Source: Tubiluchus corallicola
Taxonomy: Eukaryota > Priapulida > Priapulimorpha > Priapulimorphida > Tubiluchidae
Assembly (NCBI GenBank): GCA_030141605.1
Contig: JAQGDQ010000266.1
Location: 67,501 to 131,500 of the forward strand
Direction: 5' to 3'
DNA: 64,000 bases
The notes under the pieces were generated by a model that was not told where the DNA came from, did not search any database, and saw nothing but the letters and a program-made list of their open reading frames with translations. Made by a program: the position numbers and the translations under genes. This document shows, piece by piece, positions 1 to 64,000 of the stretch (position 1 is the first letter of the stretch; the number at the start of each line of letters is the position of its first letter).

Positions 1-1303
1 TCGCGTTGTGAGAAAGGTCTATTTCTCTCAAGTTTTCTAGCAACGCTCCCGCAATATGAGCGCTAGTTAATTCAAAGCGAACTAATCAGATTCGTATATC
101 GGAAATAGTGTTGCTTGAGTTAAACACTCAGATAACATACATTAACTCAATCGTTAAATGTCAAAGAGAATTACTTTATTGATTTACAATAATTACTGCT
201 TCTAGGTAGCTTACAAGATTTGTTCTTATGCGCCTTTGACGCGTACAACTAGTTTATAGCTTCCAAAAGTATCTCTCTGAACAATTCTTCAATTCTATCA
301 CCTAAGGTGTTCTTTACACTTATCATATAGTACAATGTGAACTTATGCGAACTACAGATATGCACAGTTACTCTCAGATTACAGATATGTTAAGATTACT
401 TAACTCTGCGGATTGACCACAATGTACCCCGTACACTTGGTCAACTCCAATAGTTGATATGAGACTCTCGTTGTCCAGTGCCTAGATTATCCTAGGAACG
501 CAGAAAGATGTCTACGCTGAACTTCTCAAGTTGTCCCAATCTCCTGTGTCAGGTAGCCCTCTGTGTGATTTGTCACACACACACACGTGTCTCTTCCAGT
601 ACGATCGGGTGGAAAGAGCCCTGGGTTATTCCAACTCATGGCTTATATTTCATCGAAGTAACCTCGTAATAACCTTGCACGATTACAACGTCGCACGCAA
701 CACTTAGATCTATTGGACAGCTGGGAGGACATCAAATTACTTAGGTTTGTGACTTTTCTTTAGAAACTCTCATCCTTGAAGTCATCGTAACCCGTAAAAC
801 TCATTAGTCCTCTTTTCATCAAGAAACAGTGACCTCGCAGAGTTTTCATTAATTACGAGTAACTTGTGCATATAGCTTATAATAAACGGTACATCCGTCT
901 CAACCTAATAATAGCTAATTATCCTGAGCATCTTAGTGTCCTTACGTAAACGATAAATCTTACTTCTTGCATCCTACGCTTTCACAGCTCATTAAATTCG
1001 AGCTTACCAGCTGAGTGAGTTCCATTGCACCATTTGTAAATTTATTCATGAAATCAGGGAGGCATGCGATTTCATACCAAAATATCGAAAATCATCGATT
1101 TATAAATTTATTCACCACAGAATCAAAGGCTTGTATAAGCCCACTGTCATGTGAACCCGATAAAAAAATGGATGAGTGAACAAAAAAAAAGAACTGGGAG
1201 AAAGGTTAGATCACACAGGAAGGGTAGAAGGATGTGGTGGAAGTGGTAGAAAGAAAGATAAGATTCAAGGCAAGAACATCAACAGTTGAACTCATTTACT
1301 TAC
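1..1303. other. Non-coding flank downstream of the protease exons
   Basis: No convincing exon was found here. The protease gene on the minus strand should continue leftwards with a phase-1 exon leading to the catalytic-Ser (GDSGG) region, but I see no sequence that would encode GDSGG on the minus strand. A short CA run lies near 575-586. This is either intron or sequence past a missing exon. Confidence 0.5.
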
Positions 1304-1517
1304 CAGTCCCCAATGTACGACCGAATCCCACCAGAATTACACTCTCATTGATATAATTAGCGTAGGTACAGAGTGGTAGTCTAGCAGGCTGTATGTCATT
1401 GTCAAATGTAACTTTGTTATTCATTCGAACAAGAGCTATATCAACCCCGGATTTGATCTCAGCGCTTGAGTACTTGTTAAGAATTAGATAAACTGGATGC
1501 ACCTTGTAATAATAAAT
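1304..1517 (-). CDS. Serine protease exon 5: catalytic Asp
   Basis: A strong polypyrimidine acceptor (TTTTCTTTCTTAG) precedes 1517 and the donor GTAAGT follows 1304. It encodes [10 protein letters not shown], then [19 protein letters not shown] with the catalytic Asp, then QPARLPL and [10 protein letters not shown], where many S1 members have WGRT. It leaves phase 1, so a further exon is expected to the left. Confidence 0.88.
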
Positions 1518-3958
1518 CTAAGAAAGAAAAAAAACTGTAAGCTAAAATGGTAAACAAAACGTAAAAAAGTAATGTACATATGTCAATGAGGTTATATCTG
1601 GCTGCAGACGGAAAATGTGGCCCACGTTCTTAAGCAGTTGGAGATACTTTGGATGCACCTTGTAAAAATATATCTGAAAAGTGTAAAAATGTAAGCTAGA
1701 AAGTTAAATCAAAAGTGAAAAAATGTAAAACAGATGTTAATATTATATGAGGTCGCAAGGTAAAACGAATTGAGTATAATAATACGCCTGTTGGTCCAAA
1801 AAAATTTAACATCTGAGTCAGTTGGCAGAAATTCCAAATATTTAATCTTTGGCAGTTCTCAGTCTACTTGTACTTTCCATAGAAGGTGTTTTCGTAAAGA
1901 TGTGCTTTTTTCCCGTCTATTGTAGATTGATTTTATTGTTTTAAATAGTTTTAAATATACGCTCTGTCCCTTATTTTTCTGCCGTAGATTGTCTAGTCTA
2001 TATTGGTGGACTTAAAAGTTACTACTGTGAATGACTGATAAGTGTAGTTTATGGAACTCCATTAGACATCTCACAAACATGTGCTTGATAAGTTTATTAA
2101 AATTTAACAAAAACTCATTGGTAAGCAACTTACCCAACGTCTCTCTTTTGGATGGAATTTCCTGTTGCTTCCTAGATATATATTGAAATCCTTCCCGGCT
2201 TTTGTACTGTTAAAAATGATTTTAAATGATGTTAAATTATGTTAAAAATGATGTTAAAAATGATTTTTTAAGAAGAAAAACAAAAACTTTTAAGTAGCAA
2301 CAATTCGTTTGCAATAACATCAACTGTTAAATTTTAATGCATTAAAAATGTATACGTTTGCAAGTGGATAATGTATAGATCTAAACTCAGCATTGCAATC
2401 TCTTATTGACCAAGTCACCTGCAAAATTTAGAATATATTTACAAGTTCGTGAAAAGAAAGAATTTGTCTGTGATTCGATGTCAGCGGCCAAATAAGCAAA
2501 TTACCATAAATGCAAATAAAAATCTTTATTTAATGCAGATACTCATACAACTGACCATGCAACTTTACAGTTTTCCACCAGAACTATGCATCATTCTCTC
2601 TTTAGCACATTTCAACTTACTTATTAACACAATGTGCAGCCGTTAAAACCCATCTATCGTTTATAAGAGTTCCTCCACAAAAACCTCTACTTTGCTTATA
2701 AAGTCCAACCTTTTCACAAAAATAAATAATTTAAGTAAGCGTCATTAAAGAAAAATAAATACATACTGTGTACAATACGTTACTAGAGGATATAAATTAT
2801 GTTTATTTGAGTGTACAAATACAAAATTTTTCCAATTTTCTAACACTAAGTTTGTAACAAAGGCATCAGTTACGTATGTGGATTTTGGGTGTAGACCAGC
2901 CCACCACGAATTAGACAAAATACACGTATATCATAACCAACATGAGCTAACTATGTTCATTATGCAACAATCTTAAAACTTCAAAAACAAAAATGATTAT
3001 CTTCTTCTAATTGCAGTAAAACGTTATTTCTTGTTTCTCTTGAACTAAAAAGACAGGTAAATGCAATAAAATGCTCTTTACCAAGTAAGGGAATTCTCTT
3101 CCGTAGACATCTTGCCCACCAACAATCCTTGGTTCTGCTGGCAACTCTTCTACAAGTAATTTAATATAACTAGCTTTATCAGTTCAATACGGATGAGGTA
3201 CACAGTTAGAAGAAATATACATTCATTCATGATGTGTTTCTTTTAGTATGGAATATTAGGTTCAATCATTAATAACAATTTATCTTTGGAATTGTAAGGA
3301 AATTGTTATAGCATTTTAATTGTAATGAAACAGTTCGTATAAATATTTAAAATTCAATGTATTTTTCTTAGTTGGTTTAATTATAAAAAAGAAAAAGGTA
3401 TTTGTTGCTTTATTTTGTTTGCCTAAAGAATCAGCAAATTAGGCCTATTTTCTAACATTCTGGATACGTTTAAGCAGCAGCTCCAATGCCATGTCAACAA
3501 AATCTGATACAGCTAAATGAAGTTTAAAATAGAAGATTCGCTTATATATATGCAAATAGCACTAGACCTACGCAAGTTAACAACTTTTTACACTGCTGCC
3601 ACTAATAGTTAAAGTCGTCTTACGTGTACTTCATACGACCACTAAGGTTATTGCCAAAATTTTAGGAATACCTTATAAAAAATAAATTTTGAAAATGTCT
3701 TTCAGCTTTGATGTGTAGTAATTAGCTAGAGTAAGCTATAATCTAATATCATTTTGTTGGAGTAGCTAGTAAAACAATTGACCAACCATCTTGAGGCGAA
3801 CTTCTGACAAAATCGGCAAGAGTAACTGTGCTATTGCTCAATTTCTTCTCTGCAATGCCTGTTGAATTTAGCGAGGTTTCTTTTTTCGACTGGCAAGTGG
3901 TAAACCAGGAACATGTTACACCAAGTATGAGGAGTGTAGCTGCTCGAATGCGAATCAT
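1304..3958 (-). CDS. Secreted trypsin-like serine protease, partial multi-exon gene
   Basis: Five exons can be assembled on the minus strand with matching phases: 3958-3787 (ends phase 1), 3149-3082 (1 to 0), 2709-2621 (0 to 2), 2206-2134 (2 to 0) and 1517-1304 (0 to 1). In order they encode a signal peptide and prodomain, the activation site [16 protein letters not shown], the His motif [16 protein letters not shown], a loop with IYLGSNRKF, and the Asp motif [13 protein letters not shown] followed by VGFGRTLG. The product belongs to the chymotrypsin/trypsin S1 fold: a secreted endopeptidase activated by cleavage before IVGG. The Ser-195 region and C-terminus are not seen, so primary specificity cannot be read. 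The donor of exon 1 (GTTGGT) is weak; the other sites are good. The gene looks functional as far as it goes. Alternatively it could be a Ser-less homologue, which this window cannot decide. Confidence 0.85.
1600..1671 (-). pseudogene. Decayed partial duplicate of the catalytic-Asp exon start
   Basis: Minus-strand sequence after a TTCAG reads [16 protein letters not shown], parallel to [16 protein letters not shown] at the start of exon 5 about 150 bases away. The flanking intron (AAAAATGTAAGCTA-like) is also shared, so this is a local duplication of the acceptor and exon start. The DIAL motif is lost, so it is probably dead. A mutually exclusive exon is less likely. Confidence 0.45.
2134..2206 (-). 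CDS. Serine protease exon 4: surface loop
   Basis: A 73-nt exon between acceptor TTTTTAACAG and donor GTAAGTTGC. Read in the phase left by exon 3 it is open and gives [17 protein letters not shown], matching the usual V-x-x-G strand after the catalytic His. It leaves phase 0, which is what the Asp exon requires. Phase, length and motif all agree. Confidence 0.75.
2621..2709 (-). CDS. Serine protease exon 3: catalytic His
   Basis: Bounded by an AAAAG acceptor and a GTAAGTTG donor. It encodes [13 protein letters not shown], then [14 protein letters not shown] with the catalytic His and both cysteines of the His-loop disulphide. It enters at phase 0 and leaves at phase 2. Confidence 0.88.
3082..3149 (-). 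CDS. Serine protease exon 2: activation site
   Basis: The acceptor TTACTTGTAG precedes 3149 and the donor GTAAAG follows 3082. It encodes [22 protein letters not shown] in pieces: Arg then IVGG is the zymogen cleavage site whose new N-terminus forms the Asp-194 salt bridge in the S1 family. It enters at phase 1 and leaves at phase 0, matching both neighbours. Confidence 0.85.
3787..3958 (-). CDS. Serine protease exon 1: signal peptide and prodomain
   Basis: The ATG at 3958 starts [18 protein letters not shown], a typical signal peptide: two Arg, then a hydrophobic core. A Ser/Thr/Lys-rich prosegment with possible N-glycosylation sites (LNST, SNST) follows. The proposed donor after 3787 (GATG then GTTGGT) is weak, but it leaves phase 1, which is what the next exon needs. 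Without splicing, the frame runs to a stop near 3749. Confidence 0.6.
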
Positions 3959-5012
3959 TTTAGCTTCACTTCCATAATTAATATCATGAATACGAAGTGG
4001 CTTTAATAATTTCGTCTCTTTACTGTAAAAAGTTGTAAATGGCTGATGTTTTTAAAATTCCAATAATATAAAATGACACATAGTAATTATATTCTAGTGT
4101 TCATCTCAGGTATTTAAATTATTTCCGTGATGAATCACTTTAAACTTTATCTCCTGCACCCTTTCGTCTTTTTAAGTCACCCAGTTTGCATTTCTTTTCG
4201 TAGTGTTGTTCACTAAGGTCAAAACTAGTCAGAAAAACATTGAAGGAAATGAATGCAAAAAGAATTTCTGGAGTCTAATGATTATTTTTTATATAATTGT
4301 ATCGTACTATTCTTATATCAATCTCGAACTGTTCAATATCTGCTAAGAAAGTGTATTGTTTTAACACGTCCTTGTATTTGGACTAGTAATATACAAAACA
4401 GGTATTTCTGGGATTTCCTTACCTTGTACCACAAACTTTTGCAAATGATCTGTGTTTCAGAATGCACCGCTAGAATGGATGTAATTATTACTTCTACTTA
4501 AAAGGAATCTTGGAACTGAAGCATTGTTATTTTTTGGAAGTTCTAGACAATGTTATTGTAACGTCTTGGCAACATTTGTAACATTGTTAGAAACTTTATA
4601 GGACATTTAACATAAATCTTTCTTGCTTAATAATCTGTTTATTCACAAAGACTGCTGCCATGATAAGTCTAGAGGATGTAACGCCTCGTGGCTTGCCCGC
4701 TAAACACAGTGTGGGGAAACCTTAGTGAGTACAAACATTAAAATATAAACCATATATAAGAACACGTCACAGTTATAGGGTTATTTTTAGAGTTAGAGTT
4801 TTAGGTGATGTTATGCCGATATCTGTTAGGTTTCACATAATTGAGAAATCACTACGAAAACTAAATAAAATGTAAAGCAAAATTGTTCACCTTTCCTAAA
4901 ATAACTTTTTGCAAACATTTAGATTATCTAAATATTTGTGGAAATAATATCTTAATGTATATGAGCCGAACTTTTAAACAACAGTTGTGTTTGACGAGCA
5001 TTATATTCACAT
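3959..5012. other. Intergenic, upstream of the protease
   Basis: AT-rich sequence between the protease start codon and the SINE-like insertion. It should contain the protease promoter. I see no convincing TATA box or coding exon; the short open frames have no recognisable content. Confidence 0.5.
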
Positions 5013-5560
5013 TACATCACGCACAGTACTACGGCCATATCACTTTGAAAACACCGGTTCTCGTCTGATCACCGAAGTTAAGTAACGTAGAGCCTGGTTA
5101 GTACTTGGATGGGACTAGGAATACCAGGTGCTGTAGGCTTGCGGGATGCCCACACTGTATCTCGACACTAGGCTTAGGAGCAGCACAAGCAGCCAACAGC
5201 TAGAGGAGTTCAAGTGACCCAACGGCTATGTGTAGAGGAGCAAAACCTTCCAAATCAGGAGTGGAGCCCCGAAGGCGGACCAGTGCAGCATGCTCACTGA
5301 CTCTGGCAGCTCCTGGTGCCAACCTGGTGCCAAACGTATCGCTCCGCTTTCCTTTGGACTAAACGAGGTAGGAAGAGAAGGGGTTTCTGTTGTCTGGGCA
5401 ACTCAGGATCTCCATACACCTTACCCAGGCGCGCGCCCTAAAGACGTTCAAGGATCGGACTGCTCAGCCACAGTCGACGCTGCAGCTCCATCAATGTGAT
5501 CAATAACCGACTCTCTTGGCGCACACTCCATTGTCTTTCGAGACAGGATGCCAGCAACAA
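5013..5560 (+). mobile_element. SINE-like insertion headed by 5S rRNA sequence
   Basis: The head (about 5028-5140) matches 5S rRNA: CTACGGCCATA, CTCGTCTGATCACCGAAG, GCCTGGTTAGTACTTGGATG, GGAATACCAGGTGCTGTAGG. The internal promoter A box and intermediate element are recognisable, but a few bases after GATGGGA are missing from box C. A GC-rich body of about 400 bases follows, unlike anything else in the window. ATATTCACAT occurs at 5003-5012 and again at 5561-5570, directly flanking the unit, which looks like a target-site duplication. That fits a 5S-derived (SINE3-type) retroposon rather than a working 5S gene. I do not recognise the body family. Confidence 0.7.
5028..5140 (+). pseudogene. 5S rRNA-derived segment
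   Basis: A close 5S rRNA match over nearly the full length, with substitutions and a short internal deletion just after GATGGGA, within the box C region of the internal promoter. There is no T-run terminator directly after it; sequence continues into the SINE body. It is best read as the pol III head of the retroposon, not a functional rRNA gene. Confidence 0.75.
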
Positions 5561-5570
5561 ATATTCACAT

Positions 5571-6504
5571 AATCCTTAAATTAATGTATAATAATAACTT
5601 GAAATCACAGGTGTCACCGTTAATGAATATTCAAAAGGTGTAATTTTTGTGAATAAATGAACCTTTCTATAAATAATGATTTAGCGTATTGTTTAGGAAG
5701 CATCACAAGGATAACCACCACACATAGTCCTTTAAACTACACTAAGATAATAATAATTATTATTATTATGGGAACCATTTCTTAAAGTTTACATATAATT
5801 ACTGAAAATCGCATATGTAAGTAAAGTATTGCTTTATTTATAACAAGGATAAAGTTGTGCAGGAATAACGGTAAGTACAAATTATCTGTTATCAAAATAT
5901 TTCAAAATCACAAATAAAAATTGCGAAAAATCAGATGTGTCGATACAGAAACAAAAAGATGGACAAACTACAGTAACCTTTTTACTTCTTCATCGCTTTC
6001 TTATTTATTAATGTAAACAGTAGATAAGGAATTTTCAAACTGTTAGCACACAGCTTTAAGTTCAGCTTTATGCTGTACTTATTTTTGTTTTTTATTTGCT
6101 TTTTTACTCTAATTCAGTGTTCCTCAACAAGTACACATTTTCCTTACTAAACAGGTTATCAGGTTAAACCAAACTTTTAAGCACTTCTCTTAAACGAAAC
6201 ATAATACTTATAACTAGCTTAGCTATATTATTTGTAATTCCCAATGAACAGTGAATCTCTAATTAGTTTTTTAAGTAATGCATTAGCATGAATTAGTTTC
6301 TCTCATGGAACATTGTTTATTTTAAGAATGTATTTTTTTCTCTAAGAGTTCCAATGGTATGTAAAGTTTACAGAATATTAGTGAACTATTAGTAGACCTA
6401 TAAAGTTATTATTTTCACATTCTTAAGAGCAATTATTAAGTTAAGATCAAAGAAGATTAAATTTTACTTCCTTAGACTTTACCACCTATCCATACTTGAG
6501 ATAC
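5571..6504. other. AT-rich intergenic sequence
   Basis: No exon, RNA gene or repeat family is evident. A short ATT-type run lies near 5747-5768. Confidence 0.5.
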
Positions 6505-6680
6505 CAATGTCACATTTGACTTGACATGTGTCTACATTTGACTTACCAAAAGCGCTTAAGATTTGTTGAAAACCATTGTTAACACATTTGAACCACCTAA
6601 GTCTACATTTGAGTTACCAAGACACATTTGAATTACCTGAATCTACATTTGAGTTAACGCAGGTCTACATTTGACATGTA
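6505..6680 (+). repeat. Short dispersed motif cluster (ACATTTGANTTACC)
   Basis: The motif ACATTTGA, often followed by CTTACC or GTTACC, recurs about seven times with irregular spacing (roughly 20-50 bases). It looks like a decayed tandem repeat; no coding content is seen. Confidence 0.55.
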
Positions 6681-7439
6681 AAACCATAGTAGAATCTTGA
6701 AGATATGGGCTGTTGTAATGTAACAATCGTTGGTTTAACTTATGTCATACCGTTTTACATTATGTACAATATTTAATTTTTAGTACTTGTATGTTTAGTA
6801 GAGCGCATCATTACCTGAGAACCTATAAAAAATAAGTTGGAATTTTGAATTATTGACACAGCTTTACATCGCTCGCTTAGTACACTGACGTGGCACCAGG
6901 GGGGTAAATTTCGTGTAAGTCTTGTGGTCGTGTAGATAATATGATGGAACAGAGTACTGTGCATATAAATTTGTCTATAAGATAAATTATAACAAAGCTT
7001 ACCAATTGTCCGTTTAAATTACAAAAATGTTAACTAAGTGTCCAGTCGACAAACTATGACAATTGTCCATTTGACAAAGAAGCCTTTGCCACCACCATTT
7101 TGTTCAATATTACTATGTTTGTTATGTATCATTATAACCGTTGCACAGTGTAACCTATTTAACTAACTGGATAAGCAGAGATAGTAGCTTTTGTAACTGA
7201 ATTTGGGGCATTCGCTTTGGAAACAATAGAATTTATAACTACACGATTCACTTAAACTATGGTTATAAAAATATTCACAGCACTAAAAAACCCAGTTCGC
7301 TCAAAACGAAAGCTGTACTGCAGCTATTACTCAGGTTAAGCATTTGTTACTCAAAGAAAATGAGCTAACAAAAACCGATTCTTGTAAAGTTTTAGAAAGT
7401 TCTATCTGGTAGCATTTTTTCTGCGGGAAATCACAAATA

Positions 7440-7681
7440 TGTGTTTCTAGTTCTAGTTGTAATTATGTACAGATCTAAACAGATCTAATTCTGTTTAAAA
7501 TATGTTATTAGTTGTAGTTGCAATTATGTATAAATCTAAACAGATCTAATTCTGTTTAATATGTGTTTCTAGTTCTAGTTGTAATAATGTATAAATGTAA
7601 ACAGATCTAATTCTGTTTAATATGTGTTTCTAGTTCTAGTTGTAATAATGTATAAATCTAAACAGATCTAATTCTGTTTAA
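7440..7681 (+). repeat. About 60-bp tandem repeat, four units
   Basis: Four near-identical units run from a TTCTAGTTCTAGTTGTAAT-like start through AACAGATCTAATTCTGTTTAA. The last two differ by very few bases, so the array expanded recently. It lies 3' of the LRR gene's last visible exon. Confidence 0.85.
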
Positions 7682-7875
7682 GTGATATAGCTGCATGGCG
7701 AACCAACATTCTGCACAGATGGAAAAAAGTGTTGGTTCAAGAAGGAAGAAAAGAAAAAGAGAAAGCAGCATTTTTTGCTCATAAAAACAAATCTACAATA
7801 ATCTATTTTGTTGCAGCTAATAAGTAATGCAAAGAAAAAAATGTTAATCAGGTAGACAGGATGAGTTGGATCAAG

Positions 7876-8117
7876 TTATGATAGTAATAATTCCAAACTA
7901 AAACAGAAAAACAAATTGTAATTGAATTGAATTTGCATGGCAGCATCGTATGCAGGTGCAGGAACTTTGTTGGCGGGATTGCTAGGGTCACAGAATTCAG
8001 ATAACGTCATTTCGTGTTCGTTGTGAGGGTATGGCGGAACATGGCAATCAAATATAGAAGCCACCCACCAATCAGCCTTCAGCCACCTCATACTGCAGTT
8101 GCAATAAAGGGGGCTTC
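7876..8117 (-). CDS. LRR protein, 3' exon: LRRCT domain and C-terminal tail
   Basis: The acceptor TGTTTTTCAG precedes 8117 at phase 1. The frame reads GSPLYCNCSMRWLKADWW, then IFDCHVPPYP: the Cys-x-Cys...Trp...Cys-x-x-Pro pattern of a C-terminal LRR flanking domain. It then runs to a stop through PAPAYDAAMQ and the hydrophobic NLFFCFSLELLLS. That end could be a GPI-attachment signal. However, TTTTTCTGTTTTAG inside it is itself a good splice acceptor, so the last dozen codons may belong to intron or to another exon. The phase and LRRCT start match the two upstream exons at 10.3-11.0 and 12.8-13.5 kb, so I place all three in one minus-strand gene for an extracellular LRR protein. Confidence 0.7.
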
Positions 8118-8757
8118 CTGAAAAACACAAACGAGAGGTATCAAAGTGTTGTTGATAAAAGATTGAACCTCAATGTGTTTTTTAATACAAACCGTTTTTC
8201 TTTTTCTATTTAGATTTCAGGAAAGTTAAAGCAAAACGGGATTCAATGTTAAACTGTAGGTCAAAGCCTATACCTATAGTATAAAATATTGAAAGGAAAC
8301 ATGCTATTTTTTCAAAAATGACTTACGTAAAACAATTATTACAACACAAACAATATTTCGAGTTCGTGCCACTATCTTTTCGCTGTCACATGCACTTTAC
8401 TTGCGTTGGTTAAAGGGGCGACATTTCTGAAATGCATTGCACAAAAATGCCCCTCTCAGTTCAGATGTGTTAGTTTGTGACGAACTGCACGCGTTTGACA
8501 ACTCATGCTGTCATTTGTAGCAAATTTGAAATTTAAAATTTTATCTTAAAACTTGCCTAATTTGAACACACTGAATATCTTGTAGTAGCACCGTACTTCA
8601 ATTTTCGCTTTCGCTAACACCCACAACACACTCATGGAATAATTTGATGCTAAAATTTGTTAGTTTGTGATGTCATCATTAGTGAGTTTGCCTGCTGTTG
8701 ATTAAGGTTTTAATCTATTATTTAGCATCAAAAATACTTTTGCAGTATTATTGATAT
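8118..8757. other. Intron of the LRR gene
   Basis: Sequence between the last LRR exon and the LTR relic. I see no coding content and no named repeat. Confidence 0.45.
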
Positions 8758-9089
8758 TGTTACGAAGGCAGATTATGACTAACCCCTAATAATAGTAATG
8801 GGTATGGTTGAGAAGCCCAGTAATGCAAATGTACCTGTATAAAACAGAATGCATGCCGCAATTTGACTTTTCCAACCTGGCCTTTCTGTCTGTAAATGTG
8901 AATGCTGTAGGTTTGCTGATTTTTATACCAAAGTCTGTTTACATGTCATGGAGCTACTGTTTGTGCATTAAAGTTTATTTTACATTCGTACTCTTTTTAC
9001 TTTTGGCGTCTGCTGTAATGTATTTCATAACTTGTATGCCGCTCTATACATACTGAGATGGATCCGTGCTGGAATCTGGATCCGTTACA
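8758..9089 (+). mobile_element. LTR of a Ty3/gypsy-like retroelement, relic
   Basis: The segment starts TGTTAC and ends GTTACA. It holds a TATAAAA box near 8838 and an ATTAAA polyadenylation-like signal near 8967, in LTR order. It is followed after one base by a primer-binding-site sequence starting TGG. No partner LTR or pol was found downstream, so this is a truncated 5' end. It sits, opposite in strand, within an LRR-gene intron. Confidence 0.6.
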
Positions 9090-9090
9090 C

Positions 9091-9108
9091 TGGTGTCAGA
9101 AGTGGGAT
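9091..9108 (+). other. Primer binding site of the LTR relic
   Basis: TGGTGTCAGAAGTGGGAT begins with TGG, the complement of the tRNA CCA end. It resembles sites complementary to a tRNA-Leu 3' end that some Ty3/gypsy elements use; that tRNA assignment is from memory. Confidence 0.6.
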
Positions 9109-9634
9109 CTGAAATTGCTGCCTGGAATGTATCGACATTACTGGTTTTTTTGAGTGCTGCATTTTGCTTTAGGCAGACAGCTTGTCTGTACTACTCGGCG
9201 TGTGTTTTGTTGACAGTTTCGTGTTTTTACATATTTTATGTTGAAAGGCAATTGAACAGCCTTTATGCGACAGGCAGGATCGGCCTTAGCTTAAACAGTT
9301 CTATGTTTTTATCGAGTTCCCAATGATACGATCTGCCTATAGCAATGTGAAAATTGAACACCACATTGCCTTTAATTCTGCCATGATTAGCAAAAGCAAA
9401 GCATAGAGTAGCGGAGTTTTTTTCATTTGAAATCTGTACCATTTTCATTTGAACATCTCTGTGTACATTATGAAAGCATTTGGGTTCGTGGAAATGCTAA
9501 AAATTTTGATCCATACAAATTAGAAGAGGGTCTTGTAAAGGTTTACCGGGAGAGGGGCACATGTACCTTAGATGTAGCAGTGAGAACGGGCTGGTTCAAG
9601 TGGTAAAGATCTAGTCAAGGAACTTTCAACTCGC
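9109..9634. other. Remnant internal LTR-element sequence and intron
   Basis: Continues from the PBS but shows no gag or pol motif. The short open frames have no recognisable domain. Confidence 0.4.
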
Positions 9635-10317
9635 CTGCTAGTAGCAAATTCAACCTCAGTAAAAATGTCCATTGATAATGGTGCGTGTTTGCTATTATTC
9701 GGTTAACGATAAACCAGTTATTGTCGAAGATTATAAACATAAACTTACCTGCTAGTAGCAAATTCAACCTCAGTAAAAATATCCATTGATAATGGTGCGT
9801 GTTTGCTATTATTCGGTTAACGATAAACCAGTTATTGTAGAAGTTTATAAACATAAACTTACCTGCTAGTAGCAAATTCAACCTCAGTAATATATCCATT
9901 GATAATGGTGCGTGTTTGCTATTATTCGGTTAACGATAAACCAGTTATTGTAGAAGTTTATAAACATAAACTTACCTGCTAGTAGCAAATTCAACCTCAG
10001 TAAAAATATCCATTGATAATGGTGCGTGTTTGCTATTATTCGGTTAACGATAAACCAGTTATTGTAGAAGTTTATAAACATAAACTTACCTGCTAGTAGC
10101 AAATTCAACCTCAGTAAAAATATCCATTGATAATGGTGCGTGTTTGCTATTATTCGGTTAACGATAAACCAGTTATTGTCGAAGATTATAAACATAAACT
10201 TACCTGCTAGTAGCAAATTCAACCTCAGTAAAAATGTCCATTGATAATGGTGCGTATTTGCTATTATTCGGATAACGATAAACCAGTTATTGTAGAAGTT
10301 TATAAACATAAACTTAC
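9635..10317 (-). repeat. 114-bp tandem array carrying a 5' splice site per unit
   Basis: There are six units with starts at 9635, 9749, 9863, 9976, 10090 and 10204: 114 bp each, one of 113. On the minus strand each unit edge reads GCAGGTAAGTTTATG, a consensus donor, and the array directly abuts the real donor of the LRR exon ending at 10318. The leftmost edge is mutated to GGCGAG. As 114 is 38 codons, the minus-strand frame of the LRR exon stays open through four units, reading GKFMFINFYNNWF in each. A second frame, next to the donor, reads IFTEVEFATS. Units 1 and 5 share GTCGAAGATT, hinting at higher-order duplication. It may be passive intronic expansion or alternative 3' exon ends. Confidence 0.9.
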
Positions 10318-11043
10318 CCGTTAGCTCTATTAACATATCCGTTGGATGTCTTTCAGAATGAAGTATTGGCTTCCTCAGGTACTTGATGTTAGTCTTGGTG
10401 AAGATGATGGTCCCAATGACGAAATTTATCGAAAGATCCAAGTCGGCATTCACAAGTTGCGGACAGTTACTGATGATAATTTGCCTCACGAAATTCATTT
10501 GATCAAACGCCTTTGGATGGATTCTCTTTAAATTGTTGTTATAAGAAATTGTGATGCTATGCCAGACCGAAGCATATATTGCATTTTCTCCAAGTTCTTC
10601 AATGTCAGACTTCGTGATGGTTAAGTCATTTATGTCTTTTCTTCTGAGAAACAAATCGGGCAATTGAACTTCCTTGTAGTGAGAAATTATTAGCTTACGA
10701 ATATAGCATGGAAAAGCTTCCCATATTTGTTTCAGTTTTGCAGAGAACAGTTGCTGTCCCACATCGCCACATACAGCATTGCATAGGCCAATTGGCGCCA
10801 CCTGGTGTGAATACCAGTATGTGCATTCTTTGAAGCGCACATCACAGGCATACATTTTTGCTGGTGTTGTGACTGGCTGCGCTGTAGTAGTAGTTGTTAC
10901 GTTCTCCACACAATGTGAGACGCTTTGTGCTGAAAAAGACACTTCGGGACATGTCCTTAAGCAAGGTTTGCATTTAACTTTAGCCTCATTCCAATATTTC
11001 GATAGTGCCCATTTCAGAAGACAACCACATAAAATTTCATTAC
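10318..11043 (-). CDS. LRR protein, middle exon: LRRCT, linker and LRR repeats
   Basis: The acceptor TTTCGTTACAG precedes 11043 and the donor GTAAGTT follows 10318. The exon is 726 nt, enters and leaves at phase 1, and is therefore symmetric. It opens with GNEILCGCLLKWALSKYW (LRRCT cysteines), then a Cys- and Thr-rich linker with TTTTTAQPVTTP (possible O-glycosylation). Next comes a Cys-containing capping region with FPCYIRKLIISHYKE, LRR-like strands (DLTITKSDIEELGENAIY, LKRIHPKAFDQMN, QIIISNCPQLVNADLDLS), ending in LIELTG. It is homologous along most of its length to the exon at 12.8-13.5 kb. The ordinary LRR-to-LRRCT junction (L-x-L-x-G then NPLxCxC) falls exactly on the exon border. Confidence 0.8.
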
Positions 11044-12226
11044 CTGTAACGAAATATGACATTAAACAAAATGTGGTATGTTGACAGACATGAACTTGTA
11101 GCGATTGTTTGATTGTATAAGTTAGACCACGAAATAGCAACACAGAACTTTTTGCAATATTTCAGGCAAAAAACAATATAAGGTTTATATGAAGAATTTG
11201 TTAAGAACCCCAAAATGTTATCTTCATAAACAGCCAGAACTGCAGCAAAGCAAAATATAAATTATTTAACTAATACAGACTTTATTAGTTAACTATTTAG
11301 CTAATTATTTAACTAACACAGTTTTAACACAGTCAAAAATATCTGTAGTTGCAAATAGAACACACATAATCACCTTCAGACTATTTGTTAAATCTTAGTA
11401 ACTTATATATCGTCTATGATTTGAGTCTTAAGATGTTTTTTCTCAGTTGACCAGAAAGACCAGTGCACAAGTTATCGGTGTACTGTATCCACAAACACAA
11501 AAATCATGAAAACACCAAATACAACCTAACCTAAACAAGACAAACAACTAGTTGAAAACTATACGAAATGATTGTTTCTTTTTTAAATTGTACTACATTT
11601 AAACTGCAGAACATCAAATATGTTTAATATGCAGCAATTGTCGTTTTATCTGTAATAATAAATTACAGCAATGAGTTTTCAGCGAAAAAACATGATACAG
11701 GTAAATTACTAAATTAGGTTACATGATTTTCGTCTGTTATACAAAAACAGCGAAATAGCCCTAATTGTATAAAGCAGTTCAATAAAGATAATTAGACACT
11801 TACCTGTGATCTCCCTGAGTTTTGGCGCTAATAACTTGCAAAAAAAGCAATAGAAATCAACTCACAACATTCACATCATATCAACTTGAATTGCAGACCA
11901 GGTAATGTCTACCTGGGCAACTACCTGGTCACATGACTGATGACAGTTAAAGGGACAAGACCAAATTAAACAGGTAGGGAAACGTGTGTGTGCATAAGAT
12001 AAGTTGTTCTCCATTTTTTCCGTTGGTTTATTTTACTTGATGACTGATGATGAATGAGGGAAATGTTTGAATCTTCTGTAATAAGACGTCTGCTTGCCCC
12101 ACAGTGTCATTTGTGTTCCAATATTTCTTAACTAAGCTGAGACTTCCTTGTTTGAAAAGTAATTCTCTCAGTGAGGAAGTTGGAATTGTACATTTTAATT
12201 AGGTGCTGCCATCTATGGGCTATTTC
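11044..12226. other. Intron between LRR exons
   Basis: AT-rich, without exons I can support. A TTAACTAATTATTTAACTAA-like stretch lies near 11260-11320. Confidence 0.5.
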
Positions 12227-12544
12227 TGTTACATTCTACCAGCTGACTCACTCCCAGTATAATTGTATGGTCCAGTGAATGCATATTCACTGGTTCTCTC
12301 CCTATTTTAAAGTAATGGTTGTTGTGAAGCCAGTGCAAGTCTGCATGGGTCACCTATACCTATTATATATATACTGACTGGATTTACTTTCTAGTCACTC
12401 TTAACTCTCAGTGTTCAGTGCAGCAGTCATGCTACTCATGTGTCTGTAGTTTTAATAAACACTTTTCTGTTGTGTGCAGTGCAAATATCTATTATAGATT
12501 TTTTATTCTTGTTCATACTTCTGTGCCTAAACTCAATCATAACA
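12227..12544 (+). mobile_element. Possible solo LTR
   Basis: The segment runs from TGTTACATTCTACC to ATCATAACA, so its ends are TG...CA with a five-base inverted repeat (TGTTA/TAACA). Inside, in LTR order, are TATATATA near 12363, a CAGTGTTCAGTGCAGCAG start-like region and AATAAA near 12454. I see neither a matching target duplication nor a TGG-type PBS, so this may instead be an intronic promoter-like region. Confidence 0.35.
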
Positions 12545-12811
12545 AAGTGAGTGACCAACAACTTCAAACATGACTTTCACACTCAGTTTTGAAATGCTTT
12601 ATTGTGACAGTGTCAAGCAGAGTTGCAAGCATTGTCACTGCACACAACATGTAGCATCTAGCACTCAACAGAAAACATATTATATATTTTTCAGAAGAGG
12701 TCTTGGCAAGCCACTAGGCAGTTTCCTTTTTTTGTCAGTTTTCTGTTATATTTTCAGGGCAGATTTTAGAATTCTTATTGTCCAATATCTATAATGATAA
12801 TAATTCCTTAC

Positions 12812-13477
12812 CTTTCAATTCCAGTGAAATCTGCTCAGAAGGTCTCTGTGGATGCAGCTGGGGCATCCTCATCCTCTTTATCCCTGTTCGTTCTACATCA
12901 ATTAGACTTACTTCCAAATTATTGCTCAGATCTAGAGCAAGCGTTTTTAGTTTTGGGCAATCGTATATCACAATTTCGTCTACGGTATCTATTTGCTCGA
13001 AAGCATTTGAGGAGATTGCGGTTAATTTTCTGAGGCGCTTCAACATCAATGCATAATTAACAGTTCCGTATATAGATGCTTCATGAATCATTTCAATTTC
13101 AGAGTCCGCTATTTCAAGTTCGTCTATAACCTTTCCTTTTAGAAAATATTGTGGTAATTCTTTTTCCTGGTAGTTAGCAATAAAAAAATTTCGAGTCCAA
13201 ATGGGAAGTGATTGTAAGATTAATGTCAAGTCAGATTGAAAGAGTTTCTCAAAGTAACCGCATGCTACAAAGCATCCTTTGCGATCATCAAAAAATTCCA
13301 CAATAATACACTTTGATATAGCGAATCCACACACGTCATCTGTACAATTGAGAAAATCTCCAATTTTTATTTCTTTCTCTGTGTGCTTGAAAGGTGGTAT
13401 ATTGCAATCAAGTATTGAGTATTTCCAATTCTTCCTTTTTGTCCACTCCATCTTGCAATCGCAGTGCAGTGGATTTT
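12812..13477 (-). CDS. LRR protein, upstream exon: LRRCT, linker and LRR repeats
   Basis: The acceptor CTAATTTTAG precedes 13477 and the donor GTAAGG follows 12812. The exon is 666 nt and phase 1-1. It opens NPLHCDCKMEWTKRKNW, then ILDCNIPPF (LRRCT). Residues around CTDDVCGFAISKC form a Cys cluster. Then come LPIWTRNFFIANYQEKELP, LEIADSEIEMIHEASIY, LRKLTAISSNAFEQID, YDCPKLKTLALDLSNN and a final strand ISLELKG. It aligns with the 10.3-11.0 kb exon from the FPCYIRK/LPIWTRN point to the end, so one is a duplicate of the other. Earlier exons (signal peptide, LRRNT) should lie further right, beyond the LINE; I could not find them with confidence. Confidence 0.82.
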
Positions 13478-13933
13478 CTAAAATTAGATTTAAAGAGAAT
13501 TAGAAGAACAATTTGCTTGCTAGTAGATTATCAGTAAATTCGATTAGAAAGAATGTCACTTGTATTGTGTATTGTGGAAACCTTGATTTAGGTAGTTGCT
13601 TGATCATATTATTTACTTTCACGTCACTGCCCATCGAACGATGATAACAGTTTCGTATTTGAGGTTCATCTAGCAGTAGTCAACGACCAAAAACGACACC
13701 TACTCAATATCGAACCGGAGTGTCGCCATATGTTTCGAAGCAGTTACTGGAACTACGCAGAGTTGGCTAAAGCTCATTATCGTAATAACACGTTCGACAA
13801 CAATGCCAAGCAAACATATGTACTGCTTTTTGTTAACTCAGGAACCAGTTCTAAAATCCGAGATTGAAAACATACTAAACAAAGCCTTTAAAGAGCTTAT
13901 CTCCAAGTTCATATAGGCCTAGTATCGTTTAGC
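13478..13933. other. Intron and possible LINE 5' region
   Basis: The LINE's 5' boundary is not clear. A short open frame at about 13805-13915 (MPSKHMYCFLL, then NILNKAFKELISKF) could be a remnant ORF1 or LINE leader, but I cannot support a function. Confidence 0.4.
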
Positions 13934-16900
13934 TTGGTTTTAGACATTACTCTTAACTTTAAAGCTAGTCTGCGTAAACCTGTTATAAAACTCTTTTTTT
14001 ACTATTCTATTATGATTTTAATGATGACACTGAATAACAGAAAATTTTTAGCACTGCTGCTAGTGAATTTTTACATAATATGGCAAAATAGGCCAATCCA
14101 TCCTAACTCGTGTAAAGATTATAACGTAACAATTGTGTATACTAGTATTATAATAACAATTATCTCACCCACGTTATTACATAATAGGAAATATTTACTT
14201 CTTATAGTACTGTATTCTATACAAGCCCTTTTACTCATAACCGATATTAGTATCCTTATGATTGTTCTAAAATTAATTTACCACGCATGTGTAACGTTTT
14301 ACTGTGTAAGCTTGATACTATGCTGCTGTATTACTGCAAAAAAACTGCAAGTTAAAGTTATTTTATTTGTGTTAATAGGTACATTTTGGAAACCATACGA
14401 ATTTACTTCTTGTATCATAGTTGATATTTCTAACGTATCTTATCATAAAATTACTAAATTTATTTGTGATTATGGGAGCCTTTGTATATTTAACGCCAAA
14501 TGTCAAACAGTTAAGTTCTTTTATTGTAACTATGCTTACGTCTTAGTTATACTACGTACATTACTATCCATACTAAAACTGAAAATGATCTACGTAACAG
14601 TAATTTGTAATGTAATGACTAAAGGTAATTTAAACAAGTTTTTCATTGTTTTTCCTGTAAATAGCGATAGAATAAGACACTCTATGCAATTTATTTTAAA
14701 AAGATTTGTATCCATCTTAAAAGTTGTGTACCTCAGTGCTATAAGACAAATGCGTCATGTCAATCTAAAATACGTAGCTCTAAAAAAATTGGAAAAATTA
14801 CAGATTTCATCTAAATTTGAAAGCACTCTATACTCATGTTCTGAACTGGCTTACATTTTAACCATAATTCGTTTACTACTTATACTTGGTGGTATCGAAA
14901 CTAACCCTGGACCCATTTTGCCAAATAATAATAATAATAACACCAACAATAATAATACCAGTGATGAGCTAAAAAAATTCATGATTACTTATAAAAAGAA
15001 CATCAAATTTCTAAATATAAATATTCAAAGTCTCGTCAAAAAACGCTGGCTGCTGAAAGATACAATTCACGCCACCGAAAATCTGATTGTAGGCATAACA
15101 GAAACTTGGCTACATAAACAAATACTTAGCAACACTATAGAATTACCTAATCACACATTAATAAGAAGAGATAGATGTAAAAATAAGAAAGGTGGAGGGG
15201 TTGCAATGTATATACCTTCACACCTGAGACCACAAGAAATGAAAGGCATCAGAACCGGCAAGATTGAATCTGTTTGGTGCAGCATTGAGAACTATGTAAT
15301 AGGAACCATATATAGACCACCCAATCTCAAACACAAAACATTTTTCAAATACTTTAGTGGAGAACTAGAACGCAGTGTTTTCGAAAATAAAAAAGTTCTT
15401 ATAATGGGCGATTTCAACCTTGATATTTTAGCTACAAACACACTGGCATACAAAACATACACAGAGCTCTTAAAACAATATAATGTCCACATACTTAACA
15501 ACAATAAACCTACTCGAATTTCTAAAACATCAGCCACAGTAATCGACCATTTCATTTCGAATAGTAACAATAATTTCGTAGCATATGATACTTTCCCGTG
15601 TGATTATTCAGATCATCATTACACAATATTAGTAGATAAAATGACCCCACAGCATAATAGTAACCAAAATTCAGTCTGGCATTTAATGAGAGACTACGCC
15701 CAATACAACAAACATTCATACTTAATCGACTTAGCAAAAATGAACTGGACCTCCATATATATGACTGATAAAATAGATACACAAGTTAATATTCTGACAT
15801 ATAATGTCGAATATTGCCTTATTGTACATGCACCATATAAAAACGTAAAGCAAATCCCACAACAAAGCAAACTCAATAACGAAAGTACCTGGACAACACC
15901 TGAACTTGACAAACTAAGAATAGCGAAAAACAGAATGTATAATATATGGGAAAAGAACAAAACTAAAAACAATCATAACAATTATAAAAAAAAGAGAAAT
16001 CAATTTAATAATCTTAATAAATGCTTGAAAAATAAACATATACAACAACAATGTAAAAACGCAACAAATACCAAAGAAAAATGGAAAATTATTAACAATG
16101 TAATAAATAAATGCCGTAACAAACTAACGCGTGTTGACGAAATTAAGATCAACAACACTGTTATTACAAAACCCAAAGATATTGCCAGCACGCTAAATGC
16201 AATATTCCTGAATCTTGGAAATTTTAAGGGAGTGGCTTCTCATATTAGCAATAATATCATTAATAAATTAAAAAACAAATCGTCTAACACAGTATTCTCA
16301 TTCAAAAGCGTCACAGTAGGAGAAATTAACGACATATTAAATAACCTAAGTTCCAACAAAGGGAGTGGACCATCAGATATTCCTATCAAAATTCTAAAAG
16401 ATAGTGCATCTGTAATAGCCCCGCATATGACTTACATTGCTAATCAGATAATTATGAGAGGCGAATTTCCAACGGTATGTAAAATGGCAAACGTGACTCC
16501 AATCCATAAAAAAGATCCAAAATGTGATCCCATGAATTATCGCCCAATTTCCGTAATCCATTGTTTCGGCAAAGTTTGGGAAAGGGTAATTTATGATCAG
16601 ATAAATTCATATGTAAATAAACATGAACTTTTATCAAAACATCAGTTTGGCTTCCGTAAACACCATTCAACCATTGACGCCCTAATACACACAACAGAAA
16701 ATTGGAGACTTAGTTTAGACAACAAGCAATACATTTTAGCAGCATTTTTGGATTTAAGTAAAGCTTTCGATAGCATTAATCACGAACTACTTTACGATAA
16801 TTTAAAACAAATCGGATTAGATTCGTTATCGTTAAAACTGATACAAAATTATCTCAAAGATAGACAACAACGAGTAAAGTTAGATACAACCAACTTTTCT

Positions 16901-17113
16901 GACTGGGCCACGTTAAACAGAGGTATACCGCAAGGAACACTACTAGGTCCGTTATTATTTTGCCTATATATAAACAACATATCCAGTGTATTAAAACACT
17001 CACAAATAACGCAATACGCTGATGACACTACAATCTACATAGCCCATGAAAATGTCCAAACTGCAAAAAATTATTTAGAAGAAGATATAAAAAAATATAA
17101 ATATGGCATTTAG
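13934..17113 (+). CDS. LINE ORF2: 2A-like motif, APE endonuclease, RT palm
   Basis: 1059 codons. Residues 1-317 are rich in Leu, Ile, Cys and Lys with several membrane-like stretches and match no family I know. Residues 318-327 are LGGIETNPGP, a 2A-like ribosome-skipping motif. The APE endonuclease follows: NINIQSL near 358, ITETWL near 388, MGDFNLDI at 491, VIDHFIS, and SDHHY at 559. RT motifs: NYRPISVI near 868, FLDLSKAFDSINHELL near 938, GIPQGTLLGPLLF, and the catalytic YADD at 1028-1031. The enzyme would nick target DNA and prime reverse transcription on it. The frame ends early (KKYKYGI then stop) because of the shift at 17089-17095; the rest lies in the +1 frame. The true start may be later than 13934, since nothing marks this ATG. 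Confidence 0.88.
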   Translation: MVLDITLNFKASLRKPVIKLFFYYSIMILMMTLNNRKFLALLLVNFYIIWQNRPIHPNSCKDYNVTIVYTSIIITIISPTLLHNRKYLLLIVLYSIQALLLITDISILMIVLKLIYHACVTFYCVSLILCCCITAKKLQVKVILFVLIGTFWKPYEFTSCIIVDISNVSYHKITKFICDYGSLCIFNAKCQTVKFFYCNYAYVLVILRTLLSILKLKMIYVTVICNVMTKGNLNKFFIVFPVNSDRIRHSMQFILKRFVSILKVVYLSAIRQMRHVNLKYVALKKLEKLQISSKFESTLYSCSELAYILTIIRLLLILGGIETNPGPILPNNNNNNTNNNNTSDELKKFMITYKKNIKFLNINIQSLVKKRWLLKDTIHATENLIVGITETWLHKQILSNTIELPNHTLIRRDRCKNKKGGGVAMYIPSHLRPQEMKGIRTGKIESVWCSIENYVIGTIYRPPNLKHKTFFKYFSGELERSVFENKKVLIMGDFNLDILATNTLAYKTYTELLKQYNVHILNNNKPTRISKTSATVIDHFISNSNNNFVAYDTFPCDYSDHHYTILVDKMTPQHNSNQNSVWHLMRDYAQYNKHSYLIDLAKMNWTSIYMTDKIDTQVNILTYNVEYCLIVHAPYKNVKQIPQQSKLNNESTWTTPELDKLRIAKNRMYNIWEKNKTKNNHNNYKKKRNQFNNLNKCLKNKHIQQQCKNATNTKEKWKIINNVINKCRNKLTRVDEIKINNTVITKPKDIASTLNAIFLNLGNFKGVASHISNNIINKLKNKSSNTVFSFKSVTVGEINDILNNLSSNKGSGPSDIPIKILKDSASVIAPHMTYIANQIIMRGEFPTVCKMANVTPIHKKDPKCDPMNYRPISVIHCFGKVWERVIYDQINSYVNKHELLSKHQFGFRKHHSTIDALIHTTENWRLSLDNKQYILAAFLDLSKAFDSINHELLYDNLKQIGLDSLSLKLIQNYLKDRQQRVKLDTTNFSDWATLNRGIPQGTLLGPLLFCLYINNISSVLKHSQITQYADDTTIYIAHENVQTAKNYLEEDIKKYKYGI
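14885..14914 (+). other. 2A-like ribosome-skipping motif
   Basis: Encodes LGGIETNPGP, preceded by the hydrophobic RLLLI. The classical core is D-V/I-E-x-N-P-G-P; here Gly replaces the usual Asp. Skipping would occur between Gly and the final Pro, releasing the endonuclease-RT with N-terminal Pro. 2A-like motifs at the head of ORF2 are known in APE-type non-LTR elements of several invertebrates. Confidence 0.75.
17089..17095 (+). other. Frameshift site in the LINE ORF (A7 run)
   Basis: The upstream frame stops at 17113, while the homologous continuation (AFSHYKLKMNNDKTEFMI) is open in the +1 frame from before 17103. A one-base indel in the A7 run explains this. A minus-one slip at the heptamer would hit TAA at once, so programmed -1 shifting is unlikely. 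Confidence 0.7.
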
Positions 17114-17933
17114 TCATTACAAGCTAAAAATGAATAATGACAAAACAGAATTCATGATACTGTCACCCTCATTAAATACTAATGATGCATCATCAACCAC
17201 TTTGACAATAGATAATGCTGTGATCAAACAAACTAACAATGTTAAATTCCTGGGCATACAAGTAGACAATAATCTTTCATGGGATGATCACTTTAATAAC
17301 ATATACACAAAAATGGCATCTAGCACATCATATCTCCGACAAGTTAAAGGGCAACTAACAAAGGAAACTAAAACACTAATATATAAAACTTTAGTTCTAC
17401 CACACTTCTTATATGGATGTACGCTACTTCAAAAACCCAAAAGAGAAAATTACTTAAAATTAAATCTCCTTCAAAACTATGCGTTGAGATTGATAGCTGG
17501 GTACTCATACAAACACAAGGCAGGTAGACAAAAATTCAAAGCTTCAACAACTAATCTGAGAAAAACTTTAAAATTCCCAATCATTGAAGCACACAAAGAA
17601 TATTTTACTCTGCTTTTTATATTTAAATACATTAACAACATCAGCAAACCATTCCAGAATAACAGATTTACCTTTTTTCCAAATCCTATCGTTAATTCCA
17701 GAACAAGCAATCTAAAACAAATTAGGACAAATACCCACTATGGAACGAACTCTGTAATCAAACAAGCAATTTTACTTTGGAATTCTCTACCATTACAGGT
17801 TAAACAAATCAAGTCCCTATCAGCATTTAAAACAAAATTAAAATCACTAATATTAACCAGATATGAAATACCATCACACCAGTACGACAACATACACACT
17901 AATTCCGAATTCATATACCCACGGCCATATTAA
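17103..17933 (+). CDS. LINE ORF2 C-terminal part: RT thumb and tail
   Basis: This frame continues the reverse transcriptase: LKMNNDKTEFMILSPS (RT motif after YADD), NNVKFLGIQVDNNLSWDDHF, then LPHFLYGCTLLQ and the CR1-type end LLWNSLPLQVKQIK...FKTKLK. In intact relatives it is fused to the preceding frame. The ATG at 17103 is incidental: it lies in the bridge between motifs, so separate translation is not implied. The stop is at 17931-17933 and the 3' UTR follows. Confidence 0.82.
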   Translation: MAFSHYKLKMNNDKTEFMILSPSLNTNDASSTTLTIDNAVIKQTNNVKFLGIQVDNNLSWDDHFNNIYTKMASSTSYLRQVKGQLTKETKTLIYKTLVLPHFLYGCTLLQKPKRENYLKLNLLQNYALRLIAGYSYKHKAGRQKFKASTTNLRKTLKFPIIEAHKEYFTLLFIFKYINNISKPFQNNRFTFFPNPIVNSRTSNLKQIRTNTHYGTNSVIKQAILLWNSLPLQVKQIKSLSAFKTKLKSLILTRYEIPSHQYDNIHTNSEFIYPRPY

Positions 17934-18534
17934 TTAAATCATAGTTTTTTTATATATTTTTTTTGTGTATAGTTGTAAATATGTTTGATTTTATTCGTCA
18001 TTACTGCACAGTAGTTTAGATTGCACTGACGCATTTGCCTTCAGCAGTGTAAGTTTTTATTAACTAACACTGATGGATTATCTCTGTAAAGTTTTTATCA
18101 GTGATTATCAATGTTTTTAATGCCAAATAAAGATTATTATATATATATATATATATATAAGTAACAATTTAGCGGCCATCTTTGATGCTGACTTGAATAT
18201 TAATTTTTTCCAGTAGTCAAACTGTGGTGCACTTTGTATATGTTACTAACACATTTTGCAGCATTTTACGATCAAACAATATTGTCTAATTACCTTGAAA
18301 TTCAAAGGGATAAGCTGTTTAAGTGGCTGTTAAAATAAACTGTCTATTAGAAATCAACTACAAGACTACAGGAGATCATTAAAAGATAACAACGTTTCAT
18401 TCACTTGACTTTAAACAACAGGTAAAACCTTTGAATTGAAATAAAATTTGTTACTTTGCGGATAACTGAGATTCACTAAACAAGAATGCAACCCTTTGAA
18501 CTATATTGAAATAATTATAATTCTGTGACAGCTG

Positions 18535-18750
18535 TTGTCTTTTACCACAATTTTTCCATACAGTTTGCAGTGGTTTTTTGCATGCAGCTTGCAATGCGAC
18601 CGTTTTTGTATATAAACTGCATTGCAGCCGAAATTTTGTATATGAATTCCAATGCAGCAGGTTCTTTGCATGTGGACTGCGAGGTAGTAAGTTTCTTGCA
18701 CGTCACCTGCAATTAAGAGGTTTGCATGTGGACTGCAATCGCTGCAGCTC
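18535..18750 (+). repeat. Degenerate about 40-bp tandem repeat (TTTGCATGTGGACTGCAAT)
   Basis: About five imperfect copies of a TTGCATGNRNNCTGCAATGCAGC-type unit. The units are partly self-complementary (TGCA-rich). Several frames are open by chance. Confidence 0.6.
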
Positions 18751-18797
18751 AGCTGTTTTACTTAAGTATTTTACTTAATCTTAAGAATTTTCTGATT

Positions 18798-18921
18798 CCA
18801 ATAGCAATGCATGACAAACACACTCAGAAGAGATTATGTAGTTACAGAATTTAGTTCTAAGTTCTTCATCTGCGCAACAATCTCTTCTGAGTGTGCTATG
18901 TTTGTTATGCATTGCTTTTGG
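18798..18921. mobile_element. Hairpin (MITE-like) element
   Basis: The left arm CCAATAGCAATGCATGACAA and the rest of a roughly 38-base arm are inverted at the right, ending ATGCATTGCTTTTGG. The arms carry AACACACTCAGAAGAGATT and its complement. The loop is about 45 bases. No coding content is present. Confidence 0.7.
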
Positions 18922-19539
18922 AACTCTCAGAGTGCAGCACACTGCAGATGACATTTTAGCTTTGCTATGTGAAAGTAACTTGTAATTTTCCGTGACTTTG
19001 ACACAACACTGTCTTCTACACTAGCCGCTCGCCACATGTGGCCATATATTTATTCATGGAATTGATGCATGAAGCTTGAAAGCCAAACTAATGATATAAG
19101 AAATGGCGTTAACAGAAAGGGTGCAATCAGCAACTTAGATGCAGTTACTATTTAAGGCTAACAAGACAGGGCACAATGAACAAACATGTAAGACATGATC
19201 AATAAGTATTGATCTTGTATCGATTGGAATGTTTATTTCAGTTTTTCCACCTTATCGATGGTGATTGTTCCATTTAAGATCTTGTTCTTATCTAGAGACA
19301 GATATCTCACTTCTTATTAAACATTCATCCATTCATCGATTTTAAAGGCTATCACTAATTAATAATTAATCAATTACGATATTATCCAACTATCATAATT
19401 TTATTTGGATATTATTAGAACACACGAATTCGTTAGTATTGCGATTCGGTTTATTTCGTCAAATATGGATTATTGATCGTGGTGCGTTAGGCCATTTTTA
19501 ATCCAGGATCAACAGGGCTCCATTTTTTACTGAATAGTT
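18922..19539. other. Intergenic, no recognisable feature
   Basis: AT-rich sequence between the hairpin element and the RT relic. I see no exon or repeat family. Confidence 0.45.
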
Positions 19540-20720
19540 AGTTATCAGGGGCGTTATTGAATCTTCCTCAGGAAAACGGATTGTATCTCTTTGCTTCCAA
19601 GCGAAAACTTGCTACTGCACCTGAGCTAAAAATTAATTTGCGTAATGAACCTTTTCTATTTCTTGTGTAAACTCTGGGCGCCACGTTTGAATTGTTACTA
19701 AATTGTCTCAGTCATACCGAGAATGTTCACAACAAAATTGCCAGTTGTTTAGGGATCTTAAGTAGAATAAGATACAGTTAGAGAATAATAAGGGTGAAGT
19801 GAATTAATTTATTAAACGAATTTCAATAAAATTATTCTACAAGAAAAATTATCAAAATAAATTGGCTTGTATATATATATATATACAACAAATGTATAAA
19901 CAAGTATAGTAACATCATCATGAGTGGCACGGAGAGTGGAGTAAGTGAGAACAAGCGATATATATATATATGTGGATATTACGATATGTGAATTAAAAAA
20001 GAACTATTTTTGTTTTATTTTATATTTTATTTTAACTTGAACGTAAAAACGTTCAGAAGTTGTAAGCCAGGCGTTTACTCTTCCTCATTTTGACTACGGT
20101 GATGTGATATGGTGTTGAACTGATGCAACTTGACTATGTTCCCTGAATACGCTATACAATAAAAGCCTGGCGGATCGTTTCGCAATACATAATTATGTTA
20201 CCAATCACTGTATTCTGTACTCAAGATTAAAATGGTTATCTCTGTTAGTTAGATATAACTTTCACTTGCGAAGACTACTTCATACATGTGTAAATAAATG
20301 TGCTCAGGTCTCTCTAACGAACAGACTGGTTAGGTTAGCGGAATTCATGGAGAGAGAAAGAACACTTGAACAACTACAGCTAATCGTTCAGGTCTCTCTA
20401 ACGAACAGACTAGTTAGGCTAGCGGAATTCAAGGAAAGAGAACACTTGAACAACTACAGCTAATCGTTCAGGTCTCTCTAACGAATAGACTGGTTAGGCT
20501 AGCGGAATTCATGGAAAGAGAACACTTGAACAACTACAGCTAATCGTTCAGGTCTCTCTAACGAACAGACTGGTTAGGCTAGCGGAATTCGTGGAGAGAG
20601 AAAGAACACTTGAACAACTACAGCTAATCGTTCAGGTCTCTCTAACGAACAGACTGGCTAGGCTAGCGGAATTCATGGAGAGAGAAAGAACACTTGAACA
20701 ACTACAGTTAATCGCAGCCT
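19540..20720 (+). pseudogene. Decayed non-LTR RT, C-terminal part
   Basis: Broken frames give LGATFELLLNCLSHTEN, then HNKIASCLGILSRIRY (post-YADD region), then LPHFDYGDVIW (thumb) and LKWLSLLVRYNFHLRRLL followed by CVNKCAQ. This is the order of a CR1-like RT C-terminus. Several frame changes and a (TA)n insertion near 19869 break it. Its 3' part has been amplified into the 80-84-bp tandem repeat. Confidence 0.65.
20305..20711 (+). repeat. 80-84-bp tandem repeat, five units
   Basis: Units start with CAGGTCTCTCTAACGAACAG at 20305, 20389, 20469, 20549 and 20633. Length alternates between 84 and 80 depending on a GAAA indel (GAGAGAAAGAACAC versus AAAGAGAACAC). The array grew from the tail of the RT relic. 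Confidence 0.88.
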
Positions 20721-21730
20721 AAAACTGTCGAAAATTAAAACCATTTCTGGCAAAAGAATGGCTTCCAATATGTTGTATCTTTGTGGAATTCTACCCAACG
20801 TAAATTTGTAATGCCTCTAATCTACCTATTTTAAACAGCTATTTAAAAACTGGTGTTTGAAAAGTACAAATGTTTTTTTGGTATAACTTTACCTTTTAAT
20901 TTAATCTTATTCGAGTTTTGTGTGATTTGTATCGACTTCTGTCTTGTATTGAGTTGTATTTAGTATGGTAACATGTATCCTTTACGTCAGTTTATTTCAC
21001 GTCAGTTTTAACTTGTAGTAATGTAAAATTTGAAATAAATCCCCAGGTTTACACTGGAAACCACTGAGCTCAGCTATTGTAAAAGACGAATGACACGCCT
21101 GCTTTACAATACAGAATATTGAATACTTTAGTGCTGGATAAGATCTGATTACCCTTGACCTGATTACCCTCAGCCCAAGCAAGCAGAAGCCCAGAGTTAT
21201 GCTGTCATTATTACACCAGGAAAACGATTCTTCTAGTCAGTGACGAGTGAACTGTGTTGAAAACATGTCGATTATATGACGTTTAATAGCAGCAAGAAGC
21301 CAGGCTTGCCTAGCTGCAATTCAGTCTACAGTGACTGCGCAGTATTGGGATTCAGTGTTCTCAATCTAAAACAGCAGATGTTTGTGTTATCGAAATCGAA
21401 ACGGAGTTGATGATAAACCGAAACAATGGATAACATCGTTCACGTCATAAGTTTATTTTCAATAACGTCAGTCTTAATGTCGTAACTTACTTATTACCAC
21501 TTGAACTATTGTGCTATTATGAATGACCCAATAATGTGAACATTATTCTAAGTTATTTACTGGGTAAAGTGTTAGTATTCCAGTAATCCAGTATTTGACC
21601 TTATAAAGTGATTATTTTGCGTTATAATGCAGTCTTTCCAGGTAAAATAGTATATTGCTGTTGCGCGACTAGTGTGAATTTCTAAAGATTTCCAGCAAAG
21701 AACAGGACGTGGTTGAGTCAGTCAAGAATC
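20721..21730. other. Intergenic; upstream flank of the 97-residue gene
   Basis: No exon is supported. TATAAAG near 21602 lies about 130 bases before the candidate start codon at 21731 and could be a promoter element. Confidence 0.4.
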
Positions 21731-21860
21731 ATGAATAACGACAGCGAGCACTTGCTGGAACTTGACGACTTTTTTCCCAGTTGTCTTCCCTGTCGTGAAG
21801 GTGGCAAAAAGCTGCAATTTGGACGGGCAATCACGTTCGATGTACTTTCAAATTTACCAT
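21731..21860 (+). CDS. Candidate exon 1 of a small unknown protein
   Basis: The ATG at 21731 opens MNNDSEHLLELDDFFPS, then CLPCREGGKKLQFGRAITF and DVLSNLP, ending in phase 1 at a good donor (CAT then GTAAGTG). It joins in phase to 24110-24273, giving 97 residues in all. The exon is acidic at its start with a C-x-x-C pair. I recognise no domain. There is no signal peptide, so the product is probably intracellular. Support is the open frame, a consensus donor and the phase match only. The phase would also fit the exon at 33346-33551. Confidence 0.45.
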
Positions 21861-22674
21861 GTAAGTGTACTGATATTCCGTAGCTGCGATGCTTTATACA
21901 ACTTCTTACAAAAGTTAAGAAGATAATAGTTGGGCTGAATAAAAGAATTGAAAAAAATAATATGCAGGTCTTAATAAAACATTAAAAAAAATTCTAAAGT
22001 TGCGCCCTCCTGGGGTTTACGACTCCTGACCCCTGCCCCCCAAGTAAGTAAAAAGCACTTGTCATATTTCTGAGCACAAGTCCAATTTTTGTGTGACACA
22101 CAGTTGCAAGTAGAATGGGAGCACTAATGTGCTTGAATCCGGCACTTCCTACATTTTTGCAAAGGTAATTGTTTCCATACCCAAATCATGTAGCATTTAC
22201 CGTTGTCATGATCCGGCCTTTCATGAAAAATTAGAATAAGCATTGCTGGGAGGATTTATTTATAAACCGCACCAACGTAACAGTGTATAGAACAGATCCA
22301 TTTAACAGGCATGCTTCATCTTTGTTCTGGACGGCACGTATAACGCAATACCATTACGTAAAACTCCTAAAAATTTAGCTGAAATTTTCATTAACGTGAC
22401 AGTTTTCAGAAGCCAAAAAACCATTAATGCCTTATACGGAAATTGAAAAAATCCGGTTTCATTACAGTTTGTGCGATGGCCTATAGTATCTTCATACAAA
22501 AGTCCAGCCTCCTGCGATGAAAACTGCGGCCTATTTTAGAGATAAATGCGACGGCGCCATTTCCACTATCACCACCACCACCAACAACAACAACAACAAC
22601 TACTACTACATGAATAAGCTTTAGGGATTCGAAATTTCTCAGAATCCAAAAAGTCTGAAAGTTAGTGCTTCGAA

Positions 22675-22920
22675 TTAATTAAAATAACATTCCATTTTAG
22701 CAGAGTTTTTATGTGGGAAAAACGCTATTTTTGTATCACACATGTTACTAGATGGACGAATGATAAATGTAACTGGCAATGATTTGCAAATGCCTTGAAC
22801 ATCAGGAAGGTAGCAATTTATCACTCTGAATAAAGAGCGATGGTCCGAAACACAAACCTTCATGTACCACAAAATCCAATTAAGAGATATTAAATGAATA
22901 ATGATAATAATATCAAGCAC
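22675..22920 (-). other. LRRCT-like open frame, possible exon relic
   Basis: The minus-strand frame reads SLNWILWYMK, then SDHRSLFRVINCYLPDVQG and ICKSLPVTFI. The Trp...Ile-Asn-Cys-x-x-Pro...Leu-Pro spacing is like a C-terminal LRR flank. The expected leading Cys-x-Cys is absent (HLISLNW), and I see no clear acceptor. It could be a decayed 5' exon of the LRR gene at 7.9-13.5 kb on the same strand, or chance. Confidence 0.25.
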
Positions 22921-23566
22921 ATAAATGTATCACGTAGAGAGGTAATAGAAATACATAATGCATAACTTTTTACTAATACATATTTTTTTGTGCTCGCAAT
23001 TTGTAAAGAATACATAGATTCAGCAGATTAGCACTTAACTTCTGTTTTTACATAATGCAAACTTTGTAAGTGTATAAGAAAAAATGGAAAAGCTGTCAAG
23101 CCTTTCCATGTCTTGCCTTTCTTGTCTGAAGAACGCCATGGCAAATTTCTCTTGGGTTTGATTTTTTTTTCTTTTTCAAAATCTGAAGAGTCATTTTTTT
23201 GTGTCTCTTTGAAGGTCTGGGAGTCGTAAAAACAGGAATGGGCAGTTTAAGGATTTGCTTTTCAAAATATTTATTAAGATCTACAAATTAAGCTGTTCAA
23301 ATCCATTGTGCTCAACATTTGACTTAAGCATAGTTTGGCTTCCCAACTATAACTGCGTTTACTAATTTGTGGGGGTAAATTGTATAAAGCTTGTACAGTG
23401 TGAAGGTGCAATAGGCAAGTAAGCAATAGAGTTTTGTGTCGCCGGATATAGTAATCATTATTGTATAATTGCAGTTAATATTGCATATAACTGCACTCTT
23501 ATTACCAACAACAAAAGTAAGAAAATTCCGGTAAAAATTCACAGACTGTGGATCATCATTTTTTTG

Positions 23567-23678
23567 CAACAACAACAACAACAACAACAACAACAGCAAG
23601 AGCAACAGCAGTGGTAACAGCAGTGGTAACAGCAGTGGTAACAGCAGTGGTAACAGCAGTGGTAACAGCAGTGGTAAC
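23567..23678 (+). repeat. (CAA)n followed by a 12-bp AGCAGTGGTAAC repeat
   Basis: A CAA/CAG run passes directly into six perfect copies of AGCAGTGGTAAC ending near 23678. Confidence 0.85.
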
Positions 23679-24109
23679 AGCTAGGTATACGGCTAGGTGC
23701 CATTAAGTTGTAGTGCTAGAAGCTAAATACCGAAATTGGACGGGTTTCGGGCAAAGAAACTTTCCCAAAGTGCAGCTTACACACCCACATTTAATTAAAT
23801 TTTGATATCAAATTGAAATACAGCGAATGTAAAAAAGTTGGAATACAGCCTCAACATGTGTAACTTCCTGCCTTGTGTACGATAAGCTATTCACGCTTGT
23901 ATTACTTTTATTTGTAATAGAGTTTCCTTACAAATTCTTACACTAACTTATATAAACAGTAATAAAATTATGTAATAAAATTAAATGCAGCTGCACTAGC
24001 ATTGCTGGAGAATAACCCCGACTGCAAAATGCAATCGCTGTAATGTAGCTTGAATTAAGTAATGCCACGTGTAGCTAAATCTTTATTCCTTGGCATTTTT
24101 GTTTATCAG

Positions 24110-24273
24110 CAGATATTGATGAATGTGAAGATATATTGGTGAATACGCACGATGTTAAAACTTCAAAACAAGTTTTACCTGCACGGATGCATCTGAATGA
24201 GGAATTTTGTGATTCGTTACAAAATGCCGCATTTTTGTTGCATAATCCTGCTGTGTTACATAATGAACCTTAA
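24110..24273 (+). CDS. Candidate exon 2 (last) of the small unknown protein
   Basis: The acceptor TTTTTGTTTATCAG precedes 24110. Taken with the one base left by exon 1, the frame reads SDIDECEDILVNTHDV, then KTSKQVLPARMHLNEEFC and DSLQNAAFLLHNPAVLHNEP, then a TAA at 24271-24273. A second acceptor three bases on (CAG) would keep the frame. AATAAA follows at 24652. I do not recognise the family. Phase, acceptor, stop and poly(A) signal make it a reasonable gene model but not a proven one. Confidence 0.45.
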
Positions 24274-24651
24274 CACTATTGTTGGCACTGTCAGTAATGC
24301 CGACTAGTTGTTTTTCTACATGGGCTTGACATCGTGAACTGCCTATTTACAGTCTATAGCAGATTTAGGACACAACGTTAAGGTTTTTGAGTTAAAATAT
24401 CAGATAATGTAATCATGGCAAACAAGTTCACAACAGCAAAAAATTATATTAACAAAAATAACACCAGTAATTGTTTAGGACAACTCTAAAAAACGTATTT
24501 CTGGACTACAGAATTAGAAAGCAATACGTTAAAGATTAACCTGTTAATTTATTTGTGGCAAGCACTAATCGAATTAAGGGATTTACTAGCATTACCAACA
24601 CAGGTTATGGATCTACTCTTGCAAAGGTCTCTAAATTCTCTAAAAAGCATA

Positions 24652-24657
24652 AATAAA
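24652..24657 (+). terminator. Candidate poly(A) signal AATAAA
   Basis: AATAAA about 380 bases downstream of the stop at 24273, in AT-rich sequence. It is a plausible end for the small unknown transcript. Confidence 0.35.
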
Positions 24658-24936
24658 AATGATTAACTAATACTGTTAGTCTTTTATTCTCACCGAATCT
24701 TTCTTTGCAGTAAATGTTATTTAGAAATCATGGCCACTGTAAAATGGATCTGTCGAATGTTGCCAAGCTGAAATTGCGAGTTTTCTATATGTCAGGGTTT
24801 ACAGTCGTCATACTGTAAAACAATATGGAGTGCGATATACGCGTCTAATAGGTGTTTATGATGTTTGTGCAGCAGGATTTATTAGCTAATATTCACCTTC
24901 CAGCTTTGGATGTAGCTAAAGATGTTGACTTATAAA

Positions 24937-25448
24937 GAGGAAACAGCCTACTATGCTTTCCCAGAGGAAACAGCTTACTATGCTTTCCCAGAGGAAACAG
25001 CTTACTATGCCTTCCCAGAGGAAACAGCTTACTATGCTTTCCCAGAGGAAACAGCTTACTATGCTTTCCCAGAGGAAACAGCTTACTATGCTTTCCCAGA
25101 GGAAACAGCTTACTATGCTTTCCCAGAGGAAACAGCTTACTATGCTTTCCCAGAGGAAACAGCTTACTATGCCTTCCCAGAGGAAACAGCTTACTATGCT
25201 TTCCCAGAGGAAACAGCTTACTATGCTTTCCCAGAGGAAACAGCTTACTATGCCTTCCCAGAGGAAACAGCTTACTATGCTTTCCCAGAGGAAACAGCTT
25301 ACTATGCTTTCCCAGAGGAAACAGCTTACTATGCCTTCCCAGAGGAAACAGCTTACTATGCTTTCCCAGAGGAAACAGCTTACTATGCTTTCCCAGAGGA
25401 AACAGCTTACTATGCCTTCCCAGAGGAAACAGCTTACTATGCTTTCCC
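24937..25448 (+). repeat. 27-bp minisatellite, 19 units, open in several frames
   Basis: The unit is GAGGAAACAGCTTACTATGC plus TTTCCCA. The length is nine codons, so long open frames appear on both strands: EETAYYAFP repeated (plus, 24922-25527), QRKQLTMLS repeated (plus, 24953-25546) and WESIVSCFL repeated (minus, 24916-25602). Only two sites vary, GCT/GCC in each case, and both are silent in the EETAYYAFP frame but change residues in the other two. From unit 7 on, the C variant recurs every third unit, giving an 81-bp higher-order repeat four times over. No signal peptide or flanking exon evidence shows that any frame is translated. Confidence 0.95.
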
Positions 25449-25849
25449 TAGCTTCAGCTTGGCGCCATGGATTTGTCATCAGTATTTGTGTGTTTACAAA
25501 ACGTTTGTTGTCACATCGTGGAATTAAAAAAAATACCAACGTATAACTTGTCAATAGTAAATTATAATCATATGAGTTTTGTCCTTCGTTTTGTAGTCTC
25601 AATTTTTATTTATTTGCTTTTGGTTCTAATGTCTTAAATATGAGTAATATTTATTGCCCAAAGTTTGTCTATAGATATGAGTAAATCTATTGTTACCCAG
25701 GCCTATATAATGTGCGTCACGAGTCTATATTCTCTTGTACTATACGACTAAGAATATACTATACTGTACTTAAAAATAAAAGATTAAAAAATGAAAGATT
25801 CATTTGATTACAATATTGATATTTATCACAAATGTATCACACTTTTACC
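25449..25849. other. Flank between the minisatellite and the RT relic
   Basis: AT-rich sequence with no supported feature. Confidence 0.4.
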
Positions 25850-27430
25850 AGGGCACACAATCATCTGATCCAAAATACAAAGCTAATGCAAGTTTCTTTG
25901 CAAATATAGGCATAAATCTGGCTTCACGTATAACACCACCTGAAAACTGTGATTATACAGATTATTTGTTGAACCCGCAGCAAAATTACTTCTATGTAAC
26001 ACCAGTAAATGAAGTTGAAATTTCTCATGCCGCTCCCATCACATATTTCAAGATGTCAAGAAATATTATCACAGCCCCACTTACCAATCTATTTAATGCA
26101 TAAATTGAGGCAGGTACATTTTCTTGACATGTTAAAATTTCTCATTTATAAAAAAGATAATCCGAATGATTTGAACAACTACTGCCCAATTTCTCTCATA
26201 TCGCCTAAACGAAAGACTTGCGAAAAACTTTGAACAAATCCTTATAAACGACTCATGACATATTTAACAAAAAAGATATTATTTCTTGCTTCCAGTTTGG
26301 TTTCAGCAAAAATCACTCCATAGAATTAGCAACTACAGAAATTATCGATAATCTCCTTACAAACTTGGACAACAAAGTACTTACGTGTGGTATTGACCTA
26401 ACTATGGCCTTTGATACTATTCAGCATGACATCTTACTTTAAAAATAGAAAACTATGGTATACGTGGAAGTTCATAAAACTCTTTCAATTATATCTTTCG
26501 AATAGACAGCAGTTTACTGAAATTGATAACATTGCCTCTGATCCATGTTTGGTGCAATAATATTCGGTTTTCCTCAATTATTTCTCTTGTGCATAAATGA
26601 CCTCCCTCTCAATACTAACATGCAAACACGACTCTTTGCTGATGATACTAACTTCTTTTTGGCTGATAGGACTTCATAAAATTATTGAGTTGAGAACTAA
26701 TGATGTGGTGTTAAAAAATTAACAATTGGGTACAAACTAAATAAAATTATTATTGATTAACTATAGTAAAACAAAGTTTATGATTATATAAAATAAATAA
26801 TAATAACTTTAATATTACAGTAAATATTCACGACCATCAACTAGAACAAGTACAAAATTTAAAATATCTACATAGGTTATAATCTCAACTGTTCAATCCA
26901 CATAAAAATATTACTTATAAAGTAGGTAAGGGCACAGGCATATTTTAGAAATTACGACAGTTACTTGGGTGCAGAAATGCTAAAGATGGTATGCTTTGAC
27001 ATTGTTTACCCATATATTCAAAATTGCGTCTTATCCTGGTGTACAGCTACAAAATCTGTATTAAAGCCACTCACTACAGCATATAACAAATTATGCTGGT
27101 TTCCGAGATCATGCTACGGTTTCCTATTTTGATTTGAAATTATTAAAAAGTAAACGAAATTTACTAATTAATATTAGCTAAGCTCCTATTTAATTACAAA
27201 AAGGGCATTCTTCCAAAACTTTATAATATTTTTTTAGAAAAATAAGTGATATCCATTCGTATTCCACCAGAGCTTCTGTTAGGCAAAATTACTATCAAGG
27301 AAAATTTAACTCAGCCAAAGGACTACAAACTCTAAAACACAACGGAACAATTCTGACGTTTCAGTTTATAAGCAATATCTACTGCTTAAGCAAAATATAT
27401 AAACACCAGTGATTACAAACCTATCAAGCA
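25850..27430 (+). pseudogene. Decayed non-LTR retrotransposon RT
   Basis: Fragments in shifting frames give the order of a CR1-like RT: ANASFFANIGINLASRI, then NYFYVTPVNEVEI, APLTNLFNA, DNPNDLNNYCPISLIS (the NYRPISL motif), a FDTIQHDIL-like piece near 26410, and LFADDTNFF near 26635, followed by a broken thumb. Many stops and indels make it old and inactive. It differs clearly from the 14-18 kb element. Confidence 0.75.
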
Positions 27431-27589
27431 TAACTAGTAGCATGCTACAATTTTTCCCATCAACCTGATTGTTGATAGAGTAATTATATTACTATAATTT
27501 ATAAGTTTCTTCTGTTGCTTTCAGTTATATTTAGTTTCATGCTATGTGTAAACGTGCTAATATAACCATGTATATGCTGTTTTGTTACG

Positions 27590-28200
27590 TTACATTTATT
27601 TATCAGCGACATCCAATAGTTATTATCCACACTCTTGGAACTCGTCTGATGATAATTATTATGTCTGTTTATTTGTAGAGTTCGTGTAAAATGTGCTAAA
27701 TATGTTTTTGTCTAAATGAGTTAAATTTGTCTAAATGTGTTAGATTTGCCTGAATGTGAAGGAAACGTCTTTGCTTCTGTTGTGTTACTATTAATTCCAG
27801 GGGACTGACATCCAGTAGATTTTGCATTTGATGTCGTGAAATTCGTCTGCCTATAATTGTACTTCCATTTTTTCTGCTTAAGTTATGTAAAATGTGCTAA
27901 ATATGTTTACTCCCTAAATTTGTCTAAATCGTAAATCCAATTTTCATGAAATTCGCCTGCCAATATTTACATTTTTATTTCTTTCTATTTGTTTGCTCAT
28001 TTCATGTGAGCCGTATAAATTTGCCTTTGCCTAAATGTGCTATATTCGTACAAATGTGTTTCTGTTTTTTAATTTGTTATGCTGCAATTAATCTATCACC
28101 AGGATATCTATTAGTTCTAGTATTTATTCTCATGAAATCCACGTGCCAATCTAAATATTAATTGCCTGTTTTTTCATAATTTATGTACAGCATTTACATT
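27590..28200 (+). repeat. Diverged tandem repeat of about 150-200 bp, LINE tail
   Basis: Motifs such as TGAAATTCGTCTGCC, ATGTAAAATGTGCTAAATATG and AAATTTGTCTAAATGTG recur about four times in the same order. It directly follows the decayed RT, so it may be that element's 3' UTR. Confidence 0.5.
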
Positions 28201-28552
28201 ACATTTTAGGTATCGTGGCTTCATTGTGCGACAGGTACTTTTGGTGATGAGCAGTCTTTAGTATATCGACAAGATTTATAAAGTTAATGGTTTAATAATA
28301 CATATCGCTTATTAACCTCGATGTTATTTACGTTCTGCTACTAATTGTCTCTAATTAGTCTCAGATTCCCTAATAATGTGAGAAAACATAATCGAGGCGC
28401 TTATATAGTAATGAAGTATATGAAAAATAATGGGAAGACAAGTAGTACCCAGCATGTGAGTCACGTGAATAGCACGTGACTAGCTGGTTTCGCTACCCGT
28501 CTTGATAGATTTAATTAACCTCAATGGGTGTGGCTGTTTACTGCGTAGGCAG
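28201..28552. other. Flank upstream of the exon-like ORF
   Basis: No feature apart from CACGTGA repeated near 28462-28479 (an E-box-like palindrome). Confidence 0.35.
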
Positions 28553-28734
28553 GTGCGTATGCATTTGAATGTGTCCAAAAAAGTTTTCATTGCCAGGGTG
28601 CAATCACGCCACAAACTCCTGGTGCATTGGAAAATGATTGCGGTTGAACAGCAGAGAGAAAATAGCATTAACGAAAATGTTGGGCTGGCAAAGCTCAGCT
28701 GGGATAATCAAGAGTTTTCAACAAAACTGCCTGA
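28553..28734 (+). CDS. Isolated exon-like ORF, unknown protein
   Basis: Candidate acceptor GTTTACTGCGTAGGCAG and consensus donor GTAAGTGC flank an open frame reading VRMHLNVSKKVFIARVQS, then RHKLLVHWKMIAVEQQRE, then NVGLAKLSWDNQEFSTKLP. It is charged, helix-prone and lacks low complexity, unlike most chance frames here. I recognise no family. It leaves phase 2, so it cannot join the phase-1 exon at 33346 directly; its gene partners are unknown. It could also be a relic of a longer gene. Confidence 0.4.
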
Positions 28735-29337
28735 GTAAGTGCAGCAATTATTCAATATTCGTAAAGTTCCACGTACTAGACTAGGCGAGTAAACAGTCGC
28801 TGTAAATGTTCACCTCATGATGGCGAGAAAAATTATTCTGAAGATTTAAGGTGGCCGCCATGATGGTAACGATAGTAAATAAAAACAGATGAAATGACTA
28901 ACTAAAAGTCGCTCAGTTACACAGAAATATGTAAATTATATTGCTGGGTTAAAATAGAATAGACAAAAATATACATACAGCTTGGAAAACACAAAAAGTT
29001 CAAGTCCTTTTGTTAAAAATGCCCTAGAGCGAAAATTTTAATGAAATATGTCTACAAACTGAACACACTAATTTCTGCTAAGTTCAAAAAATTAACATCT
29101 TATGCTTGATATTTTCATCAAGCCCATAAAAAACCTCATTGGTATTATTGCAATGTCTGTACCATATTCATACTAGTGCGATTGTGTTGTCAGTAAAATT
29201 ATTAATTAATTCAGACCTCACTTGAGAAAAGTTACTGAAATGTTAGAAAAAATTGAACAGTTTTTTCAAAAACAAAACTTAAATTATATCCTTAAATGGC
29301 TTTCAAATCTTCAAATTTTGCATTTTTTTGTTTAAGA
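28735..29337. other. AT-rich sequence, no supported feature
   Basis: I see nothing here beyond an intron-like composition. Confidence 0.45.
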
Positions 29338-29418
<81 letters not shown>

Positions 29419-29431
29419 CATCATTATTATT
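29338..29431 (+). repeat. (ATT)n microsatellite
   Basis: About 28 uninterrupted trinucleotides, then ATC and TTTA variants. The poly-Tyr frame is an artefact. Confidence 0.97.
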
Positions 29432-30056
29432 TACTTATTTATTTATTTTTACATTGTATTTACAGTCCTAATAATTGAAGTTTTTTGCACAGGTTAACAA
29501 GTCTTAACAAGTAGAAAATATTAAATAATAAAAAAAGTAAAGAAATATAGTAAATAATATTAGATAAAATCATGATTGTAAAAGCTTGATTAGAATTAAA
29601 ACGAAACTATAATGCGATGTAGCTAACAGCTATTTATAAACAGATCCCTGAGTTTCTTTTTATGTTTCAAACTTTATAATTTTACTTAATTCAGTTTTGA
29701 TTCTAATCCTCGTTTGTCCTGACAATAAATCGTTTTGTTCCAAAATTAGATTTTGAAATAGAAATAAATAATTTGACGGTCATAATCTGGTGGTCCTAGA
29801 GGTCATACTGTAATTAAAATTATATAGTGAGTTCTTTAATATCTAAAAGTTTCAAGTTTATAATAGCATCAGATTTGTGGTCATATTTTCACCGGCTCGA
29901 GTTCACTATAAGTTTTATTCCAATTCAACGAGAAACAAATGTTTAGTGAATGTCTTAAAAGGGCTTGCTTACTTTATTTTTCCCGTAACAGAAGCAACTT
30001 GTCATAAAGTGTATTGTGCTTAAGTTGAAATTTTCCACAGTTAATAATTTCAATAA
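29432..30056. other. AT-rich sequence, no supported feature
   Basis: No exon or repeat recognised. Confidence 0.45.
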
Positions 30057-31858
30057 TAGTAGGGTCAATTTGCTGACTTACCCCTAAAAAATTCCAAAAA
30101 ATTTTTTTGGTATTTTCTTGTAGTGTTTGGTCCAGAAAATGACATAGCCACATTAAGCCGAAATTTGAGCACTTCAAAGGGCCTAATTATGACGTAAAGG
30201 GCTTTATTATGTCCTTAAAGGTAGCTGGCATGTGACCAAAATGAATGGGTATTTAGTCTACAGGATGATGACAAATGCTCATTTTGATTCAAAAGCATGA
30301 AATTTGCACAGTGCTAGAGCTCATTAAGGTGATTAATTTTGATTATGTAGTCAATCGAAATTTGTCCAGTATGGCCACAATTTTCAAGATGCTGACAATA
30401 TTGCTGCTACTAGCTGATAAGGGCTACATCTTAGGTATCAGAGCATACAGGGTAATGATTCTAATTTCTAAATATAAATTTTCAAGGTCAACGAATATAT
30501 ATCTGATGCTTAAATGCCCCTGTAATATCACCCTATTTTAAGATGACGGATAAGATGACTGCAAATGTTATACAAAATGACGGAATTGCTCATTTTGATT
30601 TAAAAACACGAACCTAGGCACAATGCTAAACCCCATCGGGTTGATCAGTTTTGGATATCTAGCTAATCGAAAATTATCTAGCCAATCGAAGCGTAGTCCC
30701 AACAGTTCTGCCCGATGTGTAAACTTTTCAGTGTGCTCCAATATAGTATCCAATGATACTTTTTTCCTTGAGGGCAAGTCTCTGTGTGCTTTGTCAACTG
30801 TCACAGTGATGCATGTGTTGGTTTTGACATACTAGACGGCAGCAAAACTTTCAAGCACAAACATGCGAGACACCAAATTATTCTGCTACCTCTTCGACAC
30901 TTACTATGTGAACCAGCTATCCTTTTTCCTCACCTGGCAAAGCCTGAAGTCTGGTTGCAACCAGTAACAGCTGACTCAACTGATTATTTTCAGGGCCTAT
31001 GCCATTCACAAGTTAATGATAAACTATATGCCTACGGTGTTCGGCCTCTTCCAGACATAAAGCAGAGGGTAGTACCTTGCTACGTTGTGACAGTACGTGC
31101 ATGTTAGTTTATGGAACTCACTACCTAGTGAAATAAAACAAATAAAATATAGTTGACAGAACACAAGGATTTTGTTCACAATTCCTGAAGGATATGGTCT
31201 TTACGAGTTGGCAACAGCCACCTTGTCGGCCATCTTGAATGTTGTGGTTATATTAGATAATTTTCGATTGGCTCCATATCCAATATAAATTAACCGGATG
31301 GGGTTTAGCATTGTACACAGTTTCGTGTTTTTAAGTCAAAATGAGCCAATTCCGTCATTTTGTACAACAGTTGCAGCCATCTTGAAATGGGGTGATATTA
31401 CAGGGGCATTTAAACATCAGATATAAATTGCTTGACTTTTTAACTTATATTTAGACACCAAAATCATTACCCTGTGTGCTCGGATATCTAAGACAGTCCT
31501 TATAGGCTAGTAACAACAATATTGTCAGCCATCTTGAAAATTGTGGCCACATTGGACGAATCTCGATTGACATGATAATCAAAATTAATCACCTTAGTGA
31601 GCTCTAGCACTGTGCAAAGTTTATACTTTTGATTCAAAATGAGCATTTTTCTCCATCCTAGTAGACTAAATACACATTCAGTTTAGTCAAATGGTGTCTA
31701 AATTCTTTGACGTCATAATTAGACCTTTGCAGTGCTCAAATTTCGACCTAATTTGGGTTCTTTGGGTTAAAAACTACAAGAAAAACGCCGAAAAACGTTT
31801 TCTGGCAATTTTTTTAGGCTTAGGGTTATTTTTTCCATTTTACTGACCTTACTATAAG
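30057..31858. mobile_element. Large foldback element with arms of about 600 bp
   Basis: The left arm at about 30057-30679 is repeated inverted at about 31255-31858. Paired landmarks are TCTAATTATGACGTCAAAG-like near 30185 and 31720, CTAGAGCTCATTAAGGTGATT near 30315 and its complement near 31595, GGGTAATGATT near 30450 and 31470, and AATCGAAAATTATCT at 30665-30679 and 31255-31269. Within each arm a unit starting GCTCATTTTGATTNAAAA occurs twice about 320 bases apart. The loop of about 575 bases includes a scrap of LINE C-terminus at 31109-31147. There is no transposase, so it is non-autonomous. Arms have diverged moderately. No clear target duplication is seen. Confidence 0.8.
31109..31147 (+). 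pseudogene. Scrap of CR1-like RT C-terminus
   Basis: Encodes LWNSLPSEIKQIK, matching LWNSLPLQVKQIK near the end of the 14-18 kb LINE. It sits in the loop of the foldback element. Confidence 0.55.
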
Positions 31859-32895
31859 GGCGTGGTGGAGTTGCTATAATTATAATTTTCAAGTCTGTAA
31901 AAAAATTTTTGCTGTTTGATTTGAACTGGTGTCCTTTGGTTGTAAGAATTGATATAAGATTAGCAAAGAGTGTGATCGAAAATAGAAAAACTCGCCCTCA
32001 CAAACCCAGGAGTATGTTGCTTATGTAAAAAAAGTAAATTTATTGACCGTATTATTATCCTGATTCCTGTTAGTCACAAGCATGTCTGATTTGAAAAATC
32101 GAATGGCACTGTAATGCTGTGAAAATATAAAAAAACAAGAACAATTAAAAATGACAATCACTTGGCCAAATATTTCAGCAGTAAACTTTGAAAATTGGAC
32201 AAGGATAAATAAAACCGATAAGAAAAATCAATTTGCATTCAACCACTATCACAGATTTGCAAAATAAGTTAATTCCTTCTCTGCAAAGCCAAGGCAAAAC
32301 ATTTCAAGTTATAACAGTGTGGCTAGAAAAAACGATATAACGATTAAAGTTAAGCACATCAAGCAAAGACAAAAAATCGTTTAAGCAATAACATAATCAA
32401 AAACCAGAATAACATTGTAAAGCAGAGAAAAACTATGCCTGTCAGCGGGACGCATTTAACTCTCACCAAGACAAACGCTCCCAGATACAGCGTAATACTG
32501 GTTTGTATAGGAAATTTACAGAATTATCAAGTTTTCAAGGTTATATGTAAAATGAGCAACTTGGATTCAAAGTATATAGTAAATCTCTAGCTTAATCGCA
32601 TAAATACATAATTAAACCAGGGAATTTGAAATGAAGCGAAATGTAGTTGTAAAATGAATGATAAACGGAGGAGCTAGCCCAGGAACAAATTTAAATTATT
32701 TTTAAGTGGGAAAGCAATTGAAAAATATTCCTGACGAAAAATGACAGGCGTCACGACATAGGGACTCTGTCAACAACTTAGTGAGTGAACATCTCACTCA
32801 CAATCAATGGTCAGCGACACCGATCAATTGGCTTCCAACTCCTCCTAGACAGTGACCTAAAGTCTACGTTTTTTCGCACTTATTTCAGCATTTTG
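31859..32895. other. AT-rich sequence, no supported feature
   Basis: No exon, RNA gene or repeat family recognised. Confidence 0.45.
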
Positions 32896-33035
32896 TGGTA
32901 GAAGTGCACCTGGGGTAGTAGAAGTGCACCTGGGGTGGTGGAAGTGCACCTGGGGTAGTAGAACTGCACCTGGGGTGGTGGAAGTGCACCTGGGGTAGTA
33001 GAACTGCACCTGGGGTGGTGGAAGTGCACCTGGGG
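32896..33035 (+). repeat. 20-bp minisatellite, seven units
   Basis: The unit GTAGAAGTGCACCTGGGGTA is present seven times. Two sub-types (GTAGTAGAA and GTGGTGGAA) alternate, implying a 40-bp higher-order unit. Confidence 0.93.
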
Positions 33036-33345
33036 TCTTAAAAAACTGGGGTTCTATGACTTCTGACAGGAGCTAAAATGCGAAACTCACAGGCTATACT
33101 TCTTGAGTGGGGGAACGCGTATGCACGTATTGGAGTTAAAGATCAGGGGAATTTTACACAGCAACCCTTATTTTAGTTAGGCTGTATCCCCTATCGTTTT
33201 TCAGTTTTGCCACAAGTTTTAGTACATAACTGATTGGGGTCGAGTTCTTGTACACAGCTGGATACTAGTTACGTGCATATCGGAAGAAAATTTTGTTAGG
33301 AACTAAAAACCGTAAATAGGTCGGTTGTGATATATATTTTTCCAG

Positions 33346-33551
33346 TTTTGAACAACAGTAGCCTATACACGTGTTACATCAAATATTATGTAACTGATGA
33401 GACTAATTGGGTGGATATAGATCAAGACGAGATTGGTTGGCCCTTGAACCGCGTGGTCACAGGTCAAATGGCTACCAGTTCCGATTTCGTTGATGAGAAA
33501 TACAATTACTTTGCAATATTTCGATGTGAAATGAATTTTAATATCATTTAA
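33346..33551 (+). CDS. Candidate terminal exon, unknown protein
   Basis: The acceptor ATATATTTTTCCAG precedes 33346; the frame, entered at phase 1, reads LNNSSLYTCYIKYYVTDE, then TNWVDIDQDEIGWPLNRVV and TSSDFVDEKYNYFAIFRC, with a stop at 33549-33551. The composition (Trp, Tyr, Asp, Cys) is protein-like. It resembles the end of a secreted beta-sheet domain, but I cannot name it. The phase would accept the exon at 21731-21860. Coding status is unproven. Confidence 0.4.
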
Positions 33552-34805
33552 AGGCCAGCTATGGAATGATAGCTGATCTTCGCTGACCTGAAGTGTGATT
33601 TCTAGCTAATCAAGCATGGTGAATTTAATGAAGGCAAAATTATGACATTATGACATTTACAATGAGAAAAGGTAAAATGTTATTTTAAAGTGAAACCACA
33701 GAGGAACCTTCTATTGAAATGAAATGCTACTCCTAAGCCATGTAAACAAGTATTTTTCAGTTCCTAAATATAAAATTTGGACAGCTCTGTTACCCCTCCA
33801 GTTGTTCCACAGGCCTCATAGTACTGTTCATACTGCTGTTTCTTCATATCGTCAGAATATTAAGTTTCTGATTTAGTCATAAGTTTCTGTATAGTTATTA
33901 CTACCAACAAAATGTTTGTAACAGTGGAAGTGATGACGATGATGATAATGATGGCAATAAATTAATAATCCCACTTGTGCTTACGAGCAAGAAAATATCT
34001 TTCCACAAAGCAAAACCTTCCTGGAACAATTTTGGAAAACAGCAAGACATAAAGTGCTACTAAATATATCATCTAGTGCCAATGCAGTGCTGTTCAGACG
34101 GCTTTTCACGTTTTCACCATTTCAAAAACTGACTGTGCAGCAGTGACAGAACTTTGCAGTTGAATGACCAACAAGATGTAAGGCTTTTCTTGATCTGCGT
34201 TGAAAGGCATTTGCAACAAGAAGAGTGGACGTCTGGACGTGACAGATGTGAGGACACGTGCTGTTGACACATCGCAGTAATACAGTTGCTATTATATTTT
34301 ATGATTTCAAATATAATGAGTTTGCTGATTTTAATTTCATCTATGTCAATAATTGCTGCATGGACTTGAGTTTCTTACTGTCGTAAAAACCAATAAAAAC
34401 AGAACTGAGAGAGCAAGCGAGAGACAAATATAGTGGGAAACAGATGATAGAAAGAGGCAAGTATCGAGAATAGAGAGAATGAGAGAGAGCGCTTACAATT
34501 TCAATAAATTATTTCTAAAATTAACTGTCACAGGACTTTTTATTATACAGTGGGCTTGCAAATGACAGAAGATCGAGTGTAGAATTTGATTAGCAGAAGA
34601 GCTCTTTATAGCTATTGATTGTAGCGCACGCCATAAAGATTTACTGTTTGTAATTCAGTGCGCAGACTTTGGGATGTTTTCATTAATTCCTGATTTATAT
34701 ATTACGAGCTGTTGCGTTGATTATTTAATATTTAATCGCTGTCTGGAGCAGATGTACATATAGTAAATTAGAGTTCAATGAATATTCGAATTTTCTACAT
34801 TCGGG
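33552..34805. other. Non-coding, no supported feature
   Basis: AT-rich sequence with a short GATGATGATAATGATGG run near 33935 and a GA-rich run near 34410-34490. Confidence 0.45.
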
Positions 34806-34975
34806 TTTACACCATATCTTGAAGTTATCAGCCCCAGTTTTTTTATGTTTTGGAGTTTACTCAGCAGTTTGAAGTTATTGACCAACAGTTTTTTATGTTT
34901 TGGAGTTTACCCCGTATCTTCAAGTTTTTAGCCCCAGTTTTTATGTTTTACAGTTTCTTCAAATAGCATTTTCTC
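34806..34975 (+). repeat. About 55-60-bp tandem repeat, three units
   Basis: A GGAGTTTACNCCNTATCTTNAAGTT...CCCAGTTTTTTTATGTTT pattern occurs three times with divergence. Confidence 0.65.
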
Positions 34976-36404
34976 GTTATTACTCAACTCACCGATCGTT
35001 TTTTAACTGTTAGTTTCTTGCCTGAAACCAGCTAGCAGTTACTTGTATATGTATTTTGTTAAACTGCTTCTTAACGAGGACCATTTTACTTACTGAAACA
35101 GAATTTCTTGGTGATTGGCTTTCTAATCTGTGCAAATACACATTACGCAACCAAGTCATGCGGGCAAAAACGTTATTTTAGCCAATCTAAAAGTTTTCTG
35201 TAATCTTATTAATCGGTTGTAATCTTATTAAGCATACAGTTGCTCAGATGTGCAAAAAATAATAAATTTTACTGGTCGATTATGAAAACGTAGAATTCTT
35301 TCTTTTTAGGTGAACATTTGAAACAGGCTACAAATAACTCATAGCTTGTTGTCGGGCGGAGAGGGGGAATAACTAAGGCTGAGTTCTTACCGATCAAAGT
35401 TATGCATCGTGCTTAGTCAGTAAACCGACAACTAGACGGTTTTACTTGGGATGCCGTTTCATGTTTTTTATCTTGTAGGGAAGATGCCGAACAATTTACT
35501 GGTTTCAACACCTTTTATTAAAGTATTACAATGCTAATATTGTTAAAGCGACCTAAATAATGAGATATATAGGAAACACAAGATTTCACTGAATTAAAAT
35601 TTGACTTTGGTATTTAATTAATTACATTACAATTCGATGCTCAGTTATTCACTAACTAACCTAAACAAGTCTCCTTTTTAGCAATCAAGTCTCCCAATTA
35701 CTCTACTTTTTTACCAACCTTAGAAAATTCTTAGCTTATTGTATCCTTAACTGATTCACTGTACGTTTTTCTTCTTAAGCTTTTGTTTTTTTACTGTCAA
35801 ACCACTCTAACAAGCTTTCAGAGTGATTTGTGACGCAATGGCATGTTGTGAACAAGACTTAAAAATATAAAGACCTGTAGACTAAAATTTTGAGCCACTC
35901 GTAATAACCTTCTTCAAATGAAATACTGTGTGGTGTTATCATATATTTAATATGTGTTGTGTCGAAGTAAGATGAACTTGAATTTGAACTACTACCATTG
36001 ATAATTGTAAAGGCTCGGTCCTACATCAAGCGCTGGATTCCTTCTTACCACCAAACTGCATAAAAATGCATTGGATCGCCGTTTAATGGATAAGCAGAAC
36101 AATAGCTAGAAAACAGCACAAAACAAATCTATAGTATACAGTATGTAAAATTTTTAAGACCGCAATGAGACAGTTATTTTTCTCAACCAATCTTAGTTGG
36201 AAGATACACATTGTTATGAGATAAAAACAGCTCCAAATTCAATCTTTTCAGCGTTCGGTAAGCTTGCTTAACAGCGTGTACACGATCCTCGGTTTTGCTT
36301 TTGATGGTCTTTATTTTATATTCTTCTAAATTATTTCTGGTGTAACTATGTGAAAGAGATGTTTCTGGAAAGCTAATAACATTGAATGCTTTTTCTCTTA
36401 GCCG
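34976..36404. other. Non-coding, no supported feature
   Basis: No recognisable exon or repeat. Confidence 0.45.
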
Positions 36405-36590
36405 TTAGATGGCACATTGAAGTCGTACGACACAACGCCGCATTTTCTCATTGATTACGTGTTTAAGCGCTAGCTGATGAGCGCGTGATTCGCTGCATTC
36501 GAAGCAGATTAATTCTGCTGCCCTGATCTCCCCGAATTCAACTTGAATCTCGCAGCAAGATGTCCTCGCTGATTCTTCATCAGTTGACAT
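36405..36590 (-). CDS. Small unknown ORF, low confidence
   Basis: A minus-strand frame from an ATG at 36590 gives 61 residues: MSTDEESARTSCCEIQVEF, then GEIRAAELICFECSE and LALKHVINEKMRRCVVR. The region is less AT-rich than its surroundings. I see no splice sites or family match. It could be a chance frame or part of an unlisted repeat. Confidence 0.2.
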   Translation of the reverse strand: MSTDEESARTSCCEIQVEFGEIRAAELICFECSESRAHQLALKHVINEKMRRCVVRLQCAI

Positions 36591-37796
36591 TTGCCACGGC
36601 AAGTTAAACGCGGTTGCTTGAACCTCAGATAATTATCTGGCCGTGCGAGAGCAGCGAGAATTTGAGCAGCGAGTAGCACAGACGTTAATCTGTCAGTATG
36701 TTGTGCTAGGAAAAACTATTATCTGCGTGAAATTTTGTGATTACAAAGTTCACAATTCTAATGCAACTTATGTGAAGTCGTGGAATTAAAAATGATTTTG
36801 CAGATATTCTCGACAATGTAATAAAGAAGTAATGCTCGTCAAGAATCGGATCAACTAGTAAATAAAGAAGTGGACAGTTTGTTACCAAATTGTGATCTGC
36901 TGTTTGTTTAGAACATCGCTTACTTGTACGTTTGACAGTCAACGTTTTGTTTTAGATTTAGCAAGGTTTTGGGTGATAAGGTGCAAATTATTTTATAGTT
37001 TTTTGTAGATGTCGCTGCTGTTCCTGCCACTGGTGATGCCATTGCTATTGTTGCTGCTGCTGATAGTTTATTTGATCAACCAATCAATCAATCAATCACT
37101 AAGCTGATGCCTGTCTAAAATTTAAATGTTTCTTTTAATTGAAGCTGTGTAGATCTATAAATACGTGGCGTAACAGAATACTGGCTTACCGTAGCTGAGC
37201 TACACAACTTAGATATTTAAGCCATTTTGGTGATTCTCAAATAAGAACATGACTTAACAAGAATAAGAAGGAAGTTAAAAGTTGTTAACTTTGCGGTAAT
37301 GCTGAAAATTAAAATGTATATAGTCTCATACAGGGCTACCGCTGAGATACATACAGTAAACTGAACTAAATTCGATGCATTTATATGATCAATATTGTAC
37401 AATTTATTGATACATTATTGCCTGTTTGGTGATGGGGAAAATGTATTCTTAAAGTGAAAATAACTACCAACACCCAAATAACTTAAGCAAAGACCAATAC
37501 AATCATTTGCAACGTTTTAACCACAACATGGTCATAATTACGCGACAATCCACTTAGAAAAAATATGAAGTATAAAAATGAATAGTGAGATGCAAGAATC
37601 CATATGGCGAAAAGAAAACAAAACATTTACTAAATTGTAAACTTTCAGATCGTGTAATACAATGCCAAATGACAGAAAAATAAAGTTATGTTACTCCAAC
37701 ACAGTTCGTTCTCTGACTAATGCATCTGCGTGGCAATAAAAGAAATCTTTGCAGCAAACATGAACAGGACTGTAAGCAATATAGACATAGGTAATT
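36591..37796. other. Non-coding with short simple repeats
   Basis: CTGCTG/GTTGCTGCTG near 37015-37060 and (AATC)n near 37076-37100; nothing else supported. Confidence 0.45.
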
Positions 37797-37834
37797 AAAT
37801 ATAGACATAGACATAGACACAGACACAGACAGAC
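37797..37834 (+). repeat. (ATAGAC/ACAGAC)n microsatellite
   Basis: Six hexamer units with an A-to-C change part-way. Confidence 0.85.
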
Positions 37835-37970
37835 ATTTTTATACATTTTCAGCATAGGTCTAAGCCAGATATTACCTTATAAGCTATCAAAAATTGTTAA
37901 GCCTGACAGACTGTAACAAACTACAAGTTCATGTTTTATGCATGAACATTTCGCAGAAACCCTTTATAGA

Positions 37971-38282
37971 TGTTCCGCTATGTGGCTCTTCCCTGCCTCA
38001 CGTTTTTTAAGGGCACTTTGTATCCATAACGCCAGTTGTACTACTAGGTGCTTATAGAAACGGGCCATACCCCATAGTATAAAAGCCCAACGAAGAGCGA
38101 GCATGCTCCTCGTAAGTATTGATTGTCCAAGGCAGTTTAAGCTTTCTAGCTACTAGTATTACTATGACTGGATCATTGTTAATCTATATAATGTAATGTA
38201 GTTATCCCGTCACGTTTGTCAATACTGCAGTATTGCAAATAAATGGGTAACTAGTTTATGCATTAGTTTATGGGCTTGAACA
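37971..38282 (+). mobile_element. Possible solo LTR or TATA promoter region
   Basis: The segment runs from TGTTCCGC to CTTGAACA (TG...CA with TGTTC/GAACA ends). It has TATAAAAG at 38078-38085 and AATAAA at 38238-38243 in LTR order. No PBS-like sequence or target duplication was found, so an ordinary TATA promoter is an alternative. Confidence 0.35.
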
Positions 38283-39642
38283 TTTATGCCCTGAGGGACG
38301 ACAGAAGAGCTTAGAGTTATCACGTACCAAATTGATTTTCTTCTAGAACGGGTATCCTAAAATTCTTGGGCTAACATAAGGAAACAGCGTTTCAAATAGG
38401 GCATGCATTAGAAAGTGTTTTGAAACGGAAAGGAAGAGAGAGAAAGAACAGGCGAGAACTAGCCGTTTCAGTGATACAAGGAAAGTCTGGAGACAGAGCA
38501 CCATAAGTTAATTTGTGTGTTGCTTCACCTGGCCGGGGTGTGCGAAATGTGCACGTTACACCTACTATAGCAAGCCGATAGATAACATAGAGTAGCTAGA
38601 TGACTATTCCAGGGCGCCTTTCACTATTCGAGTTCGTCGATAAATTGGTTTCATTTATGTCCTTGAAATGCTACCCAACTGGAATTAGAACGGACTTTTA
38701 CTTTCTGTTAGTCTTAAAAGGGAAAACATGATTAACCATGGTGATGGTTTATCACGTTTTTCATTTAGGACTAACATCAAGCAGAAGTCTGTCTTTTGTA
38801 ACCTTTTCGGTCACTTTAACCGAGTGCTGAACGTATTGTTTTTGAACATAAATGTTTCCAACTTTTCGGTACTTTAGGTATAGGAGTAATAGTCAAATAA
38901 AGTTCTATGTTAACTGAAGATCAGCTTGTTGTGTGAGGTCGTTGACTAGCTGGTTTCTTCATTAAAAAAATAGCGGCGTGGGCGTAAGCCGCAGCTTTTT
39001 CTATTTTTCTAAGACGCAACGTAATTACTTGGTTTAACTCACTGAAGTCGATTTTGAAAACAAGATTATTACTGATTTTACGGATGTTACAAAGTAAAAC
39101 CTCTCAAGCTGATCTTGTTTGTGTTAGCTCAATTAGTGTTAAAACCTGTGTCTGTTCAAGGAAGTGTTTTAATCTCAAACGTCTCTTACCTACTAGTTAG
39201 GACAAAACGATAGGTTGACTGAGTCGTGTATAATTGACCATGTTTTTTCTTATTTAGCATTATTTAGATTTTGTTAGGTTTCTGGCGGTTTTGCATTAAA
39301 CTTATTTCCGGTGAAGTCTGTTCAGTGCGTTGGATTTGGTGAATGCAGGTGTTGATGTGTACAACGTCTGAGAATTCTTTGATGCCTACTCTTCTTCAAA
39401 GTTTACACTACATAATATTCAATAACAAGTTTAAAACGTATAAGTAATTCGATTTATGTTAAATTTGTGATGTGGTTCGTCTCTTGTATTTTTATCTTTG
39501 CCGCTTATAAAGGTAGGACGGTACAGCATCAATAAACTCTGAGCTGCAGAAACAGTTTGTCGCTCTGAAAAACAAATATAGCGTTCCATACATTGATAAT
39601 AACTTGCACGGACGATTCAACTAGCTGAAGTTTATTGTAAAA
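38283..39642. other. Upstream flank of the proposed PKA first exon
   Basis: No coding content supported. A GC-rich inverted GCGGCGTGGGCGTAAGCCGC lies near 38973. It may include a promoter for the transcript starting before 39643. Confidence 0.35.
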
Positions 39643-39691
39643 ATGTTCTTGGCCAAAGCATGGAGACGAGTTTTCCACAAAAAAGAAAAAG
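39643..39691 (+). CDS. Proposed alternative first exon of a PKA regulatory subunit
   Basis: An ATG in good context (AAAAATGT) opens MFLAKAWRRVFHKKEK, ending in phase 1 at a consensus donor (AAAAAG then GTACGTT). The next firm exon on this strand, 58723-58758, enters at phase 1, so the join would give KKEKALPKNRYARRKS. PKA RII proteins normally begin with a dimerisation/docking domain, which this short basic, amphipathic start lacks. It would make an isoform without the docking domain. The intron of about 19 kb and the lack of intermediate evidence keep this tentative; the usual first exon may lie left of the window or be unrecognised. Confidence 0.35.
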
Positions 39692-40973
39692 GTACGTTAA
39701 CATTTTCGCATTACAAATTTATTTCGCTAATCTTGTCATTTAAAAGGCAACACTATTTTTCCTCTTTTTTTGGTTCCTGTTTATTGACCGCTATTATTGT
39801 CTCCTGCCCAGCGCCCGACGTTTAGGATATCCCCCTCTTCTTTTTGCATTTGCCTGTATTGAATTGCTCAGCGTCGTGTATTTTCCCATAGCTGTCGATC
39901 TCGGTTTCAATCTTCATTGCATAGTTTAGCAGGTCTTCACATCTCTTGTGTGCTTTAGTTATAATTGCCTCACCAGTTAACTATCTGGGTGCTTAATGAG
40001 CTTTGTAATGCTTCTTTTACAACAGTTGGTCAGGATTGTGCACCTTATACGAGGATAGAATTTAGTTACATTTCTAATGAAAATCTGAGCCGTAGCATTC
40101 TGCGGATTTCACCTAACGCAGTAATCATTTAGAAGCAGAGGCTGCTATCCAAGGACCCCCGTACGGTAGGGAACTTCCGCACATTTCACTAAAATAATTG
40201 AAGTTATATGCAGCTGATGAATGATCCGCGCAAACGTTCAACTAACTTATGCTAAAACAGGCATAACAACAGCTAATATGTAGTCCGTACATCTAAGTTA
40301 ATCAGTAAGTAAATAGTTTATTTAAAGTCGATTTTGATATGCATAAAACTTTTGTTCACATAGGAACAATTATCACCGACTAGAATTACAACTGTTTTTG
40401 TAAAAACAAGCAAAATAAAGATGGGTATCTAAGCCTATTTATGAATTCGAAATCACATTATAGAAATAACTTCTTTCTATTAAGAGTCGAAAAGCCCTGG
40501 GCATTCATTTCTTATTTTATTTACAAAGATATTAAGCGTGGAAGAAACTCTTGCACCATTTTTAAATCATTCCGCGCTTTCCGTCTTTTATATTTTTAGG
40601 AGTGCAAACCGTATTTGGTAGTTCTTGCAAATGAAATAGTTAATTCCGCATTTCAAACATTTCATTTACGTAAGGAGAATTGTTACGATGTAATGATTTG
40701 TAGAATTCTTTTAACAAACACTACTCATGTATTTTAGTTTTTTAACAGTGTTTTGTAATTAGATTATTAATCAATAAAGACTATGTATACTGACTAAAGC
40801 GTAAAACTGGCCTAAATTGCTCGAAATAAGGTAAAAGTTGGCGACAGGAGTTATAACATTTTTCGAGCGCTAGGTACAGCTCTCGTACGTTCCTTAATTT
40901 CCTATTTTTAAATGCGAATTTCATTAGTGACTTTCATAAAATAATAACGTTAAAGGGACATGAACAGTGTTTT
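39692..40973. other. Putative intron, no supported feature
   Basis: AT-rich sequence; nothing recognised. Confidence 0.4.
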
Positions 40974-41093
40974 CTACGAAAGCGTATTACAGCCATAACA
41001 TCCGATTATAAAAAATCTGGTTATAGCTTGTGGTTATAGCTGGTTCCAGATTTTTTTATAATCGGATATCATGGCCCTAATACGCTTTCGTAG
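40974..41093. mobile_element. Hairpin MITE-like element
   Basis: The arms CTACGAAAGCGTATTACAGC (continuing through CCGATTATAAAAAATCTGG) and their complement end CTTTCGTAG at 41093. The loop holds a doubled TGGTTATAGCT. TTTT flanks both sides and could be a short target duplication. Confidence 0.8.
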
Positions 41094-42045
41094 TTTTCAT
41101 TATTTAAAAAACATGCACTTTCGCTGGTCTATAATTTTATGATAATTTATTTGTAGAGCACAAAGTTTGACAAAATAGTCTCAGATTCATACGAATTTTA
41201 TTAAAGATTAATATCTATTATTCAAACAAATTTAATTAAAGAAACAGTTTTGATTATGAACAATTTGGCTAATGTTCAATTCGTACTTACTAAATCTGTT
41301 TTAATAAATATTTTGCTGCATAAAATGAACATTCTACTCGGCAAAAGCTTTGTTTATGAATAAAGCCAATAAAAAGAAATTATGTTCAGCTCTGAGCAAG
41401 GGATGGCTTGTGTTAAATAATTTTTTGTTGTGGAATACGGACGAGTGTTTTGTTTTAAATATCGTGTCCATTGAGCAGTAAGCGTATCTTGCTTTGTAGA
41501 AACCATTGTGGTTATAATGTGTAAAATAGCGTAAAAATTCGGAAACAAGCCTTTACAGGAAGGTTAACATAGCGATCACTGGGCCTTTGGGCCTTGGTAT
41601 GCCTCATCGGCCTCGAAATGTGAAGTATTACTAGGACAAAATATTCTTGCGTCAAATTTCTCGTTCCTATTTGCTGTACAAGCCGAATTGCATCCTTTTT
41701 CAAATCTAGCTGCTCTAAAAGCCGAGTTACGATCGCACACACACGCGTATGTTTTGCTTCAACATATTTGTAAAATATATAAATTTCAGTGCAAACATGG
41801 CATCATGCTATGTTTCAGATGATACAGTTACCTCGGTTCCTTAACCTTTCATCAATTTCCCAACAACTGTCACAAAACACACCGATACCACATATACCAT
41901 GCCACAAAATAACAATAACAACAACAACAGCATAAAACGTCAAACGCATTCATAAACGCAATAACGCGCGAACGTTCAACACAGTCTTTGTTTTATCCTC
42001 CTAAGATGATTGTAATAATACGCGAACATTCTACAAAGTCTTTGC

Positions 42046-42048
<3 letters not shown>
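41094..42048. other. Putative intron; minus-strand ORFs of doubtful value
   Basis: A minus-strand frame at 41512-41742 (LLEQLDLKKDAIRLVQQIG) is helix-like, but there are no splice sites or homology I can cite. Confidence 0.3.
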
Positions 42049-42081
<33 letters not shown>

Positions 42082-42119
42082 CTATGGATATATGGTGTAT
42101 ATAGGTGTACACCCACCCA

Positions 42120-42180
<61 letters not shown>
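42049..42180 (+). repeat. (TA)n and (CA)n microsatellites
   Basis: A TA run at about 42049-42077, then GCAC/ACAC runs to 42180. ORFs across it are artefacts. Confidence 0.95.
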
Positions 42181-42182
<2 letters not shown>

Positions 42183-43059
42183 ACTCTTGCTACAAGATTC
42201 ATAAAATCCATCCAAGTTTTTTAGTGGTCCAGACTTTTTACCGATTCATTCAGGTAGGTCAGTCAGTGAGTCGCTACTCAGCCAGTTAACGATTCCGTCA
42301 GTTATACGTAATTTATACGGTCATTATAAAGCTAAACATTACGTTATTGACTATGACAAGTCAGTTGGCATTTGTTTCTATCTAACTTCGATTTTTGCGC
42401 TGCAGGTTGCAACTCAATCAAGTTTTACACGGCAATTTCATCACCAGTCATTACAAGATATATCCATTATAATCTTAGTTACTAAACTCATACCAGGCAG
42501 CTTCTAAATTTATTCTACAGTATTAAACGAGCAAAATAGGCTTTTTATGATAATTAGTTCGCCGAAAACCCAAAGTATCGCCAAGATCATTGTAACAATT
42601 TCGTATTCTTGCCTTGAAACGGGAATCAATCTTAGCTGACAATGCGAAAAGACAATTTTTTCGGTACCATAAAATTTATTCATCCAAAATAAACGTTTCG
42701 GTTTAAAAGCTTCCCTTTGTGTAAAATTAATTAGGAAGCCCCATTGAGAAATTTAAACTATAAAATTAAATCGCACTTTCTACTGTTCTTATTATGTGTA
42801 TACTGACGCTACAATAATGATTATCGTCATTAAAGTTTTAAAGGAATCACAAAAACAATTCACAGGGTCAGTTCTAAAAAGCTGAAATACGCAAAACTCT
42901 TAATCGGAGATTGTAAAATGCGTATTTGCTATATAAGTTTTCTATTTGGGCACGTTGTAGTCAAGGTTTTCATGTAATACTATGAACATAACACCTTTTT
43001 ACATTTTTTCCGTCCACAATCCTGAAAAATAAAAATGTTTCAATGTAACTGTGTATATA
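42181..43059. other. Putative intron, no supported feature
   Basis: AT-rich sequence; nothing recognised. Confidence 0.4.
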
Positions 43060-43220
43060 TTGTCAATGTTCACTGTGTTTGTAGTGTTAGCTCTGCACTA
43101 GACGCATTTGTCTTTTTACAGTGCTTTTAGGCACTGATGAATGTCATGTGCAAATGTAATTTTTTATTAACATTTGTGATGTTCAAAATTTTTATAAGAC
43201 AAATAAAGATTATATATTAA
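43060..43220 (+). mobile_element. 5'-truncated LINE 3' end
   Basis: GCACTAGACGCATTTGTCTTT...ACAGTG...CACTGATG and AATAAAGATTATAT match in order the 3' UTR of the LINE at 18.0-18.15 kb (CACTGACGCATTTGCCTT...CAGTG...AATAAAGATTATTAT). Only the tail was copied, as expected from incomplete reverse transcription. Confidence 0.65.
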
Positions 43221-43264
43221 TATAGCTAATATTAATAGCCAATTGTAATATAGCTAAATGTCCA

Positions 43265-43383
43265 TCGCAGCAGATTTATTATATATTATTACTTTATTAT
43301 ACTTTATTAGATATATAAATAAATATATATGATATTTATTTATATATCTAATAAATAAATAATATATAATATATATTAAATAT

Positions 43384-43423
<40 letters not shown>

Positions 43424-43424
43424 T
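43265..43424. repeat. AT-palindromic stretch and (ATTT)n
   Basis: TTATTATATATTA inverted pairs are followed by about eleven ATTT units ending at the truncated edge of the Ty3/gypsy element. Confidence 0.85.
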
Positions 43425-43436
43425 GGAAGACGTGGG

Positions 43437-43783
43437 GTGAATGCATGTTTGAGTAAGCATCCGTGATCACCAGCCAGTTCGTACTCAAGAAGTTAGGTAT
43501 AAGCGGCTCCATAGCTTCTCTGGTAGCATCCATGGGTCAACTGCAGGCGTGGATGGCTTGTTTTGATGTTCTCTGCATGAGTCACATCGTCGGCTAGCCA
43601 TCTTGATAGCAGCATCGATACCGGGCCGCAGTAGACAGCAGTTCTTGCCAACTGTTTCGTGCGTTCCATGCCAAAGTGCCCGATATGCAGTAGATCCAGG
43701 ATCTTGGACTGCAGGCTCTGTGGAATCACAGCTCTTGATAAATGGATGAGGCATCCGTGGCAGATACTGAGTGAATCCGACAA
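43437..43783 (-). pseudogene. Integrase, N-terminal part
   Basis: Two frames together show the HHCC region (LLHIGHFGMERTKQLAR, then AIKMASRRCDSCREHQN), then PWMLPEKLWSRL, and in a third frame WLVITDAYSNM, containing the first Asp of the DDE catalytic triad. The sequence then ends in the (ATTT)n tract, so most of the catalytic core is missing. At least two frameshifts are present. Confidence 0.75.
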
Positions 43784-44100
43784 CTTCCGGAACTTTTCGA
43801 CTTCTTCGTTGATCTCAGCGTGCTTGGGCAGCCACCCTTCTCGGACGTAGCGTATGACTGTAGCACTGGATCTTTCCCTGACTCTTGTTGGAGGACGTTG
43901 GTGTTCACTGGCTTGACTTGAAGACTGAGAACTTTGATGGCATATACCATGTCCATGTCTTCACCATTTTTCTCCCTGTCGAAGTCGTTGTCGTCTCCAG
44001 ATGGTAAGCGACTAAGGGCATCTGCATTGCCGTGGTCTGCTGTCTTTTGGTACTCGTTAGTGTAGTCAAACTGTTTAGCCACAGGGCCCATTAGCTGCAA
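43784..44100 (-). pseudogene. Region between RNase H and integrase
   Basis: The frame reads FDYTNEYQKTADHGNADALSRL; the ADALSRLP motif is the classic end of the RNase H/connection region in Ty3/gypsy pol. A variable linker rich in Asp and Lys follows, and a frameshift separates it from the integrase zinc finger. Confidence 0.75.
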
Positions 44101-44836
44101 GAAGTGGCATCCCCTTCTTCGGTCCGAAGTGAGAAGTTAGTGGCTTAAGATCAGTCACCAGTGTGAAATGACGCCCGTAGAGGTACTGGTAGAATTTCCG
44201 TAAGCCGAAGATAATGACTAGGGCTTCCTTATAAATTTGGCTGTAGTTCCTTTCTGCAACCGTGGGAGTCCTGGACACATTGGCAATTGGGCACTCGCTT
44301 CCGTCCAGATTGCGATGAAACAGGACAGCTCCAATTCCAACATTGGATGCATCACAAGCCAATCCCAGAGGCTTGTCTGGGTCGAAATGCACAACGACTT
44401 GATCTGAGGATAGCACATTTTTCAACAGATCAAATGCTGTTTGCTCCTCATCTCCCCACTTCCAAGGGACTGTCTTCTTGGCCAAGCGGTAAAGAGGCTC
44501 TCCCATAGTATCCAAGTTTGGGATGAACTTCCCGTAGAACTGAACCAAGCCCAGGAAAGACTTCAAGCTTGAGACGTCTGTAGGAGGTGGCATCTTCATG
44601 ACTGCCTCGACCTGGGATCCTTTTGCAACTCCTTCGGTCGATAGGGTGTGTCTAAGATATTCCACTCTTGGTTGTGTGAGCAAGCTCTTTTCATGACGAC
44701 ATCTTAGTCCTTTGTTATTCAGACGAGTGAGCAAGCGTCTCAGGTTGCTCAGGCGGTCATTGGCATCTTGTCCGCCGACGAGCATATCGTCTTGGAAGAT
44801 GACAACTCCAGGCAGATCACTGGTCAGGTTCTCCAT
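44075..44836 (-). pseudogene. RT C-terminal half and RNase H
   Basis: An open frame of 253 codons. It starts within RT: VVIFQDDMLVGG (the F-x-D-D catalytic pair; YxDD is usual), then SFLGLVQFYGKFIPN. RNase H follows: LACDASNVGIGAVL (first Asp), YKEALVIIFGLRKFYQYLYG (Glu) and TLVTDLKPL (second Asp; TDHKPL is usual). It loses frame after HFGPKKGMPLL, where the neighbouring frame at 44100 continues. Confidence 0.85.
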
Positions 44837-45364
44837 GATCTCCTGAAAGTAAATAGGCGCTGACTTGATTCCGAAAAGAAGTCGTTACTACAGGAGTACA
44901 CCACAGTGGGTACTGAGAGCTAGCCTGCGTTGACTCTCGGGTGCCAGCTTAATCTGGTTGTCGGCATCAGCAAGGTCGATCTTCGTGTAGCCATATCTGC
45001 CTCCCAGCTTCTGCATCAGTTCCTCTGGGAGTGGCATTGGGTGACGGTGGTCCTCTAGCTGATCGTTGATGCCGACTGAGTAGTCACCACAGATCCACAA
45101 CTTGGGCTTCTGAGTGCCAGGAGTGTAAGCTTTACGAATCGGTACCACTGGCGTTCCGAACTGGACTGGCTTCCAGACACCTTTGGCGATCCCTTCTTCG
45201 TAACCTTTGGCCAGGTCATCATGAAGACCGAATGGAACCGGTCGTGCCTTGTGAAAAACCGGCTTCGCGTCAGACTTGAACTTCACTTCCAGCTCGAACA
45301 GCTTCTTTGAAGACATCTGGGAACTCGTCACACACGTTGTGGCAATCTCGTTGCAGGGAAGCAT
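44837..45364 (-). pseudogene. RT N-terminal half
   Basis: The frame gives VFHKARPVPFGLHDDLAKG, then GVWKPVQFGTPVVPIRKA, CGDYSVGINDQLEDHRHPMP (RT motif 1-2 region) and YGYTKIDLADADNQIKL (motif A, with one catalytic Asp). It runs into two consecutive in-frame stops (TAG, TAA) near 44885, after which the same frame resumes with RLLFGIKSAPIYFQEIM. YSKIDLSDAYLQI is usual, so several residues have drifted. Confidence 0.85.
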
Positions 45365-45760
45365 AGGACGTTTCAGAGGTCTCCTGATGTGACATTTTTA
45401 CACCCTCGCTCTTGTCATGACTCTCTATGCTTCTCAGTCCAAGAGCATTGTCCACAGAAATTCCCAGAATCTGGATAGCATTTCATCCCAGCAGGTTCAG
45501 GTCAGGGATCTTGGTGACGATGTAGGGAATTGAGCTTTGTTTACCAGTCTTTGGATCCCTGGTCTGGCCCATGAAAGTTCCCAGCACTGGCAGGTCGTGA
45601 TCGCTGGCAGACTCATTGCAATGTCTGATGTCATCCAGCTTTGGCTTTTCTAGCTATTCCCAGACTGGCACTGAAACAAAATTTCCCGTAGTTACAGTGT
45701 CAAGTTCCATCTTGAACTGTTGGTCTTGGATGTTAACTTCGAGATCCAAGCTAGGAGAAT
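45365..45760 (-). pseudogene. Protease and spacer, degenerate
   Basis: Pieces such as PVLGTFMGQTRDPKTGKQ and IPYIVTKIPDLNLLG, then NAIQILGI, match the C-terminal half of a retropepsin domain (LLGxNAI). The catalytic D-T/S-G is not visible intact. A stop and frame changes separate it from RT. The spacer reads HNVCDEFPDVFKEAV, a typical lead-in to RT. Confidence 0.55.
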
Positions 45761-46795
45761 CTTCTGGAACTTCACCAAGGATCGCCTTTCAAGCTCATCT
45801 TTCGTGATTCTCCTCACGGACTTCCCAGATTTCCGGTCCCGTTGCTGTCGTTGCTTCTTCCTGCAAACAGCCACCAAATGTCCTTTCTTGTCCCAAAAAT
45901 GGCTTGGCATCTTTGTAGGGACAGTCTATCACCTTGTGGGCCTTTCCACAATGGTAGCACTTTGTATCCATGTCTGGGGAATTTGACTGCTGATGGTTCC
46001 TTCATTGACCCTTGTTCTGTTTGTTCACGGGCCTGGTCTTGGAACCGTAGACAGTTTCCTTAGCAACCTTTTACGCGTCTTCAGTCTTGATAGCGACTTG
46101 GACAGCATGGGCGAAAGTCACATCTTCGTCCTTGATCTTGAAAATAGCCTTCAAGACAGCTTCATTGTTGACAGTGCATATGAATCTCTGCCTCAGAGCT
46201 TCATCTTGTGGGTCTTGGATTGAAGAAAAATCACAGGTAGCAACATCTTGGCGTATGCGAGCTGCTAACTCCTAGAGAGTTTCGCCTGGCTTTCGCTGCA
46301 TGTCACTCCAGGACTTGAAACGTTCTCGCACAATGAAGAATTTCGGGTCAAACTGTTCCTTCATAAAAACCACAATTTCATCTATCGACAGTTCGTTGAT
46401 ATCCTTGGATAGAGACTGTTGCGTCGCCAGATTCGCCAGTTGTTTGTAGATGGCAGCGGTCTGATCTGTTAGGAAAACTTGAGCCTTGCGTTGGTCAGGC
46501 ACTGCGTTGGGTGCCACGAAGGTACAAAATCTTGACCAGTAGTCAGGCCACAGTTCAGAAGTTGGATCAAAAGCAGCAAATCGTGGAATAGCAGCTGTAA
46601 GTGCCGATGCAGGTGGAAGAGCAGCCTCTTCATAGCGTCCATCTGGCGATCCATCTGTCTCCTCTGGAGATGAATCAGCTGAGCCATTTCTTCTTTGTGC
46701 TGCTGCGTCTGCTGATCCGTTTGTTCCTTATGCTGCAGCGTGAGGAACTTGATAAGTTTGCCCATCTGCTCCGCCATCATTGCTAGGATAAACAA
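45761..46795 (-). pseudogene. Gag with CCHC zinc knuckle, broken
   Basis: Starting near 46795, MMAEQMGKLIKFLTLQHKEQ begins a Gln-rich coiled segment. Frameshifts lead to AAIYKQLANLATQQSLSKD and IDEIVVFMKEQFDPKFFIV, then FKSWSDMQRKPGETL and a stop; beyond it come RQRFICTVNNEAVLKAIF-like pieces. The zinc knuckle KCYHCGKAHKVIDCPY (C-x2-C-x4-H-x4-C) lies near 45925-45975, followed by KDAKPFLGQERTFGGC, where a second knuckle would be. Gag packages the element RNA; here it is split over at least three frames. Confidence 0.75.
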
Positions 46796-46816
46796 CTGTC
46801 CACTGAGTCACCAAGG

Positions 46817-46834
46817 ATCCTGTCGACTGCACCA
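46817..46834 (-). other. Primer binding site of the Ty3/gypsy element
   Basis: The minus strand reads TGGTGCAGTCGACAGGAT five bases after the LTR end; TGG pairs with a tRNA CCA end. I do not assign the tRNA. Confidence 0.65.
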
Positions 46835-46839
46835 AAATT

Positions 46840-47163
46840 TGTTGTGTCTTGTTTCTCTCAGACGGCTCGTAGAGAAAACCAGAAAACACGTCGTCAAATT
46901 ATACTAGTTTATTATGCGAGAATTCTACAACGCAAAAGTATGAAGGAACGCGAAATATTTACAGTAAATGTGATAATCTAGAAACGTGAAAGCGGATCTG
47001 AGAATCTGAGAATAAACTCGAACGGCCAGCTCCGCCTTATATATCAGTGCAAATCAACCATCTAGAAAGTACTGCGCGCATCGCGTATATAAAGTTCTCG
47101 AATCTTCTACAAGGTAAGAAGATTGTTCTACTATACTATAGAATATTCCAGATCTCCACAACA
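46840..47163 (-). mobile_element. 5' LTR of the Ty3/gypsy element
   Basis: On the minus strand it starts TGTTGTGGAGATC and ends GACACAACA: a perfect seven-base inverted terminal repeat with TG...CA ends. TATATAAGG near 47042-47034 is the promoter TATA box, and AATAAA at 46913-46908 is the poly(A) signal, in correct order. Confidence 0.88.
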
Positions 47164-47362
47164 CAGGGGAAAAGAGACACCAATTGTGAACACCGAATTT
47201 TCTCGCGCACGTTTCAAGAATCGCTAAAGTGATTTAAGTGCGTTTCCCAGAAAGTTTTTTTCCCGGAAAACTCGTTTCACAGAAAAGGCATTTCCCAGAA
47301 AGTTTTTTTGGCTAATGTTTACAATTCTCCGCACACAAGAAATTAGTTCGTGAAGCGAATAT

Positions 47363-47425
47363 TAGGGTTAGGGTTAAACTTAGGTTTGGAATTCGGGTTA
47401 GAGTTAGGATTGGGTTGGAATTACG
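47363..47425 (+). repeat. Short telomere-like TTAGGG stretch
   Basis: ATTAGGGTTAGGGTTAAACTTAGG then GGGTTAGAGTTAGGATTGGG: two exact TTAGGG units followed by degenerate ones. It could be an interstitial telomeric scrap or chance. Confidence 0.4.
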
Positions 47426-47554
47426 GTATTTAAATTGTGTGAGTAAGTGTAAACTCCTTCCATTTGTAAACGTAAAAACGGATACGGTTTAATGGCTAAA
47501 TCTGGTATTTTAGCAGGATTAAGCCTTCGATTTCTATTTTTCTGTTTGCTTCCC

Positions 47555-47715
47555 CTGTTTTCCTCTCCTTCTCTCTCTCCCTACCTGTCACTCCTCTGTC
47601 TCTCTCTCTCTCCCTCCCTCCCCACCCCCCTCTCTCTCTCTCTAATTCTTCACGAATTTTCCTCCCTTCTCGTTCTCTCTTCTTCAGCCCCCCTCTCTCG
47701 GATTCTCTCTGCTAC
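47555..47715 (+). repeat. Polypyrimidine (CT-rich) tract
   Basis: Nearly pure C/T for about 160 bases, with CTCTCTCTCT runs; it lies inside the possible TIR element. Mirror symmetry is partial. Confidence 0.9.
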
Positions 47716-48690
47716 TTTTTAATTACCTACAATGACTATCAGACTGTATCAGCCTAAGGGCTCAACCTTGTTTTTTAATTTTCTTTTGACAAGTTTAAGT
47801 TGTTTTAAGGATGAAATTACTTTCTCAAAGTAATTTGCATTATATCATTTGCTGCAAATAATCACTTCAAATATAAATGATTTTCATTCAGTGTGAAATA
47901 AGGTGTAATAAATGATGTTGAAAATGAAAACACCAAGGCTTTGCAAACTATACAGATTTGTGAATATATTGGGTATAAATTTGACCAGCGAATCGTGCTC
48001 CTTCGCAACATTTTTACAGGTTCTTTTATGGCAGGACCGGATCATCCGTTGAGATGAAATACTGAACTAGCACAAGATGTAACAGTCACATTCGGATGCA
48101 TGTACACCTTCTCTAAACACTGAAAAACGAACGAAATAAATCGGAATTACATTAAAAAGTAAACTACCAAAGTGTAAAATTCCTAAGAGGTTTCCCAGCA
48201 AATCAGTTGCCAGGCTTGACTTTGGTAAGCAACCAGATGCCATGATTACTCACTGTGGCCTATATTTGCAAATATTAACACGATTCGTTACCGGATCGTT
48301 CTGAAGTTACGAATCTACTTTCTTGCCTTAACGAATCGCCCAAATGTTTTAATCATATAATCCCTATTAATCAATACGCCTATTTAAAATAAATTACTTT
48401 TTGTTGCGCAATATCTAACTGCCCTTTGGAAAGGATTTATTACATTTTATGTGAATTTTATTTTCTATAAAATGGCGGTTCTAGGGGAAAATTCTGTCAA
48501 AAATCTTTTCTGGGAAGAATCTTCAATTCTGGAAAGTAAGTTTTTTGACAAAACGTTTTCTATTAAATTTTTTTAATATCAGGAAACTGAGATTTGTGTG
48601 AAACTTTTTTGTCAGGCAAAAAAAATTTCTAGCAAAAAACTTATAAGCAAAAGGCTTTTCTGGGAAATGAGTCTACCCCCAAAAGAGTAC

Positions 48691-49699
48691 CTATATCTTA
48701 GGGAAAAAATAATTTAAACATTAACAACTTGTTCTAAATACTACAATTAACAATGCAGTACTACGGTTGCAACATTCAAGCTGGAAATTCAAGCTGCAGT
48801 CGCTGCTCCGAGAAAAACTCAGTCTGAGCTAGTAGGCTGAAAATAAGTCAACTTAATAGCGCGAAACAATTTCCTGATCCTTACACAAGGTGGCTCTGAT
48901 GACAATATTGATCATTTCTGATCTCATTCATCCGGTTTGCGTTGTGAAAGGGCAGTAATGTTCTTATACTCACTAAATCTACATTATCTAAATTTATTCC
49001 TTTCAACATTTTCTTTTCCATAAGTCATGCATGTATAAATGTAAAATTAGTTTCCTGGAGTTTACTCAGCTGTTCAAAAGGGCAGCAAGATTTTAATATT
49101 AAGCGATTTATTAAACGTGTTGTTTTTACTTCCTGCCCTCGCTTAAAGCGAATATCGATTGAATCCAACCCAGTGTTTGTAGTTGAAAGTAATAGTAACC
49201 TTTCCTACTCGGTTTCAGACAATCTAGTTCGAATGTAGGAATTTCAAGTTCAACTTGCTTAAGAGTCGATTCATAAAACAGAACCGAAAATCTCGCTGTT
49301 ATGCATCTTCATTTGCCATATAAATTGTACATATAAATTAGAATAATAAAATTAATATTCATAATTACTGAGTGTCAGTTATTTCTAAGTCTATTATATC
49401 AAGTCCGGAACACCGACTACAATAACAAATCAGTTGCTTCAGGAGAGCGACAAATATTGCCAGCACGGAATCATAGCTACAAGTGACGCAGATTTGAGAA
49501 AATGGGCGATATATAACACATCGCGCATGCGCACAAAGGTCCTTGGGTGATATTTCAAGCAAAAATCAATAGACACGTATTGTTTAAGGTCTATTGTGTA
49601 CTAATATAATTACTAATGACGTGACCCAAGAGAAAACCTAAACAAGTTTGTTACGCACTACTGACAGTACCTACCTGCTTATAGCTACCTAACAGCCAT
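48691..49699. other. Non-coding, no supported feature
   Basis: No exon or repeat recognised; the minus-strand ORF at 49365-49562 has no family features. Confidence 0.4.
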
Positions 49700-49830
49700 A
49701 CCTATTACACCACATTAAGCATTAATTCTCATAACAATGATAACAAAAGTTGAGATTATAAATCAGTGACATTGATAAAATGACCACTGTTGGACGCAAA
49801 TGTGTCTGCGCAATGCTAAACTAGACGTGC
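49700..49830 (-). mobile_element. Possible LINE 3'-end fragment
   Basis: The minus strand reads GCATTGCGCAGACACATTTGC, then a CAACAGTGG...CACTGATTTAT order, loosely like the LINE 3' UTR hallmark (GCACTGACGCATTTG...CAGTG...CACTGATG). The match is weak. Confidence 0.25.
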
Positions 49831-50149
49831 AGTTAGAAAAATAAAATGTACAGGACGCACAAAACCGACTGAATATAATTAGGGCGATTTAGAGTTGTGC
49901 GACTTAATAGAGCGGGTGAGCCATGCCGGTGTGTATGTTGTCACATTGATGGGATGGATTCTCATTTAGACTTCATAAAGGTTTTTTAAGTTAAATCTAA
50001 ATTTAGAAAAGGATTTAATTTGCTTAATGTTTGTGAATTCCAGAGCTAAATCGAATTTGTTTCTCGCTAAATTCTGGCTTGGTTCTGATTAAAATCTAAC
50101 AAAATATTTTGGACAACTTTGCATCTGATTTTGTAATAACCAGACACTT

Positions 50150-51540
50150 GCCGAAGACATCAACGTTACTTTAAATCAGTCAGTAGCAAATTGAACCTGT
50201 TGGTTAGCGATTTACAGTCACCAGTCCAAGAAATTACGCCGGATTTCCGTTGAGAAAAAACTGTTAAAACTTAATCGTCAAAAATCAGTTGGCCCAGAGA
50301 GAATTCCAAATTGGATTTTGACTGATTTAGTAGACATTATTTCTAAACCTTTCTAAATGTGCTATTTATAATAGTAGTTTGAGGGAAGGCTTTATTCCTT
50401 CAGCCGTGTTATACCTATTCCAAAATTTAATCAAATTATTTTACTCGAGAAAGAGAAGAGACCTATTTCTCTAACATCAGCACTTAGCAAAATTTGAAGT
50501 CCTCAAGTCAGTTCTTTTCAATATTGATTCTATCCCGAGCAATTCCACTACACAATGTTCTGATTTACTTAATGCATCAACTGCATAAAGCTGCTGATTC
50601 TAAAGGAAGCATCTCTGGAGTTTTGTTATTAGATTTTCGAAAAGTTCTTGATCTCATTGTTCATAACATTTTGTTAATAAAGCTTAAATGTATGCAAGTT
50701 CCGAATATTATGCCTAATTGGCTATCTTACTTCCTCATCCAACGTCGTCAAAGAACTAAAGTTTGCTGAATTACTTCCGAATGTGAGTTGCTGAATAGAG
50801 GGATTCCCCAAGGTACTAAAACTGGATCGAGTCTGTTCGTTATTATAATCAATGATTTACACACAATATGTGATGTCAAGTATATTGATGACACGACTAT
50901 ATTGACTTTGGCAGTTTTACTGATTATCTCAAAATTCAAACCGTAACTAATCAGGCATTACACAGGCAGTGGGCAAACGCCAATAACCTAAATTTCAATA
51001 TGTCTAGATTCAATGAAATGGTTGTGATTTCTTGGTTAATCCTCCTGATAATCCTCCTATTGCCGTCTCCAATTTGAAGGTAAAAAGAGTTAATTCGGTT
51101 AAAAATTTTAGGCTTATAAATAGCTAAAGATTTAACATGGAACATCCATGTCTATTCAGTTTACGCTAAAGCGAATAAAAGAATTTATCTTTTGCGACTA
51201 ATGAAAAGAGTTGGGACATCTCGTAATGTTATGATAAAAATGTACTGCACCGTGATTAGGCCACTCGTCTCTCCCCCAAAATCTCTCTGATTTGTTAGAA
51301 ACTGTTCAAAGGCGGTCACTGATAATAATTCTTCCAAATGAAAGCTAAGTAAACCCTCTAATTTTAGCTAATCTTCAACCTTTATTGACCGTCGCGAAAA
51401 TTCTTGGAAATTGTTGTTCTTATCAAATCAAAATTCTAATAATACAATACACAGTCTATTGTCAGATGCGTATACATCCATCTAAAATACGCCTTGAGAT
51501 TCAAGAACAGCTTAATTCCGTATTGTATATTTAATTTTTA
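50150..51540 (+). pseudogene. Decayed non-LTR retrotransposon RT
   Basis: Pieces in order: NRQKSVGPERIPNWIL (a KSxGPDxIPxxIL motif), VIPIPKFNQ, RPISLTSALSKI, SISGVLLLDFRKVLDLIVHN (motif A, AFD changed to VLD), LNRGIPQGTKTGSSLFVIIINDL, KYIDDTTI (YADD changed to YIDD), then KRIYLLRLMKRVGTSRNV and CTVIRPLV. Many stops; it is a different lineage from the 14-18 kb LINE and clearly dead. Confidence 0.8.
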
Positions 51541-53256
51541 ATCATTGGTTTAAACTCGTTCTAATTATGTCATGTATATTGTAACAGTGTAACAGGACTT
51601 GTATGGTCTCTATTTTGATTATTCTATTAAATTTTTATATTTTGTAACTTTATACTGTGCTAAAATTCAACCTCTTGGTTGCAACGATAATAAATAAACT
51701 TATATTGTAAATAATTACAAAATCTAACGCAAAACGCGCAATGAGAGACAACGAAAATAAGCATCTGATTATCTAGACAAAATGGTGTTTTATTTACGGC
51801 TTACATGCCATACTTATATTGTTTTTGCAATTTTAACTTAAATTGTTAAAATAATTAGAGAACAGCACAGCGAAAAAAATTACGACGTGAGCTATAAAAT
51901 TTTTTATCGCCAACAGATTGTTTATATACGCGCGAAGGACGATAATAATTCATCAAAATTAGATTTTCAAAAGCATTAATGGCGTCATTACCATTTATAA
52001 CAGAAGAAAGCAAGGCTGTTTTTTGACACAGCTTGACTTTGTCAGAAATCGAATTAAACGCGTTTCCAATAACATGTCTGAATGAATTTGTCATTAGTAA
52101 CTCACAATTATACATTTGCTATGACAATACAACTAATTTACAATCAAGTTATCAAATCAGTTTCAGCATATGCAGTCAAATAATTTATAAATAATCCAAT
52201 AATCCATTAATTGATCCACTAACTGACCAAACGACCGACCAACTGACCAATGACCGTCCCGTTTTCGGGAGATATTACTAAAACACGAAGAAAGATATCT
52301 ACTTTATACTTTTTTACTCGGGTAAACCTTTTCATAAGAACACTTAAGTATAGTGCACTGAAGAGTTGCTAGTAGATGGTTCCCTTGTTTAATAATATAG
52401 GTTTTATAGGACTGTGAGTCTAGGAATTATTCTTGTACCACATTGCACTAATGCAGCCTCGGTGATTTAAGGTAGCAAAGGGCAGGTTGTACGTATGATG
52501 TGGTCCGTTGCGTTGGCTTCTGCTCGGCTGTGACGATCTATGTTAATTAAATGTCTTAAGCACTCACTATTGCAATTACTTGCATTTACATTATTCACTC
52601 TCAATAGAAGTCATTTAGTCAGCCTAGGAAGCCATCAGCCCAGTCACGTGACAGCATTCAGCAAACAGGTTTAATTACTGAGGCTATCATTAAATGAATC
52701 ATGTAGGCAGCAGTTATTGTGCACATTTATTCACACAAGCTGTAAGGTAATCAAGCAAAGCAGCAAATCAGTTTGTCGACATTTTGTTTTTCCCTAAAAA
52801 GACATCCACTGTATGTCTAACAAAATTTGGGAGAAAGAGAGATTATTTTATTATGATGATTCATTTATTCCAAGAATGCAGAAGTGATCTCCAAAACATG
52901 TCCTCTAATCCCAGTACAAACAGCTAACTGTAGCATGTCGAATGCACGAAAAAGTACGTAATTATATACCTATCTGAATTTTTCCTATGCTCTATTATAA
53001 TGCTAGCGGCTTAACCTTTTTTCAAAATGTTGCCTTTTAGTTTTGATGAATCAGTGTTCTCCTTTTAGATATTCTAAAACCACAGCTTGTCTCCACTAAA
53101 TTTAGTTTAGCCGCTCAAAAATTGCATTAATGCGCGTTTCTAGTTTTCTGTTTATATCTTTCCGGTTGTCCTTCACCGAGTGGTTTTGACAAGTACGAAT
53201 ACACATATGAGAGTTACAAAAAGATGATCACGTTGTTATTGCGTTCCACGGATAGG
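51541..53256. other. Non-coding with one doubtful minus-strand ORF
   Basis: The minus-strand frame at 51855-52112 (MYNCELLMTNSFRHVIGN, then ISDKVKLCQKTALLSSVI) is open for 86 codons and has a possible TCATAG acceptor, but I recognise nothing in it. A CTGACCAA/CGACCGACC simple run lies near 52217-52260. Confidence 0.3.
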
Positions 53257-53500
53257 TTAAACATTAACTCCCAACCACTTAGACTTTGAGCTCCAGTACG
53301 ATATCAAGTTCTCAGGGGTAATAATCTTCGTGTTTTTGTGTTTAGAGTAGCGTAACAATCTGTTCGTACAGTTTAATGAGATTAGACAGTAATTGTCAGC
53401 GGGATTCGTCTTAGGCTTACGTAAGTTCAACAAGTTGGTCTTGTGATCGAACTGTCCTGAATTTAGGGCACGGGGCAGCACAAGAGTGTCAGAAGTGGGA
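53257..53500 (-). pseudogene. Short non-LTR RT fragment
   Basis: The minus-strand frame reads LNLRKPKTNPADNYCLISLN, the IPKPGKDPxxxxNYRPISL motif of LINE RTs, continuing LLRYSKHKN and TPENLISYWSSKS. Nothing recognisable lies on either side. Confidence 0.55.
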
Positions 53501-55206
53501 TTGAAACTAACGGAATCAGGGTTTTTTCTGCATCATCGGTTTCTCCTTTAGCTCTGTCCCTTGGTTATTTTTGTATTCAGAAACTTACAGATTTGGTTTG
53601 AAAACAGAACACTTGTTCCGTGGCTCCTGGTGAGAATTCTTCTCAGCTTTTCAATTCAAGTATACCGCAGTAGTAATGATGTCACTGTGTTCTTTGTTTG
53701 CAGTCAACGTGCACCTGGTAAATAATTTTTACTTTATCTCATTCTGGGTGTCTTGTGCCTTCTGCTCATTTTTCACTCATGTCACCTAGCACCTCTAAAT
53801 GTGAAAAACAGGAAGCACCTGCTTATAATATCTAATTCCTGAAAGTATACTCTACATTAGAAATCGACTAATTGGCCTTGCATTCAGTACTTAGTTGAGG
53901 CCAGTGAGACAGTTTATTACCTTAGCTCACCTGAAAGATTCCGTCGTCTTGGTTCAGTTTGATGTGCGTTCAACTCTGCAGTTGCGCTTACTCATAAAAC
54001 GTCATTTGCCACATTAAGACTTTTTGTCACTACTCCTGTGGACGGCTGTGAGGACCTTTCTGTCCTGGTTCCTAAATGCCGAGAGTTCATTGGTCGTACT
54101 TATTATCTGCCGATTCTTACATTCCTATAGTAAATAAATAACTTATAAATCCAGTTTTCCCCTCGAGCTTCGTTACCAAAAAACTGGTTCTCAGGAAGGA
54201 AAAAGTTTACATGATTCAAGAAAAACATCAACAGGGATAAAGAAAATTGCTTATTTGAATTCTTTGAAATTGGCACTGAGAATTCATACTTTTGATTCAA
54301 TGATAAATTTTAACATAAATAAAGCGTTGTATAATCTCAAAATAGATTATTTCTGACTTTCAGATCTCTCGGGTTAGTAGCACAAGTCTATTCAGTTGAT
54401 GAAGCCGTTTAGTGCTTAAATTCCTAAAAGAAAGAAATAATGTATTTGGAGAACTATAAAGGGCTTTCAACGTTTTATTCATGCTAAAGATGACAAGTCT
54501 CTGGAGAATTCTTTCATATTTTGAGACCATTTCTTCAGCTTTAATTCCCTTTATCCTCTAAAAATTACTTTTGAAATTGAGTAATGACAGAATATTAGTC
54601 TTAGATGTTTTATTCATAATCAGTTGATCCATTTGGGTTTTAAGATAAAGTAAATTTAAACTGCTTTTCATGTATGTCTTCGAGTATTAAACTAAACTAT
54701 GCACAAGGTATGATTTCGGATCTTTTTGCATTTGTGTGATTGGCTGGTCGAATAACTTGGAAGAGATAAATTGTAATCACGATTTCTGTTGTGAAATTTA
54801 TTGCGACGAGAGTATTTTTACTGGTTTCATATTAAAAAGCAGATGACGTTAATCCTCTATAAAGATTTGCTGCACAAAGTCTCATTGCATTTACTGTTTG
54901 CCAATCTTTTATCAGTCTGTGATACCGGCGGGCTCACTGGTTATGCAGTAGAACTAAGATTAGAGGAATTCATTACTTTATTTGCAATCTATCTGGGCTT
55001 ACTTTTGTACTTTTGCTGGCTAATCAGCTTACTACTGATAACCCAACGATATTGCATTGGCTCTTGTACGTTCAGTTAACCTGTGTTTAGTATCGTTCGT
55101 AAAGCGGTTTAGTAGAGCTCAGCTTCTGTGATACCGTTACAGTATATGACAAAATTGTCTTGTAGAACGCATATCAGAGAAGGTATTCTTTCCCTAACGA
55201 TGTTAG
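53501..55206. other. Putative intron, no supported feature
   Basis: AT-rich sequence; ORFs at 54103-54300 and 54801-55079 have no features I can support. Confidence 0.4.
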
Positions 55207-55329
55207 CTGAATTTACGTGACATCGACCAATTGTTAGATATCCTCTCCCTTCTGAACCGTGGCCGTGGCGGCTCAAAAAATCCGCAACTCAATATGCGGC
55301 CCGTTCGACATTACTTAGACGCTTTTGAG
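55207..55329 (+). CDS. Exon-like ORF, unknown protein
   Basis: The acceptor TTCTTTCCCTAACGATGTTAG and donor GAG/GTAAGAAT bound a 41-codon open frame, phase 0 to 0: LNLRDIDQLLDILSLLNRG, then RGGSKNPQLNMRPVRHYLD and AFE. The base composition is less AT-rich than around it. I recognise no family, and it does not fit the phase of the PKA exon to the right. It may be an exon of another gene or an old insertion. Confidence 0.3.
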
Positions 55330-56236
55330 GTAAGAATCAGATGCCTGTCACATGGACCTGGCTAAAAAAATTTTGTTAAGCAATTTTAATTTGCGATTAA
55401 CGAATGTTAAACAAACTACAAAACCCCAAATTCATCGTCAAATGGACAGATATTCGTACTGTCGTTTTCGAGAAGTTTGTGTGAATAAGAAGTTCAAACT
55501 AGAAGCTGATGATAAAACAGTCCATGCAATAGCCTGAAATAATCAATGTAACGTAAAAAATAAAACTTATTTTAATTCCTGCATTTAACTCGTCTTTAAA
55601 TAGAAATTCACAAAAGAACTCGTTGCATTACATCCTTCATGGTTTCAACACAAGCTTAGAAACCTTAATGTTAGAAACTAGTACAAGTTCTGTGCCGCGC
55701 TTGACCGCACATTATTACAAAAATTATCACACATTATTACACAAATTATCACAAAAATAGTATTCAGTACTACATGTAAAACTTTCACAAACTGCATAGC
55801 GTTTGTTAGCTACTGTCGAGTAAAACATAGTTTATATTTTCTAGTTTACGTTTTGTTTTTGAGTCAAAATTTAACAGCTCTGCTTGGTCATTGTTGTGTA
55901 GCGCTTATCTTATGTTTTTTTTAGAAATTTCTACACGAGTTGTGTGCAGTGCTGTATATTAAGTTTTGGGATTTTCGAAAATCGCTCACAAGTTTTGTAC
56001 ATTGTTGCGTCGTTAAGTTGTGAGTTTTATTGAAGGCTGTGTCATATTTTGGATTACTCCAATGCGTTTTATGCAGTGCTGCATATAACTCCTGCTTTTT
56101 GGAAAGTCACCACATTTTGTGGATGAGTCTCGACTGTTTATTTTTGAAGTTATATGGGAATCTTATGTAATAAATAATTCTTACGTCAGTTGAATAATAA
56201 CAAAGATTGTTGTACGCTATTCGGTACACCGTCAAA

Positions 56237-56310
56237 ATGGCGCAGGTAAAAATTGCACAGATTAAAATGACACAGGTAAAAATGGCACAGGAAAGAAGGG
56301 CACAAATGGA
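56237..56310 (+). repeat. About 16-bp tandem repeat (ATGGCACAGGTAAAA)
   Basis: About five imperfect units. Confidence 0.6.
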
Positions 56311-57997
56311 AAAATAAGAAAAAGAGTACATTTATAAAATATGGTTTCCATTTAGTGTAACTGTGGAATAACTATTTTAGTTATCTTTAACTTTGCTAGG
56401 GAAGTTATGCCTCAAGGCTGTATGTTAGCTTGGTTGGTTGTTTTTCAACTGTTATCCGGCAATAAGCCTATTACATAAAAACTACCCAACTGATTTTCGT
56501 GAAACTTTATGAAGAAAGCGGGTAAGGGACAAGAAAGATGTATTCTTGACACAGATTCCTCGACAGGGAGGGAATGTTTCGCCCATTCTTTTTTCACAAA
56601 ACCTGAATGAAAACCACGACGTTTTGTGAATCCCTACTTTTTAAAGGCAAAGCACATATCTATCCCACGTGTTCCTAAATACTTGTCAAAAATTTGAATT
56701 TAACTCAGCTTCTTAGGAAGAGTTGAATGACAATTTTAAAACTGATCTTTGTCCAGAATACTTTTCAGGGCGTCGTTCACCATACCATGATCAAGGCTCT
56801 TACCCTAGGTATGTTCTTTGCAAGTTTTGTAACTCTACATGCTACAGTTCTGGCTCGAACTGACCAACGTCCTGAATGTCCTGCGTGTCTTTGATCATTT
56901 GAGCGAGATCACTGACCGAGACAAATTTCTAAGTTTCACATTGTGGCCTCTATCTCGGACCCTTAAAGAATCCAGGCACACGTCCCGTCTTTACGAAAAC
57001 TTTGAAACGAACTACTTTTGTTTCTTGAAGTCTCAGTGAACAAGCCGTCAGACTGGGGAAATCTTCCGTTGATGTTGGTACGTTTAGCTCTTTTTTAAAA
57101 TTACACGTTTTAAATGCGTTGGAAAGTTTAAACAATATGGATTTTTGTTTTTGCTTCAATAAAGAACTGCATAGCATGTGCAAGGAATAATAAATTTTTC
57201 TCACATATAAACTTCTGTAAATTGAGCTTCGAAGGACTGTGTGAAATTTAACATTAGCATATTTTATTAATTTATTTTTATAAAAAAAATTGCCATTTTT
57301 ACACGCGCTTGTGACGGAGCAACCTTATCTTGCACAGCTAACTATTATTTCGTCGTTATAGCCCAAATAAGAACGGTAAATATGTTGTTGCATTTTCCTT
57401 GTATGACTTGTGTCAGTACCAGAAATTTTTGTCCTTGTTTTCCATGTTTTTCAGAGTTTCTCCTTCTACTCCTTCTATATCCAAATAAGGTGTTGGGCAG
57501 CCGCTAAAACTGTTTTGCCTCAAAATTCGTTAAAAGACATGATATTTCTTGTTTGCATTAAATGTTTCTTATTTTCCGTATAAACTGGTAATTTAAAAAA
57601 GCTTTTAAAGAACGCTTCTTCCAACAAAGTATACACAGACAAATCAGAACTTGAGATATTACGCATGCGTCTCAAATTTTTGCTGGCAGGGTTTCTTGCT
57701 CAAACAAAATAATGATATAGAAAATTTATTTTTCTAGATTTAGTGCTTCTGTGTGCACAAAGCGAGACGCGGTAGCGGAAGGCTGTTACTGTTGTGATGA
57801 AAAGAAACATGCACAATCTGAAAATACCTAATTTTATAGCGTGTCGCGTTGCACAAGAAATAATTTCGCGTCGCCTGAAGATAAAAAAACATTCTTATTA
57901 TAATATAAAATTCTCGCAACGTTTGATGTATAACTAAGATAGCAGGTCATGTAAGCTCTCTATTCAAGTTTGACCAGAACGACTAATGAGTTTCTTT

Positions 57998-58062
57998 CTT
58001 GGTTTTTGTTGTTGTTGTTGTGTCGTCGTCGTCGTTGTTGTCGTTGTCGTTGTCGTCGTCCT
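57998..58062 (+). repeat. (GTT/GTC)n trinucleotide run
   Basis: GTTGTTGTTGTTGTG then GTCGTC and GTTGTC alternations. Confidence 0.85.
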
Positions 58063-58722
58063 CATCATTATGTATTTTTATAAGTAAACTGTTATAACGT
58101 GTACCTTGCTACAAAAGTTGTATTTATTATACTTACCCTCGTGACAATAGCCTTTGGAGCTTCTGTTGAAAGGTCGACACGCAGTTAAGAAGCATGTACT
58201 TTTTGCATTCAAGTTCGAATCCCAGTTTGTTTTTTGACTTTTAAGTGTTGTACCAGCCAGCTACCATCATTAAGAAAGAATTACAAACAAGCACTACAAA
58301 GAAAGGGCGCATATTGTTGATCATTAGTGCACTGGTCTAATAATATTTGCCATTTTACACGTTTCTACTTGATTTGCAGTCCTTGCTAGTTTGATACAAA
58401 AAGATGTCACATAAAACATTTACTGTCCCAGAAACGTAACCTTGCCAGTGTGTTATTATATGATGTAATGTTTGTGCCGACATTGTTATTTGGGTTGTTT
58501 GTATGAAAAACTAAATAGCGTAAAACAGAAGCACAAACGCTCACACCCGGCTCACACCCGGCTAGTCTGATTAATTTATCGAAAGAAAAGCCGTTTTCTC
58601 TGGTTTTCTCATAATTAATTAGAATGGTTTTATGAACTTTTTACTTTAACCAGCTATCTTCGGTTATACAAATATTTTAGTAATGAGGATTATTTTCTCA
58701 GTTTTGTTTTTCTTCTTTTCAG

Positions 58723-58758
58723 CTCTTCCGAAAAACAGATATGCGAGACGAAAATCAG
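58723..58758 (+). CDS. PKA type II regulatory subunit exon, inhibitor site (first half)
   Basis: A 36-nt exon between a strong acceptor (TTTTTCTTCTTTTCAG) and donor GTAAATTAG, phase 1-1. With one base from the previous exon it reads ALPKNRYARRKS. Together with the next exon this is RYARRKSVSAEKYDP, the inhibitor segment of PKA RII, in which RRxS occupies the catalytic-subunit active site and the Ser can be phosphorylated. RI subunits have Gly/Ala in place of the Ser and a different following sequence, so type II is favoured. The subunit holds the kinase inactive until cAMP binds. Confidence 0.78.
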
Positions 58759-59880
58759 GTAAATTAGTACTTTAGTGTATTGAACATTATAAGTTACCAA
58801 AACAGAGTAAAAGTACAATTTGCTTTGCAAAATATTAGAGAGTATAAAAACAGTCTAAGTTGATAAGTAAAAAGATATATTCTAAAAAAGACACGTAAAT
58901 AAAGTTATATTATAAAGTATATTTAGAAAACAAATGTTTTCCCGCCCATTAAAGTGTTAAACTTAAGTGTGAAATTTGAATTTAAATTCATGGGTTTTTT
59001 TTAGAGTAGCCTGCCTATTCTAATGATTGTTAACAATTCCAAATTGTAATGCAGTTAGTTCTATATACCAGCTATTTAAATTAGAGTTCACGTAAGTTCT
59101 CATATTATTATTATTCCAAAGAAATCAATGGAGACAGCATAGAAATCTATTTTGTACTGTTTGAGAAAAATGTTTTAGCAGAGTAAAAAAAATCTCCTTG
59201 ATATAAGATCATAGAATTGTTCTGAGGATGTTTGCGTCACGTGTTATACTAAAATTTTAGAGGCGACACCTGTTGCAACAACCTCTTTTGTACATAGATG
59301 TATAATTGTATATATAGCTGTAAATACGAGATTATTAAACGCAACTGTGGTACCTATACGTCTTTGCTACGTAATAATAGGTTTATTATTATGCCAAATG
59401 GTAAAATGGTCATTATTGTATAATTTTGGATGTGTTCTGATTTGAGTTGTCGGTGTGAGCTGTTTTACCATAATTATGACGAATAATCGTTTCTCGTGTT
59501 GGGCGATATTAAAAGCAAAATGCTAAGAACATTTATCGTCAACATTTGAGTAGCAAAATTGCATGAGCTGCTTCATTTACTGTTGAACCGGCATAAAAAT
59601 AATTTTAATAAACAGAACTATCGTCACAAATCTTGCCAACAGCAGTTGTTGTCCTTTTATAAATGCGCAATTTTTATTATACAATGTGCACATTGTATGA
59701 CTATTTTTTATCTATTATCTTATAAGTTACGCGTAACAAACATATTAATTCGACGCTCACAGCTCATATAGTGCATTTGATTTTTTAAACCCAGCTTTAA
59801 TGCTTAACCCAAGCATTTACAGATCCGCCCTAGGTCAGCTAATCCGCCCTTCCCTCTCTTAAACTTATTACTGAATTACA

Positions 59881-59897
59881 TGACGTCAGATGACGTG
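59881..59897. promoter_or_regulatory. CRE-like palindrome plus half site
   Basis: TGACGTCA followed two bases later by TGACGTG. The full palindrome is the consensus CREB/ATF site; here it lies in the intron of a cAMP-pathway gene. It may be chance. Confidence 0.35.
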
Positions 59898-60077
59898 TGT
59901 TAAAGTTTGCTGCTTATACGTGCTAATTCCTAGAGCGATAAATTTGCGGTAAATGGAAATAGATTGACCATTCTTGTGGCTTTTATCTGATGGTAATTAA
60001 AATTTAACGCAGATTAGTAAGATTGTTGTCGTCATTACAGCGCGAATTATGATCTACCAACAAGAAACATTGATTGC

Positions 60078-60096
60078 ACACACACGCACACGCGCA

Positions 60097-60149
<53 letters not shown>

Positions 60150-60150
60150 C
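60078..60150 (+). repeat. (AC)n/(GCAC)n microsatellite
   Basis: CACACGCAC runs into about 14 CA units, then TATATAT. Confidence 0.95.
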
Positions 60151-60659
60151 TGCAAAATCTGCATTGACACAACATTACTAGGATCGTTATCGTCGTTTCC
60201 TCATAATAATAATCATCATCATACTATCACTGCTGTTACCTCACATTTTCCTCATTATGTCTCTTTCGTCATCAATTTTATTTTAACAAGTGCTTGCCAT
60301 CACCTTTTTAAACTGTTCTTTTTCTGTTTCTCTTTTTTGAAATCCTTCCCAAAAGAATTTTCGTTGGTAAAATTAAAATTTTACTCTTATAAAAGGTGCA
60401 CAAATAAACTTCGCTTACAAGAAAATCCCCATCTACAAGAGTAACATTTTAATTAAAGCGAATTACTTCAAAACATACATGTAAACTTGCAAAATTAGTG
60501 TGAACTTTATTATTTTATATAAACATCTTAAATACGTTTGAATGAAGAGGAATTTTTAAGTTTTTAGACAGAAACCAGCATAATTCCTTAACTGGCATTT
60601 TAGGCAATTATAACTTTAAAGGTTTGGCTTAGTTTACGATGTTGACTTTTCTTTTTCAG

Positions 60660-60706
60660 TTTCAGCAGAAAAATATGATCCAGAGGCAGATGATGACGGA
60701 GAAAAG
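60660..60706 (+). CDS. PKA type II regulatory subunit exon, after the inhibitor site
   Basis: The acceptor TTTTCTTTTTCAG precedes 60660 and the donor GTATTATT follows 60706. Entered at phase 1 it reads VSAEKYDPEADDDGEK and leaves phase 0. RII proteins have S-V-x-A-E-x-Y-[ND]-P followed by an acidic stretch directly after the RRxS motif, exactly as here. The next coding part (P-K-[TS]-D-E-Q-R and the two cAMP-binding domains) is not in the window and should lie to the right. Confidence 0.8.
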
Positions 60707-61024
60707 GTATTATTTCCACAATTTATTTAATTATTTACTTATTTTTATTAATCCAAGCGTTTCAGTTTTTGAGAGTAGCGGGATCTTAGACTGGTGTTCA
60801 TGAGGCTACTCAAGATGAGTTTATGAACTTCAGAAGGCAGAAAAGTTGTAGGTTTCGTCATTGTGAGGTCTTTTGTCCTTGATTTAAAAACAAATTCGCT
60901 TGTAAATTTTCACGTATAAAAATAGTGATATATATCCTTGGGATATGTTTGTTCTGGGTCCGGAAGTTGTAGAAAAACACGTGACCAAGATAAAATCTAG
61001 TGGCTTTGAAATAAATCCGCTTAC
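60707..61024. other. Intron sequence
   Basis: No feature on the plus strand; on the minus strand it is the first intron of the Bcl-2-like candidate. Confidence 0.4.
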
Positions 61025-61165
61025 CGCTTTTGCCAGATTGCATTTCATGCTACTAACACTTAATGTCGGACCGAGACGGTCTTCCACGTTCTCAGCCTCT
61101 TTCAACTTGTAAAGAAACCAGTCGTAGATGAAACCTTCCAAAAGCAATTTTCCAGAGTTACCCAT
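61025..61165 (-). CDS. Candidate first exon of a Bcl-2-family-like protein
   Basis: An ATG in strong context (AGAATGG) at 61165 opens a 47-codon frame ending in phase 0 at a good donor (AAAGCG then GTAAGCGG). Residues 2-22, with FIYDWFLYKLKE, match the BH4 pattern of Bcl-2 proteins (L-V-x-D-F-L-x-Y-K-L). The exon ends SSMKCNLAKA, where BH3 would give L-x-x-A before Gly-Asp-Glu, so the exon border would split BH3. Bcl-2 family members act at mitochondrial membranes in apoptosis control. No second exon with GDE, NWGR (BH1) or BH2 was found in the window. The gene would be nested, antisense, in a PKA intron. The short match makes chance possible. Confidence 0.35.
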
Positions 61166-61988
61166 TCTAACCAGCAGCTAAGTACGCATTTGTTCCATAG
61201 TTATTACCTAATAAATGCGGTCATTATATTGCAACGATATATTGTAAGAAAAGAATTGAACAAATGATTGAACAACTTCATTAGTACATTTATATTAGTA
61301 CAGTATATTTTCTTGACGATTAGATAAAAATCATGCATTTGTGCATTTGTAAGCTTTCAAATATATAATGAGATTAGCGACAAAAGTCAAAAATGCTCGT
61401 TTCTGAATCATTTGATTGTCACTAAAATAGCAATAAAGTCAAGCGTTCTCGTATGTCAATAAACGATCAGGGCTTCTCCTAAAAACAACATGGCAGCTTG
61501 GTGCTTACAGTAAATTAGACCTCAGTAAGCTATTATTGTGTAGACTAATCATAGCAATCAGTATCGAGCTCACGACACAGATTGGGAGTGATTAGGGGCG
61601 CTAGCTGAAAACGCGTGTGATTTAACCAAAGTAGGTTGCACTGAACTGACGTTCCCAATTGGGTAGTTGACAATCCAACATTAGCTGTTAGGCCTACTTA
61701 CTCAGCTCTTAGGCCCATAAAACAGAAACGGGGAAATTACAAACAAAATGCGGGTGAAACGAATGTATAATAAAACCAGCTTGATTTTACACTTTGTGAA
61801 CTTCGCCGTCGCTTGAAATTAAGCCACTTAATTTACTTGCTGGTACCGTGTCATTGTCAGGTTCGAGACTTGCTGCTGGGGAGCAATTAACCTCTGAACA
61901 ATCTTTGGTTTGAAGTCTATCGTATTATTATCACATGCTGTGTACAAAATACATAGTTAATTCATTGCAAAAAAGAAAACAAGGCAAC
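61166..61988. other. Non-coding, possible promoter of the antisense candidate
   Basis: No exon or repeat recognised. Confidence 0.4.
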
Positions 61989-62170
61989 ATGAACACAATG
62001 AACTGATTCAGAACATGAACACAGTGAACTGATTCAGAACATGAACACAGTGAACTGATTCAGAACATGAACACAGTGAACTGATTCAGAACATGAACAC
62101 AGTGAACTGATTCAGAACATGAACACAGTGAACTGATTCAGAACATGAACACAATGAACTGATTCAGAAC
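61989..62170 (+). repeat. 26-bp minisatellite, seven units
   Basis: ATGAACACAGTGAACTGATT plus CAGAAC, seven times (182 bp). Only CAATGAA/CAGTGAA varies: the first and last units carry A, the inner ones G. Confidence 0.97.
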
Positions 62171-64000
62171 ATGATTATGAATGTGCTGATTCTGCCGATT
62201 TTTTAAATCAAATCCAAATAAAGGAGATTTCAGTTGAAGGGCCAGTATCATGTTGACCATGAATTGTATCGTATTTCCTTAATATGCTAAGTCTTTGCTA
62301 ACGTGTTTGCTAATTACTTGTAACAAAAAATATGTAAATTGTCTGTCTTACACCATTTTCAAATTATAATTTGGCTAAGGTTTTGAGTCTCACCAGAGTT
62401 TGTCGTCAACCCACCAAAATTGAAACCTCGTGTGTGCATGTAATAACTAAATAAGGCTACATTATAATACAATATAATACTTTTATATAACGTGTTTTCA
62501 GAAAGTAATTCTCACAGACATAATAATAAAAACGATAAGATCTATTCACCAATAATATAACAGAAAACAACGAACAGCAAAGCATAGGCTACCTATCTTG
62601 TACCATTTTGAGGCATCAATAGCATTTTTTGAACTCGGACGAAAAACCGTTCATAGGCTTTTGGGCTAATTCTGCCCCTCCCCCTTATATGCTCATCTGT
62701 AAAATCAACATTGAGAAACTCCATAATGTCTTCCTTTGCATACTCAATACTAGTTTGTTATGATGATAAAACACAACATTTCTGAAAAGTGATTAGATTT
62801 CTTGTGGATCCGATTCATCGATTATTGACCTCAAACCAATTGAGCTCAACCAAATCAAAGATCTGAGAAACCGGTCGAATCAAAGGTTGAGGCAAGTCAG
62901 ATATCCTTTTTTGTGAAGTTATAAGCATATTAAAGGAAATTTTAAATATTATTCAAACTAAAATTCTGACTTCCTTGGTATTTTTCAATAAATGATGCCT
63001 TGTACATTGCTTTGGTTATAGTAGTTTGAACCGTTATTTTGCATTTTGCCAAGGAAAGCAATTAGTTAATGAAACAGTAAATTGGAATTAATTCCAGTGA
63101 TGAAGCCACTGTAAAAAAGTCTGTCTTCTGATTTGTTCCCCTTTTTTACAAACAATGTCTGTAACCATAGCTATTTTGTGGGTCCACTCAACATACCCAA
63201 TCTTGTAGGAAGATCTGCACACAAACTCCACATTACGAGCAAGTTAAACATTGCTTCAATGCGATTCTGTTCAAATATTGAGTCCAATTAGTGCAACTAT
63301 TGTGCCCATTACACTGCCTGTATTTATTTCTGGCGTTATGAAATTGTCCTCCCAGTTTGGCGTGAACTCTGGGTTAGTACAGTCCTGCTAATAGGAAGGA
63401 TTTTTATTGATCGATGTTCAAATGTCTTTGATTTCACAAAAAAAGAAGTCGTCTACAATTTGCCTGTAAACCGAATTTTAGTTTAGAAGCTGTTCGCGTT
63501 TTCGTATATTTAACTTGTAAGGGTATCGCGCTCTTGTTGATAACTTAATACTAGTAACAGATTTGCTGTCATTAACAGTCTGGCGAAATAATTCTGTTTT
63601 CCGTTTTTGCTTCTGCTTGAGTAGCAGTTGCTTATTCTTTTCTCACAATAACCGTACTCTGGATTTGACAGTGTGAAAAGTATTTCCGTATTGCCTGTCA
63701 CAATTTCCTCTGGCAAAAATTTTGAAAACAACAAGCATTGCAGCAATGATTGGCGAAGAATAAGTGTTATTTGTACAAGGTAAACGCTTTAAGTTGGAAT
63801 TATGCAACTGCGCTAGTTACGAATTTCATGTTTTAAAGGATGTTCCATTATATTTTACATAAAAACCGGCATTATAAGTCTATAGATTTATTTGAAAATA
63901 ACGTTTCGGTTTAATCGCTATTGCTGACAAATTTCTAAACAAAATTGAATTCATAATGAACTTTTTGTAAATTAAATTTTTTCTTCAGTATAAAAATATA
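62171..64000. other. Putative PKA intron to the window end
   Basis: AT-rich sequence; the minus-strand ORF at 63510-63746 shows no recognisable domain. I looked for the next RII exon (PKTDEQR-like) and did not find it. Confidence 0.45.

Follow-up and report, generated by a model that had tools for sequence, protein, structure and literature searches.

A minisatellite that multiplies the splice donor of a leucine-rich-repeat-like exon in Tubiluchus corallicola

What becomes of splicing when an exon's own 5' splice site is repeated in tandem along the start of the intron that it opens? The question is raised by a 64-kb stretch of DNA from the priapulid Tubiluchus corallicola (hereafter the window), in which units of about 114 nt on the minus strand begin at the donor of an exon. 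An initial annotation of this DNA proposed that the array multiplies the exon's 5' splice site and that the locus could thereby make many C-terminal extensions.

The gene, its intron and the array

The gene model is as follows (slashes mark splice junctions here and throughout).

12812..13477, minus strand: upstream paralogous exon of the same gene, 666 nt, ending GAATTGAAAG/GTAAGG (tblastn to the focal exon, E = 1.7e-26; sequence and frame continuity)
10318..11043, minus strand: exon before the array, 726 nt, leucine-rich-repeat-like, with the phase-1 end CTAACGG/GTAAGT (open frame; relatives; dN/dS; weak Pfam matches)
8118..10317, minus strand: intron, 2200 nt, donor GTAAGT at 10317, acceptor TTTTTCAG ending at 8118 (frame continuity; alike in two paralogs)
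7876..8117, minus strand: next exon, beginning G/SPLYCNC, stop codon TAA at 7878-7876 (frame continuity; conserved in both paralogs)

The intron was assigned its length of 2200 nt because the exon at 8117, which continues the reading frame (IELTG/SPLYCNC), and its acceptor are common to both close relatives of the gene; the exon 8117..7876 is probably the last. On a rough scoring matrix, to which all acceptor scores in this work refer, the acceptor TTTTTCAG scores 8.5 and ranks first among the 117 AGs of the intron. The focal exon belongs to a large family, with at least 150 matches scored in its own genome. Its labeling as an LRR exon is weakly supported: the best PDB match of its protein, E = 0.019, is a receptor with leucine-rich repeats, and the Pfam matches, LRR_5 at E = 0.0017 and LRR_8 at E = 0.01, both fall below the curated cut-offs.

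TRF reports a tandem repeat at 9634-10318 with a period of 114, 6.0 copies and 97% matches. Read on the minus strand, it resolves into six units spanning 683 nt, the first base of which is the start of the GT of the exon's donor; these are the first 683 nt of the intron, 1.5 kb of which lies beyond the array.

9635..10317, minus strand: array, six units (TRF and split at the donor, as for each unit below)
10204..10317, minus strand: unit 1, 114 nt, founder donor
10090..10203, minus strand: unit 2, 114 nt, donor 2
9976..10089, minus strand: unit 3, 114 nt, donor 3
9863..9975, minus strand: unit 4, 113 nt, donor 4; a 1-nt deletion breaks the read-through frame
9749..9862, minus strand: unit 5, 114 nt, donor 5
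9635..9748, minus strand: unit 6, 114 nt, donor 6
9627..9634, minus strand: decayed donor GCGAGTTG (GCAG/GCGAGT at 9634; by-eye alignment with the paralog flank TTGAAATTTTTTTGACTAG; U1 pairing -7.8)

Each unit is 97-100% identical to unit 3, starts GTAAGTTTATG and ends CTACTAGCAG, and all five internal junctions read GCAG/GTAAGT. The array therefore holds five perfect extra CAG/GTAAGT donors and one decayed donor, and the proposed 114-bp units with five intact extra donors and one mutated donor are borne out by TRF, by the matches to GCAGGTAAGTTTATG and by GCAG/GCGAGT at 9634. With up to two mismatches, GCAGGTAAGTTTATG has seven matches in the window against a mean of 0.14 in shuffled sequence: five exact, all within the array, plus the founder donor and an unrelated site at 31099 (two mismatches each). 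The exact 15-mer occurs five times in the 343.5-Mb genome, always in this array, and five of the six occurrences of CAGGTRAGT in the window likewise lie within it. A search of viral contigs for the junction gave no match.

We also considered whether the array might be a complete intron ending at 9635. This was rejected, as with 10318 joined to 9634 the protein would stop after GELKVP, and a conserved exon is present at 8117; such joining would be a minor event at most.

Related genes and the origin of the units

The exon's two nearest matches in its own genome, among the at least 150 scored, lie on contigs C94 (91% amino-acid identity) and C1527 (90%). Each of them has this array at the equivalent donor, with 2 units on C94 and 10 on C1527 compared with 6 in the window gene; an array absent or unrelated in close relatives, the outcome that the initial annotation had set against its own proposal, is thus not what these paralogs present. 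All three genes have the same intron and the same downstream exon, whose sequence and acceptor are conserved in both relatives, and their units are intron sequence save for the exon's last bases. The exon has a dN/dS of 0.34 and 0.35 between the window gene and the two relatives and of 0.03 between the relatives, so the genes are under purifying selection. The introns of the C94 and C1527 genes are about 91% identical to each other. The two genes may be paralogs, or they may represent a single locus in two strongly diverged haplotypes, in which case they would supply less independent evidence.

In both relatives the exon ends CTAACAG/GTGAGTT and complete units end CTACTAACAG/GTGAGTT. The identity of the unit end CTAACAG with the exon end CTAACAG places the founding duplication across the exon-intron border, which accounts for the AG/GT at every junction. 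Comparison of exon and unit ends shows this duplication to have comprised the last few bases of the exon, the donor and approximately 107 nt of intron. The last unit on C94 and on C1527 continues into what is apparently the ancestral intron, TTTCCTAAATGAGGTG. The array end of the window copy, GCAG/GCGAGTTGAAA, was aligned by eye to the stump-flank fusion TTGAAATTTTTTTGACTAG of the relatives, and the decayed donor after unit 6 is probably what remains of one more unit that a deletion joined to the flank. Homeology between the donor and the sequence following the array was considered as a seed of the duplication (10 of 14 positions match; 8 of 2346 comparable pairs match as well) and was dropped, because the comparison with the paralogs favors common descent from a further unit.

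The third base of the donor (+3) is A in 6/6 units of the window array and G in 12/12 units of the paralogs, founder donors included among these 18 units. The +3 base has been homogenized within each array, together with the exon's own donor. A mark, TTATCC, read by eye, is common to the first units of all three genes, suggesting that the ends of the arrays are older while their interiors turn over, as under unequal exchange.

AG/GTRAGTT is kept at 15/15 internal junctions of the three arrays. Exact GCTACTARCAGGTRAGTT has 16 matches in the genome, 15 of them in these arrays and one a single site (C2278:151586-151603, minus strand); if up to two mismatches are allowed, the count rises to 71, compared with 23 for the reversed pattern. 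Eight columns of the splice core are invariant among the 16 units whose 3' end is complete (P = 0.043). With the +3 column counted, P rises to 0.16, and 20 of 114 nine-column runs are equally conserved, which makes this weak evidence for constraint on the copies.

Donor strength, reading frame and the interpretation of the array

Pairing energies with the 5' end of U1 were calculated for the 119 GT sites of the intron. The founder donor pairs at -11.4 kcal/mol and the five extra donors at -12.1 kcal/mol, with the next best site at -7.1 kcal/mol; the six donors of the array are thus the top six in the intron, in agreement with the proposal that the array multiplies the exon's 5' splice site. 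In the predicted RNA structure, the probability of being unpaired is low for all six donors (0.001-0.032; median for the region, 0.024).

We consider it likely, on the sequence comparisons described above, that the array is a minisatellite within the intron that was seeded at the exon's splice donor, and that use of its extra donors amounts to tolerated splicing noise with no selected function. The tandem duplication of exon end, donor and approximately 107 nt of intron gave each unit a strong donor at its start and an AG at its end. The whole intron would normally be removed to the acceptor at 8118, either by direct splicing from the exon-adjacent donor or after prior removal of units at internal AG/GT sites, with the donor rebuilt before the final step to 8118. 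Whichever internal AG the founder donor is spliced to, an identical donor sequence results, so the number of units would have little effect on the mature mRNA. Downstream donors, if used now and then, would lengthen or truncate the protein: in this copy of the gene, donors 1-4 joined to 8117 are predicted to stay in frame with 0, 38, 76 or 114 additional residues, and donors 5 and 6 to meet a stop 24 and 138 nt, respectively, ahead of the last junction.

This interpretation is favored because the exon is under purifying selection whereas neither paralog retains the read-through frame, because the genome is rich in arrays (those with a period of at least 12 cover 13% of 204,588 bp, see below) and because human precedents exist (PMC4526556, PMC5954066). 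Two observations pull the other way. The extra donors pair slightly better with U1 than the founder, so our reading may underestimate how often downstream donors are used, and the retention of AG/GTRAGTT at 15/15 junctions, with the invariant core columns, leaves room for constraint on the copies.

The steps through internal AG/GT sites could themselves be the normal route, each site serving as acceptor first and donor next, so that the 5' part of the intron leaves in 114-nt steps. Each internal junction offers AG/GTAAGT with a perfect donor, and splicing to the internal AG rebuilds that same donor; human AGGT sites can serve both ways (PMC10809524). The AGs at the unit ends score 1.6 and rank 5-10 of the 117 in the intron, near one of the gene's two upstream acceptors (2.3; the other scores -0.6). 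Nevertheless, their pyrimidine tract is weak, another AG lies three bases upstream, the final acceptor is far stronger at 8.5, and the unit-end AG is already explained by the copying of the exon end, leaving recursive splicing as the normal route unlikely.

The model of the initial annotation would make the array a selected row of donors from which a graded set of C-terminal extensions or variable module ends is produced. In its favor, donors 2-4 add 38, 76 or 114 residues in frame, and downstream units act as donors in human IFI6, where three mRNAs are reported (PMC4526556). The claim that a 38-codon unit keeps the exon frame open for several units is correct for this gene, in which units 1-3 and most of unit 4 are open before the 1-nt deletion leads to a stop, but it does not extend to the paralogs, where read-through closes in unit 1 (LTGELYVYNFRQ on C94 and LTGELYVYNFRQSLSEAKQTRTTINGCFY on C1527, each followed directly by a stop). 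The array is kept in the paralogs and the 38-codon extension is not conserved. In addition, the chance of an open frame across one 114-nt unit is approximately 0.10 in a model of the intron's sequence, which is not unusual by chance. A device for many C-terminal extensions is therefore distinctly improbable, and the reading of the array as selected diversity is not supported.

U1 bound to pre-mRNA protects it from early polyadenylation, and a row of U1 sites might have a non-splicing role of this kind, holding U1 on the transcript. Six strong U1 sites do occupy the first 683 nt of the intron, and all four of its AATAAA/ATTAAA words lie downstream of the array; yet the C94 paralog manages with 2 units, and we regard such a role as very improbable. 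Hardly credible is the suggested 57-nt micro-exon between AATAG and GTAAGT in each unit: its length would keep the phase, but AATAG scores about -5 as an acceptor compared with 8.5 for the real one, and after a phase-1 exon the block (10032..9976) reads ANTHHYQWIFLLRLNLLLA, the proposed IFTEVEFATS belonging to another frame.

Comparable arrays in other systems and elsewhere in the genome

Turri et al. (1995) reportedly described the minisatellite of the human interferon-induced gene 6-16 (IFI6/G1P3). In that gene two downstream minisatellite units act as donors and three mRNAs result, as set out in a later source (PMC4526556). On that account, IFI6 resembles the present case in that a minisatellite multiplies an exon's donor, and differs in gene, lineage and unit, which are unrelated, and in that its extra donors are reported to be used whereas the donors here are known from sequence; moreover, the read-through frame of the window gene is not conserved among its paralogs. 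In intron 18 of human ABCA7, the first two bases of a VNTR are the GT of the exon 18 donor, and an isoform retaining one VNTR unit is reported (PMC5954066). The array likewise sits at the start of the intron and begins with the donor GT, but its 25-bp units shift the frame when retained, in contrast to the 114-nt (38-codon) units here, and it is polymorphic among people, whereas the variation here is seen between paralogs only. With an array that begins at the exon's donor and a donor in each unit, the window array is a real, well-formed example of a donor-multiplying minisatellite of the IFI6 and ABCA7 type.

Two further systems share the AG/GT boundary. UBC, one of a number of tandem-repeat genes whose AG/GT sites are dual-specific, is processed through a tandem array of such sites; as here, AG/GT stands wherever two units meet and the unit length is divisible by three (PMC10809524). 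Its units are coding, however, and its introns are multiples of the unit, whereas the intron here is 2200 nt and the array 683 nt; by comparison with the paralogs the window units are non-coding, as their read-through frame breaks in unit 4 and that of the paralogs closes in unit 1. Intron gain through tandem duplication of an AGGT segment (PMC4974935) likewise draws new GT and AG ends from a duplication across AG/GT; here, an existing exon-intron border was duplicated inside an existing intron and no new intron is seen. Intronic minisatellites are also described in earthworm metallothionein genes (PMC12783039). A literature search covering few subscription papers found no exon-end-derived units that differ in number among related genes.

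To set a base rate for arrays, we used the window and the sequence on either side of the other loci examined, after masking the arrays that had been selected. In the resulting 204,588 bp, which were not picked for their donors, 88 arrays with a period of at least 12 cover 13% of the sequence; AGGTAAGT occurs in one of them and the reversed word in none. At array-like spacing, CAGGTAAGT forms 395 pairs in one count of the genome and 476 in another, with 44 for the reversed word each time, and the single words stand at 5468 vs 2250. At spacings of 69-99 on contigs up to C507, the donor word gives at least 16 distinct loci (from approximately 100 of the 476 pairs, merged by eye; one of the 16, on C250, has no donor array by TRF) against 4 for the reversed word, the listing of which is complete (13 loci). 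The expectation from the word counts is 9.7 donor-word loci (P = 0.26). Because of this value, and because arrays cover 13% of sequence not chosen for donors, we do not claim that donors are a hotspot for arrays.

The CAGGTAAGT pairs fall in at least 26 loci, the window array included, 20 of which were examined. At three of these 20 loci, the donor of an exon with protein-family support falls inside the array:

C5:110000-118000 (L036), 33-bp units: phosducin-like gene; exon peptides on both sides match PDB phosducin-like protein 3, E = 1.8e-20
C9:1000-9900 (L037), ~81-bp units: dual-specificity phosphatase; both sides together, E = 5e-26
C33:94000-102000 (L039), 32-bp units: GMC-oxidoreductase-like gene; NAD_binding_8 upstream, E = 3.6e-5, and GMC_oxred_N downstream, E = 1.4e-16 (Pfam)

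By eye, the units at all three comprise approximately 18-26 nt of exon end followed by intron, and those of L039 carry the GC-type donor CAG/GCAAGT. A plausible exon was seen at the array in four more loci (L038, L044, L046 and L055): Pfam gave no match for the exons of L038, L046 and L055, and that of L044 we take to be Kunitz-like. No exon was seen at the array in the remaining 13 of the 20. Two of the four resemble the window array in anatomy, L038 (C24), with 55-bp units starting at the donor of a likely signal-peptide-like exon, and L046 (C217), with 37-bp units starting at the donor of a likely Q/S-rich exon. Separately, very similar short minisatellite units on GTTTGGTACAGGTAA occur at C195, C381, C507:224539 and C557, as if one donor-bearing repeat had spread.

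The uniform +3 base shared by founder and copies suggests that array copies can overwrite a 5' splice site. A wider generalization from these sequences, that donors are repeatedly caught in arrays that copy exon ends, that the real 5' splice site is an overwritable cassette and that unit number tunes leaky isoform ladders, differing between copies of the gene and between individuals, would be rather unlikely. The three related genes, with 2, 6 and 10 donor copies, nonetheless form a natural series for splice-site choice among identical sites, which bears also on the recursive use of AG/GT and on the rewriting of a real splice site by an array; since other conserved genes of this genome also have such arrays at their exon borders, the question can be posed more than once. 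Exon ends in array-rich genomes are, moreover, easily misannotated.

Several minor features of the window and genome were recorded. In the intron between the gene's two related exons, CAGGTAAGTGT at 11803 (minus strand), outside the array, is the best U1 match computed (-14.0 kcal/mol); it is followed by no recognized exon and may be a decoy donor or mark an unseen small exon. A 61-bp array of 3.9 copies (TRF) lies at 7442-7681, approximately 200 nt past the gene's stop codon, and the C94 and C1527 relatives also have repeated matches past the gene end. On C786, matches to the exon come in mirrored pairs of equal score (for example, 27712-28482 on the minus and 52923-53693 on the plus strand), so that the contig is a large inverted duplication, either genuine or an artifact of assembly. 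Next to the gene, at 13892-17933 (plus strand), lies a LINE-like reverse transcriptase/endonuclease frame that contains LLLILGGIETNPGP, presumably similar to a 2A-like motif; a Gypsy-like reverse transcriptase fragment is found at 44075-44884 (minus strand). A 27-bp array of 19 copies at 24936-25448 has long open frames on both strands, and a lone 5S rRNA-like sequence at 5027-5139 (plus strand, 87.4 bits) is either a gene copy or a 5S-derived repeat.
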